Below, in pieces: positions 1 to 64,000 of a DNA stretch of 64,000 nucleotides. This DNA comes from Bacillus sp. F19 (GTDB taxonomy: Bacteria > Bacillota > Bacilli > Bacillales > Bacillaceae). Below the pieces are notes generated by a model. It saw only the letters and a list, made by a program, of their open reading frames with translations. It had not been told where the DNA came from and made no database searches. Every line of letters begins with the position of its first letter. The first letter of the stretch is position 1. Location of the stretch: assembly GCA_023823795.1 (NCBI GenBank), contig CP085710.1, positions 4,800,001 to 4,864,000 of the forward strand. Direction: 5' to 3'. A program made the position numbers and the translations under genes.

Positions 1-1002
1 CCAGAATCCCTGCTTATAAATCCTTTTTTCTCCTTCATTTGATGTCGCCGTACACACAACATCATATAAGCCAGGTGAGATTGTAAGGTCAGGATGAATT
101 CTTTTAAAATCCAAGTAGCTTGAAACAGCTGCATTAAAACTATGAGTAAATACTTCAGCATGATCTTTTGTAATTTTTATCTCAAAAGTCCATTCTGTGC
201 TCTTCTTATGAATTGACTGAAATTGAAGGGAAATTGCCGGTGATTCATTCAATTCATAACAGGCATAATTAGTTTTCAGCCAAATTTCTGTAACGCCGCA
301 GTTAATGTATTGGGAAAGACTTTCTATTAGGTGAATGCTTTGTTCATGATAAAAAGAATTAGACAGCTCTTGATTAATAAAAATCCATCTTCCGCCCGGA
401 AATTTCCCCTTATAATTTTCTATCAATACAACAGGAGCCGTTATTTTTCTTTCTCCCTTATTTTCACCTGTAAGCAAAGGGTAAATCCTGGCATCCATAG
501 GTCCGTTAGAACCCATTTCTTTTTCTATTGAACTTTTTTTTGTTACATGCAAAATAAAATTATAGGTGTCTTCTTTAGAAAATAGAGCTTCAAAGCCATC
601 AAGTAATGGAATTTCCTTATTATGATTCAGGGTTTTTACATCTCCAGATTTTACTGAGAGCGCTTCATGTATGTTTAAATGCATGTGATAACCGGTTTGT
701 TCTCTTTCTATTTCCCACGAACCATTTGTAAAGTTACAAGGCTCGCGAAAAGGAATACCGCCAAGATATAAAAGCCCCTTACCCTTTTCTAAAAATGTCG
801 ATATATCGCCCCAGGATCTTTTAGGAAAATAAGGACCATGCATGTGGATAAAACTGCTATATACAGGATTCCTAAGTTCCATTTCCAAATTCTTCGAATC
901 CACAACAGTAAACTTTTCCTTTAAAAGATTTAACCATTCACGTGTTGGCCTTAATCCAGAAAATGGAAACGTTTCATCATAAAATACCAGAACCTGCTTC
1001 AA
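1..1002 (-). CDS. Unrecognised large protein, N-terminal 334 codons (gene runs off the left edge)
   Basis: The reading frame is open from a TTG codon at 1002 to the window edge, with a G-rich ribosome binding site (GGGGGG) about 7 bases upstream. The start reads MKQVLVFYDETFPFSGLRPT. No signal peptide is visible, so a cytosolic location is likely. Residues about 1-90 look like a glutamine-amidotransferase/ThuA-like Rossmann segment that precedes the catalytic part in some large glycosidases; the later part looks beta-rich. It is the most downstream gene seen in the GH85/epimerase operon, 269 bases after the previous stop. That context suggests a glycan-degrading enzyme, but the catalytic domain would lie outside the window, so no function is assigned. 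Confidence 0.7.
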   Translation of the reverse strand, partial: MKQVLVFYDETFPFSGLRPTREWLNLLKEKFTVVDSKNLEMELRNPVYSSFIHMHGPYFPKRSWGDISTFLEKGKGLLYLGGIPFREPCNFTNGSWEIEREQTGYHMHLNIHEALSVKSGDVKTLNHNKEIPLLDGFEALFSKEDTYNFILHVTKKSSIEKEMGSNGPMDARIYPLLTGENKGERKITAPVVLIENYKGKFPGGRWIFINQELSNSFYHEQSIHLIESLSQYINCGVTEIWLKTNYACYELNESPAISLQFQSIHKKSTEWTFEIKITKDHAEVFTHSFNAAVSSYLDFKRIHPDLTISPGLYDVVCTATSNEGEKRIYKQGFW

Positions 1003-1271
1003 CTAAAATCCCCCCATATCTGTAAAAAAATCTATTGCCGATAATAAAAGAGCACCTCATAATTGAAAAGCTCTGCATCAGTTTACCATTCCTAGTGGTT
1101 CGTACAATATGTGTATTATGACTAGGCTTTGTAAGAATTTACTTTCCATTAAAGACCGTCTATTTCTGCTAATCTTGTATCAATATATTTCCACAGAAAC
1201 ATCCTATATTTTTTGTAAAAAGACAAATGAAAAAGGGAAAGGAACTTGTTATTCCTCCCCCTGTCCATTGT
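1003..1271. other. Intergenic stretch with an inverted repeat
   Basis: This 269-base AT-rich gap separates two co-directional genes. It contains the six-base arms CCTAGT and ACTAGG at about 1091-1126, flanking an imperfectly self-complementary interior. The repeat could be an operator or a weak attenuator between the epimerase and the following gene. There is no T-run typical of an intrinsic terminator. No small gene was found. Confidence 0.3.
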
Positions 1272-2159
1272 TTACTTAAACTTTTGTATAAAAGCAATTG
1301 CTTCAGTAATATCTTGTATTGGATTTGTTTTAACTTCTCTTTCTATTGTCAGGTAGCCCCTGTAATCTACCTCTTGAAGAGCTGCAAAGTAATCTGTAAA
1401 ATTCACATGGCCCATACCCAGCGGCACTTCCATAAAATATTCTCCTGAACTAACCATCTCGGCAATTTTCTTATGATCTGTTCCGCTGTCATGGCCAAGG
1501 AACCCATAAACATAGCTTGGATCAACTGGTTTGTATTGGATTCCATCTTTGACATGAGTATGGACGAGATACTCTTTAAGCAATTTAACCCCCTCAACTG
1601 GATCATCTCCAGTTACCATAACCATATTTGCAGGATCAAAATTAACGGAAACACCATTTGTACTGAGCGAGTCTAAAAATGATTTCAGCCGTTTAGCCGT
1701 TTCAGGGCCTGTCTCGATGGCAAAGTAAGCATTCAAGCTCTTCGCATAAACACCCAGCTCCTCACATGCACTTTGCATAGAATCATATATTCTGGAGCCG
1801 GGATCCTCAGGTATGATTCCAATATGAGTAGTCACAATGTTTGTACCCAGCTCTACTGCCAAATCTAAAATTCTTTTTGATTTCTCTATTTTTAATGGGT
1901 TAAGACCATGATCTTGAAATCCGTGTCCGCCTAAGTCCCCACAAAGGGCACTTATCTCTAAGCCTAATTCTTCTATCATTGATTTAAGATTTTTTCTGGC
2001 TGCTGATAATAAATTTTCAGGACTCATTTCACCTGAAACAGCGTAGATCTGAACACCATCCGCACCGAGCTTTTTTGCTGTTATTAAGCCTTCTTCAAGC
2101 GGCAATTGCAAACTGTCAACAATAATACCCGTTTTATTCTTTAATTTCTTGGTATCCAT
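1272..2159 (-). CDS. Sugar phosphate isomerase/epimerase (AP endonuclease 2-like TIM barrel)
   Basis: This 295-aa protein has the xylose-isomerase-like TIM-barrel pattern: a GADGVQIY strand near residue 33, a TTHIGI strand near 110, FAIETGPE near 147, FDPANMVM near 174, VHTHVKDG near 200 and a closing TIERE near 273. The acidic and histidine residues at these strand ends are the usual divalent-metal ligands. The start ATG at 2159 has a good AAGGGAG site 7 bases upstream. It lies 50 bases downstream of a second family member and after a GH85 endoglycosidase, so it probably isomerises or epimerises a released sugar or keto-sugar in the cytosol. The exact substrate cannot be read from sequence; inositol-type substrates (IolE/IolI) are also possible. 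Confidence 0.85.
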   Translation of the reverse strand: MDTKKLKNKTGIIVDSLQLPLEEGLITAKKLGADGVQIYAVSGEMSPENLLSAARKNLKSMIEELGLEISALCGDLGGHGFQDHGLNPLKIEKSKRILDLAVELGTNIVTTHIGIIPEDPGSRIYDSMQSACEELGVYAKSLNAYFAIETGPETAKRLKSFLDSLSTNGVSVNFDPANMVMVTGDDPVEGVKLLKEYLVHTHVKDGIQYKPVDPSYVYGFLGHDSGTDHKKIAEMVSSGEYFMEVPLGMGHVNFTDYFAALQEVDYRGYLTIEREVKTNPIQDITEAIAFIQKFK

Positions 2160-2209
2160 TTTAACTCTCCCTTCCTTTATAAGCAGCTCTGTTTTGTCGT
2201 ACTCACATT

Positions 2210-3088
2210 CTAGAATTTAACTTCATCCCAGATTCGGCGGACGTTATCCATGCCAATTCTGGTGCCTTCCTGACAGTTTTCCATCCCCTCAAATTCTACC
2301 GTTAAATATCCATCGTAGCCTGATTGCTTGACCAGCCTTAATGCTTCACGGATATTAATATCCCCATGCCCAACAATAGCCCCGCGCAGATAATTATTGT
2401 TTACAGTTCTGAACCAGTCACCGCCACCGGGATTCTCATAGTAAGGGCGTATATAAAAGTCTTTGACATGGACTGTCTTGGCATATTTTACATTCTTCTT
2501 TACTCCCACCAGAGGGTCTTCGTCAATGCATAAGAAATTACCTATATCAAGTGTTGTTTTAAAATTATCCCGTTTTACAGCATGAAGCACCCGCTGTACA
2601 CGATCACTTGATTGTACGTTGAAGCCATGATTTTCAATTGTTGTTGTTATGCCAAATTGATCTGCATAATCAGCAATCAGCTGACTTCCTCTTACCATCT
2701 GCTCAAAGTGCTCTTCAAAATAGTGTATGGTCATTTCTTCTTGCTCTAGTCTAAATGCAGTAACATCATGCCGCATAATTTTAATGCCCATTCGGTTAAC
2801 AACATCCACATGTTTTTTTAATCTGTCTACCTCTTCTAAAAACGCTTGTTCCGTTTCCTGGATAAAATTAGCCGGGAGGGAATAGGCAGATAATTCTATT
2901 CCTGCATCAAGAGCTTTTTCTCTTATTGCATCTGCCAGTTCGGTATTGTCAACTACCGAAAAACCGTATGGAACGAGTTCAAGATGAGTACCCCCATTAT
3001 CAGCTACCCATTGTACTGCATCCAATATGGTAAGGCTTCCATTTGTAATATCCTTTAATAAGCTATAAGAACTAATTCCAACTTTCAC
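2210..3088 (-). CDS. Sugar phosphate isomerase/epimerase (AP endonuclease 2-like TIM barrel)
   Basis: The chosen start is the GTG at 3088 (protein begins MKVGISSYS, 292 aa), because AAGGAG lies 10 bases upstream; a longer frame to 3121 has no such site. Barrel strands are visible at HLELVPYG, IMRHDVTAF, TTIENHGFN, TTLDIGNFLCID, TVHVKDFYI, GAIVGHGDINI and YLTVEFEG. The ENHG, DIGN, HVKD and VEFEG ends carry the expected metal-binding Glu, Asp and His. It shares the family but not close identity with its downstream neighbour. Two successive isomerases beside GH85 suggest a multi-step conversion of an unusual sugar. Substrate unknown. Confidence 0.85.
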   Translation of the reverse strand: MKVGISSYSLLKDITNGSLTILDAVQWVADNGGTHLELVPYGFSVVDNTELADAIREKALDAGIELSAYSLPANFIQETEQAFLEEVDRLKKHVDVVNRMGIKIMRHDVTAFRLEQEEMTIHYFEEHFEQMVRGSQLIADYADQFGITTTIENHGFNVQSSDRVQRVLHAVKRDNFKTTLDIGNFLCIDEDPLVGVKKNVKYAKTVHVKDFYIRPYYENPGGGDWFRTVNNNYLRGAIVGHGDINIREALRLVKQSGYDGYLTVEFEGMENCQEGTRIGMDNVRRIWDEVKF

Positions 3089-3164
3089 TATGCATACACT
3101 CCTTATTTTATGATTCTGCAAGATAAATTTTTTTGCTTGTTTAAAGCTAATTTGAGAGATGAAA

Positions 3165-5186
3165 CTAGTTTACTGACCAGGCAATATCTTTGCACAATGC
3201 CGTGCTTCTCGAATGATCAGGGCTAACAGCCAGCAGTTCTAAATAGGTTTTTCGTTCATAATCTCTATTTTTTAATTGATGAATATAGTAAACTTCATCA
3301 TAAATTCTTCCTACTAACTCGCGATTCCTTTCTCCTGTTACATGGTATATTTCGTAAAATAAGACGTTTTCCGCATCGAAGTCCCAGGATAGGAATACAT
3401 CGGCTGTTCCCTCACTCATTTTCAGGTGATCAATTGTAAATCCGGTTGGCTCTTTTGGTTTTTCTGTTTTTTCTCCTTTTGCCAAATGAATTTGACCAAG
3501 ATTCAGACAATAATCTCTTTGGCCGTTAGCAACTTGCATTCCAATGGCTGCAATTACTCTCCCTTTAAAGTTAGCCAGTGAAAGAGAATTGGCAGTCCAA
3601 TCAGATGTCATTTTTTCTTCACTATCCACCCAATAGAACTGATAAGGCTGATCTTCAAAAATAAGACCAAACTTAAAGTCTTTTGAGTGATCTTTTAGAT
3701 TGCTTTTGTATGTAAATGAAAGAGAAACATCATCATCTACTGTTAAGCATGTCTTAAAAAGTCTTATTTCTGCTGTTTGATCCTCCGTTAAATCTCCGCT
3801 TATTTTAAGTGATGAGCCTCCATCGTAGGCTGTTTGGTAATCATAAGAAACAGAGATTGGATGATCTGACCTGCTGTTTGTCACCCACCATTGCCATGTT
3901 GGCAAAATATCTTGAATACTGGCATTATTCCATTCTTCCGTGCTTGCCAGTTTCCCATTAATAAAGAATCTTTTCCCATGCCCTGTATTGAAACTTGTAA
4001 GAAAAGGATAGGAACCAATAACAGACCTCTCAGGTATATAATGAGCAACACCGTCCCAGCAGCGAAACTCTTCGGGATTGACTGCTTTATATTCATCTTT
4101 GTACGGCTTATATACTGTTCTCCCTATAGGATCTAAAGGACTTTCTGTTGGACCGCACCAATAACGTCTTTCTCGTCTATATACTTCTTCTTGATCTTCT
4201 GGGTCCAATTTATTATCATAGCGATTCCATACAAAATCTGTGCCGAACAGAGCCCAGCCAGTTCTAGGCTCACCGTTCTCAGGGAATATTAATCTCGTAT
4301 CATATGGGGGGTTATATCCATATTTATCATTTTCTGTTCCTGCAAATACTTCTGTATAAGGGTCTAAACCTATTTTTTCAGCATGGCTATTAGAATACTC
4401 CAAACGCTTATCGTTCCACGCATAATTTAAGAAAATACTGTTGCTGACCCTTTCTGCCCCATCTCTTACCCAAATCTCATTTTTTTCGTTAAACTCATTC
4501 TGATAGTTTAACTTTCCATCTTTAAGAATTGCATCATACCATTGAACATGAAAAGGCTTTGATGCTTTTTTTTGCATGTATTTCATCATTTTCATTAAAC
4601 TCTCACTGTCTTTTTGTGTGATAGTAGCTTCCTGATTAATAAAGTATCCATCAAACCCGAAATATTCACACATTTCAAGCAGTTTGTCAGCAACTGGAAA
4701 GGTATGATCTTCTTTCTCCTCAACCCATTCAGAAAAGTTTTGGCCTTCACGCGGCCAAAACCATTTCCCTAAGCTCAAGACACCGTTCCGATGTGCAGCG
4801 TCCGTATAAGCGGGATTAGGTAAATTGATAACACCATATTGAGCACTCTCTTCTTCTGAATGTAAAATAGGCAGCCCGTGCCATGCCCCGTAAATATCTG
4901 TATACTGCCAAAATTTAAGGAGGTTCTTCGCAAAAGATTTACCGTATTTAAAACTGATTGCTGATTTATCATAATCTGCAGATAAATTCATTACCTGTGG
5001 ACGCGAACTGAGTTTGGGATTAACTTGAGCTGGTGCAAAAAATGGAATTCTTTTTGCCAATGGAACACGGGACCGATTATATTTTGCAAAGGGATCTGAC
5101 TCAGCACTCCAATTTTTAATGTCATTCACATTATAGCCATGCAGACGAACCTGGTTAGTTTCTCTGCCTTTAACACTATTAGTCAA
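3165..5186 (-). CDS. Endo-beta-N-acetylglucosaminidase (GH85)
   Basis: GH85 enzymes cut the GlcNAc-GlcNAc core of N-glycans. The hallmark is FDGYFINQE, giving the Asn/Glu catalytic pair at about N184 and E186 in the chosen numbering. The preceding WFWPREG and AWHGLP segments also fit the barrel. A C-terminal part of roughly residues 420-670 looks like carbohydrate-binding and fibronectin-like beta domains. The start is the TTG at 5186 (MTNSVKGRETNQ, 673 aa), with GGGAGGAG about 8 bases upstream; the longer frame to 5252 lacks a site. There is no signal peptide or lipobox, so it should act on imported glycan in the cytosol, which is unlike the many secreted bacterial GH85 enzymes. It is the first gene of the co-directional group ending at the left window edge. 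Confidence 0.9.
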   Translation of the reverse strand: MTNSVKGRETNQVRLHGYNVNDIKNWSAESDPFAKYNRSRVPLAKRIPFFAPAQVNPKLSSRPQVMNLSADYDKSAISFKYGKSFAKNLLKFWQYTDIYGAWHGLPILHSEEESAQYGVINLPNPAYTDAAHRNGVLSLGKWFWPREGQNFSEWVEEKEDHTFPVADKLLEMCEYFGFDGYFINQEATITQKDSESLMKMMKYMQKKASKPFHVQWYDAILKDGKLNYQNEFNEKNEIWVRDGAERVSNSIFLNYAWNDKRLEYSNSHAEKIGLDPYTEVFAGTENDKYGYNPPYDTRLIFPENGEPRTGWALFGTDFVWNRYDNKLDPEDQEEVYRRERRYWCGPTESPLDPIGRTVYKPYKDEYKAVNPEEFRCWDGVAHYIPERSVIGSYPFLTSFNTGHGKRFFINGKLASTEEWNNASIQDILPTWQWWVTNSRSDHPISVSYDYQTAYDGGSSLKISGDLTEDQTAEIRLFKTCLTVDDDVSLSFTYKSNLKDHSKDFKFGLIFEDQPYQFYWVDSEEKMTSDWTANSLSLANFKGRVIAAIGMQVANGQRDYCLNLGQIHLAKGEKTEKPKEPTGFTIDHLKMSEGTADVFLSWDFDAENVLFYEIYHVTGERNRELVGRIYDEVYYIHQLKNRDYERKTYLELLAVSPDHSRSTALCKDIAWSVN

Positions 5187-5500
5187 TGTTTCTCTCCTCC
5201 CTAATAAATAATTCCTCAATGTCACAGAGTGATTTATTAACACAGCCTCCAATCTAATGATTAATTATTTATAGCTTTGCAAATTAATAGCATTATTTAT
5301 ATATGTATCTTTTTTTTAATGTGTCGTAACTGACAATTCTCTGCTAAATTGGGAATGTGTATATTTTAGTTGAGGCGAGCAGAACATATTTTTCAAATAA
5401 ATGATATTCTCGCATAGTACAGAGCTCTAAGAGTATTTTTCATAACCTAACATACAATCATCTTGAGAAAAACAACCAACACTTTCACTCAATAACAAAA
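5187..5500. other. Upstream region of the GH85 operon
   Basis: This AT-rich stretch without genes must contain the promoter of the GH85 operon. I see no clear CcpA box and no copy of the AACCGGTT operator found near the LacI gene at 24.2 kb. No small ORF with a ribosome binding site was found. Confidence 0.3.
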
Positions 5501-5503
5501 CAA

Positions 5504-5538
5504 CAAAAAAAACCTTGAAAATACTCAAGGTTTTTTTT
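5504..5538. terminator. Bidirectional intrinsic terminator
   Basis: AACCTTGA pairs with TCAAGGTT around a 6-base loop. The hairpin is flanked by A-tracts on the left and T-tracts on the right, so it can work in both directions. On the minus strand it closes the HupE gene. A further hairpin with GAGCTAGC/GCTAACTC arms lies at about 5572-5596. Confidence 0.8.
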
Positions 5539-5621
5539 CGCCGATAATTAATAAACTTTGCTTAATAAAAAAGAGCTAGCAAAATACCGCTAACTCTCGT
5601 ATTGATCAATAAATGGCCTAA

Positions 5622-6701
5622 TTACAATCTTTGAATCAACCAATAAAATGACAGCACAAAAATAAGGCAAGACGTTGAAATCATCATTTTACGATACCAT
5701 GGGAACCTTCGCAGCCATAGCAAGAAGGGAAGTAATAGGCATAGGACCATGAGCTGGCCCGCTTCCACACCTAAATTAAATGTCAGGAGTGAGCCAATCA
5801 GATTTCCTTTTGGAAGTCCTGTTTCAGCTAAAGCCCCGGCGAAGCCCATACCGTGAATCAGGCCAAATATGGCTGTCAATATCCACCGCCATTTCGCCTT
5901 TTGAACAAACATATTTTCCACGGCCACGTAACAGATCGTCAGGGCAATCAAGGCTTCGACCCAATGCGAACTGACCTGAATACGGTCGGTGGCCACCAAG
6001 AATAGTGTTATGCTGTGGCCGATTGTAAAAGCAGTAACAATTTTCAACGCATCCTTTAAGCGAGATGCGATTAATACTAAGGATAACAAAAACAGCAAAT
6101 GATCGTACCCGGTCAAAATGTGTTCGATTCCAAGTACAAAGTATTTCCATAGGACGGATCCAGTTTCAGGCTGGGGAGGGTCCTTAGGAAGGTCCTGGGA
6201 AAGGTTGATCAGAATATCTCTATTAGTGCTATCAATCATATCCTGCTGAAAATATTCCCCTGCATGGACCATGAGTACACTCGTATGAGCAGGCGCATCG
6301 TCAAACACCAGATCGTAATGAAGATTAAATTGTTCGATTTCTTCATCGGCGATAAACGTCAGTTGAAATTCCATGCCTCTTACGGCACCCTTTTGCGCCA
6401 TGTTCATCGAAACCAATTCCATCGTTAAGGGCTTCGAATCCGCATCTATGCGAAGACCTTTCTGTAGATAGGATTCGATTTTTTGCGAGGCCTGTTCATC
6501 GTTCACCAGATTATCCAAGTCAGTACCGAATTGTGGAAACAAGTCTGTTTGTTCTATAAAAAGATCATAGAGAATCTCGTTCCCTTCAATGTTTAAATCC
6601 GAGTAATTCATATTTATGGAATGCGCATGTGAAGTTGTGGCAGTCCCAAAAAATAATAAGATCATGATGATGAACATGGACAGAAATGAACGCTGCTTCA
6701 T
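5622..6701 (-). CDS. HupE/UreJ family membrane protein
   Basis: From the ATG at 6701 (GAGG site 7 bases upstream; the ATG at 6719 has none) the protein is 359 aa. It has a signal peptide (residues 1-26, ending near SHA), an extracellular domain to about 185, and then a membrane part with about six helices. The membrane part carries the family signatures HILTGYDHLLFLL, AFTIGHSITL and FGLIHGMGFAG, with the His/Asp residues thought to bind nickel or cobalt. HupE and UreJ relatives import nickel for hydrogenase or urease, but neither enzyme is encoded nearby, so the role here is open. It stands alone between a terminator and the decayed S-layer remnant. Confidence 0.85.
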   Translation of the reverse strand: MKQRSFLSMFIIMILLFFGTATTSHAHSINMNYSDLNIEGNEILYDLFIEQTDLFPQFGTDLDNLVNDEQASQKIESYLQKGLRIDADSKPLTMELVSMNMAQKGAVRGMEFQLTFIADEEIEQFNLHYDLVFDDAPAHTSVLMVHAGEYFQQDMIDSTNRDILINLSQDLPKDPPQPETGSVLWKYFVLGIEHILTGYDHLLFLLSLVLIASRLKDALKIVTAFTIGHSITLFLVATDRIQVSSHWVEALIALTICYVAVENMFVQKAKWRWILTAIFGLIHGMGFAGALAETGLPKGNLIGSLLTFNLGVEAGQLMVLCLLLPFLLWLRRFPWYRKMMISTSCLIFVLSFYWLIQRL

Positions 6702-6798
6702 AGCGGAACCTCTTTTCATGAAATGTTAGTATTACAATCTGCAATATAGTTTATCCGGTTACGAACGTTCATTCTGCAGCTTGAACATGTTGCTCGAC

Positions 6799-7363
6799 TT
6801 ATTTCAAGCTGTCCAAGAGTGTTTTTACTTGAGGGTTAAGGTTCAATGCGTACAGAACGATCGTAAGCGCCTCTGCGCGTGTGGAGTTGCCCTTCGGATC
6901 AAATAAGCCATTGCCCTTGCCGCTGATGATTCCCGCTTTTTCCGCATCCTTGATTTGATTTGCTGCATAAGAGCTTGCGCTTGCTATATCCGCAAAGTTG
7001 CCTTTGGAAGCATCTTTGTCCACTTTACTTAAGTCCACAATACGGGATAGAATAATAACCATTTTTTCACGGTTAATCGTTTTGTTCGGCTTGAACGTCC
7101 CGTCATCATATCCGGTAATCACTCCTGCGCTAGCAAGCTTCTCAATGGCGTCTTTACCCCCAGTGTCTGTCAATATCTTTCACAACAACCGACTGGACAA
7201 CAATTAGGTCAATTTCTACACCGACGGCGCCAGCGACTGTCACATTACATATGAAATATGAGCCGGTATCCCGTTGCAGAGCGAGGAAATGCAGCTTTAG
7301 TACACCTTTGATACCATTAATCGTCCAAATCGATGAGGGGGAGAAAATTGATCTCCCCCAGTT
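6799..7363 (-). pseudogene. Decayed cell-surface protein tail: cohesin-like segment plus SLH domains
   Basis: The 3' part (6799-7173) reads as about two S-layer homology repeats: KDAIEKLASAGVITGYDDG, FADIASASSYAANQIKDAE and a third start at GNSTRAEALTIVLYALN. Upstream, another frame continues the same protein: NVTVAGAVGVEIDL, then VVVKDIDRHWG followed by a stop. The two frames join perfectly (DRHWGKDAIEKL) if one G is removed from the GGGGG run near 7154-7158, so a one-base insertion split it. The upstream frame is open only from about 7363 and resembles the end of a cohesin-type beta domain. No start codon or ribosome binding site fits. I interpret it as the lost C-terminal anchor of the metallophosphoesterase gene upstream. 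Confidence 0.75.
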
Positions 7364-7442
7364 TCATTACCGATCCATCCTAAATTTCGATTATGTGATG
7401 ACACCTGCGTGTATACTTTTGGTTTCAAACACTTGAATTGCT

Positions 7443-7571
7443 CTACTTTTGTGTCAATACATATTGAGCGTCTCGCAGCAAATATTCAGCCGCTTCGCTT
7501 GAGATGTGCTTCCCGCTTTGAGCCTTCAATTTAATACGATTCAATACAATAAATTCTTTTAAGTTAGAAGC
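7443..7571 (-). pseudogene. FIMAH-like domain remnant, out of frame with the upstream gene
   Basis: Directly past the stop of the metallophosphoesterase, a shifted frame reads LASNLKEFIVLNRIKLKAQS and then GKHISSEAAEYLLRDAQYVL before a stop at 7443. This pattern (an amphipathic helical repeat with K.QSGK.IS..AA..L..DAQ) matches the FIMAH domain found near the C-terminus of multidomain secreted Gram-positive proteins. The frame connects to the upstream gene by a one-base indel near 7575 in an A-rich run. Confidence 0.6.
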
Positions 7572-10500
7572 TAATTCTTTACAGTTTCTGTTTCAAGGAC
7601 GCTAATCTCCGCGGCCGCTGCCCAGCCGTTAACACCCGCCGTCGCTTCGAGCTTGACATATGATGCATCTGTAGGATCAAAAGTTGCTACTTTCTCCGCA
7701 TTGTCGTTTGCCCAAGTTCCGCTTGCAACTTTAGTAAAGGCCACTCCATCTGTACTTACATAAACGTTATATCCTGTAATATTTCCGTTGCTGCCTGATG
7801 GCCTTGGTAAATACGCGACCTTATCGATTGCGTAAGTTCCTCCAAGATTTAAGGTGATCGATTGGGGGAGAACATCAGATTTATCCCACTTTGTATGCCA
7901 AAACGTTTGTGGGTCTCCGTCAATCGCCATGGATGCTGAATTATTTTCACCAATCGTTTCCTGACTTGTCGCCGTTGCCGTCATTTGAGACTGAGGGATC
8001 TTATTAACCGTTACTTTAATGCTTGTTGTCAAAGGCACGTTATTGGGATTTTTCACCCCAGTTGGCAAAGTTACAGTTCCATTGACAGCGAAGGTTTGTG
8101 CAGTCTTTACAGTGGGATCATAGTTTGAAGCATCTACATTCCATGTCACATTGGCTTCTCCCCTGCCTGCATCAGTATCCAAGGATACTGTCTTTGGCAA
8201 GCCAAGGGCGTCCGCTGTCTTCGCCGTTCCGATTGTCAACCCTGTTAAGTCAGCAGGCGCAGTGATGCTGTTTAAATTAACACTTTGAGCCTCAATGTCA
8301 ATGTCCTGCGACGAACGGTTATACATGGAATCGTCGGCGAATACCCTGAGTATATATGGAGTAGTCGGCGACAAATCTGTAAACTTATAATGTCTGTATT
8401 CATCGAATGGTTTGTCTAGCGGCAGTGAAAGGCTGTTAAACGATTTGTCCACTTTCCCGGTGAGCTTGTTGATAAGCTGAATATTATATTCCAAAACGCG
8501 CACATTGTCATTTGCTTGCTTTATTGTAAAAGCAAGTTCGTTGTTTTTGTAGGAATCGACCGTAATACCCTCTTCAAACTGCGGAGCTATGAGTTCTCTT
8601 ATATCGCTCCTGCTATAGGTAAAGGCATCTTTGCCTTCACCAACGACTTTTACAGAAGGTGTCCCTACATATTCATCTGTACTTAAATTATACTGTTTGA
8701 TGATAATTTTTGAACCGTAAACCTCTATGAAATTCGCGATGCGGGGTGTGGTATGGTAGTTGATATACGAGCCTTCTATATATCCGCCGTACGGACCGTT
8801 ATCAATATAACTGGAATATGAACTCGCACCGCTGTCGAGATACGTAGCCGCACCTTGATAGTGAGAACGTTCGTCGGTCGGGTCGTATTGCGTATGACCT
8901 GACATATATACCACCTGCGAAAAATTATTGTCCGCAATATATTTACCTACAGCATTACTTCCCGCGCTGCTCCATGCCGATCCCCACGCGGTTCCGCTTA
9001 TAGGGTAGTGAGAAGATACAAATATCGGTTTGGTTGGATCGTAATCCTCTTCTTTTTTAATTTGGTCGAGGAAATTGTTGGTTTTTCCCACCGTATTGCT
9101 GTTGTTAAAATTTCCGTCAAAACCCACAAAATTATATCCTTTTACCTTTACCCTATAAGCATCGTTATAGAAGTTGTTATCGTATGAATTCGTTGACTCG
9201 TTCCACGCGCCCGCCGAACCGATAGGTATTAAATTTTGGGAGCCGGCCATATCATGGTTGCCTCTTACCATATAAAGCTTCGTATTGTCAAACAGTCCCT
9301 CACTTTTAAGTTTATTGTGTACGTCTGTCAGGTGCTTCATCCACACATATTCCTCAGCTCTGTTACCGCCGGTAACGTCGCCAGGAATAAAGAGTACGTC
9401 GGCCTGTGGGAATAGTCTCAGTTCTGTTCTGTAATCTTTTTCAATGCGCGCGTGTGTTGCGGGATTACCACTGATTTCCGGGTCGCTGTCCACAATCATA
9501 TTTAAACCGGCGGGAGTTAATGTTTTATTGCTTTTTTGATAGATGAATAAGGCGTTTTTTAGTTCACGTACGTAATAATTGATGGTTTCCTGTGTATATA
9601 ATTTTACTTTTTGCGTTGTTGCAACCGTAGTTGCCGTATTCAAAACCTTTTTCAAATGATCAAAATCGGTTTGGCTGAAGCCTTTGCCGAGACCGTCTGC
9701 TATTATTGTATTTGCTTCTGATATTGTGTCGTTAAGTGCATTCACATCTACTTTATTTACAGCGTAACTCTTATAATTAGCTTGAACTACATCGCTGCTA
9801 AATGCACCTTTCCAAACATTCAGATCAGCTATATCGAATGAATTACCGCCATGTTTGCCCAATCCGTCGCTACCTATATTTAATGGGTTCGATGTATCTA
9901 AAGTTCCGATCCCAAGCGAAGTTTCAGTCATTTTGTAACCATCAATATACAACGATCCGAGCATTTTATCTCTGTCTACAACAAATGTCACGTAACGCCA
10001 TTCGGAAGCATTAAACGTGTCGCGCCCAAATTTTACTGATGTGGTCGGGAATCCTAAATTCATATTGACCGAATTGGCTGATGTATAAATCGCCCAGCCT
10101 TCGTTAGAGCTCTTAGTAAAATCCTTGTTTGATAATATGACCTGATTATTGTTAGTGTCACCCTTATACCAGAAGGATGTGGTAAAACTGTCATTACCAA
10201 AATTCAAGCTATGCTTCGTACCGACATAATTGCCGTCTCCGCTTTCTAAGTGCAGAGCTTTGGTCCCGGGTAATACACCGTCTACATAACTATAATTTCC
10301 TTTCCCTTCCAAGTTCTCTTGATTTGCATCGTCCTTTAAATTATTGTCGAATTTCATCGATGCAATAAGGGGGTTGGCATTTAATACTGCGTTCGTGGGC
10401 AATGAAGTTTTTCTGTCACCATTTGATGGTAAACCAACTACAACGCGTAATTTTTTACCAATATCATTTAACGTTACGGTGTAGCTTTTGGATGTACCAC

Positions 10501-10747
10501 CCGATTTGACATTAATATATTTATCGCTTATACGTGATTCCTGTACTTGCCATTGAAAAGTTAGATTTTTGCCCATTGAATCATCATCCATGATTACACT
10601 GGCGGTGATCGTTTGACCGTAAACCGGCTGCATATTGTCGATTTTGACGATATTGTCGTCCGACTTGTTTGTAAGTGCGTCTGCGGTGGTCGATAACATA
10701 ACGAATATCATCGTGAATGCGAGGGTAATAGATAAAATTCTTTTCAT
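7571..10747 (-). CDS. Secreted multidomain metallophosphoesterase (LamG, calcineurin-like, Ig-like, F5/8C)
   Basis: The start is the ATG at 10747 (GGAGG 9 bases upstream), giving 1058 aa with a signal peptide at residues 1-23 (MKRILSITLAFTMIFVMLST...ADA). A longer open frame to 11071 crosses insertion-sequence debris and is not a gene. Domains in order: Ig-like about 33-120; LamG/concanavalin-like 128-325; helical FIVAR-like 335-405; calcineurin-like phosphoesterase 415-690; fibronectin-like and bacterial Ig-like 720-915; discoidin-type F5/8C about 920-1055. Metal motifs present are GDVTGG (456), GNHD (496) and SSHYP (578). The usual first DxH reads DSDPE and the last GHxH reads GHTQY, so two His ligands are missing. 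A frameshift at the 3' end has cut off FIMAH, cohesin-like and SLH parts, so the product is probably secreted but no longer wall-anchored. Substrate unknown. Confidence 0.8.
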   Translation of the reverse strand: MKRILSITLAFTMIFVMLSTTADALTNKSDDNIVKIDNMQPVYGQTITASVIMDDDSMGKNLTFQWQVQESRISDKYINVKSGGTSKSYTVTLNDIGKKLRVVVGLPSNGDRKTSLPTNAVLNANPLIASMKFDNNLKDDANQENLEGKGNYSYVDGVLPGTKALHLESGDGNYVGTKHSLNFGNDSFTTSFWYKGDTNNNQVILSNKDFTKSSNEGWAIYTSANSVNMNLGFPTTSVKFGRDTFNASEWRYVTFVVDRDKMLGSLYIDGYKMTETSLGIGTLDTSNPLNIGSDGLGKHGGNSFDIADLNVWKGAFSSDVVQANYKSYAVNKVDVNALNDTISEANTIIADGLGKGFSQTDFDHLKKVLNTATTVATTQKVKLYTQETINYYVRELKNALFIYQKSNKTLTPAGLNMIVDSDPEISGNPATHARIEKDYRTELRLFPQADVLFIPGDVTGGNRAEEYVWMKHLTDVHNKLKSEGLFDNTKLYMVRGNHDMAGSQNLIPIGSAGAWNESTNSYDNNFYNDAYRVKVKGYNFVGFDGNFNNSNTVGKTNNFLDQIKKEEDYDPTKPIFVSSHYPISGTAWGSAWSSAGSNAVGKYIADNNFSQVVYMSGHTQYDPTDERSHYQGAATYLDSGASSYSSYIDNGPYGGYIEGSYINYHTTPRIANFIEVYGSKIIIKQYNLSTDEYVGTPSVKVVGEGKDAFTYSRSDIRELIAPQFEEGITVDSYKNNELAFTIKQANDNVRVLEYNIQLINKLTGKVDKSFNSLSLPLDKPFDEYRHYKFTDLSPTTPYILRVFADDSMYNRSSQDIDIEAQSVNLNSITAPADLTGLTIGTAKTADALGLPKTVSLDTDAGRGEANVTWNVDASNYDPTVKTAQTFAVNGTVTLPTGVKNPNNVPLTTSIKVTVNKIPQSQMTATATSQETIGENNSASMAIDGDPQTFWHTKWDKSDVLPQSITLNLGGTYAIDKVAYLPRPSGSNGNITGYNVYVSTDGVAFTKVASGTWANDNAEKVATFDPTDASYVKLEATAGVNGWAAAAEISVLETETVKN

Positions 10748-10789
10748 TACAGAAAACCTCCATATTTTAAGTATTTTAAGAGTCTGTTC

Positions 10790-11000
10790 AAAAAGCTTGT
10801 AAAATTGAGTAAAAAACAAAACCGTAGCGAAACTTTGATGCGGAATATTGATTATATCGATCATGTCGACGACTCCATTGTGCTGGAGAAGGTCGCCCCG
10901 CTTTACAAAGATGGCGGGCATCCTCCCATCGATCGGGATGAGAGGAGATTTTCCGTCACGGAAATCCCCCTTTCGTTTCCAATATTGGAACCTTGATTTT
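10790..11000 (+). mobile_element. Insertion-sequence fragment (transposase N-terminus remnant, IS1182-like)
   Basis: The plus strand at 10805-10996 reads a short frame with NIDYIDHVDDSIVLEKVAPL followed by YKDGGHPPIDRDE. This resembles the N-terminus of IS1182-type transposases (a V..L..LY..GGRPPIDP pattern) before the frame drifts. The preceding GTCTGTTCAAAAAG at about 10782-10795 resembles an IS end. There is no catalytic DDE domain. The fragment sits in the upstream region of the metallophosphoesterase and may have displaced its original promoter. Confidence 0.45.
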
Positions 11001-11290
11001 CTCCTTCTACTGCTCTCATTAAACTGAAATGGTGCCATCTCAAAACAACATAAAATATAACACAGACACACAAATTACCTCTTGTATAAACAAATAATAC
11101 ACAATCATTATTAATTTTCTGTAAATACCGTGTAAATTATTGTTGATTTTATGCAAAATTACACATAAACACACAATTACACAATAAATAGCTGATGGTG
11201 GATTTTATTTTCCTGGCTGCAAAAAATAAAGATTTACTTTGCTGCTTGAAATTTGAGGAGAGAAGCTGAAATGAGATAAAATGAGTTTAA
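11001..11290. other. AT-rich intergenic region with ACACA-type repeats
   Basis: No gene was found. At about 11058-11190 the motif ACACAAATT or ACAC(A)AATTAC recurs several times, including TTACACAT, AACACACAATTACAC and ACACAATAAATA. A similar ACACAAATTCGCATAAG lies upstream of the DeoR gene at about 12174-12190. These could be DeoR operators at both its own gene and the metallophosphoesterase gene, but the region is so AT-rich that chance similarity is possible. Confidence 0.25.
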
Positions 11291-11295
11291 AAAAC

Positions 11296-11337
11296 ACATA
11301 AAAAAAAAGGAAAGTAGACGGCTACTTTTCCTTCAAA
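11296..11337 (-). terminator. Intrinsic terminator of the DeoR gene
   Basis: GGAAAAGTAGCC pairs with the complementary GGCTACTTTCC-type arm around a short loop and is followed on the minus strand by a long T-run (the A8 tract at 11302-11309 on the plus strand). It lies directly after the stop of the regulator at 11322. Confidence 0.7.
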
Positions 11338-12104
11338 TTAATCTTATTCACAATTTCAATACCTTCTTTTTTATATTTCTGCAGTACCTTTTCGGATAGA
11401 TTTGAATCAGAAATAATACGGTCAACCCTTTCAAAATGGCAGACTTTCAATAATGATGCAACATCAAATTTACTGCTATCCGCCAGCACAATGCAACTTT
11501 GAGAATTCTCAAGCATTTTCTTTTTCACTTGGAATTCACCTAACCCGTAATCCGTCAGCCCTTCCGTCAAGGAAATACCACTGATGCTCATAAAAAAAGT
11601 ATCAATGTGAAATCCTTTAAAAAATTCTTCCGCCAAAGAACCTACTAGACATAATTCTTCATTTCGGAGTACACCCCCGGGCATCAAAATCGTATAATGA
11701 GGCATTTCTGAAAGTTCTTTGGCAATGATTAAGGAATTTGTTAAAACGGTAAGTCTTTGAAACCTGCTTTTTAATTCTTTCGCCAATTCGGTATTTGTTG
11801 TGCTGACATCTAATGCAATGGATTGTCCTTCTGTAACATAATGTGCAGCAATCTTCGCTATTTCCATCTTTTCCTCAATATTTTTGGTTTCCCGCAATGA
11901 GAAATTGATTTCTTGACTGTTCGCATTATCTAAAACCGCTCCACCGCGCACCCTTCTTATATACCCTTCTTTCTCGAGATATTCAAAATCCCTGCGGACT
12001 GTTTCGGTAGACACACCAAACATTTTTGTGATCGAAGACACCTTGACAGACTTATTTTTCCGCAAGCATTCCATTATATTTTCATGACGCTCATGAGCTA
12101 ACAA
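11322..12104 (-). CDS. DeoR/GlpR family transcriptional regulator
   Basis: The 260-aa protein has an N-terminal DeoR winged helix (KVSSITKMFGVSTETVRRDF then YIRRVRGGAV, residues about 17-55). A DeoRC sugar-phosphate sensor follows, with ALDVSTTNTELAKEL, LTNSLIIAKEL, MPGGVLRNEELCLVG and VLADSSKF. The start chosen is the TTG at 12104, because AGGTGA lies 6 bases upstream; a GTG at 12113 would sit inside that site. Family members respond to phosphorylated sugars. It stands alone with its own terminator; the nearest candidate target is the metallophosphoesterase downstream. No linked sugar operon remains, and a lipoprotein stub and IS debris upstream suggest that the operon was lost. Confidence 0.88.
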   Translation of the reverse strand: MLAHERHENIMECLRKNKSVKVSSITKMFGVSTETVRRDFEYLEKEGYIRRVRGGAVLDNANSQEINFSLRETKNIEEKMEIAKIAAHYVTEGQSIALDVSTTNTELAKELKSRFQRLTVLTNSLIIAKELSEMPHYTILMPGGVLRNEELCLVGSLAEEFFKGFHIDTFFMSISGISLTEGLTDYGLGEFQVKKKMLENSQSCIVLADSSKFDVASLLKVCHFERVDRIISDSNLSEKVLQKYKKEGIEIVNKINLKEK

Positions 12105-12370
12105 TATTTTCACCTGCTTTAGTTATTAGGCAAATTTGGTATTTCTTAATTTTTTTACTTATTCTATAAATAACACAAATTCGCATAAGTTCACAACCTA
12201 ACTCATGTAAGATTTTTGTAAAGTTTTTACATATGGATATGTACATACAAGCTTTCTCAGTATTTTTCTACAAAGCTATCCAATATAAATAAGATATGTT
12301 TGAATGAACATAATTTTTGGAAAAATGAAGAAATAACCAAAAAGCTGGTTTATAGGAGGCGGAAAACATA

Positions 12371-12496
12371 TTGAGGAGAAGGATGGCCGTTTCATTACTG
12401 TTGGTATTTAGTATTTTTACTGGATGCACACAAATTCCCCGCGAAAGAGAATCTGGCATTATCAAAACAAAATTTTTTATAAATTTTCGAACTTAA
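12371..12496 (+). pseudogene. Lipoprotein signal-peptide stub (remnant of a solute-binding protein?)
   Basis: A 41-codon frame reads RRRMAVSLLLVFSIFTGCTQ, a textbook lipoprotein leader with lipobox FTGC. It is preceded by AGGAGG at 12355-12360 and by GAGGAGAAGG before an internal ATG at 12383. After about 17 further residues it stops at 12496. Such leaders normally start solute-binding proteins of about 430 aa. The divergent DeoR gene suggests that a regulated transporter once stood here and was deleted. A genuine 41-aa lipoprotein is less likely but not excluded. Confidence 0.5.
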
Positions 12497-12550
12497 TTTT
12501 AAATCCACTGCAAGCTTATATTGCAGCCAGTATAAATCGGTATAGATTGA

Positions 12551-12584
12551 AAAATTGACAGCTCATATGCTGTCAATTTTCTCT
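12551..12584 (+). terminator. Intrinsic terminator or inverted repeat
   Basis: AAAATTGACAG pairs perfectly with CTGTCAATTTT around an 8-base loop, followed by TCTCTTTATT. It probably ended the lost plus-strand operon behind the lipoprotein stub, or closes transcripts from either side. Confidence 0.65.
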
Positions 12585-12604
12585 TTATTCGGTCTGCTTT
12601 TGCA

Positions 12605-12775
12605 GCAATTTTTGATTATAAGGCAGGTAGTACCATATGTTTTATCATTATTCTTTCCTGGTCCAAGCTGCGCGTTAAGAAATTGACCACTCAGTAAATC
12701 ATATTCCAATTGGATTTTCACGCCTGCCGTATTACTACTCCCGCCTGAACCTTGATAGTCAGTGGCAACACGCTA
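12605..12775 (-). mobile_element. IS4-family transposase fragment
   Basis: The minus strand reads [20 protein letters not shown], then [20 protein letters not shown] and [10 protein letters not shown]. This is the central part of IS4-family transposases of Bacillus (GSGGSS...K.QLEYDLL.G pattern, then [11 protein letters not shown]). Both ends are missing and there is no start codon, so it is a dead fragment of about 55 codons. It marks a past insertion or deletion between the DeoR region and the ROK kinase operon. Confidence 0.75.
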
Positions 12776-12898
12776 TATCTACGTGGTTTTTTACTATTAT
12801 GATTATCCTTAAAAAACATAATAGCACCTCTTTTTTATTAAGCCTAATTCCTAACTTATTAAGAATTTTATCTTTATTCTTTAAAAGAGTAAACCTAA

Positions 12899-13798
12899 CT
12901 AATTCTGCATAAATTGCCTTGGAATCATTCCCGCCCCGACAACTCCAGCTTTCTGATCCAATAAAGCAAGCTTTAATTGCAGATGGGGTCTAAGACTAGG
13001 GTACAAAAGCGGAAGCACTTTCTCTTTTAATGGATCTAGCATCAAATCCTTTGATTTCATCACTCCGCCTCCAAGAACGATAACCTCCGGATTTAAAGTA
13101 TGAACAATATTGGCAATCCCCATTGCCAAATAGCTCAGCGCTTCATCAATAATCTCAGCTGCCTCTTGATTGCCTTCTTGAGCAAACAGGAACACTTCTT
13201 TTGCACCGTGGCCCGGCCCAAATACAGACTCAGCTTTTCTCCCAATTGCCGTGCCGCTTGCAAGTGCCTCTAACGCTCCTTTGTTAAGGTTAGGAGCATC
13301 TATTGCATGTGGATCTACTATCATATTTCCAATTTCACCGCAGTTTCCCTGAGCACCTGGTATTAGCTTGCCGTCATATACGTATCCCCCGCCAATGCCT
13401 GTAGAAACGGTAATATAAAATACGCTTTCAGCTTCTTTGCCAGCACCGATCAGTGCTTCTGCAAGTGCAGCTGCATTGGCATCGTTTTCAAGATACACCG
13501 GCAAATGCATGGCCGACTCAATCATTTTTGTTAACTCAATATTTTTCCAGCTAGAAAGATTAGGAGGTTCTATAATGATTCCCCTTTTTGCATCCAGTGG
13601 TCCTGGCGCACCAATACCTACTGATCGTATAGCATGTTTTTCCTGCAATGATTGAATCATTGCAATGATCTTTTCAATAGCCGGAAGCGGCCCATTCCCC
13701 GCTTCTGTAGGGCATCCAAGCTCTTCTAAAATAATCCCATTATCATCAATCACTGCCACCCGAATGTTTGTACCGCCTAAATCGACTCCGATGTTCAT
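12899..13798 (-). CDS. ROK family sugar kinase (glucokinase/mannokinase-like)
   Basis: The start is the ATG at 13798 (MNIGVDLGGTNI, 299 aa), with GGTGGGGG just upstream; an ATG six codons earlier has no site. ATP-binding DLGGTN is at residue 5, the catalytic Asp is in ENDANAAALAE near 100, the phosphate motif STGIGGGYV is near 128, and the closing GGGVMKS is near 243. The cysteine cluster (CxCGxxGC) that binds zinc in many ROK kinases is absent: the corresponding region reads GNCGEIGN. It is the last gene of the LacI/ABC cluster, 130 bases after the GH38-like gene. It probably phosphorylates the released hexose, perhaps mannose, to feed the phosphomannose isomerase encoded nearby. The sugar cannot be read from sequence. 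Confidence 0.85.
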   Translation of the reverse strand: MNIGVDLGGTNIRVAVIDDNGIILEELGCPTEAGNGPLPAIEKIIAMIQSLQEKHAIRSVGIGAPGPLDAKRGIIIEPPNLSSWKNIELTKMIESAMHLPVYLENDANAAALAEALIGAGKEAESVFYITVSTGIGGGYVYDGKLIPGAQGNCGEIGNMIVDPHAIDAPNLNKGALEALASGTAIGRKAESVFGPGHGAKEVFLFAQEGNQEAAEIIDEALSYLAMGIANIVHTLNPEVIVLGGGVMKSKDLMLDPLKEKVLPLLYPSLRPHLQLKLALLDQKAGVVGAGMIPRQFMQN

Positions 13799-13885
13799 TT
13801 TCCCCCACCATCCCATAAACTTGTATAAGATTAATCATATTGTCTATGCTTCTCGTGCACAACAGGAAAATTGAAATTATTTTTT

Positions 13886-13932
13886 AAAATAAAAAACCTC
13901 TGGTGAGGATCTAGCTCACCAAGGTTTATTAT
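13886..13932 (-). terminator. Intrinsic terminator or attenuator after the GH38-like gene
   Basis: AAACCTCTGGTGAG pairs with CTCACCAAGGTTT (one bulge) around GATCTAG, with a T-rich run on the minus strand. It lies between the GH38-like gene (stop at 13945) and the ROK kinase, so the kinase may be read by partial readthrough or from its own promoter. Confidence 0.65.
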
Positions 13933-13944
13933 TTAAACGATCTA

Positions 13945-16062
13945 TTAAAAATCATATGAATGAAGTTTCAATGAAAATCTGAATTTGGCATCTTCTTCGT
14001 ACCACATTGGAAAATTCGTTCCCCATACATTGTTGTATAAATTAAAATGAAAGCCGTTCTCTAAATTCGGAGGTTTATTATCCAGCTGTAATAATCGTTT
14101 CTCTCCTGGAGACACAAGAGGGACATCCTTTGTTTCAATGACAGCCCATCCGTCGGCGCCATGGTAAGTTACTTCCGACTGAATGCCATGAAGGTTGCGG
14201 TTGCCGTTTTTTACAACCTCATACGGAGAAATCAGGGTGCCCATTTTATCCATTTTCCAAAGAGACGGATTATCTACCTGCAGACTAAATGAGAACCATA
14301 TCGCTTCAGGAAGACGGTTTGCATCTTTTCCATACCAATTCATTTCAATATCAATTATTGGCTCATGCTTTAAAAATGTATAGATAATCTCAACTTCTCT
14401 TGGAGCACCGTACAGCTCTGCAGCCTGAACTGGCAAACGAAGGTTTACATAGACTCGATCTAAGCTCTGATCTTTATGCTTTGTCAGGGAAATTAATTCA
14501 GGACGATAGAGAGTATGTACAGGAATGGGCTCTACCAGCTCCATGCCCGGCTTCCCTTGATCTGCTTCTGACCAGCGGTAGGTTTGATAAAGATTTTCTA
14601 CATACTGCTTAAACCACGTCTGATAGTTTTCTGCTCCGAAGGATTCATAGGAAAATACCCCAAGCCGATGATCATGATTTGCCCACTCTTTACCTGATCG
14701 ATCAAGTAATCGGGAGATGGAGCCATCATCCGAGAATGATACTTGGAACTCACCAAGTGAATAAACAGCGCCTGTTCTTATTTCCTCTAAAAAATTCTCA
14801 TCATTTTTAACAGGCACTAATGCCTCAAGTGCTGTCTTCACTTCCTGCTGTTTGTCAGAAGAAAGCGCGCAAACAGCCTTTTGAAGAAACCCCCTCTGCT
14901 CCTTCCATGAGCTTTCAAATAAGCTGTAGCTTCTATTTTCCCATGTGGTTGAAAAAAGCTGCTTGGACATATTATCAAATTCATGCATCGCAAATGAACC
15001 AATATAGCCGTATTTATCAGGAACTGCATCTTTTGAAATCAAGTCGCGCTCTCTAGCCGACTTAAAATCTTGTTTTGCATAATGTTTATAGTCATTTAAA
15101 TACTTTTTTTCATCAAGGCCCCATGTATGCTCAGGAATTAACAATAACCAATCCGAGAACTCCTTGAATTCTTCGCTGTCTTCTTCAAGTCTGCCTTGTG
15201 TGATCCATGTATTTCGAAGCCTGATCAGCTCACGGTATTCCGCAACTTTTTTGGGATCGGTGCCGGCTCCATGAACCCATGTATCGCCTATCTCTTCATG
15301 TACAACTGGAAGTGTATGCTTGATCGTGAGAAGCTTTTCTGCAAAGGCATCCATAGTAGACGCTTTAATACTGGCATTCGGGAAGCGTTCTCTTAATCTA
15401 GTAAACTCTTGTTTGATATCCTCTATTGATGGCGGTCCGCAATTGTCGCCGGTGTGGGCAAATACCATCACCTCATTCAATCCATCAATCCTTAAGACAT
15501 CCCCATAATTGTCTGCATAATTAACAATGACGTCAGAGCCATCATCCGCTTTCCATACAAACAGGTTAGGGACGGAAGGGACCTTTGAGGCCGGGTTTAC
15601 TCCAAAATGCAAATACTTGATTCCACTTTCAGCGAGCAGTGGAATCATAGCCTTTGTATGTCCCGGGACATCTGTCATTTTTCCGGCAATCGTCTTTTCC
15701 CCATACTTCTTATCAAGATTCTTCGAGATCGTTAATGCGTATTTAAACAGATTTTTGTCCATCAATTCCGTATGTGTCGTGAAAGGAAGGCCGTGCCAGG
15801 CGATATAACCTCTTGAGATTGCATCATCCATGACCTTTTTTTCATCAGCATTTGCCCGTTTTAGGTATTCATGAATGAGCCATGAGCCCGTAGTCCATAC
15901 AAACCCGGCACTGCCTTTCTCCTTCTCAAGCTCCCGGCTTAATTCAATGGCCTTCGGAATATAGGACTGAATATATTGATTCGTGACATTTTCAGCTAAA
16001 TCTGTAAAGCCGATATCAAGATGTGTTTTAAATACGACATGAACAACTTCAATCTCTTTCAA
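13945..16062 (-). CDS. GH38-like glycoside hydrolase (DUF5054 family), probable alpha-mannosidase
   Basis: The 705-aa protein begins MKEIEVVHVVFKTHLDIGFT. The HLD triad matches the His-x-Asp metal site of GH38 alpha-mannosidases, and MTDVPGHT near residue 140 matches the D-x-x-GH segment that holds the GH38 nucleophile. Later parts (TWVHGAGTDPKK, LLIPEHTWGLDEKK, GSFAMHEFDNM) are typical of the DUF5054 subgroup; the C-terminal third is beta-rich. The start is a TTG at 16062, with AAGGGG 10 bases upstream, 7 bases after the stop of the preceding gene. There is no signal peptide, so it works in the cytosol on imported oligosaccharide. Alpha-mannosidase activity is inferred from family resemblance and from the ABC transporter, kinase and ManA context; the subgroup itself is poorly characterised. 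Confidence 0.75.
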   Translation of the reverse strand: MKEIEVVHVVFKTHLDIGFTDLAENVTNQYIQSYIPKAIELSRELEKEKGSAGFVWTTGSWLIHEYLKRANADEKKVMDDAISRGYIAWHGLPFTTHTELMDKNLFKYALTISKNLDKKYGEKTIAGKMTDVPGHTKAMIPLLAESGIKYLHFGVNPASKVPSVPNLFVWKADDGSDVIVNYADNYGDVLRIDGLNEVMVFAHTGDNCGPPSIEDIKQEFTRLRERFPNASIKASTMDAFAEKLLTIKHTLPVVHEEIGDTWVHGAGTDPKKVAEYRELIRLRNTWITQGRLEEDSEEFKEFSDWLLLIPEHTWGLDEKKYLNDYKHYAKQDFKSARERDLISKDAVPDKYGYIGSFAMHEFDNMSKQLFSTTWENRSYSLFESSWKEQRGFLQKAVCALSSDKQQEVKTALEALVPVKNDENFLEEIRTGAVYSLGEFQVSFSDDGSISRLLDRSGKEWANHDHRLGVFSYESFGAENYQTWFKQYVENLYQTYRWSEADQGKPGMELVEPIPVHTLYRPELISLTKHKDQSLDRVYVNLRLPVQAAELYGAPREVEIIYTFLKHEPIIDIEMNWYGKDANRLPEAIWFSFSLQVDNPSLWKMDKMGTLISPYEVVKNGNRNLHGIQSEVTYHGADGWAVIETKDVPLVSPGEKRLLQLDNKPPNLENGFHFNLYNNVWGTNFPMWYEEDAKFRFSLKLHSYDF

Positions 16063-16069
16063 ATGAATG

Positions 16070-16834
16070 TCACCCCTTGTTTGTCTGCCATTTGGCTGTC
16101 AGTTTGATCAGATATGAAAGGCTCTGCTCCAGGCTATCCAATGGGCTCCCTTCACAAATATCCTGTTCAACCGCATACCACTCCGCACCATTTTGTTCTC
16201 CCCACATTAGAATTGGTTCAAAATCGATGCATCCTGCCCCTATCTCTGCAAAATTTTCTTTTCCGTCACTTGTCATATCCTTCAGATGCAGAATCGGCAT
16301 TTGATTTGGAAAGCGGCGAATATAACTTAATGGATCAAGTCCTGCTTTTTTCACCCAATACGTATCAATTTCCGGAAAAATTTCTGGTGGAGCCAGAAGA
16401 TAATTCAGAGCATATTCCCCATCGATCTCAGTTTGGAACTCGAAATCGTGATGATGATAGCCGATTCGAAACCCCTGCGGCACTGCTTTTTTTGATACGG
16501 CGAGCAAGTCTTTTCGGACGTTTTTGTATCCTTCTTCATTTTTTAAATGGTCGTCTAAATAAGGCAAAATGATTTCTGCTGTTTGAAACAGTCCCGCTTC
16601 CTGTAACACTTCATCCAGTTCATGCTTCAGCCTGTCTAAGCTGACATGCATGCCGGCCGTTTTTAGGCCTGTTTCATTAAGAACCCCGGCAATCTCCTCA
16701 GGTGAATACCCATACAGGCCATCAATTTGAACAGCATCCCAGCCCATTTTTTTTAACAGCCTTAAAGTGCCTGGAAAATCATTCTGAATTTCATTTCGCA
16801 GCGTATATAATTGGGCAGCGAATTTATGCTTCAT
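16070..16834 (-). CDS. Sugar phosphate isomerase/epimerase (TIM barrel)
   Basis: This 254-aa AP-endonuclease-2-like protein has LRLLKKMGWDAVQIDGLYGY near residue 24, AGMHVSLDRL near 58, RIGYHHHDFEF near 125, PEIDTYWVKKAG near 153, ILHLKDMTSDG near 177 and WYAVEQDICEG near 220. These match the metal ligands Glu/Asp/His at barrel ends, and the pattern is close to many secondary-metabolism and inositol-type isomerases. It is third of its family in the window but belongs to the LacI/ABC operon, 20 bases after the reductase and 7 before the GH38-like gene. It probably works together with the aldo/keto reductase on the sugar or polyol part of the imported compound. Confidence 0.85.
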   Translation of the reverse strand: MKHKFAAQLYTLRNEIQNDFPGTLRLLKKMGWDAVQIDGLYGYSPEEIAGVLNETGLKTAGMHVSLDRLKHELDEVLQEAGLFQTAEIILPYLDDHLKNEEGYKNVRKDLLAVSKKAVPQGFRIGYHHHDFEFQTEIDGEYALNYLLAPPEIFPEIDTYWVKKAGLDPLSYIRRFPNQMPILHLKDMTSDGKENFAEIGAGCIDFEPILMWGEQNGAEWYAVEQDICEGSPLDSLEQSLSYLIKLTAKWQTNKG

Positions 16835-16853
16835 ATACTAGTCGCTCCTCTCC

Positions 16854-17819
16854 TTAAACACTTGCTTCTCGTTCCATCAAATTGAGCCAGTTCATTTCCT
16901 CAGCCGTCAGCTTGATGGCGGACCCTGCAACAGATGAAATCAATTCTTCTGTATTTTCCGGTCCTATAATGGCTGCCGTTTGGTATGGCTGATTCAACAC
17001 ATAAGCGAGTGCGATTTGAATAGCCGTGACACCCTTGTCTTCAGCAAGCTTCTTAGCCCGTTCATACCTTTTCCAATTATCCTCGGTGTAATAGACCCGA
17101 ACCATTTCTTCATGATCTTTTTTATAAGGAGCAAATCTTCCGCTGAAGAAACCGCCCGCTTGAGATGACCATGAGAGCAGCGGCATCTGCGAACCTTTGT
17201 GCCAATTCTCCATGTGCTCATCCACTGAAATGCACCCAGGCCATCTTGGTTCCCTGCATTTTGCCAGGCTCAGGTTCGGACTATTAAACGTAAACCCTAT
17301 TAATCCATGCGCCGCAGCATATTCATTCGCTTCCTGTATGCGCTGATGCGACCAGTTCGAAGCCCCAATCGCGTGAATTTGTCCTGCATCAAGATGCTGA
17401 TTTAACACATCCATAATCACGCCAACCTCTACACTTTCATCATCACGATGAAGGGCATAGAAATCAATATAGTCTGTATTCAATCGCTCTAAGCTTTCTG
17501 AGATATCTTTAGAGATAGCTGCCGGATTCACACGGGGACCTGGTTCACCATCATCATGGTGAGCCCCTTTTGTTAAAATATGAATCTCACTGCGATTCTT
17601 CCGCAAATGCAGCCATTCCCCAAAAATAACCTCGCTGTCTATGTACTGATGAGCCATATCAAACATATTTCCGCCTATTCTGAAGTACTCATCCAGCATA
17701 TCGAATGCCTGCTGCCTGCTGTCATATTGATAGAAATGAGCCGTCCCCATTATTAACCTTGAGCATGCTTTCTCAACATATTTTTGATCGATCATTCCTT
17801 TTAAACTGTGAAATTCCAT
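16854..17819 (-). CDS. Aldo/keto reductase
   Basis: The 321-aa NADP(H)-type (beta/alpha)8 barrel has the catalytic tetrad recognisable as Asp and Tyr in FDMAHQYIDSEVIFGEWL, Lys in HILTKGAHHDDG and His in FYALHRDD. Cofactor residues follow in AIGASNWS and AAIIGPENTEEL. The start ATG at 17819 has GGGAGG 7 bases upstream. It reduces a sugar aldehyde/ketone or oxidises an alcohol; which direction is unknown. It is tightly packed between the broken glycerophosphodiesterase (13 bases) and a TIM-barrel epimerase (20 bases) in the LacI-controlled group. Confidence 0.88.
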   Translation of the reverse strand: MEFHSLKGMIDQKYVEKACSRLIMGTAHFYQYDSRQQAFDMLDEYFRIGGNMFDMAHQYIDSEVIFGEWLHLRKNRSEIHILTKGAHHDDGEPGPRVNPAAISKDISESLERLNTDYIDFYALHRDDESVEVGVIMDVLNQHLDAGQIHAIGASNWSHQRIQEANEYAAAHGLIGFTFNSPNLSLAKCREPRWPGCISVDEHMENWHKGSQMPLLSWSSQAGGFFSGRFAPYKKDHEEMVRVYYTEDNWKRYERAKKLAEDKGVTAIQIALAYVLNQPYQTAAIIGPENTEELISSVAGSAIKLTAEEMNWLNLMEREASV

Positions 17820-17832
17820 TTAAAGGCCTCCC

Positions 17833-18587
17833 TTATGAATGATGAATCATTCTTTCTCTTATCATGACGTCAGGAAGATTCGTGTCCATCGCGTCAATTT
17901 TCCATTCCTGAAGCGTTTTCCATACACGGATATCGTCGCTCATGCTTCCATGCACATAATAGCCAGCCTGATGAAGCTCTTCTATTAAACTTGGAGATAA
18001 TTGATTTATCGGCACATTTAATACTTGTGCCTGAAGTTCTTTCAGATAACGGACAGGATCTGCTAATCGCGAGGAGCAGATAACATTTGTGAGGATGCGC
18101 TTGCTGTGCCTCCTCGCTTCAGCTAAGGATGCATGGTTAAAGGACATGAGCTGGATTTGGTCTTCCATTTGATAGCTCCGGTTAAATCTGTGACTCTTTT
18201 AGCTAATGGTTCTTTCAGGTGCTCCATCTGCTTCAGTTCGATGCTGAGCACGATTTTCCCCTTCGCCCATGCTAAAACTTCCTCGAGTGCCAGGATCTCT
18301 TCATCAGCAAACTCCTCTGAAAACCACGCACCTGCATCTAATTTTTTCAAGTCAGATAAAGTGTGTTCGCTCACAAATCCCGTTCCATTGGTTGTCCTCT
18401 CAAGTGAGAAATCATGAAAGACAACAGCATGCCCGTCACTGGTCAGCTGGACATCCAGCTCGAGCATATCAGCCTGCAGCTCCTGCGCTTTTTTAAAAGA
18501 CGACATCGTATTCTCCGGACAATACGCAGATGCACCGCGATGCGCGCCAATTAGAGCTCTGTTCTTGCCTTTAAAAATTCTATCCAT
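17833..18587 (-). pseudogene. Glycerophosphodiester phosphodiesterase, frameshifted
   Basis: The N-terminal half (start ATG 18587, MDRIFKGKNRALIGAHRGAS) has the GDPD signatures AHRGASAYCPENT, MLELDVQLTSDG and VFHDFSLERTTNGTG with the catalytic HR...ELD...HD residues. After VTDLTGAIK the frame goes out. A second frame beginning near 18170 continues the family: MEDQIQLMSFNHASLAEARR, then the late strands and the final MDTNLPD. The two halves overlap and join by a single indel near 18165-18185. Either the gene is inactivated or the sequence has an error; the rest of both halves is intact, so the change is recent. It follows the PHP hydrolase by 14 bases. An intact enzyme would release glycerol phosphate or another alcohol phosphate from a phosphodiester. 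Confidence 0.85.
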
Positions 18588-18601
18588 CTTTCCACCGCTT
18601 C

Positions 18602-19849
18602 TTATGAAAAATAAATCGGATTGCTGATGACAATCGGAGTGTCCGTTTCCACATCCCATAATTCAGCACGCACATAAACGCTGTTCCCTGGAATCTCAAC
18701 AGTTCTAGACAATGTTCCTGGGGGTTTATGGCTTTTAAAAACGTTTCCTTGATCCGTAATGATTTTCAAAAGACCGCCAATACTTTCCGGAATATCAATT
18801 TTTATAAATGTCCTGTCATGATTCCTTTTAAAAGTACCGCCCATCAATATCTCATCCGCCTGCATTTGAATCCAAGGGGAATTTGGACGGCCTGCTATAC
18901 ACACTTGGCCAGCTGTTAAAGCTTCTAATAGCTTTCTTGGTGTATGCATATCCGAATAAATCCATGTCGTTGGCGTTCCATATTTAATGGTTTCATGAAG
19001 GCGATGGGTATCGCTTCCGCCAATCGCCACGATTTTCTTCCCTTGCTGCAATTGCAGATCCCACCATGTTAAAGTCGCTTGATTTTGTTTGCTCCAGGGG
19101 CCATTCCAAATCTCCACTATTTTCACATCGAAATGCTCCAGGCCCCAATCCCATGAGCAAAACGAACAGTGCGGATGGTTGATGGAAATAACGGCGCCGT
19201 TTGCCATCCCTTCATCCAGCTTCTCTTGAACATCTTCCTTCGTTTTACAGCGAAAATCGGCAAAGGGCTTGTGCACGCCGTAAAAGTTGCAATGCCCGCG
19301 GTTTGTCGTCAGTTCAACAGCTGGAATAACAGCCAAATCTTCAACCTGCGGATAGTGGTAGTTTTGACTGAACGTATTATGATCGGTTAAAGCCAGAAAA
19401 TCTAAATCAGCCTGCCTGACATTTTCAACCACCTCTGCAAGAGTAAAGGCACCATCACTGTGATTGGAATGCAGATGCAGATCCCCTTTGAACCATCTCT
19501 TTTTGCTCATCATAAGAGTGACTAGAACATTGATCTCACACGACCCAGGAACACGATAAGCATTCAAGATGACCCCCCACTCGCCGGCAGGAAGCTCACC
19601 TAACATGTAGCCTGGCGTGGCACGGTCTTCACGGACAAAAATGTCCTTGCGGGCACCGCCGCTCCACCCTTTAAATCCATTGGGATCCTCCAAACCCAAA
19701 TCAATCATATTTTCATCAGCATGACTGAAAGACAGCTCTACCTTTATTTCTTCAATATCGTCTGGGACAGAGAAAGGCAGGGTGATGTATTCCCCTTGCT
19801 GCGAATGATGGATCACCTTAGACAGGGTGACTTTGTGAACTCGGCTCAC
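18602..19849 (-). CDS. CehA/McbA-like PHP-domain metallohydrolase
   Basis: Residues about 1-110 form a beta-rich N-terminal domain (EYITLPFSVPDDIEEIKVEL, then GEWGVILNAYRVPG). The PHP domain starts at WFKGDLHLHSNHSDG near 120 and continues with FLALTDHNTFSQN, AVELTTNRGHCNFYG, SINHPHCSF and VAIGGSDTHRL. These hold the His and Asp residues of a trinuclear metal site. PHP proteins of this type hydrolyse phosphodiesters, carbamates or phosphates. The 415-aa frame overlaps the upstream permease by 4 bases and precedes the glycerophosphodiesterase, so it is translationally tied to the transporter. Together with GDPD it suggests that the imported ligand contains a phosphodiester. No signal peptide. 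Confidence 0.82.
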   Translation of the reverse strand: MSRVHKVTLSKVIHHSQQGEYITLPFSVPDDIEEIKVELSFSHADENMIDLGLEDPNGFKGWSGGARKDIFVREDRATPGYMLGELPAGEWGVILNAYRVPGSCEINVLVTLMMSKKRWFKGDLHLHSNHSDGAFTLAEVVENVRQADLDFLALTDHNTFSQNYHYPQVEDLAVIPAVELTTNRGHCNFYGVHKPFADFRCKTKEDVQEKLDEGMANGAVISINHPHCSFCSWDWGLEHFDVKIVEIWNGPWSKQNQATLTWWDLQLQQGKKIVAIGGSDTHRLHETIKYGTPTTWIYSDMHTPRKLLEALTAGQVCIAGRPNSPWIQMQADEILMGGTFKRNHDRTFIKIDIPESIGGLLKIITDQGNVFKSHKPPGTLSRTVEIPGNSVYVRAELWDVETDTPIVISNPIYFS

Positions 19850-20700
19850 GATTCTTTTCCTCCCGAACCCAGTCCTCCCAGTCCTTGCTCAAATAGAGGC
19901 TGAAGGATAAAGTACAAGATAATCATCGGCAAAGCAGCAGTGGTTGCACCCGTCATGATTAACGGCCAATCGATGTTATATTGACCCTGGAATGCTTTAA
20001 GAGCAATCTGTATCGTATACATTTCCTGCGACCTCGCAATCGTCAACGGCCATAAATATTCGTTCCAGTGACTCAGAAAACTGAAAATCGCCACTAAAGC
20101 AATCGCCGGTTTATTTAGAGGCATAATCACTTTCCAGTAAATTTGAAATTTAGAGCAGCCGTCAATGGTCGCCTGCTCATCCAATTCCTTTGGAATGGCA
20201 AGGAAATTTTGCCGCATCAGGAAAATGGCAAAGCCTGTGACTGCAAAGGGAAGAATGAGTCCTGCATAGGAATCAAGCCATCCATCAGGTCCAGCGAACG
20301 GTACATTTTTCATCATGAAAAAGAGCGGAACAACCATTAAGCCAGAAGGAATCATCATTGTCGCAAGCACTAATAGGAAAAGCTTATCTCTTCCCGGAAA
20401 GGTCAGTCTTGCAAAGGCAAAAGCCGCCAATGACGCCAATAATACGTTAATAATTGTAGCTAAAGCTGATACAACAAAACTGTTTAAGAAAGCTCTCGGC
20501 AAATTCGTTTCCTGCCAGATTCTCAGGAAATTTTCCCAATGAAATTCTGTTGGCAAAATTTTGGGCGGCCAAACCATGACATCACCCTGAGACTTCACGG
20601 CCGTCATCAGCATCCAAATATATGGACCTAAAAACACGAATAAGACAAACGTCAGCAAAAAATACAGGATGAAGTTTTTCAGAATTTTTGACTTTTTCAT
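19846..20700 (-). CDS. ABC carbohydrate transporter permease (MalG type)
   Basis: This 284-aa inner-membrane permease has six helices (first at residues about 10-32). The conserved EAA-type loop EQATIDGCSKFQIYWKVIMP near residue 185 contacts the ATPase. The start is MKKSKILKN at 20700, with AAAGGA 9 bases upstream and only 5 bases after the stop of the partner permease; a longer frame to 20742 overlaps that gene and lacks a site. No ATP-binding subunit is encoded in the window, so a shared MsmX-type ATPase elsewhere in the genome probably energises it, as in other Bacillus carbohydrate transporters. Confidence 0.92.
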   Translation of the reverse strand: MKKSKILKNFILYFLLTFVLFVFLGPYIWMLMTAVKSQGDVMVWPPKILPTEFHWENFLRIWQETNLPRAFLNSFVVSALATIINVLLASLAAFAFARLTFPGRDKLFLLVLATMMIPSGLMVVPLFFMMKNVPFAGPDGWLDSYAGLILPFAVTGFAIFLMRQNFLAIPKELDEQATIDGCSKFQIYWKVIMPLNKPAIALVAIFSFLSHWNEYLWPLTIARSQEMYTIQIALKAFQGQYNIDWPLIMTGATTAALPMIILYFILQPLFEQGLGGLGSGGKES

Positions 20701-20705
20701 CGTAT

Positions 20706-21626
20706 TTAGTCCTTTCCGGAAGATAGCTTTAATTGAAGCCAAGTCACTGCAAGCAAGAATGGGAATAGGACAAGTGACAGTGCAGCTCCATAGCCAACAT
20801 AGTTAAATTCAAACGACTGCTGCCAAATATGTTTAATGACAACCATCGTGCTGTCCATTGGTCCGCCATTTGTCAAAATATCCACAACCGCTACGACCTG
20901 GAACGATCCAATGACAGACATAACCATGGTGTAAACTAATATATGGGTGATCGATGGCAGTGTAATATGTATAAACTGCTTCCAGGAATTAGCTCCATCA
21001 ATCCTCGCTGCTTCATATAAAGATTGAGGTACTGCCTGAAGGGCTGCCAAGAAAATCGGGATATTATAAGCTGTGCCTCTCCATGCTCCAATCAGAATCA
21101 GAATGATCATCGCTGTAGTCGGCTGCAAAAGCCATGCCGGCGGTGTTTCGACTCCTGCTATCTTCAATAAATAGTTAAGGATGCCCAGGTTGTTATCAAA
21201 AATCCACAAAAAGATCATGGCTGTAATAACCTCAGAGGTGATCGTCGGCAGAAAATAAAACACTTTAAAAAATCGTAAGCCTCTAAGCTTTCTATTTAAA
21301 AGCACAGCAACAGCAATCGCGCCGCCCAGCCCTAAAAACATGGAGCCGGCTGTATAAACAATTGTATTTCCGAGACTCTTAATGAAAAGCTTGTCTTGAA
21401 GCATTTGTGAAAAGTTCTTCAAGCCAGTAAACACAGCGGGATTCGGCAGGCTATAATCATGAAAGCTCAGCCAAATTAAATAGAGAATAGGCGCTATGGA
21501 GAAAATAAATAAGAAACTAAGTGCAGGTAAAACAAAAAGATAAGACCCGATATAATCTTTCAACTTATGAAACTCTTTTTTGGTTTTGATTTCAGTATTT
21601 ATTTGAGAAGCCATTTCTGTTTTCAT
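20706..21626 (-). CDS. ABC carbohydrate transporter permease (MalF/UgpA type)
   Basis: The 306-aa permease starts at MKTEMASQ (21626; AGGGAG 9 bases upstream). It shows six transmembrane segments and the EAA loop EAARIDGANSWKQFIHITLP near residue 200. The N-terminal 30 residues are cytosolic and polar. It forms the transmembrane pair with the next permease and takes substrate from the lipoprotein encoded 74 bases upstream. Confidence 0.92.
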   Translation of the reverse strand: MKTEMASQINTEIKTKKEFHKLKDYIGSYLFVLPALSFLFIFSIAPILYLIWLSFHDYSLPNPAVFTGLKNFSQMLQDKLFIKSLGNTIVYTAGSMFLGLGGAIAVAVLLNRKLRGLRFFKVFYFLPTITSEVITAMIFLWIFDNNLGILNYLLKIAGVETPPAWLLQPTTAMIILILIGAWRGTAYNIPIFLAALQAVPQSLYEAARIDGANSWKQFIHITLPSITHILVYTMVMSVIGSFQVVAVVDILTNGGPMDSTMVVIKHIWQQSFEFNYVGYGAALSLVLFPFLLAVTWLQLKLSSGKD

Positions 21627-21700
21627 TATGATCACTCCCTTTAAAGGAAAAGGGCATGCCTTCACATACCCTTTCAAAATCAACCATTCGATTCCAATGT

Positions 21701-23017
21701 CTATTTAGCTGAATTCACAGCTTTTTCGGCAATTCCCTGTGCTTCGTCCAGTGCTTTTTGCGGATCAGCTCCGTCAAACACAGCACGCAGAGCTTTACCC
21801 CATGCATCATTTGCTTCTGGGTACGCTTCCAATTTATACGGTACAGCATCTTGTAAGGTCTCTACATATGGCTCCAATAATGGATCGCTGTACATTTCAT
21901 CTTCATATAAGTGTGTTTTCACTGGATGACGGCCTTGCTCTTTTGCTAAACGAATTCCGTATTTGTCCGAAACAAACCATTTCATCAGCTCAAAGGAAGC
22001 GACTTTGTTTTTAGATCCTTTTGGAACAAACAAGCTGCCCCCTCCCAATACAGAACCATTTCCATCACCAGGAAGCGGAGCTGTTGCAAGATCTTTATAG
22101 GAATCAGGAAACTCATTTTTGATTCTTGCGATATCCCAAGGTCCAGAAATGAAGGAAACAGCTCTTCCTGTTCCAAACATCGCTACAGGATGATCGGTTT
22201 GTCTTTCTTGCGGCGGAGGAACAGGAGATGATTTATCAACTGTTGCTAAGCCTGTATATTTCGCCATCGTTTCAACAATCTTTGGATCATTCAGATTTGC
22301 TGTCACCTTGTCCCCATCAAACTTCAGCGTGTTCGTTCCTGCTGCAATGACATTTCCAAAGAAACTCCATCCGCTCGCACTCGTCACGATTCCATATCTG
22401 GATCCATCTTTCTTCGTCAGCTTCTTTGATACAGCCACTAGCTCATCAAGCGTTTTAGGCGCTTCTTTGATGCCATTCTCTTCAAAAACCTTCTTGTTAT
22501 ACAAGTAGATTGTAGTATTTATATCAATCGGCATTCCGTATTTAACACCTTCCCAGGTCGTATCCTCAATACCGCCTGGAACAAACTTATCCTCTTCGCC
22601 CCACTCTTCCCACAGATCATCAACCGGTTCAGCAAGACCCTGTGCACCCATTGCAAAGGCATGGGCATGAGCCATATCAGGAACCGCTCCACTGGAAACC
22701 GCAAGCTTCACTTTATTGCTCATATCTCCCCATTCAATCCCAACCGTTTTAATTGAAATGTTCGGATAGACTTCCTTAAATTCCTTGATCGCATCTTGAA
22801 TTGGAGCAGTATTGGCATAGTCAGCTGCAAGCCAAATTTCCAAATCTGTTTTGCCTAATTCTCCAACCTTTTCATTAAACTCCGGCAAGCCTTCTGCCGC
22901 TAAATCACGATCCGGCGCCTTTACAGGTTCCGTTTTCCCGCCCGAGCTGCCCGTGCTCGATTGACAGCCTGATAAAACAAGAAAAACAGCAAGTACTAAA
23001 AATAGCCATTTCTTCAT
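21701..23017 (-). CDS. ABC transporter sugar-binding lipoprotein
   Basis: The 438-aa family-1 solute-binding protein has a lipoprotein leader ending in LVLSGCQSS (lipid-modified Cys about residue 20) and a Ser/Gly-rich linker. The mature part contains DLEIWLAADYANTAPIQDAI, PDMAHAHAFAMGAQGLAEPV, FISGPWDI and the C-terminal EAQGIAEKAVNSA, all typical of oligosaccharide binders. Two adjacent ATG codons exist (23020 and 23017); GGGGG is better spaced for the second. It is the first structural gene behind the LacI regulator and should determine which glycan enters. Confidence 0.9.
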   Translation of the reverse strand: MKKWLFLVLAVFLVLSGCQSSTGSSGGKTEPVKAPDRDLAAEGLPEFNEKVGELGKTDLEIWLAADYANTAPIQDAIKEFKEVYPNISIKTVGIEWGDMSNKVKLAVSSGAVPDMAHAHAFAMGAQGLAEPVDDLWEEWGEEDKFVPGGIEDTTWEGVKYGMPIDINTTIYLYNKKVFEENGIKEAPKTLDELVAVSKKLTKKDGSRYGIVTSASGWSFFGNVIAAGTNTLKFDGDKVTANLNDPKIVETMAKYTGLATVDKSSPVPPPQERQTDHPVAMFGTGRAVSFISGPWDIARIKNEFPDSYKDLATAPLPGDGNGSVLGGGSLFVPKGSKNKVASFELMKWFVSDKYGIRLAKEQGRHPVKTHLYEDEMYSDPLLEPYVETLQDAVPYKLEAYPEANDAWGKALRAVFDGADPQKALDEAQGIAEKAVNSAK

Positions 23018-23021
23018 CATA

Positions 23022-23121
23022 ATCCCCCTGTTAATCGTTGTTAATTAAATGTAAACCCTTACAATTAAGTATGTAGAATCTTGATAGATTCCAGGGTTCC
23101 CCTCCTTTCATGCTTCATCCA
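23022..23121 (-). promoter_or_regulatory. Leader of the ABC operon with a CcpA-like (cre) box and hairpin
   Basis: TGTAAACCCTTACA at 23050-23063 is a nearly perfect palindrome. Read on the minus strand it differs from the cre consensus TGWAANCGNTNWCA at one central position. A second palindrome, GAATCTTGATAGATTC, lies at 23076-23091 without a following T-run. Together they suggest catabolite control between the lacI gene and the transporter operon. The LacI-type AACCGGTT box is not present in this gap. Confidence 0.45.
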
Positions 23122-24147
23122 TTACGCTTCTTGATGATTCATATCTTGACAAGAATCGCGAATAACCAGCTTTGCAGGAATCGTTCTGATTCTTGGTACA
23201 AGCTGTTTGTTCAGCATATTAATCAGAACCTCAGCCGCTTCCTCCCCCAACTTCTCAGGAAACAGCTCGACACTCGTTAAGTTAGGAGTCGTCTCTAGAG
23301 CCAGGGTTTCATTATTGCTCAAAGCAATCAGGGAAAGATCTCCCGGAATATCCACTTCCATTTCCCTTGCGGCTCTCATCACCCCAAGTGCAACACGATC
23401 CGAATCCGCAATGACCGCTGTATATTTCTTCTCTTTTACCTTTTCTAAAAAAGAGACATACCCATATTCAGATGCGTTTGAAAAGGTCGATTGATCATAA
23501 TAAACAACATTCCCCTCGTCAAACGGCATATTGTAATTATCATAGGCACGCAGCAGCCCAGCTTTTCTGTCCTCTGCTACCGTCATATGATAGGAGGCAT
23601 TTAAAAACAAAATTTCGCGATGGCCATTGCCGATTAAATACTCCCCGACCTCTTTCGCCATTTCAATATTGTTATTATCAACACATTTGATATCCATGTC
23701 CGTTCTGTCTGGCCGCCCGATCAGGACAAACGGCATGCTGGAATCCCTGTATTGCGCAATACGAGGATCATCTTCACGGGGATTTAATAGAATCACTCCG
23801 TCAACAGGATCCCTTGAAAAGTTCGACTGGTCATCTCCTTCATAGATGCGGTCCAAAAGAACCCGGTATCCGCTTTCCGAAGACTTTTTCACAACCCCAT
23901 TAATCACTTTCGTTTCAAAGCTGCTTAACTCATAATCTTTGACAGTCGGCATCTTAAGACCAATAATCATCGTCTTCTTAATAGCCAGACTTCTTGCCAT
24001 ATGATTAGGAACATAATTCAATTCCTTTGCAACCTGAATCACACGCTTTGTCACATCCTCACTTATCGGACGCTTCTTGCTGAATACATTTGAAACCGTA
24101 CTTTTAGATACTCCAGCCTGCTTTGCTACATCGCCTATTGTGACCAT
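23122..24147 (-). CDS. LacI family transcriptional regulator
   Basis: The 341-aa protein starts at MVTIGDVAKQAGVSKSTVSN (24147; GAGGAG 6 bases upstream). A longer frame to 24186 would run back through an operator. The LacI helix-turn-helix is followed by the hinge YVPNHMARSLAIKKT and a periplasmic-binding-protein-like sensor ending PAKLVIRDSCQ. It probably represses its own gene, and by readthrough the ABC/GH38 operon 100 bases downstream, in response to an imported sugar. Two identical copies of a candidate operator lie upstream. Confidence 0.92.
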   Translation of the reverse strand: MVTIGDVAKQAGVSKSTVSNVFSKKRPISEDVTKRVIQVAKELNYVPNHMARSLAIKKTMIIGLKMPTVKDYELSSFETKVINGVVKKSSESGYRVLLDRIYEGDDQSNFSRDPVDGVILLNPREDDPRIAQYRDSSMPFVLIGRPDRTDMDIKCVDNNNIEMAKEVGEYLIGNGHREILFLNASYHMTVAEDRKAGLLRAYDNYNMPFDEGNVVYYDQSTFSNASEYGYVSFLEKVKEKKYTAVIADSDRVALGVMRAAREMEVDIPGDLSLIALSNNETLALETTPNLTSVELFPEKLGEEAAEVLINMLNKQLVPRIRTIPAKLVIRDSCQDMNHQEA

Positions 24148-24171
24148 TAAGATCTCCTCTTCCACATTTCG

Positions 24172-24187
24172 TCGAACCGGTTTCATT
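24172..24187. promoter_or_regulatory. Candidate LacI operator, proximal copy
   Basis: TCGAACCGGTTTCATT has the AACCGGTT core palindrome typical of LacI-family operators. It lies just upstream of the ribosome binding site of the LacI gene, where bound repressor would block transcription. The same 16 bases recur at 24289. Confidence 0.65.
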
Positions 24188-24288
24188 GACAGTAAAAAAA
24201 TAATGAAATATTAAAGAAGTATTTCACGGACTATTGAAGATACTATTAAAATATATTTCTATTTATGTAGAATATGCCTTTTGATGTA

Positions 24289-24304
24289 TCGAACCGGTTT
24301 CATT
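24289..24304. promoter_or_regulatory. Candidate LacI operator, distal copy
   Basis: This is an exact 16-base duplicate (TCGAACCGGTTTCATT) of the proximal site, in the same orientation, with start positions 117 bases apart. That is about eleven helical turns, compatible with DNA looping by a repressor tetramer. The AT-rich DNA between them presumably holds the lacI promoter. I found no third copy elsewhere in the window. Confidence 0.65.
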
Positions 24305-24376
24305 AATCTGACTTCATTATAGTAAATAGTTTTAATTCAGTCAATATTCAGATTAATAAAATTACAGAATACTAAA

Positions 24377-24406
24377 ACAAGGATTCCTGCATCGGAACCC
24401 TTGTCA
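24377..24406 (-). terminator. Intrinsic terminator of manA
   Basis: ACAAGG-TTCC pairs with GGAA-CCTTGT around a short loop directly after the stop of the phosphomannose isomerase gene, followed on the minus strand by TTTTAG. Confidence 0.65.
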
Positions 24407-24410
24407 TTTT

Positions 24411-25361
24411 TCATATATGAGAAACGATTAAATCACATTTACCGCTAATCGAAAAAACTCCAGTCTCTGAAGGCAAAATAAAATGGGTTCCTTTTGGAAT
24501 CGGATATCTTTTACCATCATGAATAAGCTCGCCATCTCCTTCAATCACACTGCAAAGAAGAAAAGGCTGATCCTGCGTAAATGACGCTTGTCCATTTACT
24601 TCCCACTTGCCGACAGTAAAATACTGCTCTTCTACAAAAGTCGTAATGGCTACATCTTTCATCTTTGCTACAGCTGGATGATTCTGACCATCAACATGCG
24701 GCACTGTACTCACATCAATCGCTTTCTCAAGATGCAGTTCCCGCTTGTTCCCTTCGTCATCCGTACGGTCATAATCATACACACGATAAGTCGTATCAGA
24801 GCTCTGCTGCGTTTCAAGCACAAGTGTACCCTCACATAAAGCGTGAATCGTTCCGCTTGGCACGTAGAAAAAATCACCAGGCTTAATTTTGACACGGCGC
24901 AGGAGTGAATTCCATTCCCCGCTGTTCACCATTTGAATCAGCTCTTCTTTAGAAGCAGCGTTATGTCCGTAAATCATGTCTGCCCCTTCTTTGCAGTCAA
25001 TGATGTACCAGCACTCTGTTTTCCCAAGCTCGCCATTTTCGTGTTCATTCGCATACTCATCATTCGGGTGTACTTGAACAGAAAGATCATTGTTGGCGTC
25101 AAGAATCTTTGTTAGCAGCGGAAATGTGTTTCCTTCCTCTCCGCCAAACAATTCGCGATTTTCATCCCATAATTGACCTAACGTTTTTCCGGCATATTCC
25201 CCATCAGAAACAACACTCTGTCCGTTTGGATGGGCAGAGATGGCCCAGCATTCGCCTGTGGTTTCAGTTGGGATATCGTAGTTAAATTTTTCTCTTAATG
25301 AAGTTCCTCCCCAGATGCGATCTTGGAAGAGAGGGGTTAAAAAAATGGGCGTTTGACTCAA
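24411..25361 (-). CDS. manA: Mannose-6-phosphate isomerase, class I
   Basis: Type-I phosphomannose isomerase interconverts mannose-6-P and fructose-6-P. It is a zinc cupin: ligands lie in VQVHPNDEYANEHENGELGK and ECWYIID, with VPSGTIHALCEGT later and the short Bacillus length of 316 aa. The start chosen is the TTG at 25361 (MSQTPIFLTPLFQDRIWGG), which gives the usual N-terminus; an ATG six codons upstream has no ribosome binding site. It reads toward the LacI gene on the same strand and would connect mannose released by the GH38-like enzyme and phosphorylated by the ROK kinase with glycolysis. It also supplies mannose-6-P for polysaccharide synthesis. Confidence 0.92.
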   Translation of the reverse strand: MSQTPIFLTPLFQDRIWGGTSLREKFNYDIPTETTGECWAISAHPNGQSVVSDGEYAGKTLGQLWDENRELFGGEEGNTFPLLTKILDANNDLSVQVHPNDEYANEHENGELGKTECWYIIDCKEGADMIYGHNAASKEELIQMVNSGEWNSLLRRVKIKPGDFFYVPSGTIHALCEGTLVLETQQSSDTTYRVYDYDRTDDEGNKRELHLEKAIDVSTVPHVDGQNHPAVAKMKDVAITTFVEEQYFTVGKWEVNGQASFTQDQPFLLCSVIEGDGELIHDGKRYPIPKGTHFILPSETGVFSISGKCDLIVSHI

Positions 25362-25439
25362 ATGTATACACATCCTCATTTGTTTAAATCGTTAATTTTA
25401 AGAAGAATATGAATCTATTATAGCGTTTGCATTATTAGA

Positions 25440-25622
25440 AATGAAAGCCCCTGGATATCAGTAAACCGTTTGATAACGGATAGTTATCAAGAAATGCTAA
25501 TACAATCATCACAACGTTGGATTCAGGATGATCTGTTTCTTGAGACTTTGCTGCCGGCTAGGTTAACAAAAAGAGAATCAATTGCTTATGTTCCAACAAA
25601 AAAGGTAATGGACCAATTATAA
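25440..25622 (+). pseudogene. C-terminal remnant of a regulator (LacI/GalR-like)
   Basis: The plus strand is open to a stop at 25622 and reads QEMLIQSSQRWIQDDLFLET, then LLPARLTKRES. The closing LPARL..RES is the usual C-terminal strand of LacI/GalR regulators. There is no DNA-binding domain, start codon or ribosome binding site, so only the tail survives. It is the first of three regulator fragments packed into 850 bases. Confidence 0.45.
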
Positions 25623-25637
25623 ATGGTCCATTACCTT
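25602..25637. terminator. Perfect inverted repeat, convergent terminator
   Basis: AAGGTAATGGACC pairs perfectly with GGTCCATTACCTT around 10 bases, with A-rich and T-rich flanks. It lies between the plus-strand LacI remnant and the minus-strand SIS remnant and could stop transcripts from both. Confidence 0.7.
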
Positions 25638-25690
25638 CTTTACATACGAATACGCGCAACTCCCTGAGAACAGCCTAATAGACTTTCTCT

Positions 25691-26000
25691 TTAATCATAT
25701 TCACGAACAGTAGCTTTAATAGCCTTAACTGTCTCTTCATAAGTCTTTCTTCGTTCTTCATCTTCTAAGAAGTGCAAATTAATCCTATCTATTAAATACA
25801 ATGCACTCATATCAAGTCCTGTTGAAATATAGCTGTTGCACAGCGGATGGATTGTCCATAACACCTCATCAGAAAGCTTTGTTAAAGGCGTTTCACTATA
25901 GGCAGTAAAACTGACGAGTCCAACTCCGCGCTCTTTCGCCTTTTTCACAGAAGTTAATAAGTCTTTTGACTGTCCAGATCGTGAGAAGGCAGGATCTCAA
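25691..26000 (-). pseudogene. C-terminal half of a MurR/RpiR-type regulator (SIS domain)
   Basis: The frame reads FSRSGQSKDLLTSVKKAKER, then GVGLVSFTAYSETPLTKLSD and a C-terminal helical region ending VRYD-like at 25691. FSRSGQSKDLL is the SIS sugar-phosphate-binding loop of RpiR-family regulators. The N-terminal helix-turn-helix half is gone: the frame breaks at about 26000, where another regulator fragment on the opposite strand begins. The short ATG frame 25691-25948 is part of it. Confidence 0.7.
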
Positions 26001-26017
26001 GCTTCAGCTCCAACCAC

Positions 26018-26284
26018 ATGCCAATGCCTGTTTCTGCTCAAGGATGGCCTTGGCTTCATCACCAGGTCCACCTTGCAGCGCAAGGGTACACCGTGCCAAC
26101 TGACGTCGGCATTGGCAGCTTTGACAACGGTCATTTATCACAGATTACTAACCCGAAGATTAAGATGATGGATATTGATTTATACTTATTTGGGAAGAAA
26201 GCTTTTGAGCAGCTGTTTTGGAGGATGGATAATAAAGAAGAACCTTTTAAGATGTCGTTGTTGCTTTTTTGTGAGGTGGTTTAG
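26018..26284 (+). pseudogene. C-terminal remnant of a LacI-family regulator
   Basis: The readable part is AAQGYTVPTDVGIGSFDNGH, then MMDIDLYLFGKKAFEQLFWR and EEPFKMSLLLFCEVV. GY.VP.DV.I.SFDN and the MDIDL..FG..A...L segment are standard for the LacI sensor C-terminus. Nothing upstream of about 26060 matches the family in this frame. It abuts the SIS fragment on the other strand, which implies deletion or rearrangement between two former genes. Confidence 0.65.
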
Positions 26285-26295
26285 TGGTATAAACT

Positions 26296-26333
26296 AAAAA
26301 AGTAATGAACTTAAATAAGTTCACTACTTTTTT
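26296..26333. terminator. Intrinsic terminator after galE
   Basis: AAAAAAGTAATGAACTT pairs with AAGTTCACTACTTTTTT (one mismatch) around a 4-base loop. T-runs on both sides make it bidirectional. It ends the exopolysaccharide operon. Confidence 0.8.
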
Positions 26334-26334
26334 A

Positions 26335-27363
26335 TTATTTAGATAATAACACTTTAGAGTACCCTTCTGGATTGTTAGATTGCCATCTCCAAGAATCTAA
26401 ACACATTTCTTCAATATTTTTTTCAGCTTTCCATCCAAGTTCTTCTTCAGCTTTTGTTGGATCGGCAAAACATTCTCCAATGTCTCCAGAACGCCTAGAA
26501 CCTATTGTATATGGTATTTTTGTTCCAGTTACTTTTTCAAATGCTTTAATAATTTGAAGGACACTATAACCATTTCCAGTACCTAGATTGTAGACGTTAA
26601 ATCCACTTAATTCAAAAACTTTATCTAAAGCTTTTATATGTCCTTTAGCAAGATCCGTCACATGAATATAATCCCTTACGCCAGTTCCATCAACCGTATT
26701 ATAATTGTCTCCAAAAATATTAAGATCTTTTAATTTGCCACTAGCAACTTGAGTTATATATGGCATTAAGTTGTTGGGTACTCCTTTTGGATCTTCACCG
26801 ATAAGGCCACTTGCATGGGCCCCTATTGGATTAAAATAACGTAAAACTGCAATACTCCACCTATTCTCTGAGATGTAAATATCACTTAGTATCTCTTCAA
26901 TCATTTGTTTGGTTCTACCATAAGGATTTGTAGGGTTTAACATACTATTTTCTGAGATAGGGACATACTCTGGTAAACCGTAAACGGTAGCAGATGAGCT
27001 AAATACAATTTTAAAAACCTCATGTTTTCTCATTGTCTCAAGTAGAATTAAAGTACCCGTTATATTGTTTTGATAATATTTAAAAGGATTTTTTACTGAT
27101 TCTCCTACAGCTTTTAAACCTGCAAAGTGAATAACTCCTTGTATATCGTTTTCTTTAAATACTTGTTCTAACCTATCTATTTGTAATAGGTCAACATTAT
27201 AAATTTTTAATTTTTTTTCAGTTATAATGTTTATTCTATTTAGTGATTCGGGATTACTATTAGAAAAATTATCCACTACTATAATTTCGTATCCAGAATT
27301 AATTAGTTCTACACAAGTATGACTTCCAATAAAACCGGCTCCGCCTGTAACCAAAATTGCCAT
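26335..27363 (-). CDS. galE: UDP-glucose 4-epimerase
   Basis: The 342-aa extended short-chain dehydrogenase has NAD-binding GGAGFIGSHTC at residue 7, a catalytic Tyr-x3-Lys in NPYGRTK near 150, SSSATVYG, RYFNPIGAHASG and the C-terminal DPTKAEEELGW. It interconverts UDP-Glc and UDP-Gal (possibly the N-acetyl forms). It is the last gene of the exopolysaccharide locus, 155 bases after the previous gene, with GGGG 8-9 bases before the start. It supplies galactose units for the polymer. Confidence 0.93.
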   Translation of the reverse strand: MAILVTGGAGFIGSHTCVELINSGYEIIVVDNFSNSNPESLNRINIITEKKLKIYNVDLLQIDRLEQVFKENDIQGVIHFAGLKAVGESVKNPFKYYQNNITGTLILLETMRKHEVFKIVFSSSATVYGLPEYVPISENSMLNPTNPYGRTKQMIEEILSDIYISENRWSIAVLRYFNPIGAHASGLIGEDPKGVPNNLMPYITQVASGKLKDLNIFGDNYNTVDGTGVRDYIHVTDLAKGHIKALDKVFELSGFNVYNLGTGNGYSVLQIIKAFEKVTGTKIPYTIGSRRSGDIGECFADPTKAEEELGWKAEKNIEEMCLDSWRWQSNNPEGYSKVLLSK

Positions 27364-27518
27364 TAAACAGCACCCCTTTATATAGCGCTAAGAGAAGTAT
27401 AAAAATATCAAAATTGCGACAGTAAATATAGAGCTTGAAAAAACATTATGATAATTATATAAGGAAAGTGAGCGACTTTAGATAGCTGTTAACTTCTTAA
27501 AGTTTCAAAGCTTAGTTT

Positions 27519-28493
27519 TTATAAGTTACTAATATACCAATCCATGGTCAATCTTAAGCCTTTATCAACATCAATCTGTGGAAGATAATCCAAATACTTT
27601 GTCGCTTTAGAGATATCAGCTAGAGAATGTGGAATATCCCCTACTCTTGTAGGACCGTAATTTGGAGCAATTTCTTTCCCTAACAATTCAGTAATGTAAG
27701 AATACAATTCATTTAAACTAATGTTTTTACCATAAGCTATATTAAATGCTTCTCCACTTGCTTCTTTACCTGCAATACAAGCCTTTAGATTAGCTTGAAT
27801 TACATTATCTATATATGTAAAATCGCGAGTTTGATTTCCATTACCATTAATTGTTGGAGCTTGATTATCCAAAAGCATTTTAACAAATACTGGGATTACA
27901 GCAGCGTATGTAGAATGTGGATTCTGTCTCCGGCCAAAGACATTAAAGTATCTTAAACCAACTGTCTCTAGACCATATAAATCAAAGAAGTTCTTAGCAT
28001 ATATTTCATTAACTTTTTTTGTAATAGCATAAGGAGAAAGAGGATTTCCCTCTTGCCCCTCATACTTTGGTAGTGAAAAGTTATCCCCATAAACAGAAGA
28101 TGAGGAGGCATAAACAAACTTTTTTACATCATTTTCAACAGCTGCTTGCATTAAATTTAGTGTTCCATGTACGTTAATTGTGTCATATGTCAATGGCATT
28201 TTAACAGATCTTGGAACCGATCCCCATGCAGCTTGATGTAAAACATAGTCTACCCCTTTTGTTGCTTCCTTACATGTCTTTAAATCAGTTATGCTTCCTT
28301 CAATCATTTCAAAGTCGTATAATTCTTTTAAATTATTTATATTAGATCTTAATCCATTGGAATAATCGTCAAGCACCTTAACTTCATAACCTAGATGTGA
28401 TACAGCCTCTATTAAGTTCGATCCAATAAAGCCTGCTCCACCAGTAATAAGGAACTTACTGCCTTTTGGTATATTAATGTTTTCTAACATCAT
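27519..28493 (-). CDS. UDP-N-acetylglucosamine 4-epimerase (WbpP/TviC type)
   Basis: This 324-aa epimerase has GGAGFIGSNLIE near residue 17, VLHQAAWGSVPRSVKMPLTY near 88, ASSSSVYGD, and the Tyr-x3-Lys of SPYAITK near 155. HQAAxGSVPRS is the signature of WbpP/TviC enzymes that make UDP-GalNAc from UDP-GlcNAc. The next gene upstream encodes a TviB-like dehydrogenase, so the pair gives UDP-GalNAcA, or with reversed order UDP-GlcNAcA then GalNAcA. Two adjacent ATG starts are possible. Specificity is inferred from motif and pairing. Confidence 0.85.
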   Translation of the reverse strand: MMLENINIPKGSKFLITGGAGFIGSNLIEAVSHLGYEVKVLDDYSNGLRSNINNLKELYDFEMIEGSITDLKTCKEATKGVDYVLHQAAWGSVPRSVKMPLTYDTINVHGTLNLMQAAVENDVKKFVYASSSSVYGDNFSLPKYEGQEGNPLSPYAITKKVNEIYAKNFFDLYGLETVGLRYFNVFGRRQNPHSTYAAVIPVFVKMLLDNQAPTINGNGNQTRDFTYIDNVIQANLKACIAGKEASGEAFNIAYGKNISLNELYSYITELLGKEIAPNYGPTRVGDIPHSLADISKATKYLDYLPQIDVDKGLRLTMDWYISNL

Positions 28494-28543
28494 CTACTTC
28501 CCCTTTCTTACTTTCAAATATTCAACTTAGGCTTTGTATTAAC

Positions 28544-29824
28544 TTATAGTCTCCATAATGTTAATTCTTCTGGACATGTTTCTTTATCTAAACAACTTTT
28601 TATGTCAACTACAATTCCCTTACCATGTTTTAATAATTGGTTAAATTGTTCCCAACCATTGTTAATATATTTTTGATGAGGGACAGCTAATATCACAGCA
28701 TCAGCAGGCTTTAGATATTCAAAGTCAATGAGATCTACTCCATATTCTTCTTTTGAATCATTCTTGTCTGCTAATATATCTGAAACTTGAACTTCTACAC
28801 CAAAATCCTCCAACTCACGGATGACATCTATAACTTTGGAATTTCGAAGATCTGGTACATTTTCTTTAAAAGTTAGTCCTAAAACAGTTACCTTTGCACC
28901 CTGAATAGGTAAATTTTTACGAATCATCTCTTTAATTAAAGACTGAGCAATATACTTACCCATATCATCATTTATACGTCTACCTGCCAAGATAACCTGT
29001 GAGTGATAGCCCACAGATTCCGCTTTATATGTAAGATAGTAAGGATCAACTCCTATGCAATGTCCTCCTACCAAACCAGGACTAAACTTCAAGAAATTCC
29101 ACTTAGTTCCAGCTGCTTCTAATACTTCTTTAGTATCTATTTTTAAGTGATCAAAAATTAATGCTAATTCATTCATTAAAGCGATATTTAAATCTCTCTG
29201 AGTATTCTCTATTACTTTCGCTGCCTCAGCAACTTTGATAGTACTAGCCCTATATACACCTGCTTCAACTACACTTTCATAAACATTTGCTACTATATCT
29301 AAAACTGATTCATTCTGACCTGATACGACCTTTGTTATCTTCGTAAATGTATGTTCTTTATCACCTGGATTAATACGTTCAGGTGAATACCCAACAAAAA
29401 AGTCAATGCCATACTTTAAACCTGAAAATTTTTCTAGTACAGGAACACAGATTTCTTCTGTAGCCCCTGGATACACAGTCGATTCATAGACAACAATTGT
29501 ACCTTTATTAATATGTTTTGCTACCGTTTCAGAGGCTTTTACTAATGGTGTTAAGTCAGGTTGTTTGCTCTTGGTAATTGGTGTTGGAACAGCTACAATG
29601 ATGAAATCACAATTTGCTAAAGACTCTGGATCTGATGTGAAATTAATCTTTGCTTCGTTCAATTCATTATCTGTAACTTCATTAGTAGAATCGTGACCTG
29701 ACTTTAACGATTGTATTCTATGTTCATTTATATCAAATCCAGTAATGGTATGGTTTTTTCCAAAAGCTACTGCAAGAGGCAGACCCACATATCCTAAACC
29801 CACAACTCCAATATTACGATTCAT
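28544..29824 (-). CDS. Nucleotide-sugar dehydrogenase (TviB/WbpA-type UDP-HexNAc 6-dehydrogenase)
   Basis: Starting at MNRNIGVVGLGYVGLPLAVA (29824; GGGGGA 7 bases upstream), this is a 426-aa UDP-glucose/UDP-HexNAc dehydrogenase. NAD-binding GLGYVGLP is at the N-terminus, YSPERINPGD near 150, and the catalytic Cys is in VGGHCIGVDPYYL near 260. A longer frame to 29941 overlaps the glycosyltransferase and is discarded. The SPERINPGD signature and the adjacent WbpP-type epimerase favour oxidation of UDP-GalNAc or UDP-GlcNAc to the uronic acid, so the polymer is probably acidic. Confidence 0.88.
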   Translation of the reverse strand: MNRNIGVVGLGYVGLPLAVAFGKNHTITGFDINEHRIQSLKSGHDSTNEVTDNELNEAKINFTSDPESLANCDFIIVAVPTPITKSKQPDLTPLVKASETVAKHINKGTIVVYESTVYPGATEEICVPVLEKFSGLKYGIDFFVGYSPERINPGDKEHTFTKITKVVSGQNESVLDIVANVYESVVEAGVYRASTIKVAEAAKVIENTQRDLNIALMNELALIFDHLKIDTKEVLEAAGTKWNFLKFSPGLVGGHCIGVDPYYLTYKAESVGYHSQVILAGRRINDDMGKYIAQSLIKEMIRKNLPIQGAKVTVLGLTFKENVPDLRNSKVIDVIRELEDFGVEVQVSDILADKNDSKEEYGVDLIDFEYLKPADAVILAVPHQKYINNGWEQFNQLLKHGKGIVVDIKSCLDKETCPEELTLWRL

Positions 29825-29870
29825 AATAGTTCCCCCATTTGTTTTTAAGTACCTATGGTGTATTCTTAAA

Positions 29871-30983
29871 TTAATTTGATATCTGTTGATACAATTTAAT
29901 ATATTTGTTTGATATCTTGTCCAAATCATAGTCTTTTTCAATAAATTTATAGGCTGCTTCTCCTATACTACTAACGTCATATTGAGATGACATAATTCCT
30001 TCTATTAAATTCTGTAGTTGCTCAATATTCTCTCTTTCAAATAAAAAACCATTTTCACCATGTTTTATTAAATCTGGGTTCCCTCCAACTTTACTAGCTA
30101 TAATAGTCAATTTGGAAGCCATAGCTTCCAACAAAGCATTTGATATTCCTTCATATCTTGAAGGGAGAAGAAAAACATCTGCATTAGCTAAGTAATCTCT
30201 TACATTATCAACCTTCCCCATGTACTCAACGGATTCATCAGTTTGGAATCTAGATATGTCTATAGAGCCTTCCCCCAGTATAATCAACTGACTATTTTGT
30301 TTTAGCTGTTTATTGATTCTACTCCAAGCTTCCATTAAAATATCAATACCTTTAACTTTTTCTAACCTTCCTACATATAAAAAAGTTTTCTTTGACTTTA
30401 AATGAAATTCATTCTGATTTTTATTTTGATATAGTAATTTATCAATCCCATTAGGAAGAAATACTATTTTTTTAGAGGGTGTATTTACATAATTCAAATC
30501 ATCTTCGATAGCCCTGCTTATTGCTATAAATCTAGAAATGTGTTTTTGCATAAACTTCACTTTCAATTTACCAATAATATTATCTAGATACATTCTTTTA
30601 ATTTCACACCCAAGTTGATTCCCTCCGCCTGCTATCTTTGCAATAGAAGGAATACCCGTTACAAAACTAGTTAAAGCAGCAGTTAATCCTGGTGCACTTA
30701 GTGCATGTGCGTGAACAACATCTATATCTTTTTTATATTTCCACATATACATTAAGACTTTAATTAAATAAATAATCGGTGCAAATTTCGAGTTAGAAGA
30801 TACTTTTAGTCTTACAACGTTTAACCCATCAATTTTCTCTTCCGGTTTTAAACCTTTATGCCATCTAGTTAATACCGTTACATTGTTACCTTTACTCACC
30901 AAATCAGCGCCTAATCTTTGAGCTTGTTTTTCAGCGCCGCCCAACAATGGGTGAAAACTCGAAATTAGCATTACTATTTTCAT
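29871..30983 (-). CDS. Glycosyltransferase family 4
   Basis: The 370-aa GT-B enzyme has MKIVMLISSFHPLLGGAEKQ at the start (acceptor side), VLTRWHKG, a YVGRLEKVKGIDILMEAW nucleotide-sugar domain start near 203, and the E-x7-E motif in EGISNALLEAMASK near 275. It adds a sugar to the lipid-linked repeat unit at the cytosolic membrane face. It overlaps the upstream acetyltransferase by 4 bases (ATGA), so translation is coupled. Confidence 0.9.
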   Translation of the reverse strand: MKIVMLISSFHPLLGGAEKQAQRLGADLVSKGNNVTVLTRWHKGLKPEEKIDGLNVVRLKVSSNSKFAPIIYLIKVLMYMWKYKKDIDVVHAHALSAPGLTAALTSFVTGIPSIAKIAGGGNQLGCEIKRMYLDNIIGKLKVKFMQKHISRFIAISRAIEDDLNYVNTPSKKIVFLPNGIDKLLYQNKNQNEFHLKSKKTFLYVGRLEKVKGIDILMEAWSRINKQLKQNSQLIILGEGSIDISRFQTDESVEYMGKVDNVRDYLANADVFLLPSRYEGISNALLEAMASKLTIIASKVGGNPDLIKHGENGFLFERENIEQLQNLIEGIMSSQYDVSSIGEAAYKFIEKDYDLDKISNKYIKLYQQISN

Positions 30984-31480
30984 AAATTACTATCCTTCCA
31001 AAAATATTGAATTAAATATTCTTTTTTTGAAGTCACATTATTAGGAAATGGAGTAGCATTTTGTTGGCATCTATTAATATATTCTTCTATAGTCATTATT
31101 ACCTTTGCAGGATTGCCAACTGCCACGCTATTAGGAGGGATGTCTTTTGTAACAATAGATCCTGCACCTACAACAGAATTAGCACCAATTTTCACATTAG
31201 GCATAATAATAGTTTCTAACCCTATGAAACAATTATTACCTATCTCTATTTTTCCGTATTTTTTTATATGTTTGTATTCTTTTTCCTCTCTAAATACCCA
31301 CGTACCACCATCATGGTTTATAAATTTCACTCCACTTGTTATAGTGCACCTATCTCCAATTTTAATAAGATAAGGCTCACTACCAAAGGAAGAACTAAGG
31401 ATTCTACAATTTTCTCCAATTTGAAGTCCTTGTTTAATAGCTCTCTTTAACTTAAAAGCATGTAATAAATTAAAAACCAT
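30980..31480 (-). CDS. Left-handed beta-helix acetyltransferase (serine acetyltransferase-like), first paralogue
   Basis: This 166-aa hexapeptide-repeat protein starts at MVFNLLHAFKLK (31480; GGAG 9 bases upstream, while a longer frame to 31495 would start inside the site). It shows IGDRCTITSGVKFINHDGG, IGNNCFIGLETIIMPNVKIG, and GAGSIVTKDIPPNSVAVGNP. His in FINHDGG is the likely catalytic residue. It probably O-acetylates a sugar in the exopolysaccharide. It is a clear paralogue of the next gene upstream, sharing INHDGG/VTHDGG, SVVGAGS and PPNSVAVGNPA/EPNSVVAGVPA. Confidence 0.85.
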   Translation of the reverse strand: MVFNLLHAFKLKRAIKQGLQIGENCRILSSSFGSEPYLIKIGDRCTITSGVKFINHDGGTWVFREEKEYKHIKKYGKIEIGNNCFIGLETIIMPNVKIGANSVVGAGSIVTKDIPPNSVAVGNPAKVIMTIEEYINRCQQNATPFPNNVTSKKEYLIQYFWKDSNL

Positions 31481-31512
31481 AACTACCATCTCCACTAAAT
31501 ATTGTATATAAT

Positions 31513-32046
31513 TTAATCACCATAAATACTTAACAACTTCTCCTTCTTTTCTATATAAGCCATGCCTTTTGTCATTATCCCTTCTTTTAAGCACTTTTGA
31601 GTATAGGTCTCCAAGTCAGATATTTTTCTAGCTGGGACACCAGCAACTACTGAATTTGGTTCAACATCTTTTGTTACTACTGAACCTGCACCTACAACAG
31701 AATTAGCACCAATTCTAACATTTGGTAAGATAATAGAGTTTATTCCTATAAAACAATTATCTTCTATAATAATTTCACCAAAAACATCTATCTTTGGATA
31801 TTTGTCTCTTATTACCCAGACACCTCCATCATGTGTGACAAACTGCACATTCGCTCCCACAGTAACATGATCACCAATTTTTACCAAATAAGGTTCTGAA
31901 CCAAAGTTAAATGTTTCTATTCTACAATTTTCTCCGACTTCAACCCCCATTTTTTTCAAACGGCTCATTCTGTCTTTGTAAACAAAATTCGCATATTTTC
32001 GTCGATCAATTTTTTTTAATATATGTGCATATATTTTTTTATACAT
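31513..32046 (-). CDS. Left-handed beta-helix acetyltransferase, second paralogue
   Basis: The 177-aa protein starts at MYKKIYAHILKK (32046; GGTGAG 7 bases upstream). It carries IGDHVTVGANVQFVTHDGGV, IIEDNCFIGINSIILPNVRI and GAGSVVTKDVEPNSVVAGVP. It is about 30 bases upstream of its paralogue, so a tandem duplication is likely, each copy perhaps acetylating a different sugar position. It follows the flippase by 8 bases. Confidence 0.85.
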   Translation of the reverse strand: MYKKIYAHILKKIDRRKYANFVYKDRMSRLKKMGVEVGENCRIETFNFGSEPYLVKIGDHVTVGANVQFVTHDGGVWVIRDKYPKIDVFGEIIIEDNCFIGINSIILPNVRIGANSVVGAGSVVTKDVEPNSVVAGVPARKISDLETYTQKCLKEGIMTKGMAYIEKKEKLLSIYGD

Positions 32047-32054
32047 AATTATTC

Positions 32055-33566
32055 TCACCTACCCCATGAAAATTTGATAAGGCCCAGAAATTTCCCTATT
32101 GTTATATAAATAATACTTATCACTAACGTTATAGTAGTTATTACTATGATTTGATTAGTTGAAAACTCTAATATTAATTGTTTTAGATAAAGAATAGAGA
32201 TTATAACCAACATACTCACAATAGTCATTGAGATTATTAAATTAATTGTTTTTTTCTTTATTTTAAAGTTAATATTCTTTTTCAGAGAATAATAAAGTAA
32301 CAAACAATTTATAGCGAAACTAATTGAAGTCGCCAAAGCTATACCAACATGTCCAAAGTAATAGCTTAGTAAAATATTTAAGACCAAATTAATTATCAAA
32401 GAGTTTATTGCTAAAATCATTGGAGTTTTTGTATCTTCTACGGCATATGAGACTTTCCCTAAAACTTCTTTTATTACCCAAAAAACTGAGCCACATGAAT
32501 AAGCTATTAGAGCTGAAGATACCATTTCAATTCCAGTCATAGTAAATTCACCCCTATAAAATAACAAAGTAACTATTTCCTTACTCAAACAAATAAATAT
32601 TACAGATACATATAATGTGAAGAAAGACATATAAATAAGCTGCTTCTCAATTAACCTAGTAAATGTTATCTTATCCTCTTTATATGAAACAGTGAGATTA
32701 GGAAAAAAGATGTTAGTTACTGTTAAAACTACAATAGTTAGAGGCAAGGTTTTTAATAAATTGGCATAGTGTAGTGCAGTAACGCTACCTGTAATTAAGT
32801 ACGATGCAATAAATTTATCTAAAAATACAGAAACTTGAGTTACCAAACTTCCTACCATGACATATTTAGATAGATTGATAAAGTTTTTAATTATTGGAGA
32901 TTTTATAATTTTTAAGGTGAATTTAAAGGTATATGAGGTTCTAATATTTAATGTATAATAACTAATAAAAACTTGAAAAAGAGAACCAATAATATACCCA
33001 AAAATTACAGATATCGGTCCGAATTGTTGGGAAAACGAAAAAAGAATTACAATAATAACCACATTGTTTACTATTCCAGCTGTTTCAAGAGTGCTGAAGA
33101 TTCTAATTGCTTGTAAAAAACCAGTATTTATATAAAACACACCATATGTTAGTAATAATATAAGACTTAAGTGAAAGTATTCAGTAGTCATACTTATGGC
33201 CTCTTGATCAAAGCCCGGTGCAAAAATCACTGCAACTCTATTAGCATTTAGATAAAGAAATCCAGTTAATATTATAAGTATTATTAATATAAAACTTTTT
33301 AAAGAATTAAAATCTGTTACTGCTTTCTCCTGATTTATTCGATAACTTTGACTGAATATTGGAACAAATGTTGTCCTAATACTTGTTTGAAAGAACGAAA
33401 ATAACAAGGTTACAATTGAAATCGCCATTAATAGAGCATCAGTTGTTATTCCAAATCCAAAGTAATTTGTAATCAAGATATCTCGATAGAAACCTAACCC
33501 TTTGCTAAACAAGGAAAGAATAATAACTACAAAAAATACATTTTTAAAGATTCTCAAATTTCCCAC
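32055..33566 (-). CDS. Polysaccharide flippase of the MurJ/MviN (MOP) superfamily
   Basis: The 503-aa integral membrane protein has about 14 hydrophobic helices. The N-terminus has SKGLGFYRDILITNYFGFGI followed by TDALLMA, and later QTSIRTTFVPIFSQSYR. These match the MurJ branch rather than the Wzx branch, including a C-terminal pair of extra helices. In this locus it should flip the lipid-linked repeat unit across the membrane. The GTG at 33566 is weakly placed; a TTG at 33557 after GTGGGA is an alternative start. It is possible, but less likely, that it serves peptidoglycan. Confidence 0.85.
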   Translation of the reverse strand: MGNLRIFKNVFFVVIILSLFSKGLGFYRDILITNYFGFGITTDALLMAISIVTLLFSFFQTSIRTTFVPIFSQSYRINQEKAVTDFNSLKSFILIILIILTGFLYLNANRVAVIFAPGFDQEAISMTTEYFHLSLILLLTYGVFYINTGFLQAIRIFSTLETAGIVNNVVIIVILFSFSQQFGPISVIFGYIIGSLFQVFISYYTLNIRTSYTFKFTLKIIKSPIIKNFINLSKYVMVGSLVTQVSVFLDKFIASYLITGSVTALHYANLLKTLPLTIVVLTVTNIFFPNLTVSYKEDKITFTRLIEKQLIYMSFFTLYVSVIFICLSKEIVTLLFYRGEFTMTGIEMVSSALIAYSCGSVFWVIKEVLGKVSYAVEDTKTPMILAINSLIINLVLNILLSYYFGHVGIALATSISFAINCLLLYYSLKKNINFKIKKKTINLIISMTIVSMLVIISILYLKQLILEFSTNQIIVITTITLVISIIYITIGKFLGLIKFSWGR

Positions 33567-33586
33567 TTCTTTACATGAATTAAACG

Positions 33587-34732
33587 CTATTTTATTAGAT
33601 ATTTATTGTAGATACTCCTTAGTTGAAAAACTACATTTTCTATTGAATACTTTCTTATCTTTTCAAAACCATTTTTACCCATTAATCTTCTCATTTCTTC
33701 ACTCTGTATTAGTACTTCAAAAGAATTTATTAGCTGCTGATAATTATCTAGGTCTACAACTAATCCGTTTTTATTATGAGTAACAAGATCTCTTAATCCT
33801 CTTGTGTTTGAAACAATTACTGGTTTAGAAGCGGCCATAGCTTCCATAATACACTTAGGTAAACCTTCTCTTTTAGATAACAATGTTACTATATCCGAAT
33901 CTTGCAATACAGAAGGTATATCTTTGCGAAATCCCAAGAAATGGATATTATTCAATTTAGTCTCATGCACGTATTTTTTTAAATTATATTCATTCTCACC
34001 AGAGCCAACTATTAGCAACTGAATATCATCATATTTTCCACTTAAAATTTCCCATGCTTTTAAAAGAAAAAGATGATTTTTATTAACTGTAAGTTCTGCT
34101 ACACAACTAACAATTAAATGATTTGGTGGAATATTTAGCTCTCTTCTAATCAATCCTTCGTCAGTCGATTCACTGTTAAAAGTATTTAAATCTACACCAA
34201 CTCCATTAGTTAAAAAAATATTTTTCCCTGAGGTACGTCCCATTTTTTTACCAGCCTCGTAATCCTCTTTATTCATAACAATTAAACCATCAGTCCATTT
34301 ATTAGCAATAAACTCAATAGGATAATATAGAAGCCAGTTAATAAACGGAGCACCTTTATAAAAATGGAATCCATGCGCTGTATAAAGTATATTACCTTGA
34401 TTTTTTAGTCTTGCTAATAAGCGCGTTAAGAAAGATGCAATTGGAGTATGTGTATGTATAAGTTCATAGTAATTAGTCTTAAATAGTTTTAATAATTCTT
34501 TCGTTGCTTTAAAATTATTTAAATTAAATGGGTTTCTTGAAAAGGGTATATCCCAGCAAATTACACCTAGCTCCTCTATTTCTTGTTTTCTACCTTCGTT
34601 AGGATTGCAAGCAGCATGTACTTCATAACCTCTTTCTTGTAACATACTGATGTATGGCTTATGAAAATTTGCTAAATGCGTATACACAGTTGCTACAAAT
34701 AATATTTTTTTGCTTGGATCATTATCTTTCAT
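33587..34732 (-). CDS. Glycosyltransferase family 4
   Basis: Starting at MKDNDPSKKILFVATVYTHL (34732; GGTGG 6 bases upstream), this 381-aa GT-B enzyme has YTAHGFHFYKGAP, VVSCVAELTVNKNHLFLLK-like nucleotide-domain start, FLGFRKDIPSVLQDSDIVTL and the E-x7-E motif EGLPKCIMEAMAASKPVI. The AHGFHFY...P...W pattern is common in capsular GT4 enzymes of EpsD/Cps type. It adds a sugar to the repeat unit. Confidence 0.9.
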   Translation of the reverse strand: MKDNDPSKKILFVATVYTHLANFHKPYISMLQERGYEVHAACNPNEGRKQEIEELGVICWDIPFSRNPFNLNNFKATKELLKLFKTNYYELIHTHTPIASFLTRLLARLKNQGNILYTAHGFHFYKGAPFINWLLYYPIEFIANKWTDGLIVMNKEDYEAGKKMGRTSGKNIFLTNGVGVDLNTFNSESTDEGLIRRELNIPPNHLIVSCVAELTVNKNHLFLLKAWEILSGKYDDIQLLIVGSGENEYNLKKYVHETKLNNIHFLGFRKDIPSVLQDSDIVTLLSKREGLPKCIMEAMAASKPVIVSNTRGLRDLVTHNKNGLVVDLDNYQQLINSFEVLIQSEEMRRLMGKNGFEKIRKYSIENVVFQLRSIYNKYLIK

Positions 34733-34771
34733 ATTTCCACCTTTTTTCAGCGATAAATTCATGGGGAGTTG

Positions 34772-35905
34772 CTAAATTTGTTTTTTAATAAGCGTTAAAT
34801 AAGCTTCTTCAAATTTTTGGGTAACTATATTCAACTCGAAATTTTTTATTATTCTCTCTCTAGCTTTATACCCTAATTCACCAAGGCTACTCTCAATTAA
34901 TTGCAAACTCGCATTTGCTAATGCATTAGAATCTTTAGGTTGTACAACTAGCCCTGTATCCCCTACAATATATGCAGAATCACCTACATCCGTTACTACA
35001 CATGGAACTTCACATGCCATAGCTTCGCCTATTACATTTGGAAACCCCTCACCGCTAGATGAAGAAATTAATAGATCAAGTCCTGGCATGATTTTCGAAA
35101 TATCTTCTCGTCTTCCAAGCAAAAATGTCTTGTTTGATATGCCTGCATCTTCAATCCAGGAAACTAGTAACTCATTTTCTTTTGTAACACCATTTCCGCA
35201 GAGTATAAATTTCACATTATTTACTTTTTTAGATATTTTTTCAGCAGTCAAAATAAAGTTTTGATGGTCTTTAAGTGGATCCCATCTTCCAACCATTCCT
35301 ATTAAGAAGTCATCTTGATTAACTTTTAAGAGATCTACTAATCTCGATTTGGCATGAATATCCGGCCTGAATTCATCAAGATTAAATCCATTTGGCAAAA
35401 TAATCATTTTATTTTTGTCGTAACCAATTTCCTGATGACTTTCTACTGAGGCTTTTGAGCAACAAATGATACTATCCACATATTTTGAGAGTTTACTGCA
35501 AACTTTAGCGATTAGAATTGTACTCTTTTTATTCTCATCTAAATTTAAATTGCTATGCCTTATTCCCCAAACTATTTTTGAAACCTTCGCTATTTTCCCT
35601 GCAATAAACCCAATTAAATCTGAATGGTACATCCAAGTTTGTAATAAATCCGGTTTTTCTCTTCTTAATATCCTTATTAATTTAAACAAAAAAATTGGAT
35701 TTGGTACTCCATTTTTCATCCCAAGAGAAATAACAGGTATGCCTAACTCATTTATTTTCTTACCAACGGGTCCAATATCAGTTAAAGATATCACCTTTAA
35801 ATGGAAAATTGCATTATCTGTACTTGAAACCAACTTATACAGCATAGTTTCAGCACCGCCAATATCTAGCCCTGTGATCAAGTGAATTACTTTTATTTTT
35901 TTCAT
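34772..35905 (-). CDS. Glycosyltransferase family 4
   Basis: The 377-aa enzyme starts at MKKIKVIHLITGLDIGGAET (35905; GAGG 8 bases upstream; a GTG three codons earlier lies in the site). It has the GLDIGGAE acceptor loop, QTWMYHSDLIGFIAGKIAKV, IGMVGRWDPLKDHQNFI and the E-x7-E motif EGFPNVIGEAMACEVPCVV. It is the most polymerase-proximal of three GT4 genes. Donor sugars cannot be read from sequence. Confidence 0.9.
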   Translation of the reverse strand: MKKIKVIHLITGLDIGGAETMLYKLVSSTDNAIFHLKVISLTDIGPVGKKINELGIPVISLGMKNGVPNPIFLFKLIRILRREKPDLLQTWMYHSDLIGFIAGKIAKVSKIVWGIRHSNLNLDENKKSTILIAKVCSKLSKYVDSIICCSKASVESHQEIGYDKNKMIILPNGFNLDEFRPDIHAKSRLVDLLKVNQDDFLIGMVGRWDPLKDHQNFILTAEKISKKVNNVKFILCGNGVTKENELLVSWIEDAGISNKTFLLGRREDISKIMPGLDLLISSSSGEGFPNVIGEAMACEVPCVVTDVGDSAYIVGDTGLVVQPKDSNALANASLQLIESSLGELGYKARERIIKNFELNIVTQKFEEAYLTLIKKQI

Positions 35906-35966
35906 TTTTATCACCTCAACTAATCTCTGTTTAAAAAATTTACAGGAAGATTTTAAATCAGCCCTT

Positions 35967-37184
35967 TTATTTTCTTGTTTTTAATTGGCCACTTTCCATA
36001 ATAACTATAGGCAATAAAATGTAAAAATAAGGATTTGTAAGAATATTATGTGTGAAAAATCCCAATATCAGTAGCATAATACACAGATAGCCGCCAATTA
36101 AATTTAATTCGTCGGATTTTCTAAGTAATCGAGTTGTAACATTTAGGATGAATATTAAAAGAATTATTAAGATTGGAAGAAACAATATTCCTGTTTCCAC
36201 TAGAGTATTAACATAAAAATTATGGGAAGACAGATTTAATTCATTGATTGAACTATTTCCAATTCCTACTCCAAAAATTGAATCATTAAAAATTGTTTCT
36301 AATCCCTTTATTAAGGCATCATATCTTCCATTAGTGAAATCACCGTTATTATCCCCTTCAACCAACCGTAAAAGAAAAAGAGGATTTATTCTATTGATCA
36401 ATAGAATAACTGTTGAAAGGACCACAATAAAAGTTGCTATAGCAAACATTTTGCTTTTAGTACTTATACTTTTTTCAAAAATTAAAAGCAAAAAAACACC
36501 AATAATTAGTATTAATATCCCACCTCTAGATTGTGTAATTAATAGTCCGAAAATATTTACAGCTCCAATAAAGAAACCTATATAACGGTTTACTTGTTTT
36601 CTCAATAATAAAAAAATAATTGGAAATGTCATAAATGTGATTATTTGAGCTTGAAGGTTAGCATTTCCAATGTAGCCAGAAGAACGATAAAAATATCTAT
36701 CTCCGAATAAAGCTAAGTTTGAGTACCAATCAATAATTCCAAATAAAGATGTTATGAGACCTATTATGCCTAACAAAAGAAAGAATTTATTTTTTTCTAT
36801 ATTTTTATATAAGATTAAAACAAATAAAAGTGTTATTAAATTTTTAAATAATAATTTTATGAATTCAAAAACTTGGTCTGGAGAACTATTAACACTCCCA
36901 AATATTAAATAGAACAGATAAAATGCATATATACTTAATAACGAAATTATATATTTCTTATTAAATTTTATTTGCACTTTCTTTATAAGAATAATGAAAA
37001 TTATTATTATTATTATTAAACTATCAAGGAATACAATTCCATATTCTTCTCTTAGCAATCTTTCTAGTCCAGAAACCTGCATTAATATAAAAAGGAAGAT
37101 ATAAAAGTTTAAAGAGTTAAATCTTAATGAAAAATACATAATAATTGGAATAAAAAAAACTGAGTAAAAAATTGTTTGATTCAT
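35967..37184 (-). CDS. O-antigen ligase/polymerase (Wzy-like) membrane protein
   Basis: The 405-aa protein has about ten to twelve hydrophobic helices and a large extracytoplasmic loop containing GRYDALIKGLETIFND...GVGIGNSSINELNLSSHNFY. The R...G...H.N arrangement in that loop (LSSHNFYVNTLVETGI) is typical of O-antigen ligase-family polymerases. It probably joins repeat units outside the membrane. The DNA is very AT-rich and the protein is very rich in Ile and Leu. Start ATG at 37184 with AAAGGA 8-9 bases upstream. Confidence 0.85.
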   Translation of the reverse strand: MNQTIFYSVFFIPIIMYFSLRFNSLNFYIFLFILMQVSGLERLLREEYGIVFLDSLIIIIIIFIILIKKVQIKFNKKYIISLLSIYAFYLFYLIFGSVNSSPDQVFEFIKLLFKNLITLLFVLILYKNIEKNKFFLLLGIIGLITSLFGIIDWYSNLALFGDRYFYRSSGYIGNANLQAQIITFMTFPIIFLLLRKQVNRYIGFFIGAVNIFGLLITQSRGGILILIIGVFLLLIFEKSISTKSKMFAIATFIVVLSTVILLINRINPLFLLRLVEGDNNGDFTNGRYDALIKGLETIFNDSIFGVGIGNSSINELNLSSHNFYVNTLVETGILFLPILIILLIFILNVTTRLLRKSDELNLIGGYLCIMLLILGFFTHNILTNPYFYILLPIVIMESGQLKTRK

Positions 37185-37251
37185 ATAAATTATCCTTTTT
37201 AAAAAGCTCTTAAGTTAACTTTAAAAGTTTTATCTAATAATTTTATGTAAT

Positions 37252-37920
37252 TCACCTAGCACCATCACCAGTTAATACTACTTTGAAAGTTTTTATAATA
37301 ACCTTTATATCTAATGTAATACAACGATTATTTATATAATATAAATCTAAATCTAACTTTTCTTTTGGAGTGATATCATAACCACCATTTACTTGTGCCC
37401 AGCCAGTTAAACCTGGAGTAACATTCAATCTTTCAGAAAAACCAGGGAATTCATTATTAAATTTTTCAGTAAATAAAGGACGTTCAGGTCTTGGTCCAAC
37501 AATACTCATCTCCCCCTTTAACACATTTACTAACTGAGGTAGTTCATCTATTCTTGTTTTTCGAATAAATGCTCCAACACGAGTAACTCTAGGATCATCT
37601 TTAACAGCCCACTGAGCACCTTTTATTTCAGCATCTACTCTCATTGATCTAAGTTTAATAACATTAAAATTTTCCCCTTTAAATCCAACTCTCTCTTGAA
37701 AAAAAAATGAAGGTCCTCTTGTTTCAACTTTTATTAAAATTGCAAACAATAAGATAGCTGGAAAAGTTATAAAAAGACCTATTACAGCTAGAAAAATATC
37801 AATTAAACGTTTATGGAATAAATAAGATGTAATATTATATTTTCCAGCATTTATTATGGATAAATCTAGACTTTTTGTATGTTCGTTATAATATTCTCTT
37901 TTAGTCTTCTTAAATTCCAT
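37252..37920 (-). CDS. Initiating sugar-phosphate transferase (undecaprenyl-phosphate sugar phosphotransferase)
   Basis: The 222-aa polyprenyl-phosphate phosphoglycosyltransferase has one membrane hairpin (KRLIDIFLAVIGLFITFPAI near 37-57). The catalytic block follows: FFFQERVGFKGENFNVIKLR, SMRVDAE, RKTRIDELPQLVNVLKGEMS, VGPRPERP and VTPGLTGWAQVNGGY. It loads the first sugar on undecaprenyl phosphate. It is of the short form lacking the N-terminal CoA-binding-like region, as in other Gram-positive clusters. Start ATG at 37920 with GGAGG 8 bases upstream. Confidence 0.92.
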   Translation of the reverse strand: MEFKKTKREYYNEHTKSLDLSIINAGKYNITSYLFHKRLIDIFLAVIGLFITFPAILLFAILIKVETRGPSFFFQERVGFKGENFNVIKLRSMRVDAEIKGAQWAVKDDPRVTRVGAFIRKTRIDELPQLVNVLKGEMSIVGPRPERPLFTEKFNNEFPGFSERLNVTPGLTGWAQVNGGYDITPKEKLDLDLYYINNRCITLDIKVIIKTFKVVLTGDGAR

Positions 37921-37935
37921 TCTCTTTCCTCCATT

Positions 37936-38118
37936 TTAACTCTTAAATAATGAATATTCATTTGTATCAAATACCTTACTATGTACTCTATTTTTCAATC
38001 TTTTTTCAATAGTACTTTTTAATAACTTTTCTATTTGAACAACTTGAGTATCAGTCGCATCATGTTTAATATAACGAACAGTTCTAACAATAGTCTTTGG
38101 AAATTTATCTAATTCCAT
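37936..38118 (-). CDS. Small protein of unknown function (60 aa) within the exopolysaccharide operon
   Basis: The frame has a strong GAGG site 7 bases before ATG and sits 15 bases from both neighbours, so it is almost certainly translated. It reads MELDKFPKTIVRTVRYIKHD and then ATDTQVVQIEKLLKSTIEKR. The middle is a basic amphipathic helix; there is no membrane segment, cysteine pair or signal peptide. I do not recognise the family. It lies exactly between the tyrosine phosphatase and the initiating sugar transferase, so it might bind or regulate one of them, or be a short protein substrate of the kinase (it has two Tyr). Pure inference. Confidence 0.7.
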   Translation of the reverse strand: MELDKFPKTIVRTVRYIKHDATDTQVVQIEKLLKSTIEKRLKNRVHSKVFDTNEYSLFKS

Positions 38119-38132
38119 CTGTTTACCTCTCT

Positions 38133-38897
38133 CTAAAATATGCCTAAAATCTTTTTTTTCTTAATTCTGTTTGGACCCGGTTTATAAACAGATAAATTCT
38201 TGATTAAAAGCTCTGCATTTTCATTAAAAAAGTATGTAGCATCTACGCCAAATTCTTTATTGAGAACACCATATCCGTCAGTTAACCGAAACGGACGATT
38301 TTTTAAACTATGAACATCTGAGGCTATGAAATGAGTTAGTTGTGATTCTATTAATTGCAGTGTAAATTTTTTGATGTTTTTTCCAAAGTGACCCGTAAGG
38401 CTCGATGCAGTAATTTGGGTTAACGCGCCCATACTCACAAGCTTATATATCAAGTCTGGGTTTTCGACTATTTCTGAGTTGCGTTCTGGGTGAACAATGA
38501 TTGGTGTTAGGCCCTTCATTTGGATATCAAATAGCATTTTTTCTGTGTATCTTGGCACATGTCCAGATGGCAGCTCGATAAATACGTAGTTTGAATGGTT
38601 AAGAGGCAGGATCACATCCTCTTCAAGTTCATTCAGCAGATCTCCATGAATTCGTGTTTCCTGTCCAGGTAAAATGGTTAGAGGAATGTTTTCTTTGTTT
38701 AGAAGCAAGTTTAGCTCATCAACTTTTTCGATTATCTTATTTTTGCTGTTTATATACGTACCATTTTGATGATGAGGTGTAGCAATTATAGTGGTAATGC
38801 CCTCATTTACAGCAGCTTTTGCAATCAAGAGTGCTTCTTCATAACTGCTTGCACCATCATCAAGGTTAGGTAGGATATGTGAATGTATATCAATCAT
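38133..38897 (-). CDS. ywqE: Protein-tyrosine phosphatase, CpsB/YwqE type (PHP fold)
   Basis: Starting at MIDIHSHILPNLDDGA (38897; GGGGAG 9 bases upstream), this 254-aa metal-dependent phosphatase has the ligands HSH, TPHHQNGTY, GQETRIH, VHPERNSEI and ASDVHSLKNRPF. It dephosphorylates the tyrosine cluster of the cognate kinase encoded upstream and so controls chain length or polymer export. Order kinase modulator - kinase - phosphatase is that of ywqC-ywqD-ywqE in Bacillus. Confidence 0.9.
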   Translation of the reverse strand: MIDIHSHILPNLDDGASSYEEALLIAKAAVNEGITTIIATPHHQNGTYINSKNKIIEKVDELNLLLNKENIPLTILPGQETRIHGDLLNELEEDVILPLNHSNYVFIELPSGHVPRYTEKMLFDIQMKGLTPIIVHPERNSEIVENPDLIYKLVSMGALTQITASSLTGHFGKNIKKFTLQLIESQLTHFIASDVHSLKNRPFRLTDGYGVLNKEFGVDATYFFNENAELLIKNLSVYKPGPNRIKKKKILGIF

Positions 38898-39024
38898 AAG
38901 AACCATCTCCCCTTGTTAGTCGGATGGGTATTTCACCTTTTGCACAAATCTTCACTGGTATAAATTACCTAAGCAGAAGGCATTATGGGACCTGGGTCAA
39001 AAGAGGTGTGCTTTGTTATAACGA

Positions 39025-39729
39025 CTATTTTTTCGCACCATAGTAGTAATAATAATGACTGTCTTCCCGCTTCTTATTATTTAACACCGTGCCAAGAATT
39101 CTAGCTTGGGATTGCTCTAATGCATCCTTTGCTTTCTTTGCTGATTCCAATTCTGTTTTTCCGCTGTTTATGACAAGAACTACGCCATCTACTGCATTTG
39201 AAAGGATTTGTGCGTCCGATACCGCAAGCACTGGAGGTGTATCAAATAAAACAAAATCGTATTCTCTTTTTACATCTTCAATTAACTGTTTCATGCCATT
39301 TGATGCTAATAGTTCAGCTGGATTAGGAGGAATTGGACCGCTCGTTAATAAATACAAGTTTTCCTGTTCTGTATTTTTAACTGCATCATTTAGTGTGGCC
39401 TGTCTAGTTAAAACATTCGTAAGGCCAATATGATTATCCGACATGAATGTAAAATGCGCAGTTGGTCTTCTTAAATCACTATCGATCAAAAGCACTTTTT
39501 TCCCTTGTTGAGCAAACACAACTGCGAGATTCCCTGCTGTTGTTGACTTGCCTTCTCCTGGTCCAGAAGAAGTAACAATTATTGAAACGATTTCTTCATC
39601 CACTGTTGAAAACTGAATGTTTGTGCGAATCGTTCTGAATTGTTCCGCAATTGGTGATTTAGGATTTGTCATTGAAATTAAACTTCTATTTTGCAGCTTA
39701 AAAAGCTGTTTTCGGTCTTTACGAGCCAA
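39025..39729 (-). CDS. ywqD: Bacterial tyrosine kinase, CpsD/YwqD type
   Basis: The 234-aa BY-kinase has Walker [17 protein letters not shown] near residue 53, Walker A' [12 protein letters not shown] near 81 and Walker [10 protein letters not shown] near 160. The C-terminus [12 protein letters not shown] carries five consecutive tyrosines for autophosphorylation. The start is the TTG at 39729 ([12 protein letters not shown]), after GAGGTGG 5 bases upstream; it overlaps the end of the modulator gene by 11 bases, so translation is coupled. The kinase activates polysaccharide synthesis and can phosphorylate UDP-sugar dehydrogenases, one of which is in this operon. Confidence 0.93.
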
Positions 39730-40462
39730 AGGACCCACCTCTTGTTCGGTTCTTTTCTGAAGCTTTTTGATCTTTTAAGTCTTGGTCTATGTCAATTCTA
39801 GTTACAGCGCCAAGAACGGGCAATTCAAGATATTTTTCAATATCCTGTTCGTTTTTAATTGTGTTATCCAGGTATTCAAGCAAGAAAGCAAGTCCGACTC
39901 CTGCCATAAGTCCTACTACGAGGGCAATCGCAATGTTTAAAACGGGCTTCGGTTTGATCGGTGAAGGATCTGTACCAAGTTCTGCTTTAGAAAGGACGCT
40001 GACATTATCTGCGTTCATAATTTTGACAATATCTTTTTGGAAAACAGTCGCAATCGTATTTGCTATGTCAGCCGCTTGTGTAGGATCCTCATCTTGAACA
40101 GTGATGTTTACAACTTGTGAATCCTGTTCACTGCCAACCGTTATCTTGCTGTTTAACTGACTTGCTGACATCTCTAAACCTAACTCTGAAATCACTTTAT
40201 CCAGAATGGCAGGACTTTTGATAATCACGTTATACGTATTGATAAGCTGCAGATTCGTTTGAACTTCATTGTACTGAACTGCCTGCTGATCACTTTTGGC
40301 TTGGTTTACGAGAATTTGTGTAGAAGATTGATAGATAGGAGTGAGAAAAAAGTAACTTACAATTCCGCTTGTTGCCGTGGCCATTGCTGCGATGATGATA
40401 ATGAGTGAAAGACGCTTCTTCAAGGTGTGAAACAGCTCTTTCAAGCTGATGGTTTCTTCCAT
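39719..40462 (-). CDS. ywqC: Wzz/YwqC-type chain-length determinant and kinase modulator
   Basis: The 247-aa membrane adaptor starts at [20 protein letters not shown] (40462; GGAGGG 5 bases upstream). It has two transmembrane helices (about 19-41 and 176-198), an extracellular part with [15 protein letters not shown], and the P-K-P-rich second-helix entry [19 protein letters not shown]. The cytosolic tail activates the tyrosine kinase. It is the first gene of the exopolysaccharide operon; about 210 bases of AT-rich upstream DNA should hold the promoter. Confidence 0.92.
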
Positions 40463-40647
40463 GGTACCCTCCAATATGTAGTATGGGAAAATATACAGAT
40501 ATATTTTTAACCAACCAGGGTAATATTCCCTATAAATTCCCCAAAAAAAAATCTATGTTTTTGTCAACATTTAATGTACGTGCTGAATAATGTCATTATA
40601 ACAAGAAATTGTAAATTGTATATTAATTTTTTTGCAATACCCAAAAA

Positions 40648-40672
40648 AAGATTCGCCCAGGCGAATCTTCTG
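40648..40672 (-). terminator. Intrinsic terminator after the 43-aa ORF
   Basis: AAGATTCGCC pairs perfectly with GGCGAATCTT around two bases and is followed on the minus strand by a T7 run. It separates the 43-aa gene from the exopolysaccharide operon, so the operon needs its own promoter in 40463-40640. Confidence 0.85.
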
Positions 40673-40676
40673 ATTT

Positions 40677-40808
40677 TTAAAACTTATTTAATAAAACGGT
40701 TACAAAAGCTGTGATCAAGATCGTTAAAAATGGGATAGAAATGGTTAACAGCGCTTTTTTTCTGGCTTTTTCCCGCTCCATTTCTTCCGGGGTCATCCAA
40801 TTTCTCAT
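40677..40808 (-). CDS. Small single-pass membrane protein (43 aa)
   Basis: The ATG at 40808 follows GAGGGGGG about 9 bases upstream. The protein reads MRNWMTPEEMEREKARKKAL and then a hydrophobic helix LTISIPFLTILITAFVTVLL. A charged N-terminal helix followed by one membrane span is typical of small membrane-bound modulators. A longer frame to 40928 lacks a site. Its own terminator follows at once, and another small gene lies upstream, so it is a compact unit between ywqB and ywqC. Function unknown. Confidence 0.65.
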   Translation of the reverse strand: MRNWMTPEEMEREKARKKALLTISIPFLTILITAFVTVLLNKF

Positions 40809-40904
40809 AGCTTGTACACCCCCCTCGAAATATGTCGATACTTGTCGAAAAGTATATATAAAATATATCGGGAAGATTATAAATAGTTTAATAGGGATGT
40901 TGAC

Positions 40905-40943
40905 GAAAAAAGTCCGCAAATTTATCATTGCGGACTTTTTTCG
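40905..40943. terminator. Bidirectional intrinsic terminator
   Basis: GAAAAAAGTCCGCAA pairs with TTGCGGACTTTTTTC around an 8-9-base loop, flanked by A- and T-tracts. It ends the 47-aa gene on the minus strand. Confidence 0.85.
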
Positions 40944-40954
40944 GTAGAGATCTA

Positions 40955-41098
40955 TTAAGATGCGTATACTTTTCTAAATTGAAGAATCAGCTCATCCAGC
41001 AATTCTTTGGTGGTAATTTCATTTGAATGCTCGCCTTTTTGGTAGGCGTGCATTAAAATTTGCAGAAGTTCTTCTTGTTTAAGGCTATTCTCTTTCAT
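40955..41098 (-). CDS. Small soluble protein of unknown function (47 aa)
   Basis: The frame from ATG 41098 (AAAGGA about 11 bases upstream) to TAA at 40955 reads MKENSLKQEELLQILMHAYQ and then KGEHSNEITTKELLDELILQ. It is a two-helix acidic protein without membrane span. Its size and helical, charged make-up resemble small checkpoint or anti-regulator proteins (Sda- or SinI-like size), but I see no family signature. A terminator follows directly. It lies between ywqB and the exopolysaccharide locus on the minus strand. Confidence 0.6.
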   Translation of the reverse strand: MKENSLKQEELLQILMHAYQKGEHSNEITTKELLDELILQFRKVYAS

Positions 41099-41304
41099 TC
41101 TACAAATTTTCCTTTCTTTAATTTACAATTTTATACAACAAGCAGATTATACTGCGTTTTGTGTCGACTGGCAACTAATTATATCGTTCGTGTCGAACTA
41201 TCTTTTATGTCCCCGAATATTCTTACCTCTAAACCTCACCGCCGAAATTTCCCTTTCCGTTTTATCCTTTGTTGATTATCAGTTATAATTAAAGAATTGA
41301 CTAT

Positions 41305-41378
41305 GAAAAGCACTAGCGCCCGTTTAGCTCCAATAGACAGATGTGTTCTGGGCGATGGAGCTGGACATAGAAGCGCAA
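41305..41378 (+). repeat. Structured interspersed repeat, copy 1 (upstream of ywqB)
   Basis: The stretch contains AGCGCCCGTTTAGCTCCA and the complementary TGGAGCT 23 bases later, then GAAGCGC. Segments CGTTTAGCTC and GACAGAT are shared with the longer palindromic element at 58.9 kb, as are GTTCTGG and the GCGC ends. It lies between a TATAAT-like hexamer at 41284 and the ribosome binding site of the SWIM-domain gene at 41404, so it would be in that gene's 5' leader. Confidence 0.5.
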
Positions 41379-41419
41379 AATTATATACTTTCTTATTACT
41401 TAAAAAGGAGCGGTGTGCC

Positions 41420-43030
41420 ATGCTTCAGCATGAACTGGATAAAGAGTTGATTCTGCATGCGGGTGAAGAGCTGCAGGATCAGCTTTCGCCTGAGTTAGAA
41501 GACGATCGCAATCTTGTTAAAAAAGGGCTGATGCTGTATCGGCAGGGCAGCGTATACAACGTGAAAATAGATGGACACACAATGAGTGCCAATGTGCAGG
41601 ATGTAACGCCTGTTCGGGTTGTGCTTGAGCTTGATTTTGTTACGATGAGTTCCTGTTCCTGTTCACCAGCTTTTCCCTGCCGTCATGTAGTGGCATCTTT
41701 TCTTTATTTATATGCAAGCGTCCAACGAGTCGGTACATATATGGAAGCTTGGAATGCCAAGACGCAGCAGGCGATTCTTGCCCAGCTGAAGCCGGCCAGT
41801 CAGATGATACCATCTGTGAGCTGGAAGGATGATTCGCTTTCAAGCTGGCTTTCGTTTTTTGAGTTTGAATACAAGCGCTGGGCTCAGAATCGCCCGCGCA
41901 ACATTCAGCAGATTCAAAGCTTGTACAACCATTATTATCCCGCGCTGAAGAAGAAGGCTCCGAAAGATGCTGACCTCAGACGGTTTTATACTATACATGC
42001 AAACCTTACGACATTGTTCTACATGCTTCGTCTACTTAATGAGACGAAACCAAATGATCATTTGTTACACCATGTTTATCATTCTTATTTTGAAGAGTGT
42101 ATTGAGTCCATTACATACGAACTGAGGGAGATGCGGAAGTTTGCTTTGCCTTTCTCTTTGGATTCGCTATTTGAAGAGAGCATCGAGGTTTTTCATCAGC
42201 TGCTTGATGTCAGCAGTTATTTGCAGTTTGAACGGATTAGTCTTTATCGTTTTCTTTGGATCGGTCTGCTTAATCGGAAGAAGTGGATTGAGCGAGAGGT
42301 TGAGTGGCTGAATGAGCAATTAAGTGAACGGGATGTTCCTGAATATCGTCTTGCTTTGATTCATATGGATTTTCTGCAGGGTGATGATGATGCTTTATTT
42401 GAGAAGATGAAAGTCTTTAGTGATGGAGCTTTTCCAATTTTGTATGACTGGGTCGGAGATCTTGTTTCCCGGAAAAATTGGAAACGTTCTGCGAAATGGT
42501 TTACGTATTTGCTTGGGAAATCGGATGCTTATTTAAATAGTGACATTCCATATGAAGAGAAGCGCCGTTCGATTCGCTTTTTCCTGGATATGCTGTCAGA
42601 GTACTCGACTCAGACCAAGGATGAAAGGCTGTATGAGAATGCCTGCCGCAATCTGCTTCCTTTCAGCTATGCAGAGTATCATCATTTTCTCGTAAATCGG
42701 AAGCAATATAGAACATGGGCAGAGCTTCATTTGCTGCTTGGGTTTGAATTGTATGAGATTGACCGTGATTTGTTAAAGATGATAGAGAAGGAAAGTCCAG
42801 AGTCGCTGCTGACAATATATCACCATGCGATACGCCATGAGATCGCTCTCAGGACTAGAACCAATTATAAACTTGCAGTGCGTTATTTAAAGAAAACGCG
42901 CACGTTATATAAGAAGATAAAGAATGAAACGCAATTTGAAATCTATCTTGAAAAGCTTTCACATGAGCACCGGCGCCTGCGTGCTTTTCAAGAGGAGTTG
43001 AAGAGAGGAAAGTTGATTCATGCTGAATGA
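41420..43030 (+). CDS. ywqB: SWIM zinc-finger protein (YwqB family)
   Basis: The ATG at 41420 (AAGGAG 10 bases upstream) gives 536 aa; a longer frame to 41297 runs through the repeat and lacks a site. The SWIM motif CSCSPAFPCRHVVASFLY lies near residue 77 and binds zinc and probably nucleic acid. The remainder is helical, with many aromatic and charged residues. The next gene, a SNF2 helicase, overlaps it by 11 bases, so the two are translated together and probably form a DNA-repair or remodelling complex, as in other bacterial SWIM/SNF2 pairs. The pair runs opposite to its surroundings. Confidence 0.88.
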   Translation: MLQHELDKELILHAGEELQDQLSPELEDDRNLVKKGLMLYRQGSVYNVKIDGHTMSANVQDVTPVRVVLELDFVTMSSCSCSPAFPCRHVVASFLYLYASVQRVGTYMEAWNAKTQQAILAQLKPASQMIPSVSWKDDSLSSWLSFFEFEYKRWAQNRPRNIQQIQSLYNHYYPALKKKAPKDADLRRFYTIHANLTTLFYMLRLLNETKPNDHLLHHVYHSYFEECIESITYELREMRKFALPFSLDSLFEESIEVFHQLLDVSSYLQFERISLYRFLWIGLLNRKKWIEREVEWLNEQLSERDVPEYRLALIHMDFLQGDDDALFEKMKVFSDGAFPILYDWVGDLVSRKNWKRSAKWFTYLLGKSDAYLNSDIPYEEKRRSIRFFLDMLSEYSTQTKDERLYENACRNLLPFSYAEYHHFLVNRKQYRTWAELHLLLGFELYEIDRDLLKMIEKESPESLLTIYHHAIRHEIALRTRTNYKLAVRYLKKTRTLYKKIKNETQFEIYLEKLSHEHRRLRAFQEELKRGKLIHAE

Positions 43031-45776
43031 TTTGAAGATCTCCGTCCATACGGAACAAATCGAGAATTTTCACTTTTACGTATGGTGCACGACGAAGGAT
43101 GAGAAAACGCTCGGAACGAATCATATGCGGCGCTACTTGTTCACATGGCATGAATCCTCTTTCTTTGGATCGCTGCTTGAAGATGTGAGCTACATTGGAG
43201 TCCCTTCTGTTCTGCTGTCTCCATGGATGATGGTTGAGCTGATCGGAAAAGATACGACGAATTCGCTTGCTGATATTGAGTACAGCGGCGATGCTGTCCC
43301 GCTGATTGATGCAGCAGAGGCCATTTACGACTGTATTGTGAACGGCGAGTTTATGCCCGATTTTGAACGGTGGAAAAGTGGTGCCTTTGGTTGGCGTGAT
43401 ACTGCTGGAGAGCTTGAAGGTTTTACGGCGGATTGGCTGTCTGCAGCTGTGAGCGATTTGATTGAGAGGAATCCGGATCTGGGGCGCGCATGGAGTGACA
43501 TTGTGGAAGCTTACGCCGCTACAGAGAAGTTTGAAGGTCATTTTCTCGATGAGCGCGACTGGTTAGAGAAGATTGGCTTCTTAATAGATGACGCTCCGTT
43601 TACGATTGGCCTTCGATTAAATGAGCCTGATTATGATGGCGACGATTGGAAGCTTGAGCTGTTTTTGCGTGACCGCAAGAACCCTGATTCGTTTCATCTT
43701 TTTCAGGGACTGAAGGATTTGCCGACTCCATGGAGAGGTTATATGGACCGGATTGAACGTGAGCAGCAGCGGTTTGAGGAAATTGTGCCGTGGCTCTCTT
43801 TTCAAAATGGAAACACACATATTACCGAGGATGAGGCGTGGCTCTTTTTAACAAGTGCGAGTGAAACGTTTGTAAATACTGGCGTCGAGATTCTCCTGCC
43901 ATCATGGTGGCAGGTTGTCCGTGATTCAAAGGTGATGCTGAAGGCGAAGATGTCGTCGGCCCCGCGCGGACAATCCTTTGTCGGTATGAACTCGCTGATT
44001 GATTTCAATTGGCGCTTTGCGACGAATGGCGTTGAGATGAGCGAAGAAGAATTCATGGGGATGGTAAATGACAACCGCCGTCTTGTGAATTTTAAAGGAC
44101 AGTGGATTAAGCTTGACCCTGCTTTTATTAAGCATGTGCAGTCGATTTTGAAAAAAGCAGAAAAAGAAGGGCTCCACTTTTCTGATATTCTCCAGCAGGA
44201 GCTGGCTGATGCACGTGATAAGGATGATGAGATTCTTGATTCAAGGGCATTTGCGAATATTCAAATTGAGCTTAGCCGTCAAATGAAGTCGATGCTGCGT
44301 CAGCTGACGGAGATAACGGATATTCCTAAGCATGATGTTCCATCGACGTTTCACGGTGATCTGCGCCCTTATCAGCAGCAAGGTGTTGACTGGCTGCTAT
44401 TTCTCCGGAAATTCCATTTTGGCGCTTGCTTAGCGGATGATATGGGGCTTGGAAAAACGATACAAATGATTGCTTATTTCACGTATGTAGTGGAGCATGA
44501 GAAGCGTGAGGCGCCGTTTTTAATTATTGCCCCTACATCTGTACTTGGTAACTGGCAGAAGGAAATTGAGAAGTTTGCCCCTAGCTTGAAGGTTCATCTT
44601 CATTACGGTCCAAATCGGGCAAAGGGTGAAGATTTTAATGTATCGCTTGGCGATACGGATATTGTTTTGACGTCTTACGGCCTGTCTCACGCCGATCATG
44701 AAGAGATTGCTTCTGTTACGTGGAGCACGATTTGTTTAGATGAGGCACAGAACATTAAAAATGCGCATACGAAGCAGTCCCGTGCGATTCGGAAATTGAA
44801 GGGTCTGCATCATATTGCCTTAACAGGGACTCCGATGGAGAATCGCTTAACGGAATTATGGTCGATTTTTGATTTTATCAATACAGGATTTCTTGGCAGC
44901 TTGCATAATTTCCATAAGCGATTTGTGCTTCCGATTGAGAAGGATCGGGATCCGGCGATTATCGGAAACTTGCAGCAGATGATTAAGCCGTTCCTGCTGC
45001 GCCGGACAAAGCGTGATGAACAGGTTGCGCTGAATCTGCCTGAGAAGCAGGAGCAGAAAGAGTATATCCCGCTTACAGTTGAGCAGGCATCACTTTATGA
45101 GCAGCTGGTTAAGGATACATTTGATCAGGTATCACAGCTTGCTGGTATGCAGCGGAAGGCTTTGATTTTGAAGATGCTCGGAAAGCTGAAGCAGATCTGT
45201 AATCATCCTGCGCTTTATTTGAAAGAGGAACGTACGGTGTCAGTGACGACACGCTCTCATAAAATTGAGAAGCTGCTTGAGCTTGTGACTGCGATTCGGG
45301 AGCAGGATGAAAGCTGTCTGATTTTTACGCAGTATATCGGCATGGGTGAAATGATTCAATCCTTGCTTGAGCGTGAGTTTGGAGAGAAAGTCTTGTTCTT
45401 AAACGGCAGTGTGCCAAAAGCAGCACGCGACAAGATGGTAGAGCAGTTCCAGAATAAAGAGTATTCGATTTTGATCCTGTCACTGAAGGCTGGCGGAACT
45501 GGTTTGAACTTGACCGCTGCGAACCATGTTGTTCACTATGACCGCTGGTGGAACCCTGCTGTTGAGAACCAGGCAACAGACCGTGCTTACCGCATCGGTC
45601 AAAACCGCTTTGTTCATGTTCATAAACTGATTACAACTGGTACAATCGAGGAGAAAATTGATGGCATGCTGGATAAAAAGCAATCCTTGAACGATGAAAT
45701 CATCCAAAGCGAGAGCTGGATCACAGAGCTGTCCACAGACGAACTGGAAGAGCTCTTCACCCTCTCCATGAGGTAG
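43020..45776 (+). CDS. ywqA: SNF2 family DNA helicase/translocase
   Basis: The 918-aa protein has a family N-terminal region (about 1-440) and then the SNF2 core: LRPYQQQGVDWLLFLRK, Walker A DDMGLGKTIQMIA near 480, Walker B DEAQNIKN near 578, ALTGTPMENRLTELW near 600. The second RecA lobe has LIFTQYIGMGEM, LSLKAGGTGLNLTAANHVVH, RWWNPAVENQATDRAYRIGQ. It translocates on double-stranded DNA using ATP. The start ATG at 43020 lies inside the end of ywqB. Confidence 0.94.
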   Translation: MLNDLKISVHTEQIENFHFYVWCTTKDEKTLGTNHMRRYLFTWHESSFFGSLLEDVSYIGVPSVLLSPWMMVELIGKDTTNSLADIEYSGDAVPLIDAAEAIYDCIVNGEFMPDFERWKSGAFGWRDTAGELEGFTADWLSAAVSDLIERNPDLGRAWSDIVEAYAATEKFEGHFLDERDWLEKIGFLIDDAPFTIGLRLNEPDYDGDDWKLELFLRDRKNPDSFHLFQGLKDLPTPWRGYMDRIEREQQRFEEIVPWLSFQNGNTHITEDEAWLFLTSASETFVNTGVEILLPSWWQVVRDSKVMLKAKMSSAPRGQSFVGMNSLIDFNWRFATNGVEMSEEEFMGMVNDNRRLVNFKGQWIKLDPAFIKHVQSILKKAEKEGLHFSDILQQELADARDKDDEILDSRAFANIQIELSRQMKSMLRQLTEITDIPKHDVPSTFHGDLRPYQQQGVDWLLFLRKFHFGACLADDMGLGKTIQMIAYFTYVVEHEKREAPFLIIAPTSVLGNWQKEIEKFAPSLKVHLHYGPNRAKGEDFNVSLGDTDIVLTSYGLSHADHEEIASVTWSTICLDEAQNIKNAHTKQSRAIRKLKGLHHIALTGTPMENRLTELWSIFDFINTGFLGSLHNFHKRFVLPIEKDRDPAIIGNLQQMIKPFLLRRTKRDEQVALNLPEKQEQKEYIPLTVEQASLYEQLVKDTFDQVSQLAGMQRKALILKMLGKLKQICNHPALYLKEERTVSVTTRSHKIEKLLELVTAIREQDESCLIFTQYIGMGEMIQSLLEREFGEKVLFLNGSVPKAARDKMVEQFQNKEYSILILSLKAGGTGLNLTAANHVVHYDRWWNPAVENQATDRAYRIGQNRFVHVHKLITTGTIEEKIDGMLDKKQSLNDEIIQSESWITELSTDELEELFTLSMR

Positions 45777-45788
45777 GAGGCGCGCGAC

Positions 45789-45881
45789 ATGAGCAAGAAA
45801 AAAGAAGATTTGAAGAAAGAAACAATGAGTGCAGAGTGGAAGAAGCTGTATGAGTTGATTGCTAAGAAGGTTGGAAAATAA
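45789..45881 (+). CDS. Tiny lysine-rich protein (30 aa) downstream of ywqA
   Basis: AGGAGG lies 7 bases before ATG 45789 and overlaps the stop codon of the helicase gene. The frame reads MSKKKEDLKKETMSAEWKKL and then YELIAKKVGK, with 11 lysines in 30 residues. An intrinsic terminator starts 11 bases after the stop. The strong site and the position as third gene of a defined transcript argue for real translation. The predicted basic helix could bind DNA or the helicase. No family recognised. Confidence 0.6.
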   Translation: MSKKKEDLKKETMSAEWKKLYELIAKKVGK

Positions 45882-45892
45882 GGTTTTGGGGG

Positions 45893-45920
45893 ACCAGTCC
45901 GGGTTTGGACTGGTTTTTTT
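45893..45920 (+). terminator. Intrinsic terminator of the ywqB-ywqA transcript
   Basis: ACCAGTCC pairs perfectly with GGACTGGT around a 6-base loop, followed by seven T. Confidence 0.9.
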
Positions 45921-45934
45921 ATGTTTGTTTAGTG

Positions 45935-46119
45935 GTTTTTCTAAATGCAGTTGGGTATTTAAGGTTTTGGAGGTAGCTGTTGGTATGGAAATTCCGTTAG
46001 ACAGTTGGATTACTTTCCAATATGGGGTTTTTACTTGCCGGAATGGCTCTTTTACTGGCAGGAATCGGACAAATACTTGCCAGTTTGGATTATATACTAT
46101 CTTTTTTCCAGATACCTCC
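45935..46119. repeat. Diverged single copy of the 21-bp-module repeat
   Basis: The core 46008-46119 aligns over its length with the array units at 49.4-50.3 kb: TACTTTCC, TTACTTGCCGGAATG, CTCTTTTACT, ATACTTGCCAGTTTGG and CTTTTTTCCAGATACCTCC, with ACT about every 21 bases. Its left flank (TCTAAATGCAGTTGGGTATT near 45943) also matches the spacer half of the array unit, so this is a whole diverged unit. It lies between the convergent ywqA and ssbB transcripts, after the terminator. The weak open frames inside it are not genes. Confidence 0.75.
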
Positions 46120-46238
46120 ATCTCTTCAAGCAATTTTTGTCCCTTCACAAGAAAGAACTAGCCGGAGAGGGCCGGCTAGTTAAGTGAGGAAGTGGGGAGT
46201 TCGTTGATTCTGTTTCTGTGAGGGGGTTTGAGGGTTTG

Positions 46239-46586
46239 TTATTTTTCCGTTACTGCAAGTTCACGGGTTTTGCCGCCCATGAAGCGTACGGAGTCAGCGA
46301 CTACTTCTGTGACATAGACGCGCCTGCCTTCCGAGTTTTCGTAGCTGCGGGTCTGGATGCGTCCGGATACGCCTACGATTGAACCTTTGCGGCAATAGTT
46401 GGCTGTGTTTTCTGCCGTTTTTCTCCACAGGGTGCAGTTGACGAAGTCTATGTCCATATCTCCCGCTGCATTTTTAAATGATCGGCTCACTGCGAGTGTG
46501 ATATTGGCCACAGGCGCCCCTTCTGCTGTGTAGCGCATTTCCGGATCTTTCGTTAAGCGTCCGACCAGCGTGACTGAGTTTATCAC
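46239..46586 (-). CDS. ssbB: Single-stranded DNA-binding protein, competence type
   Basis: The 115-aa OB-fold protein starts [20 protein letters not shown] and has [20 protein letters not shown] and [20 protein letters not shown]. It ends after residue 115 without the acidic DDDIPF tail of the essential replicative SSB, matching the short competence SSB. Order ssbB - ywpG - ywpF is that of B. subtilis. It protects incoming single strands during DNA uptake. A perfect ComK box lies 67-100 bases upstream. Confidence 0.92.
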
Positions 46587-46652
46587 CTTATTCCTCCTCT
46601 CTTTAGCTTACAAGACTATTGTAGCGGGTATTTGGAATTAGGGAAAATCTTA

Positions 46653-46686
46653 AAAATGCTGTTTTAAAGTGTTAAAAAGTTATTTT
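46653..46686 (-). promoter_or_regulatory. ComK box (K-box) upstream of ssbB
   Basis: Two AT-boxes of the ComK form AAAA-N5-TTTT stand at 46653-46665 and 46674-46686, separated by exactly 8 bases. That is one of the three spacings (8, 18, 31) known for ComK sites. The pair lies just upstream of the competence ssbB gene, where ComK acts in B. subtilis. Confidence 0.8.
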
Positions 46687-46743
46687 CCTAGCAGAATTTT
46701 TGCTTTTTCTAAGAGCATTTATAACGAATTTTTATGTTAGCTG

Positions 46744-47142
46744 CTATTTTCTATGTATTTGAAATAAATAGGATTGCTGTTCATGGCCTGAAAAAGTGAT
46801 GCTTTGGAGAATAGCTTGAAATGCTTGTGATGCGATGAGTTCATTTTGAATGGCTGTTTCTTCATAACGCTTGGTTTGATCTGTCCATACGAATGATTTG
46901 ATGGACATTTCATTTTTTAATAAATCGAATAGGATTCTTACAATTTGAAGCTTGTCTTTAGTCTCGTATAATATTTCTACTGACGCTTCCCTATGCACTT
47001 GGAAGTGGTAGTACTTTGTTTTGCCGGCAGCGATCTCCCCTACTTTTAATAATAAAGGTTTATCATCTGATCTTTCCCTCACTATTTCACCTTTTGTTTG
47101 CAGATCTTTTACCGAAATTGTTTTTAACTTAATCGTTTCCAT
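46744..47142 (-). CDS. ywpG: YwpG-like protein of unknown function
   Basis: The 132-aa soluble protein starts METIKLKTISVKDLQTKGEI and contains KVGEIAAGKTKYYHFQVHRE, EMSIKSFVWTDQTKRYEETA and the end SFLFQIHRK-like. There is no membrane span. The name rests mainly on position: it lies between ssbB and ywpF, as ywpG does in B. subtilis, and its length is similar. It is transcribed toward ssbB, with 157 bases between them. Confidence 0.6.
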   Translation of the reverse strand: METIKLKTISVKDLQTKGEIVRERSDDKPLLLKVGEIAAGKTKYYHFQVHREASVEILYETKDKLQIVRILFDLLKNEMSIKSFVWTDQTKRYEETAIQNELIASQAFQAILQSITFSGHEQQSYLFQIHRK

Positions 47143-47344
47143 TGATCAGCCTCATTTCTTAAAGTTTGCTATTTTACCATAACAAATTTATGAGTTTATG
47201 AAAACAACCGAATATAGGCATTTTTACTCATATATTGTCATATTTTGTATTAATCCTTCCTTTTCCTCTTTTTTCCTCTTTTTTTCATCTGTTTAATTGA
47301 TTCATTCTGCTCATCCCTCCGTTTAGTGCTTCACTCTTTCTGTA

Positions 47345-47353
47345 TGATATAAT
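47345..47353 (+). promoter_or_regulatory. Extended -10 promoter of ywpF
   Basis: TGATATAAT is a perfect extended -10 (TGnTATAAT) about 45 bases upstream of the ywpF start, with no good -35 at the right distance. Confidence 0.5.
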
Positions 47354-47401
47354 GTAACAATAACCATACAGGAACGATACACTGGACCAAGGAGGGTATT
47401 T

Positions 47402-47857
47402 ATGAAAACGTTTAGACTCGTAGGGCTGACTATTGAAGTGCATGGAGAAAATGGTGCTCGTTTAGAAGAAATCCCCTTATCGGGCGGATTGATCATCAAC
47501 AAAGAAGACGGGGAAAATCACTGGATGATTGAGGCTCTTTTAACAAAGGAACACCGCTCATACTTTGAAACACTCTCGCAAAAGAATAATGAACTGCGTC
47601 TTTATGTGACGATTTCCAAGAAAACCAACAAACCCGCCGAGATCGTGGCGAAGATTAAATCCATCATGGTCCTGGAAGAACATATTTCTGTCTTATTTGA
47701 GGGGCGCATGCTCGCGCGAAAAGCAAAGCACGAGCCCGAAAAATTGCTTGATGATCTGCTGACAAAAGGTCTGCACGGTGAAGACTTAAAGCAGGCTTTC
47801 ATACAAAAGCTAAATGAACAAAGAGAATTAAACGTGAAAAAATCCCCTCAAGTGTGA
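47402..47857 (+). CDS. ywpF: YwpF family protein
   Basis: The 151-aa protein starts MKTFRLVGLTIEVHGENGAR and continues SGGLIINKEDGENHWMIEAL and HRSYFETLSQKNNELRLYVT. This matches the YwpF family, a beta-rich cytosolic domain of unknown function followed by a helical tail. It is divergent from ywpG, with AAGGAGG about 6 bases upstream. It ends in a strong terminator overlapping its last codons. Confidence 0.85.
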   Translation: MKTFRLVGLTIEVHGENGARLEEIPLSGGLIINKEDGENHWMIEALLTKEHRSYFETLSQKNNELRLYVTISKKTNKPAEIVAKIKSIMVLEEHISVLFEGRMLARKAKHEPEKLLDDLLTKGLHGEDLKQAFIQKLNEQRELNVKKSPQV

Positions 47858-47876
47858 GGGGATTTTTTTTTATTTA
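47840..47876. terminator. Bidirectional intrinsic terminator between ywpF and the acidic lipoprotein
   Basis: AAAATCCCCTCA pairs perfectly with TGAGGGGATTTT around AGTG, followed by a T9 run; the stem begins inside the last codons of ywpF. It serves the convergent lipoprotein gene as well. Confidence 0.9.
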
Positions 47877-47881
47877 TGTGA

Positions 47882-48157
47882 CTATTTGTTTTCGTCTTTC
47901 ATATCGTTTTCCATGTCATGTTCCATATCTTTCTCGTCTTCTTCCATGTTGTTCTCATCTTCCTGCATGTCTTCTTCCATATCCTGCTCCATGTCCTTCT
48001 CTGTTTCTTCCTCAGCAGGAGGCGCATCATCATTTGGCACTTCTTCTTCCATATTGTTATCTTCCGGTGGTGCAGGATCCTGATCGTCCGCACAGCCCGC
48101 AATCAGCATAGCTGCTAATAATGTACCTGAAATTTTAAGTAACCACTTCTTATTCAT
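47882..48157 (-). CDS. Small acidic lipoprotein with Met/Asp/Glu repeats
   Basis: The 91-aa protein starts MNKKWLLKISGTLLAAMLIA with lipobox LIAGC (Cys near residue 22). It is then almost wholly acidic, with a recurring D-M-x3-D-M pattern: EKDMEQDMEEDMQEDENNME and EEDEKDMEHDMENDMKDENK. About half of the mature part is Asp or Glu and roughly every fifth residue is Met. Such a tail should be disordered and could bind cations (Ca, Mg, Cu) at the membrane surface. No recognised family. It is monocistronic, opposite ywpF. Confidence 0.75.
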   Translation of the reverse strand: MNKKWLLKISGTLLAAMLIAGCADDQDPAPPEDNNMEEEVPNDDAPPAEEETEKDMEQDMEEDMQEDENNMEEDEKDMEHDMENDMKDENK

Positions 48158-48294
48158 AATCATACTCCTTCCTTAATTGGACCTTTATTCAGCGGTCGTG
48201 GTTAGGGTGTCCAGAATGATTAGGTTTATTCGGTAAATTTGTCTAAAATGGGTGCTACAGTATTTATTTACCACACGTCCGAAAATGTAAACGT

Positions 48295-49266
48295 TTATTT
48301 TAAAATGGGGAGCTGGTATTTGCGGTTTTTGTAGGAGCCAGTGTGGTGGAGGTTTAGTACTGTTAATAATTTTGACGCAGAGCTCATGGAGGAGATTCTT
48401 AGAAACTGCCTTATTTCTTTATTTGTAATGGTTGGCCCAAGCAACAAAGCGTAATCATTCAAAGAGGCAATATAAGCTTCTTTAGATGTAAACATACATT
48501 TTTTGCAAACCCAGCTTCCGCTAACTTTTTTCATCGGGATTGAAAAGCATTTTATGCAATGAACACCCGTTATTAAATCTGACTTTGATAGGTGAAATAG
48601 TTGAAGAAGATCTGGGTTATTTGGTGAGTGGTGTTTAATAAGCTGCCTTGACAGCTTATTTAAATCCTTAATTGTTAAAAGCTGGTCTTTATAACGATTA
48701 TCTAATAAATGAATTTTATCTTGGAGTGAGCCTGCATGTATCACTTTTTTCAACACTGTTTCTGAGTAGTTTGGAATGGTTTTAAGAATCGTTGCGGGAT
48801 TGCTGATGACGATATAAGAATGTAGTGGCATACTAGGGTAATTGTGTTCAGACAGCCATGTTTGAAGATTTTTCTGTTGGCGCCTCACTTGGAGAATTGG
48901 ATCAGGAAACGCTTCTTCACGTCCATTTATTGTTCGTATTAGTTGTTTAAATGTTTGATCGAAACATAGTGTTCCACTCATATTTTTCACTTCAAGAATT
49001 AGAATATAGGATCTAGTTAAGATAACAATATCTAATTGAAAATAATATTCTTTATTCAGCAGTCGAATATCGTGCAGAACAAGGAACTCTTTCCTTAATA
49101 ACGGAAGCAAATGATAATCAATAGACTGTTCACCGCGATAGCCTGCCATATTTTTAGCATACTCCTCTTCAATTTTAGCTCTTACTGTATGGTTCTGGGG
49201 CAGCCTCCTTAGTAAAGCCTGCAGTTTTTGAATTTTTATTGGTAATTGTTGTTCTTTTTTTATCAA
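48295..49266 (-). CDS. NERD domain protein with zinc ribbon
   Basis: The 323-aa protein has a nuclease-related (NERD) domain at about 40-160: RGEQSIDYHLLPLLRKEFLV, LDIVILTRSYILILEVKNMS. The D...E.K triad of restriction-like nucleases is present in LDIVILT and EVKN. A four-cysteine ribbon CIKCFSIPMKKVSGSWVCKKC lies near 240 and a short helix-turn-helix-like end (TNKEIRQFLRISSMSSASKL) follows. It may cut or bind DNA; the substrate is unknown. It stands alone, directly before the tandem-repeat array. Confidence 0.85.
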   Translation of the reverse strand: MIKKEQQLPIKIQKLQALLRRLPQNHTVRAKIEEEYAKNMAGYRGEQSIDYHLLPLLRKEFLVLHDIRLLNKEYYFQLDIVILTRSYILILEVKNMSGTLCFDQTFKQLIRTINGREEAFPDPILQVRRQQKNLQTWLSEHNYPSMPLHSYIVISNPATILKTIPNYSETVLKKVIHAGSLQDKIHLLDNRYKDQLLTIKDLNKLSRQLIKHHSPNNPDLLQLFHLSKSDLITGVHCIKCFSIPMKKVSGSWVCKKCMFTSKEAYIASLNDYALLLGPTITNKEIRQFLRISSMSSASKLLTVLNLHHTGSYKNRKYQLPILK

Positions 49267-49349
49267 AAAATCACTCCTCTTCTTTTTTAATTTTGTTTAT
49301 TTCTAGATTTATTAGTAAACTCCTTTGTAGAACGCAAAATAGAATTTTA

Positions 49350-50345
49350 TAATTGAGTTTTGGTTTTTTCTATCGTTTCAAGGGTTTTAAGTTTTGAATG
49401 TGATTTGCTGCTCAGATTCAAGGATGAAGGTGATTTACTTTCCAAAATGGGACTTTTACTTGCCGGAATGCCTCTTTTACTAGCGAGAACCTGGGAAATA
49501 CTAGCCAGTTTGGGTGCAATATTTTCTTTTTTCCAGATACCTCCTAAATAGCGGAGCTGATCTTATTTTCAGGCTCAATTCCTCTATTTCTGCGCTAATA
49601 TAGACTTTTTTCTAATTGCACTTGGCTATTTAGGCTTTTTCTTTTGATCTGGATGGAATCTGACTGTGGTTTGCCGCTCAGATCTTCTGATGTTTCAGAT
49701 TTACTTTCCAAAATGGGACTTTTACTTGCCGGAATGCCTCTTTTACTAGCGAGAACCTGGGAAATACTAGCCAGTTTGGGTGCAATACTTTCTTTTTTCC
49801 AGATACCTCCTAAATAGCGGAGCTGATCTTATTTTCAGGCTCAATTCTTCTATTTCTGCGCTAATATAGGCTTTTTTCTAATTGCACTTGGCTATTTAGG
49901 TTTGTTCTTTTGAAAAGGAGGGAATCTGACTGTGGTTTGCCGCTCAGATCTTCTGATGATTCAGATTTACTTTCCATAATGGGACTTTTACTTGCCGGAA
50001 TGCCTCTTTTACTAGCGAGAAACAGGTAAATACTAGCCAGTTTAGGTGCAATACTTTCTTTTTTCCAGATACCTCCTAAATAACGAAGCTGATCTTATTT
50101 TCAGGCTCAATTTCTCTTTTTCTGCGCTAATATAGGCTTTTTTCTAATTGCACTTGGCTATTCAGGCTTTTTCTTTTTGAACTGGATGGAATCTGACTGT
50201 GGTTTGCCTTTCAGATTCAAGGATGATTCAGATTTACTTTCCAAAATGGGACTTTTACTTGCCGGAATGCCTCTTTTACTAGCGAGAACTGGGGAAATAC
50301 TAGCCAGTTTGAAAGTAATACTTCCCTTTTTCCAGATACCTCCTA
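49350..50345. repeat. Tandem array of about 266-bp units, each with five 21-bp modules
   Basis: Four cores begin at 49432, 49698, 49964 and 50231, that is 266, 266 and 267 bases apart. Each core of about 118 bases carries the trinucleotide ACT at offsets 6, 27, 48, 69 and (three of the four) 90, so an exact 21-base period. Typical modules are TTTACTTTCCAAAATGGGAC, TTTACTTGCCGGAATGCCTC and AATACTAGCCAGTTTGG, ending CTTTTTTCCAGATACCTCC. The intervening 148 bases are also conserved (GAGCTGATCTTATTTTCAGG, TCTAATTGCACTTGGCTATT, GAATCTGACTGTGGTTTGCC). The first unit is incomplete on its left. Short open frames cross the units on both strands but none has a convincing ribosome binding site. The array fills nearly all of the 1.1 kb between the NERD gene and fabZ. 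Confidence 0.92.
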
Positions 50346-50360
50346 AAATCAGCAAAAAAA

Positions 50361-50390
50361 AAAACGATCCCAACAAGGATCGTCTCAAAA
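50361..50390 (-). terminator. Intrinsic terminator of fabZ
   Basis: ACGATCC pairs with GGATCGT around a 5-6-base loop, followed on the minus strand by a run of more than ten T. Confidence 0.85.
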
Positions 50391-50392
50391 AT

Positions 50393-50827
50393 CTATTCTT
50401 TCTTTTCACCCAACGCAAACATCAATTCTGTTTCACATACGACTTCGCCGTTTACTGTAGCGACGCCTTTGCCTTTGCCGAGTGATCCGCGCAGACGGAT
50501 AATTTCAACTTCGAGGCGGAGCTGGTCGCCTGGTGTTACTTGCTTTTTGAAGCGGCAGTTGTCGATGCCTGCGAAGAAGGCTAGGCGGCCGCGGTTTTCT
50601 TCTTTGATCAGCATGGCTACAGCGCCGACTTGGGCGAGTGCTTCAACGATTAAGACGCCTGGCATAACTGGGTATTCTGGGAAATGGCCGTTGAAGAATT
50701 CTTCGTTTGCTGTTACGTTTTTTAGCCCGATTGCACGCTTGCCTTCGTCTACTTCAAGGATTTGATCGATGAGCAGGAATGGATAACGGTGCGGAATGAT
50801 TTCTTTGATTTGTGTGATGTCTAACAT
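50393..50827 (-). CDS. fabZ: 3-hydroxyacyl-[ACP] dehydratase
   Basis: The 144-aa hot-dog-fold enzyme dehydrates 3-hydroxyacyl-ACP in type II fatty acid synthesis. Signature residues are [14 protein letters not shown], the catalytic His in [20 protein letters not shown] (residues about 47-66, with the conserved Glu), and [19 protein letters not shown]. Start ATG at 50827 with AGGAGG about 7 bases upstream. In B. subtilis it also lies near flhO-flhP-mbl. Confidence 0.95.
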
Positions 50828-50893
50828 TTTAGTACCTCCTCCTAGTACAACCTATTAGTTCTATTATACACAAAAAGGAGGGGTTAGCCCTCC

Positions 50894-51151
50894 TTATTTT
50901 TCGGATTCTTTTTTCACTAGGTCAAAGACGTGCTGCCATGTTTGTTTATCGAAGACGTCTGTTGGCTTTCCATCACCGAGTACACCGTAGCCAATCATCG
51001 CACCGCTGATTGCCGCAATGGCCATGAAAAAAAGCAATAAAACAATGCGCAGCCAGATCGGAAATAGCCTGATTCTGATTTTGCTGCTGCTTATTTCTTC
51101 TGTTTTTTTCGTTTCTATCACTTCTTCACGAGACTGTTCGTTTGTACTCAC
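50894..51151 (-). CDS. EpuA-family small membrane protein (often named RNA polymerase subunit beta-associated)
   Basis: The 85-aa protein has a hydrophilic N-terminus (MSTNEQSREEVIETKKTEEI), a basic stretch RIRLFPIWLRI and one membrane helix LLLFFMAIAAISGAMIGYGV followed by LGDGKPTDVF and WQHVFDLVKK. The RLFPIWLR...GxMIGYGVLGDG pattern is that of EpuA. The database name refers to RNA polymerase, but it is a single-pass membrane protein of unknown role. It follows flhP by about 17 bases, probably in the same transcript. Confidence 0.75.
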   Translation of the reverse strand: MSTNEQSREEVIETKKTEEISSSKIRIRLFPIWLRIVLLLFFMAIAAISGAMIGYGVLGDGKPTDVFDKQTWQHVFDLVKKESEK

Positions 51152-51168
51152 TGTAAAAACCCCTTTGC

Positions 51169-51960
51169 TTATCTGACACTATTGATTAACCCGAGCATTT
51201 GATCACCCATGGTGATAGATTTTGAGTTTAATTGATAAGACCTCTGAGCTACCATCAGCTCGGTCATTTCTTTTGATAGATCGACATTTGACATTTCAAG
51301 TGCACCTTGCTGAACACCAATTTGATCACGGTTCAAAAACGTGACTGTGCTGTTTGGTGCGTTCTCATTTAAAGCGTACCGATTTCCGCCCTGTTTTTCA
51401 AGCATAGATTGCTGATTTACCCCAACTATTCCTAATTGAACGGACTGATTGCCCGGAACTGCCGTTAATCTACCATCAGGTGTTACCTTCAAATTTTCAA
51501 ACGCAGCATCAAAGAAAATCGGATTTTGATTTTCATCAAGTACAGCGTGGCCTTCAGATGTGACAAGCTGAAGCTGGCCATTCTCTGCTGGATTCAAATA
51601 TAGAGCCCCATCACGAGTATACTGCACCTCGCCGCCTGCTTCTACTTGCAGGTATTGGCCAGGCTTTGTCAGGGCAAGGTCAAGCTCCCTATCCGTCACC
51701 TTGATGCTGCCTTGGGTATACACGGTTTGTCCTGTTACCATCGCGCCGACTCCAGGCCGAACGCCAAGAGCTGTCGACCGCCCAGCAGGGTCGTCCTGAA
51801 GTCCGGCATTATTTACCTGCTGATTAAGGAGCTCCGAGAAGCCTGTTTGAGTGCGTTTGTAGCCTTGTGTATCAATGTTTGCCATGTTATTTCCGATCAG
51901 ATCCAGCTGTTTTTGCAGCTGACCTAATGTATTTGCAGCCGGAATCATCGAACGCAGCAT
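51169..51960 (-). CDS. flhP: Flagellar hook-basal body protein FlhP
   Basis: The 263-aa rod/hook family protein starts at MLRSMIPAANTLGQLQKQLD (51960; GGGGGA 8 bases upstream). The N-terminal basal-body motif is DLIGNNMANIDTQGYKRTQT and the C-terminal motif VDLSKEMTELMVAQRSYQLN, with a terminal GDQMLGLINSVR. FlhO and FlhP are FlgG-like rod proteins in Bacillus. It lies 16 bases after flhO. Confidence 0.92.
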   Translation of the reverse strand: MLRSMIPAANTLGQLQKQLDLIGNNMANIDTQGYKRTQTGFSELLNQQVNNAGLQDDPAGRSTALGVRPGVGAMVTGQTVYTQGSIKVTDRELDLALTKPGQYLQVEAGGEVQYTRDGALYLNPAENGQLQLVTSEGHAVLDENQNPIFFDAAFENLKVTPDGRLTAVPGNQSVQLGIVGVNQQSMLEKQGGNRYALNENAPNSTVTFLNRDQIGVQQGALEMSNVDLSKEMTELMVAQRSYQLNSKSITMGDQMLGLINSVR

Positions 51961-51976
51961 GCTGCTCATCCCCCTA

Positions 51977-52795
51977 TTATCTTACCCTGCCGATTTCATT
52001 CACGGCTTTATCCATACTTCTATCGTAAGCCTGCAGCACTTTTTGATTTGCTTCAAAAGCGCGGTAAGCTGTCATCATTTCTGTATACGTTTTGGAAACG
52101 TCGACATTTGAGCCTTCCACATAGCCTTGCTTTAGCTGGTAAGAAATTTCAGGATTATTGACCGCAGTCGGCAATCCATTTCCACCCTCTGTCCGGTAAA
52201 GACCATTTCCTTCTTTCATCAAGGTTCTTGTGTCACCAGCAAAGACAATTTCGATTTGAGCCTGTTCAACCCCGTCCACTCTAACCGTTCCGTCTGGTGT
52301 GATTTCGAATTGATCAGCAGCAATTGAAATGGGCTGGCCGTTTGTTCCTAAAACAGGGTTGTCTGCAAGGGTAAGCTCGCCATTTTCATTTCGTGTAAAT
52401 TGTCCATTACGTGTATAGCGCAATTCATTAGCTTGAGTCTGCACTGCAAAAAGCAAAGCACCTTTCGCATTCGTCTCCTCATTATAAGGAACAAGCTCTT
52501 CAACTAAGGCAACATCGCTTGAGAGACCTGTTTCACGAAGATCACCCTGAGTAAATTGGGGAATCATCTCTTGAAGATACACGCCGGTATTCAGCGTTCC
52601 GACAGTCTGCGTGGCAGGAGCAGAAACCTTGCTGCTTTCAACTCTTTTCAGCAGCATTTCCGGGAAGGCCTTTAGCGCTGCCTGATCCGATTTATATCCA
52701 GGTGTATTCGCATTGGCTATGTTATTTGACAGCATTTCTGTTCTTCGCTGCTGGGCAAGCATCCCTGCAGTCGCTGTATAAAAACCTCGCAGCAT
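51977..52795 (-). CDS. flhO: Flagellar hook-basal body protein FlhO
   Basis: The 272-aa FlgG/FlgF-like protein starts MLRGFYTATAGMLAQQRRTE. It has the N-terminal LSNNIANANTPGYKSDQAAL motif and the C-terminal VDVSKTYTEMMTAYRAFEAN, both needed for coiled-coil assembly in the rod. It pairs with flhP as in B. subtilis and lies downstream of mbl after a terminator. Confidence 0.92.
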   Translation of the reverse strand: MLRGFYTATAGMLAQQRRTEMLSNNIANANTPGYKSDQAALKAFPEMLLKRVESSKVSAPATQTVGTLNTGVYLQEMIPQFTQGDLRETGLSSDVALVEELVPYNEETNAKGALLFAVQTQANELRYTRNGQFTRNENGELTLADNPVLGTNGQPISIAADQFEITPDGTVRVDGVEQAQIEIVFAGDTRTLMKEGNGLYRTEGGNGLPTAVNNPEISYQLKQGYVEGSNVDVSKTYTEMMTAYRAFEANQKVLQAYDRSMDKAVNEIGRVR

Positions 52796-52942
52796 TCTTT
52801 CACCTCATAAGAGAGTCATTTTTCATTATATCTAACTATTTGGAACATCACCGTATAAATTTGTAAGCCTCATAAAAAATCGAAGGTACACTCTTAAAAT
52901 CGGCTTGATTGGCGAAAGGTTTATAGGAAATGAGAAAAAACA

Positions 52943-52975
52943 AAAAAACACCAGTCCAAAAACTGATGTTTTTCC
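52943..52975 (-). terminator. Intrinsic terminator of mbl
   Basis: AAACACCAGT pairs with ACTGATGTTT (one mismatch) around CCAAAA, with A-tracts giving a T-run on the minus strand, just after the mbl stop. Confidence 0.75.
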
Positions 52976-52981
52976 ATACTA

Positions 52982-53983
52982 TTATCCAAGCTTGCGTCTA
53001 TTAATGCGATCGACGTTATCAAGCATGATGCCTGTGCCGATTGCTACACAGTCCATTGGATTTTCTGCGATTAAGACAGGAACCTTTAATTCTTCTGCCA
53101 TCAGCTGATCCAGACCGTTCAGGAGGGCTCCGCCGCCAGTTAAGATGACGCCGCGGTCGATGATGTCCGCAGAGAGTTCAGGCGGTGTGCGCTCGAGTAC
53201 GCTTTTTGCAGTTTGAATGATGAGGGCTACTGATTCACGCAGTGCGCCTTCAACTTCTTCAGAATTAACAGTAATGGTACGGGGCAGGCCTGATACCATG
53301 TCTCTGCCGCGAATGGCAATTTCTTCGTTGCGTGCGCCTGGGAACACTGTCGCTACTTGCGTTTTAATATCCTCAGCCGTACGTTCACCAATTAAGAGCT
53401 TGTACTCTTTTTTGATGTAATTTAAGATTTCCATGTCGAACTTGTCCCCAGCCAACTTAATAGAAGAGGCGGTGACAATATCGCCCATTGAAAGGACTGC
53501 GACATCCGTCGTTCCACCGCCAATATCCACTACCATATTTCCGCTTGGCTGAAAAATGTCCATACCGGCACCAATTGCTGCGACCTTTGGTTCTTCTTCA
53601 AGATAAACGTATTTTCCGCCGCTTTTTTCAGCAGCTTCTTTGATGGCTTTTTGCTCAACAGAGGTGATATTCGTCGGACAGCAGATAAGCATCCGCGGTT
53701 TCGTGAATAAACCCTTTACATTTAATTTGTTGATAAAATGCTTGAGCATAGCTTCTGTTACTTCAAAATCAGCGATGACTCCGTCTTTTAAAGGACGAAT
53801 CGCAACAATATTCCCAGGAGTACGCCCTACCATTCTTCTTGCTTCTTCTCCAACAGCAAGAACCTTGCCCGTGTTCTTATTAAGTGCAACTACAGATGGC
53901 TCGTTTAAGACGATGCCTTTACCTTTTACGTGAATTAGTACATTTGCAGTACCAAGGTCAATTCCTATATCCCTTGCAAACAT
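52982..53983 (-). CDS. mbl: MreB-like cell-shape actin homologue Mbl
   Basis: Starting at MFARDIGIDLGTANVLIHVK (53983) the protein is 333 aa, the length of B. subtilis Mbl, and almost identical in its readable motifs: phosphate-1 DLGTAN, PRMLICCPTNITSVEQ, VVDIGGGTTDVAVLSMGD, and TGGGALLNGLDQL. It polymerises under the membrane and guides lateral wall synthesis. The ribosome binding site GGAGG is 11 bases upstream; an ATG three codons before would be too close to it. It is downstream of spoIIID, as in B. subtilis. Confidence 0.96.
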   Translation of the reverse strand: MFARDIGIDLGTANVLIHVKGKGIVLNEPSVVALNKNTGKVLAVGEEARRMVGRTPGNIVAIRPLKDGVIADFEVTEAMLKHFINKLNVKGLFTKPRMLICCPTNITSVEQKAIKEAAEKSGGKYVYLEEEPKVAAIGAGMDIFQPSGNMVVDIGGGTTDVAVLSMGDIVTASSIKLAGDKFDMEILNYIKKEYKLLIGERTAEDIKTQVATVFPGARNEEIAIRGRDMVSGLPRTITVNSEEVEGALRESVALIIQTAKSVLERTPPELSADIIDRGVILTGGGALLNGLDQLMAEELKVPVLIAENPMDCVAIGTGIMLDNVDRINRRKLG

Positions 53984-54132
53984 TCTTACCATATCCTCCT
54001 TGCAATCTGATCCCGGCAATTCCTACTTTGTGCCCTAATTTCATATTGTATCATAAATCACTAAAAAAAGTATGAATTTGTAAAATTTCATGTTGGGATT
54101 TGTCGAAATTGCAAGAAAGACAGGTAATTTCT

Positions 54133-54408
54133 TTATTTTACTGGTTCTTCCTGAAGGATATCCTCCTTCCGATACTTAAGCTTCGTTGCTTCCCCGCCTC
54201 TTAAATGGCGTATCGATTTATGATAATCAAGGATTTCTTTCACTTCAATCGCAAGCTCTGGATTAATTTCAGGCAGTCTTTCAGTCAAATCTTTATGGAC
54301 AGTACTTTTAGAAACGCCAAATTCCTTCGCAATCACGCGAACAGTTTTCCTCGTCTCCACGATATACTTTCCAATCTTGATAGTACGTTCTTTGATGTAA
54401 TCGTGCAC
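54133..54408 (-). CDS. spoIIID: Sporulation transcription factor SpoIIID
   Basis: The 91-aa protein starts MHDYIKERTIKIGKYIVETR, with the helix-turn-helix VRVIAKEFGVSKSTVHKDL and the basic C-terminal helix KSIRHLRGGEATKLKYR. It is the mother-cell regulator that acts after SigE and before SigK. It is highly conserved, which supports an endospore-forming host. A SigE promoter is expected upstream, but I could not fix it with confidence. Confidence 0.96.
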   Translation of the reverse strand: MHDYIKERTIKIGKYIVETRKTVRVIAKEFGVSKSTVHKDLTERLPEINPELAIEVKEILDYHKSIRHLRGGEATKLKYRKEDILQEEPVK

Positions 54409-54813
54409 ACCACTCGACCTCCCTAAAATGGATGTGAGAAGTGTGAAATGAGACTCGCATACTTAGTTACAGCAGCTATTTTCCGCTTAGCTGAATGTAT
54501 AATAGCACCATTGCTGCGTTTACGAAAAATATTCACGATCCCTCACCTCATACACTCTCTTTGTTAGGTTTGTAACATTTTATTAGCTTGGGTGAAGATA
54601 TATGCTAAAAAGTCAAGAGGGACAAGGGATTTGTGCGAATTTTTTTATAAATTGCGGTTTTAGAGGCAGAAAATCGGGTTATTGCATCCAAAAATATGTG
54701 GAAAGAAATGAACTTTGGAGAAATTTAAACCAATTAGAATGTTTCATTGCTTTCGTTATTTCCCGAGAAATTTGTCGATTCAGGCCAGGGCACTGAACGT
54801 AAAACAAAAAAAA
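54409..54813. other. Intergenic region between spoIIID and spoIIQ
   Basis: These 400 bases hold the spoIIID upstream region. A short plus-strand open frame at 54602-54796 has only a weak GGGTGA upstream, contains many Cys/Arg and has no homologous feel; I do not call it. TATACATT at about 54494-54501 (minus strand) resembles a SigE -10, but its -35 is not convincing. Confidence 0.3.
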
Positions 54814-54838
54814 TAGTCTATCCCTATTGGATAGACAA
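54814..54838 (-). terminator. Intrinsic terminator of spoIIQ
   Basis: GTCTATCC pairs perfectly with GGATAGAC around 5 bases, with a T7 run on the minus strand, 19 bases after the spoIIQ stop. Confidence 0.85.
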
Positions 54839-54856
54839 TCTATATGTTGTAGCTTA

Positions 54857-55813
54857 TTAAGCGTTTTTTGTGCTGATTGAAGCTTCAGATTGGTCTTGTG
54901 AATTCCCTTTTTCTGATCCTTCTTTACCAGCGTCTTCTTTTTCTTTTTCTTCTTCAGCACCTTTTTTGTCTTCAGTGCCTTTTTCAGCGTCTTCTTTTTC
55001 TTTTTCTTGTTCAGTGCCTTTTTCTTCTTCAGCACCTTTTTCTTCTTCAGCGCCTTTTTCTTCGCCTTCAATACCTTCTTCTTCTTTAACTGGCTGTTCT
55101 TTTACAGGCTTAGCTTCTTTTTCAACATTCACGTCGTTTAAAGAAGTAAGTGGTTTGTCCATGAAGTCTAATGGATTGACTGCAACGCCATCTTTGCGGA
55201 TTTCAAAGTGTACATGTACGCCATCTTCTTCTTGGATCAGGCTTTTTCCGGCTTGTCCGATGATTTCGTTTTGCTCAACTTCGTCACCAGCTGCAACCAT
55301 CATGCTTGCTAAAGATTGGTAAACAGTTGTCACGCCATCTTTGTGCTCGATTTCAATGACATTTCCAAGTAATGGATCTTTTTCAGCTTTCGTAACAGTT
55401 CCGCTTAGTGAAGCTGCAACTTCGAATTCCTTGCCATCTTCTTTTGCCAAGTCAATTCCTTTGCTAGGCTCGTACGTATTATTATAGGAAACGAGTGCTG
55501 CTTCTTGCTCTGCTGCTGTTGCATCTTTTTCATAGAACTTACGGATAACTGATACTGCGTCTGAATCAGCTGCCGGCATTGCGAAATTTTCTACAGCTGA
55601 GTTCACTTCTTGAGTCGGCTCATCTTGATAAGATGTTCCTTGGTCAATCGGATCATTTGCTGAATCTCCATTGCCTAAAGCCTGATACCATAACACGGCT
55701 GTCAAAATCAATGCTGCACTTACTAAGTAGATTGCTGGGAATACCCAACGCTTTCTGAAGAATTGTTGCATTTTCGAGTTTTGAGAAGTACGTTTAGTTT
55801 CTTCCTCTCTCAT
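54857..55813 (-). CDS. spoIIQ: SpoIIQ, forespore LytM-domain protein, with long Lys/Glu tail
   Basis: The 318-aa forespore membrane protein has a helix at about 24-43, a linker, and an M23/LytM domain at about 117-217. The first metal site reads SKGID (Ser instead of His), the later YQSL also lacks the His, while HVHFE is kept, so it is non-catalytic like known SpoIIQ. It binds SpoIIIAH across the septum. Residues 231-318 are a highly charged repetitive tail (EEEKGAEEEKGTEQEKEKED and similar) longer than in B. subtilis; its DNA is repetitive too. A candidate SigF promoter lies 20-50 bases upstream. Confidence 0.9.
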   Translation of the reverse strand: MREEETKRTSQNSKMQQFFRKRWVFPAIYLVSAALILTAVLWYQALGNGDSANDPIDQGTSYQDEPTQEVNSAVENFAMPAADSDAVSVIRKFYEKDATAAEQEAALVSYNNTYEPSKGIDLAKEDGKEFEVAASLSGTVTKAEKDPLLGNVIEIEHKDGVTTVYQSLASMMVAAGDEVEQNEIIGQAGKSLIQEEDGVHVHFEIRKDGVAVNPLDFMDKPLTSLNDVNVEKEAKPVKEQPVKEEEGIEGEEKGAEEEKGAEEEKGTEQEKEKEDAEKGTEDKKGAEEEKEKEDAGKEGSEKGNSQDQSEASISTKNA

Positions 55814-55833
55814 TCTATCATCACCTCAGCAAT

Positions 55834-55863
55834 CATTCTGAACAAAATTCTGAAAATATATAC
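55834..55863 (-). promoter_or_regulatory. Candidate SigF promoter of spoIIQ
   Basis: On the minus strand GTATA (55863-55859) is followed after exactly 15 bases by GTTCAGAATG (55843-55834). The -35 fits the SigF consensus; the -10 fits only in part. SigF control of spoIIQ is known from B. subtilis. Confidence 0.35.
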
Positions 55864-55988
55864 ACCTCTCTCAAAAAAAGTTAAAAACTTATTTTCTGCT
55901 TCCCTTTATAAAATTATGTATGGATTCTAAAATTTTTATTTCAGTCGTGGTATACTATGTTCCATCAGCAACCTGAAGGAGCACGAAA

Positions 55989-56417
55989 ATGAAGAAACCT
56001 TTCCTTAAATGGATGCTGACTCTGGCACCCATCCTTTATATGATTCTCATATGGATTCTATCAAGCTTGCCGGCAGATGCAATTATCAACACGCCTTTTT
56101 CATTTGACCACTTAATGAAGGAATCGCTTCACTTGATTGAATTCGGCATACTCTATTGGCTGTTGGCTTTGGCGTTTGCGGCTCATCAAAGCTGGACCAT
56201 GAAAGCAAGTATCCTTGCAGCCATCGTATCTATTCTATATGGGGCAACAGATGAAATTCATCAATCCTTTGTTCCGTACCGGTCTGCTGCAGTCATTGAT
56301 TTAGTTAAGGATACTATTGGCGTCCTTGTATCTTTTTATATTATGAAGGTGACGTATTTTGCAAAACGCCATTCTTTTATAACTTCTAGTTTTCAAAAGT
56401 TAAATGATGCGGAGTGA
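55989..56417 (+). CDS. VanZ family membrane protein
   Basis: The 142-aa protein has four membrane helices and the VanZ features SSLPADAI, the first-half KESLHLIEFGILYWLLAL (conserved H-x-x-E-F-x-x-L) and GATDEIHQSFVPYRSAAVID with LVKDTIGVL. VanZ proteins are linked with resistance to lipoglycopeptides and with other envelope functions; the molecular role is unclear. The start has GAAGGAG upstream. It forms a two-gene plus-strand unit with the acetyltransferase 6 bases downstream. Confidence 0.88.
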   Translation: MKKPFLKWMLTLAPILYMILIWILSSLPADAIINTPFSFDHLMKESLHLIEFGILYWLLALAFAAHQSWTMKASILAAIVSILYGATDEIHQSFVPYRSAAVIDLVKDTIGVLVSFYIMKVTYFAKRHSFITSSFQKLNDAE

Positions 56418-56423
56418 TCAGCT

Positions 56424-56921
56424 ATGAGTTTACCTATTCGAAAAGCCATGATTGGCGACCTGCCTGCCATCGTTGAGATCTACAACTCTACGATTGAAAG
56501 CAGAGCCGTTACGGCAGACTTAACCCCTGTTGCCGTTGAAGACCGCGCGGGCTGGTTTCATCAGCACACAAATCAGCGTCCGCTTTGGGTCATGGAGGAC
56601 GGAGATCTAATTGTTGCCTGGCTGAGCTTTGAATCCTTCTACGGCAGAGCTGCCTACCAATATACAGCAGAGGTCAGCATTTATATTGATCAGAACGTGC
56701 GCGGCAAAGGAATCGGCACCACGTTCATGCAGGCGGCGATTGATGCTTGCCCTAAGCTCGGCATTAAAACGCTGCTTGGCTTTGTCTTTGGCCACAACGA
56801 AGCAAGTTTGCGCCTTTTTAAACGCTTCGGCTTTGAGCAGTGGGCGAACATGCCTGGTGTCGCTGAGCTTGATGGGATTGAACGTGATTTGGTGATTGTC
56901 GGGAAAAGAGTAGCAGAATAA
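56424..56921 (+). CDS. GNAT acetyltransferase, phosphinothricin acetyltransferase-like
   Basis: The 165-aa GNAT enzyme starts MSLPIRKAMIGDLPAIVEIY and has NSTIESRAVTADLTPVAVED, FYGRAAYQYTAEVSIYIDQN, the acetyl-CoA motif RGKGIGTTFMQAAID and FGHNEASLRLFKRFGFEQW. These match the phosphinothricin/methionine-sulfoximine N-acetyltransferase group (YwnH and relatives). It may detoxify amino-acid analogues or metabolise methionine sulfone-like compounds. Confidence 0.85.
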   Translation: MSLPIRKAMIGDLPAIVEIYNSTIESRAVTADLTPVAVEDRAGWFHQHTNQRPLWVMEDGDLIVAWLSFESFYGRAAYQYTAEVSIYIDQNVRGKGIGTTFMQAAIDACPKLGIKTLLGFVFGHNEASLRLFKRFGFEQWANMPGVAELDGIERDLVIVGKRVAE

Positions 56922-56925
56922 CGCA

Positions 56926-56960
56926 AAAACGAGCTTCGGCGACTTCAAGCTCGTTTTTTT
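56926..56960 (+). terminator. Intrinsic terminator of the VanZ-GNAT unit
   Basis: AAAACGAGCTT pairs perfectly with AAGCTCGTTTT around 10 bases and is followed by T-rich DNA; it starts 4 bases after the stop. Confidence 0.9.
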
Positions 56961-57005
56961 GCTGCTCCAATCCGTTTATTTTAATGGTGTTTACCGACAA
57001 TTGCT

Positions 57006-57122
57006 GATTTACTTTCCAAAAGAAGACTTTTACTTTCCAAAATGCCATTCTTACTGGCGAAAATCGGTAAAATACTTTTCAATTTGAAAGAAACACTTCC
57101 CTTTTTCCAATCATTTCCTAAA
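57006..57122. repeat. Single copy of the 21-bp-module repeat core
   Basis: Starting GATTTACTTTCCAAAAG, the segment carries ACT at the same 21-base spacing five times (TTTACTTTCC, TTTACTTTCCAAAATGCC, CTTACTGGCG, ATACTTTTC, ACACTTCCC) and ends CCCTTTTTCCAATCATTTCC. It matches the array cores at 49.4-50.3 kb but is more diverged and lacks the spacer half. It lies between the convergent GNAT and spoIID transcripts. Confidence 0.75.
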
Positions 57123-57129
57123 CCAGGAT

Positions 57130-57164
57130 ACAAAAAAGCGCAGGCAAAAATCCCCTGCGCTCTC
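57130..57164 (-). terminator. Intrinsic terminator of spoIID
   Basis: AGCGCAGG pairs perfectly with CCTGCGCT around 9 bases; a T6 run follows on the minus strand. Confidence 0.85.
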
Positions 57165-57167
57165 CTT

Positions 57168-58187
57168 TTAATTCCTAGCCGTAAACTGCGTCACAAACGG
57201 CTCAACATTCGCCACTTGTGCTCCCTGGTAGTAGTAGCTGACAATGTCTTTGTATTTTTTTCCGTCCTGTGCCATGAAATTGGCTCCGTATTGGCTCATG
57301 CCGACACCGTGGCCGAAGCCTTTTGTGGTGATGAGGACTTGATCGCCTTTAAGCTGCCATGTGAAGTCGCTTGAGCGGAGGCCCAGCTTTTCACGGATTT
57401 CTCGGCCATTTAGTTTTTTCCCGTTGATATCGACTTGGGCCACTCGTTTGCCTGAGGTTCGTTCAATGACTTTCCCTACTTCGCCGTCTGAATCGAGCTT
57501 CACTCCAAGTTTTTTCTCGAAATCGCTCACTTTGATGGCCATTTGGTCATAGTATTTCGGTGACTTTTCGTCCCATGGACTTTCCACGCTCTTTAAATAA
57601 GGCAGGGATGCTGCCCAATAGTCTTCGGAGTTTTCGGTGTATCCGTTGCTGGTTGAGAAAAAGGAGGCTTCGATTGGTTTGTTTTCATATGTTAAGATTT
57701 GACCTTGTGTAGTGGCGACTGCATTGTACACCTTTTTGATTTTCCAATCATAATCCTTGCCCCATTGCCTTTTCAGCTCTGCATCACTTTTGAAAACCTG
57801 ATGAGCTGTCGTGTCACTGACTACTGCACCTGTTGGAACACTTATGGTTTGTTCGCTCATTAATTGCTTTACAATATAAGTCCGGGCTGCCAGTGCCTGG
57901 GCTTTCAGCGCTTCGTCTTCAAAATCGGCAGGCATTTCTGAGGCAACGACACCAATGACGTATTCTTCTAATGGAATGTTCTCGATTTTTTCCGCACCGC
58001 TGCGATAGACCGGTACATCAATAATTGATTTGGCAAGCATGACTTGTTCATCCTTTTTGGCTTGAAGGTCTTCTGATAGTTCACCTTTGGTCTGGTTCAT
58101 AAAAGGTGCGACTAACAATGTCGGGATCATTAATATGATGAGAAATAATCCGGCAAGAACTAAAAGTATTGGTTTCAAAGATTTCAT
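57168..58187 (-). CDS. spoIID: Stage II sporulation protein D (SpoIID), lytic transglycosylase
   Basis: The 339-aa protein has an N-terminal membrane anchor (about residues 6-28). The SpoIID domain begins [20 protein letters not shown] and includes [15 protein letters not shown] and the C-terminal [20 protein letters not shown] with [12 protein letters not shown]. The Glu of ASEMP is the catalytic acid. It cleaves septal peptidoglycan glycan strands during engulfment together with SpoIIM and SpoIIP and prefers denuded glycans. Location near murAA is as in B. subtilis. Confidence 0.94.
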
Positions 58188-58311
58188 CTAAGAGCCTCCA
58201 TATCCGATATGTCGTTTACCGTCTCTACTCAATACTATGGAGGCGGACAACCATTTATGACTGAAAAGCTCTTAAATCTGAAGAATTCCCTTTTGCTTCC
58301 ACTGTCTATTT

Positions 58312-58749
58312 CTACATTTTCCGCCGATTTCCTTCGACAATTTGCACGTGTTTTGAATAAGCTAAAATAATTTTTATTAAAATGATTCCTGCTAATGCCC
58401 CTGTCAGGTCGTAAATCATATCCACAATCCTGCCGCTGCGCATAGCATATAGCTGAAGGATTTCTGAGGATACGGCGAGAAATACTGCCCATAAAATCGC
58501 TGTACGCATCCGGTACATATAAGTCATGATAAGCGTAAAAAAGCAAAAGAAAAAGGCGTGCCCAATTTTTGTGACAACATAAAACTTACTGTGCAGGGCT
58601 ATATCATGATAGAGAAACAAGTCGGAAAAATCGGGGTCTCTCCGAATGGTAAGACCGATATAATCTCCCGTCAGCAAAGACAGTAAATCACTCGTAAACG
58701 AGAACAATGAAAATGCGATAATCAAAAATAAAGCCGTTAAGAATTTCAT
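58312..58749 (-). CDS. VanZ family membrane protein
   Basis: From ATG 58749 (AAGGAGG 5-6 bases upstream) the protein is 145 aa with four helices: MKFLTALFLIIAFSLFSFTS, then KIGHAFFFCFFTLIMTYMYR, AILWAVFLAVSSEILQLYAM and RSGRIVDMIYDLTGALAGII. H-x3-F and SSEILQL...R.VD...D..GA are VanZ-like. It lies 124 bases upstream of spoIID on the same strand and is the second VanZ-type gene within 3 kb. No function can be assigned beyond the family. Confidence 0.82.
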   Translation of the reverse strand: MKFLTALFLIIAFSLFSFTSDLLSLLTGDYIGLTIRRDPDFSDLFLYHDIALHSKFYVVTKIGHAFFFCFFTLIMTYMYRMRTAILWAVFLAVSSEILQLYAMRSGRIVDMIYDLTGALAGIILIKIILAYSKHVQIVEGNRRKM

Positions 58750-58869
58750 GAAAACCCTCCTTCGCATTCATCGTCGTCCATTGCTGGGTATTTTATGCAA
58801 AAAACATGATATCTGATGTATAAATCATAGTAGAAACAGCAACACTAATAAAGTATTTTTCTTTTGAAA

Positions 58870-58988
58870 CGAAAAGCGGAAACGCACGTTTAGCTCAGGC
58901 ATGACAGATAAGAATCCGGCAGAAAAGTCCGGGTTTGACTTTTTTGCCGGATTTGTTCTGGCCGAGGAGTTGGGCGCTTCCGCTTGCC
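58870..58988 (+). repeat. Structured interspersed repeat, copy 2 (long palindrome)
   Basis: The ends pair: AAGCGGAA-A-CGC at 58874-58885 with GCG-C-TTCCGCTT at 58974-58985, eleven of twelve positions. Inside, AATCCGGCAGAAAAGTC (58913-58929) pairs with GACTTTTTTGCCGGATT (58937-58953), 17 positions with one G-T wobble, around a 7-base loop. The parts CGTTTAGCTC and GACAGATAAG connect it with the shorter copy at 41.3 kb. The shape, about 110 bases with nested stems and no gene, recalls the palindromic bcr-type repeats of Bacillus. It lies in the 330-base gap between the VanZ gene and murA and could also act as a terminator. Confidence 0.75.
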
Positions 58989-59030
58989 ATCAATGCGCAA
59001 AATCTAAATACTTTCCTAAAACTAATATAA

Positions 59031-59065
59031 AAAGAAGCTGGAATCCGAGGACTCCAACTTCTTTA
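59031..59065 (-). terminator. Intrinsic terminator of murA
   Basis: AAGAAGCTGGAATCC pairs with GGACTCCAACTTCTT (two mismatches) around four bases, with a T-rich run on the minus strand, just after the murA stop. Confidence 0.75.
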
Positions 59066-59078
59066 GATGTACGTATGT

Positions 59079-60383
59079 TTAAGCGTTCATGTCGCTTACA
59101 GCCTGCTCGGATTTAATCGTGGTTTCTTCAGTGATGCGTTCGATGTCAGCACCGATTGCAGCAAGTTTGCCGTGGAAGTCAACGTATCCTCGGTCAACGT
59201 GCTTAAGCTCAGTTACACGAGTGTAGCCGTCTGCAACTAAACCTGCAAGAACAAGTGCTGCACCAGCGCGCAAGTCTGTTGCTGCCACTTCTGCACCTTG
59301 CATATTAACTGGACCATTAATGATAACAGAACGGCCCTCAATCTTAATATCCCCATTCATGCGGCGGAATTCTTCCACGTGCATGAAACGGTTTTCGAAA
59401 ACTGTTTCCGTGATCATAGAAGTTCCTTCAGCTTTCAACAACAATGCCATCATTTGAGATTGCATATCTGTCGGGAAGCCTGGATGCGGCATTGTCTTGA
59501 TGTCAATGGATTTCAGTTTTTCTGGTCCGATGACACGAAGTCCGTCTTCTTCTTCAGAAATCTGAACGCCCATTTCTTCCATTTTCGCGATCAAAGAAGT
59601 TAAGTGTTCCGGCACAGCGCCGCGAACCAATACATTTCCGCCTGTAATAGCTGCTGCAACCATGAAAGTTCCAGCTTCAATGCGGTCAGGAATGATATGA
59701 TGCTTAACGCCTTTAAGTGTTTCTACACCTTCAATGCGAATCGTGCCAGTTCCGGCTCCGCGCACTTTGCCGCCCATTGCATTAATGTAATTGGCAAGGT
59801 CAACGATTTCCGGTTCTTTTGCTACGTTCTCAAGGACAGATGTGCCTTCTGCAAGAGCCGCAGCCATAATAATATTTTCAGTTGCTCCAACACTTGGGAA
59901 ATCCAAGTAGATTTTTGCCCCGCGAAGTCTTCCAGAGACTTCAGCGTCGATAAATCCGTTCCCAACCTTAATGGTAGCTCCCATTGCTTCGAAGCCTTTT
60001 AAATGTTGGTCAATTGGACGTGATCCAATCGCACAGCCGCCTGGCAATGCCACACGTGCACGGCCATTTCTGGCAAGTAATGGACCCATAACTAAAACAG
60101 AAGCACGCATTTTGCGTACATATTCGAAAGGAGCTTCCATATTTAGCTCTTTAGATGCATCTACAAACACTTGATTATTTTCAAAGTGTACTTCTGCACC
60201 TAAATGGCGCAGCACTTCATTGATTGTATACACATCGGAGAGCGTAGGCACATCACAAATTATGCTTTTTTGTTCACTGGCTAATAAAGATGCAGCGATT
60301 ACTGGTAAAACGGCATTTTTAGCACCTTCTACTTTAACAGTACCGTTTAACTTACGACCGCCGCGGACGATGATTTTTTCCAA
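59079..60383 (-). CDS. murA: UDP-N-acetylglucosamine 1-carboxyvinyltransferase
   Basis: MurA makes the first committed peptidoglycan precursor from UDP-GlcNAc and phosphoenolpyruvate. The 434-aa protein has [20 protein letters not shown], the active-site Cys in [15 protein letters not shown] (the residue modified by fosfomycin, about position 117), and [17 protein letters not shown]. Gene order (ywmB, murA, spoIID) identifies it as the murAA paralogue of B. subtilis. It is therefore probably the main, essential MurA. Confidence 0.95.
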
Positions 60384-60415
60384 GGTCTTCCCCTCCGCGT
60401 CCCAATTTCTATATA

Positions 60416-61156
60416 TTAATATTCAGACGTTATGATTGGTGTTCCTACTGTAACGCTAGTATTATTGCCCAATCCTGCGCCTCTGAGCGCAATTTGAATA
60501 TTCATGCTGCCTTCATCTGTTGGAATCAGGTGATCCCAATCTGACGTACGTGCGGACACAGATATGAACGAATCTTCTTTAAGCTGTTCAACTGGCACCG
60601 CGTTAAATTGTTTAAGCAAACCATTTACCTTCACTTGCAAAACACTACTCATCTTATCATCAAGCTGTCCATTTACACAAGTGAAAATTGTAGGATTTTC
60701 ATGGAAAATGTCGAAGCTGCGAGTTTGCGCATACTCATGCAGCTGAATCCAATTTTTCCCTGAACCTTCTCCACTGAGCTCATACAAGATATACGACTGT
60801 TTTTGTCCGTTTGTGTCGGTTGACTGAATTTGAAGCTTTTCTGTAAATCCCATCTTCTTGTTAAAAAAGATTCCCGATACTTTATGTATCTTGCCATCCA
60901 CACTTTCATTCGACCACTTATAATGACGAAATTGAGTTTGTAAAAGTTTCATTATTTCTTTAAAAGACTGATTCTCTGCAGAAATCATTTCCTTTGAAAA
61001 TAAAGACCACTTTTTAACGTCAATTCCCTGTGCTTCCATGCCTTCTACAATAGTTCCAAGTTCAGCTTCCTTCTTGTCAGACCCAATAGCTTGTGCAACA
61101 ACCGCACCTGTAAGAAATAATAAAAAGATAATAATTGCCAGACTGACTTTTTTCAT
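60416..61156 (-). CDS. ywmB: YwmB family secreted protein (DUF1779)
   Basis: Starting at [20 protein letters not shown] (61156) the protein is 246 aa. A longer frame to 61228 adds 24 residues without hydrophobic leader, and AGGAG lies about 12-14 bases before the chosen ATG. The signal peptide ends near residue 22. The mature part has [19 protein letters not shown] and a beta-rich, TATA-binding-like fold by family. It is the upstream neighbour of murA in B. subtilis too. Function unknown. Confidence 0.85.
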
Positions 61157-61343
61157 CGTAACCCACGTCCTCTCCTTAGTAACATTGTTACCGTTTGAGA
61201 GGGGCGTATACGTGGAAAAAGTCGTCATTGTTAGACAATCTCAAGGGTGTTCTGCAGTAATCTGTAGGTCATATTCCCCTGTTCTTTATTAGTTAAACGT
61301 TCAAATAACAAAAGCTGATGCCTTTTGCTGACTGAAAAGTTCG

Positions 61344-61574
61344 TTAAAATAAAAAAGGCAGCTGGCGGGACCATATTAAATAATCAAGAAAAAAGTTGCT
61401 TACAGCACCTGAGATGGCGATCGTGAGCAGGATCAGCAGCGCACGCGCTTGCATGATTTTTCCTTTTTTCATGGCCTTTTCAATATGCAGCGCCTGCAGT
61501 GCCCACCATGTAACCGGAATGAATACAAGATGTGACAAAAGGCCAAGTAATGCTTGCTGATTAAAATCAAGCAT
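61344..61574 (-). CDS. ywzB: YwzB family protein (DUF1146)
   Basis: The chosen ATG (61574, AGGAG about 12 bases upstream) gives 76 aa, the length of B. subtilis YwzB. It has two helices, LLGLLSHLVFIPVTWWALQA and RALLILLTIAISGAVSNFFL. In B. subtilis the gene lies between the ATP synthase operon and ywmB; here nuoN-nuoM replace that neighbour. A TTG four codons upstream is possible. Function unknown. Confidence 0.85.
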   Translation of the reverse strand: MLDFNQQALLGLLSHLVFIPVTWWALQALHIEKAMKKGKIMQARALLILLTIAISGAVSNFFLDYLIWSRQLPFLF

Positions 61575-61723
61575 AGGTTTTAACAACTCCTATATGTAGC
61601 TATTCTTATAGCAAGCATAGCACTTTTTACGAAAACAAAAAAAGAAGAAGCTTTTACACCTCTTCCATTATATAAAATTCTGCCGGCACTTTGATGTTTT
61701 TTTTGTAAAAATTAGTGGCAAAT

Positions 61724-63214
61724 TTATGAAATATTTAAGTTCAGAAAATCAAATGCTGCACCTGGGAAAATTCCAAGCAGCACGGTTGCAATCATACAGA
61801 TGACCGTCACGATCAGAAGCGGTGCACTCCATTTAAATGGCTCCTCGGTTTCTTTTTTCCTGAAAAAGACCTGTGTGAGAATGCCGAAGTAATAAAAGTA
61901 CGAGACAACGGTTGTGGCTATCATGATGGATGCAAGAACGATCTGCGGCGTGCTGTTGGTAAATGCATTCATGAAGATGGTTATTTTCCCGATAAAGCCC
62001 GCCGTGCCAGGGAGTCCTGCAAGCGATAAGAAAAAGATGGCGACGGCGATTGCCGCAAGCGGTGAACGGTGATACAGACCGGCAAAGGCTGTGACATCCT
62101 CTGAGCCTGTTTTTCTTCCGACTGCCTGGACAATCGCAAAAGCGCCGAGATTCATGATGACGTACGATAATAAATAGAACCAGATGGCGTCGAAGTAAAA
62201 GTAGCCGCCGAAGGATACAAAACCGACAAGCACATATCCAGCATGTGCAATGGACGAATAGGCAAGCAGGCGTTTGATGTTTTTCTGCCTCAGGGCGACT
62301 GTATTGCCGACGATCATCGTAATCGCAGCTAAGATGGCAATAAAGCTTTGATAGACCACCAGTATCGACTCCATGCCGTCTTCATCCGGAATGTTGCCAA
62401 AGACAGACAGACATAATCTCAGGATGATAATGAACCCGGCTGTTTTTGATACGGCACTCAGAAAAGCTGTGACAGGTGTCGGTGCCCCCTCGTATACATC
62501 CGGTGCCCACATGTGAAAAGGAACCGTTGCGATCTTAAAGGATAAACCGACAAAAATGAGCAGGAAAGAGATTCCGGCGATATAGAGATAGCCTGATTCT
62601 GTTAAGGCATTCAGCTGCGGAATCATTTCTGTCAGGCTTGTTGTGCCAGTCAGACCGTAGATATAGCTCATCCCGAATAACGTAATGGCCGTTGAGATCC
62701 CGCCGTTGATCACATATTTCAGGGCTGATTCATTTGATTGCAGATTTTTTTTGCGTAAGCCGGCAAGTATATAAGAAGAAATGGACAGCAGCTCAAGCCC
62801 GACAAATAAGGTGATTAAATCCCGGCTTGATGCCATCATCATGGCTCCTAGAAGCGCTGCGAGCAGCAAGTAATAGAATTCTCCCCGCTCTTTCAAGCCT
62901 TCCTGGGGTTCAAAATCGATTGCCAGCAAGAAAACAATCGCTGCTCCAAGAAGTAGAATGAATTTGAACGCTTTTGCAAAGGAATCCAGTACAAACGTGT
63001 CATAAAGAATTACTGCGTCCTTTGCACCGATCATAAAAGCAAGACTTATTACGGCGGCCGCAATACCGGCGAAACCTATCCATCCGAGCCATTTACGGCT
63101 TTTGCCATCATCCATAAAAAGATCAATAATTGACAGCAGCAGTGCCGTCCCGAGAATGATGAACTCCGGTGTCATGACACTCCATTTATAGCTGAGCAAG
63201 GTTTCCATATCCAT
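61724..63214 (-). CDS. nuoN: NADH-quinone oxidoreductase subunit N
   Basis: The 496-aa antiporter-like complex I subunit has about 14 helices. Visible family motifs are the Glu/Lys half-channel residues in VGLELLSISSYILAGLRKKN near residue 130, KIATVPFHMWAPDVYEGAPTP near 230 and RLLAYSSIAHAGYVLVGF near 300. It pumps protons during NADH:quinone oxidation. It follows nuoM by 6 bases as the last nuo gene. B. subtilis lacks this complex, so the host belongs to one of the nuo-containing Bacillaceae. Confidence 0.94.
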   Translation of the reverse strand: MDMETLLSYKWSVMTPEFIILGTALLLSIIDLFMDDGKSRKWLGWIGFAGIAAAVISLAFMIGAKDAVILYDTFVLDSFAKAFKFILLLGAAIVFLLAIDFEPQEGLKERGEFYYLLLAALLGAMMMASSRDLITLFVGLELLSISSYILAGLRKKNLQSNESALKYVINGGISTAITLFGMSYIYGLTGTTSLTEMIPQLNALTESGYLYIAGISFLLIFVGLSFKIATVPFHMWAPDVYEGAPTPVTAFLSAVSKTAGFIIILRLCLSVFGNIPDEDGMESILVVYQSFIAILAAITMIVGNTVALRQKNIKRLLAYSSIAHAGYVLVGFVSFGGYFYFDAIWFYLLSYVIMNLGAFAIVQAVGRKTGSEDVTAFAGLYHRSPLAAIAVAIFFLSLAGLPGTAGFIGKITIFMNAFTNSTPQIVLASIMIATTVVSYFYYFGILTQVFFRKKETEEPFKWSAPLLIVTVICMIATVLLGIFPGAAFDFLNLNIS

Positions 63215-63220
63215 TGTTCA

Positions 63221-64000
63221 TCACCCCCCTATCCCTTTCATGATGGTCTCGATTGTCAGCTGCAATGGAACGGAAAGTCCATTCGGATAGACGCCAATCA
63301 AAATAATGAAAAACAGCAGCACGATGACCGGGATAATCTCATACCACTTCATATCAACGTGCACATGCTCTGATTTCTTTTCGGCTCCAAAGGTGATCGA
63401 AAGAACAGCCCTCAAAAGATAAGCAGCGGTCAAAATGATGCCGATTGCCCCGATTGCCCCAAGCTCCGGATGCTGATCGAAGACCCCCATGAACGCCGTC
63501 AGTTCACTGATGAAACCGGACATTCCCGGCAAGCCAAGCGAAGCCATTGCACCAGCTAATAAAAAGCCTGCAGCAAGCGGCATGGCTTTCGATAAGCCTG
63601 AAAGCTGATCCAATTGAGTTGTTTGAGTTCGTTCGATTAACACTCCCACTAAAAAGAACAGCAGCGCAGAAATTAGTCCGTGTGAAACGACCTGAAAGAT
63701 CGCACCCTGTATACCAGCTTCATTTAGTGCACCAAGTCCGATGAGCACGATGCCCATATGTGAAATACTCGAATAGGCAAGCACCATTCTGAATTCATTT
63801 TGAATGAGCGCCAGGAAGGCTCCATACAGCAGATTCACAAGCCCAAGCACGATTAAAATGGTGCTTAGCTGTGAAAATTGGTCCGGGAATAAGCCAAGAC
63901 CGAATTTAATCAAACCGAATGCCCCTATTTTCAGAAGGATACCTGAATGAAGCATGACAATGGGCGGCGGAGCCTGAACATGCACTCTCAGCATCCACGT
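63221..64000 (-). CDS. nuoM: NADH-quinone oxidoreductase subunit M (C-terminal part; gene runs off the right edge)
   Basis: The frame is open through the window end (TWMLRVHVQAPPPIVML at the edge), so 259 C-terminal residues are visible. HVQAPPPI..LHSGILLKIG, RMVLAYSSISHMGIVLIGL and FLLAGAMASLGLPGMSGFIS are standard NuoM motifs. It carries part of one proton channel of complex I. The ATG at 63994 is internal, not the start. Confidence 0.93.
   Translation of the reverse strand, partial: TWMLRVHVQAPPPIVMLHSGILLKIGAFGLIKFGLGLFPDQFSQLSTILIVLGLVNLLYGAFLALIQNEFRMVLAYSSISHMGIVLIGLGALNEAGIQGAIFQVVSHGLISALLFFLVGVLIERTQTTQLDQLSGLSKAMPLAAGFLLAGAMASLGLPGMSGFISELTAFMGVFDQHPELGAIGAIGIILTAAYLLRAVLSITFGAEKKSEHVHVDMKWYEIIPVIVLLFFIILIGVYPNGLSVPLQLTIETIMKGIGG

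Follow-up and report, generated by a model that had tools for sequence, protein, structure and literature searches.

What is a repeat whose modules recur at two turns of the DNA helix behind fabZ in Bacillus sp. F19, and what might read it? The window, i.e., the whole stretch of 64,000 nucleotides that was analysed, had earlier been interpreted from its letters alone as holding a tandem array of 266-bp units in six copies, and both parts of this claim were borne out. Tandem Repeats Finder reported a period of 266 with 3.4 copies and 92% matches at 49432-50347, and the cores of the units hold 21-bp sub-arrays. By this search and by the unit spacing (266, 266, and 267), a home cluster at 49395..50347 on the minus strand consists of four tandem units of 266-267 bp with one array each. 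All four arrays are matched on the minus strand by R1, a sequence-only model built from 17 copies of the own genome. Array 1, with a header and four modules at period 21, lies at 49432..49545 (E 8.3e-26; a near-identical copy is in the R1 training set). It is followed by array 2 (49698..49811, E 5.0e-27, itself an R1 training copy), array 3 (49964..50077, E 3.7e-26), and array 4 (50231..50344, E 7.9e-26). Directly upstream of array 4, a hairpin with a T-run (50354..50382, minus strand) is terminator-like by its sequence and by a terminator test, and it stands behind fabZ itself (50393..50827, minus strand, TIGR01750 above cut-off). Two diverged single copies, recognized by repeat spacing and R1, complete the six. 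One is at 46007..46119 (minus strand), behind an ssb-family gene assigned by family search and its hairpin (46156-46181), and the other is at 57006..57118 (minus strand), behind spoIID (TIGR02870) and its hairpin (57132-57162). When scored with a weight matrix derived from the six cores, these cores, which are its own training set, reach 124 to 170, and every other site, on both strands of the window, stays below 0.

Each unit core holds about five modules at 21 bp with the motif GGMAAGTAWW on the minus strand. The sequence-only reading had called the modules exact. The natural orientation is the minus strand, on which an AGGAG-n4-NTGGAAAAAAGAAAGTA header comes first and is followed by four further modules that end in GGMAAGTAWW. 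The 21-bp spacing is indeed exact, but the module sequence is not: roughly half of the positions are kept and the remainder is variable. Similarly, the common orientation that had been described holds for the six copies in the window but not genome-wide, where both strands are used.

The repeat is not a peculiarity of this stretch. The sequence-only reading had proposed a search of the core against the genome and its relatives and was to be given up if the copies were confined to one contig. They occur elsewhere in the genome and in other genomes, so it passed its own test. With one unit as the query, blastn matched the own genome 31 times at E <= 1. R1 returned 44 at the same threshold, with 26 below 1e-5 at 21 loci. 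At E <= 0.01, R1 matched 16 of 41 genomes (the own genome and 40 relatives), and all eight genomes of the genus, the own one included, carry 15 to 33 matches each. Most copies, and likewise most of those in the own genome, belong to orthologous groups common to several species. Of the 21 own R1 loci, 17 are in the half of the chromosome nearer the origin (p 0.007, uncorrected for gene density; dnaA at C1:22). The surroundings were analysed with 136 copies from fetched loci, which remained once duplicates and those lying too close to the end of a locus had been dropped; 103 of these are strong and ungapped. The genes upstream of the copies are diverse. For 101 of the 136 copies, the first gene upstream shares the strand of the copy, and this holds for the majority in 15 of 21 orthologous groups. 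A hairpin with a T-run within 110 nt upstream was found for 62 of the 136 copies, compared with 28 when the reverse strand was searched and 20 when the downstream side was. When counted by orthologous group, the figures are 10 of 21 against 4 and 4 in the controls. By this hairpin test, therefore, under half of the copies have a terminator-like hairpin. Two arrays of the own genome, at G000:C1:4867955-4868263, lie between putative nuoH and nuoI genes, on the operon strand; the header there starts at the stop codon of the first of the two genes.

The next point is what kind of molecule is under selection. Among 485 module intervals, 398 are of 21 bp, which confirms that the spacing is kept in further copies; 23 are of 20 or 22 bp and none is of 18 or 24 bp. 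Changes of 1 bp occur and changes by a codon never do, so the constraint is on helical phase and not on codons. In 135 orthologue pairs (33 others were skipped for shifted or weak alignment), the conserved columns are 92% identical and the variable columns 53%, in a comparison that is blind to copies lost or decayed past recognition. When the pairs are sorted by species, the divergence is 5-13% in motif columns, 24-69% in spacers, and 8-61% at 4-fold codon sites in the upstream genes. In the closest species pairs, the motif diverges about as much as the 4-fold sites, and in distant pairs it stays far behind them. Since the motif is kept while the spacers diverge strongly between orthologues, the array is selected as double-stranded DNA.

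Two other natures had been considered from the beginning, namely a structured RNA and a decayed heptad-repeat coding unit, and judged by its sequence features the repeat is neither. Some observations would suit them. In 101 of the 103 strong copies, AGGAG is followed at four bases by an NTG triplet (e.g., the header at 49534-49545, minus strand), in the manner of a ribosome-binding site with a start codon. In two reading frames, stops are also rarer than after column shuffling (88 against 104.6, sd 7.3, and 117 against 139.1, sd 8.0). This deficit of 2-3 sd was put down to the relatedness of the copies. No open frame consistently follows the AGGAG-NTG header, despite its resemblance to a translation start. 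Stops are present in all six frames of the copies, the best frame is open in 43 of the 103 strong copies compared with 36 by column shuffling, and headers differ in other motif variants. RNAalifold found no consensus base pair in 17 copies, and an Rfam search of the window gave no match above the gathering score. With spacing changes of 1 bp, none of 3 bp, and a period of 20 in relatives, a structured RNA or small coding unit is very improbable.

If the array is DNA to be bound, the neighbouring gene deserves attention. Adjoining the home cluster, whose arrays lie 5' of it, a gene absent from the sequence-only reading (48295..49266, minus strand) encodes a protein of 323 amino acids. This protein matches the NERD family (PF08378, E 2e-20) with 73.8 bits against a curated cut-off of 22.1. 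Pfam gave NERD and one sub-threshold family, and no tyrosine (HUH) transposase. In 69 homologues, E46, Q77, D79, E92, K94, and Q126, which we take to be the catalytic residues of the nuclease, are each at least 95% conserved, as are four cysteines (Zn residues). The C-terminal segment looks HTH-like. With its domain match, conserved residues, and the array linkage of its homologues, this NERD-nuclease, Zn-ribbon, and HTH-like protein is the proposed cognate of the arrays. Its homologues were first met beside arrays with other motifs. At E <= 1e-10, 27 of the 41 genomes contain homologues, with 102 matches in all. At E <= 1e-30, 3 of 299 genomes of the phylum do: the own genome, that of one congener, and another from the same order. 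A phage or plasmid origin was rejected; neither the protein nor, in a plasmid collection, the DNA of the repeat unit gave a match. A stand-alone HTH reader was rejected as well, since a profile of the C-terminus found NERD-sized frames or fragments alone in six congeners.

The NERD genes and the arrays are linked well beyond this locus. Of the 102 NERD matches, 70 were examined (30 retrieved as loci and 40 picked by protein score prior to the array search), and an array was called when 10 of 21 columns were kept in 4 of 5 units. The control consisted of 100 random windows, each 3,960 bases long, which were drawn from stretches of DNA in 11 of the 27 NERD genomes. A period-21 array lies within 1.5 kb of the gene at 53 of the 70 NERD loci, compared with 7 of the 100 random windows. 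Eight further NERD loci have period 20, so that period 20 or 21 is found at 61 of 70 against 8 of 100; at this threshold, neither occurs at 9 of the 70. A period of 20 in relatives is again two helix turns and is not a multiple of three. Other periods at the 70 loci were scarce for 16-19, 22, and 23 (0-3). Counted against the control, the figures were 15 and 1 for period 20, 16 and 7 for period 24, and 14 and 15 for period 27. Clustering of the proteins at 70% identity leaves 53 clusters, 41 of them with an array, and 26 of the 27 genomes have at least one. The best array is 5' of the NERD gene at 41 of the 53 loci and 3' at 12. Random intergenic DNA gave 1 array in the 71 kb taken from NERD-bearing genomes and none in the 67 kb from genomes that lack NERD (4 and 1, respectively, at a laxer threshold). 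In a further set of 80 named loci with SpoIIID at the centre, 52 matches had period 21, compared with 4-14 for other periods from 15 to 30; these raw counts include some runs of N and coding repeats. NERD presence was not a significant predictor of arrays near SpoIIID in these 80 named genomes (7/16 against 21/64, p 0.56; at a laxer threshold 11/16 against 26/64, p 0.054) and was rejected in that role. Of the options first raised for the repeat, a protein-binding array is favoured by the spacing tolerance, the period of 20 in relatives, the motif constraint, and the NERD-type genes adjoining arrays.

The motif also follows the protein. In other genera, R1 detects arrays with the same period and other motifs (TTGGACAGTAAA, AGCAAATAAA, TCGAAAATAAA, and AACGGAAARTAAA), which can be described as dialects. 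Some of these occupy the same intergenic region as copies of the genus, e.g., behind a putative prfB. Among 1378 pairs of NERD proteins, the home motifs are alike in 11 of 11 pairs with at least 80% identity, intermediate in likeness at 60-80% (12 pairs), and at background below 60%. Likeness of motif goes with likeness of the nuclease domain no less closely than with that of the HTH segment. Neither domain is thereby marked as the reader, and the HTH could not be separated from the nuclease domain as the one that sets specificity. Side observations were made in two further genomes. At G013:C1:1250149-1251100, a NERD homologue frameshifted into two frames lies beside TTGGACAGTAAA arrays, and G013 has many other TTGGACAGTAAA copies. 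In Neobacillus rhizophilus, the dialects GGAAAGTAAA and GGCGAGTAAA occur within 20 kb, in tandem units each with a terminator-like hairpin.

Scattered arrays follow the same rule within the genus. A second dialect model, R2, was built from home arrays of a second NERD type in G000, G002, and G006. In these three carriers, the source of its training arrays, it has 49, 41, and 36 matches, respectively, with about ten loci besides home in G000. In non-carriers, it has 9 in G003, which has a 74%-identical NERD relative, 4 in G001, 7 in G007, and 0 in both G004 and G005. A dialect with the AACCCC motif AATTAATTTCAAAACCCC stands beside a pair of NERD genes (93% identical) that were found only in G001 and G007. 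Its matches number 37 and 22 in these two genomes, 1 in G006, and 0 in the five others, and a reversed control pattern gave 0. G002 has a 64%-identical relative of this NERD type, with a different motif. Both genes and motifs are clade-specific in these two cases, and the scatter is therefore partly shared history. At one orthologous place, the carriers have 6 R2 arrays (G000, as 4 + 2 split over 670-680 kb), 5 (G002), and 3 (G006); the non-carriers G001 and G007 have one each, that of G001 clearly eroded. The fabZ locus of G001 holds a single eroded array and no NERD gene. Across G000, G002, G003, G004, G006, and G001, this locus has NERD genes 93% to 56% identical to that of the window, or none. 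NERD alleles appear to have been swapped here, with the flanking genes staying alike. A search for a NERD gene of the GGMAAGTA dialect in G001, G006, and G007 found none, though GGMAAGTA arrays are well kept there. This may reflect recent losses, another reader, or a host role. Since arrays outlive some NERD genes, strict dependence on the gene is disfavoured.

Because a NERD gene adjoins it, the repeat becomes one half of a candidate two-part system. We consider it moderately probable that this is a cognate nuclease-array system that works in the manner of RAYT and REP with unrelated parts. About five copies of a motif of about 10 bp are presented on one helix face through the two-turn (21-bp) period, and several NERD protomers would line up on that face of one array. 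The likeliest reader would be the adjoining NERD nuclease of the PD-(D/E)xK type, with its Zn ribbon and HTH-like C-terminus. Each protein group has its own motif dialect. Its home arrays cluster next to the gene, in most cases on the 5' side, from where they may regulate it, and matching arrays are scattered between genes, often behind terminators. The protein would bind its own arrays and may nick or cut them, which could lead to tandem growth and to slow spread into harmless gene ends; bound arrays would then be maintained by selection. The analysis demonstrates the periodicity, the selection on the motif, the linkage of gene and array, and the matching of dialects; we infer binding, cleavage, spread, and host benefit as parts of this proposed system.

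Plasmid iterons offer a familiar comparison: about five direct repeats stand two helix turns apart and are read by a protein encoded nearby. The arrays here are instead chromosomal and number many per genome, their neighbour is a NERD gene, and neither the NERD protein nor the repeat unit matches the plasmid collection. PglW shares the NERD nuclease domain (PADLOC E 0.0019), but only about 80 residues align, and the Zn-ribbon/HTH-like C-terminus and the linked arrays fall outside the match. The closest likeness is with REP/BIME repeats and RAYT transposases. In the published account, rayt genes are flanked by their own REPs, the two coevolve, and REP abundance tracks the rayt gene (PMC2817692). 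The parallels are a chromosomal enzyme gene flanked by its own repeats, scattered extragenic copies, a dialect that changes with the enzyme, and abundance that tracks the gene (PMC2817692, PMC3116915). An enzyme gene linked to its own repeats, with a dialect following the enzyme, is found here too, as analogy and not homology. REPs are palindromic and RAYT is a tyrosine (HUH) transposase, whereas the arrays here are direct and helically phased, without a consensus pair in 17 copies, and the partner is a NERD nuclease. STAR elements of staphylococci resemble the arrays in being interspersed direct repeats of intergenic DNA that grow and shrink in number and have locus-specific spacers, but no partner gene is named in their abstract (PMC3532100). 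In that abstract, STAR sites vary between species, whereas most copies here are orthologously placed across the genus (PMC3532100). The candidate system has the defining features of no repeat family tested, and as a protein-plus-DNA system it looks undescribed. Term searches of titles and abstract openings in the open-licence literature returned no work that connects NERD proteins to repeats and none on phased intergenic arrays with a 21-bp period.

Other explanations can account for part of these data. The arrays might instead serve the host chromosome: some other resident DNA-binding protein would occupy the phased sites, these would act as barriers or topological insulators where genes end, and NERD genes would merely use the sites for their own control or sit in array-rich regions. 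The motif is still constrained in genomes without a matching NERD gene, and the upstream hairpins, the same-strand upstream genes, and the origin-proximal loci all agree with such a role. It leaves unexplained that every NERD group is accompanied by a motif of its own and that several dialects occur in one genome. The copies between the putative nuoH and nuoI stand on the operon strand, where a barrier would be unwelcome, and the C-terminal profile, in a search limited to relatives of the NERD C-terminus, gave no other candidate reader. We regard a purely host function as unlikely, if worth keeping in mind. Alternatively, home arrays could be nothing but NERD operators and scattered arrays by-products that soak up a harmful nuclease, with no protein-driven spread. 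The predominance of arrays 5' of the gene fits this proposal, and a nuclease would presumably need control. The loci with the best array 3', the clusters remote from the NERD gene with up to about ten arrays, and the persistence of arrays after gene loss speak against it, and autoregulation with titration alone seems improbable to us.

Old mobile DNA without function, whose motif conservation would be only apparent, is harder still to defend. Its interspersed repeats and the differing numbers of tandem units between orthologous clusters would be natural for such DNA. Against this, motif columns change far less than spacers, in an analysis to which vanished copies are invisible, and most own copies belong to groups common to other species. 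The nuclease-array system is our preferred reading, and a broader version of it can be put forward tentatively, with somewhat more doubt than belief. Bacillales would carry a chromosomal family of NERD nucleases, each member reading, building, and policing private helically phased arrays, with several mutually blind dialects per genome, alleles swapped at fixed loci, and arrays that outlive the gene kept for the host's own use. The RAYT/REP logic would then have been invented twice, the second time with unrelated parts. If true, a large class of intergenic repeats in Bacillaceae that lack annotation would be accounted for, and a protein family often present several times per genome would gain a role. 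Additionally, dozens of natural protein-motif pairs with diverged specificity would become available for studying how DNA recognition changes, and the old question of why bacteria keep interspersed repeats would become directly testable in harmless soil bacteria.

Several minor sequence features accompany the arrays. A second common motif, TAAATA[CG]CCAA[CG]TGCA, lies about 160-180 nt downstream of the header, in the window at 45914-45968 and in the spacers of the 266-bp units. This 3' tail is present in 21 of the 136 copies, compared with 1 in shuffles, and was rejected as a general array part. A TGTCGAA header, which we liken to a Spo0A box, occurs in 13 of 231 arrays and 8 of 114 at home loci, compared with 19 of 1000 control windows. 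It is enriched but confined to some lineages, and for this reason it was dropped as a general part. The imperfect tandem repeats at 54907-55086 of the window lie inside the C-terminal coding part of spoIIQ (54857-55813), where they encode a Glu/Lys-rich tail, and are unrelated to the arrays. Finally, G000:C1:3246330-3246714 holds a near-perfect tandem array of the 21-bp unit TTCAAATTTAATTCCGATACT, a weak R1 match in which the spacers, unlike those of the main arrays, are invariant.
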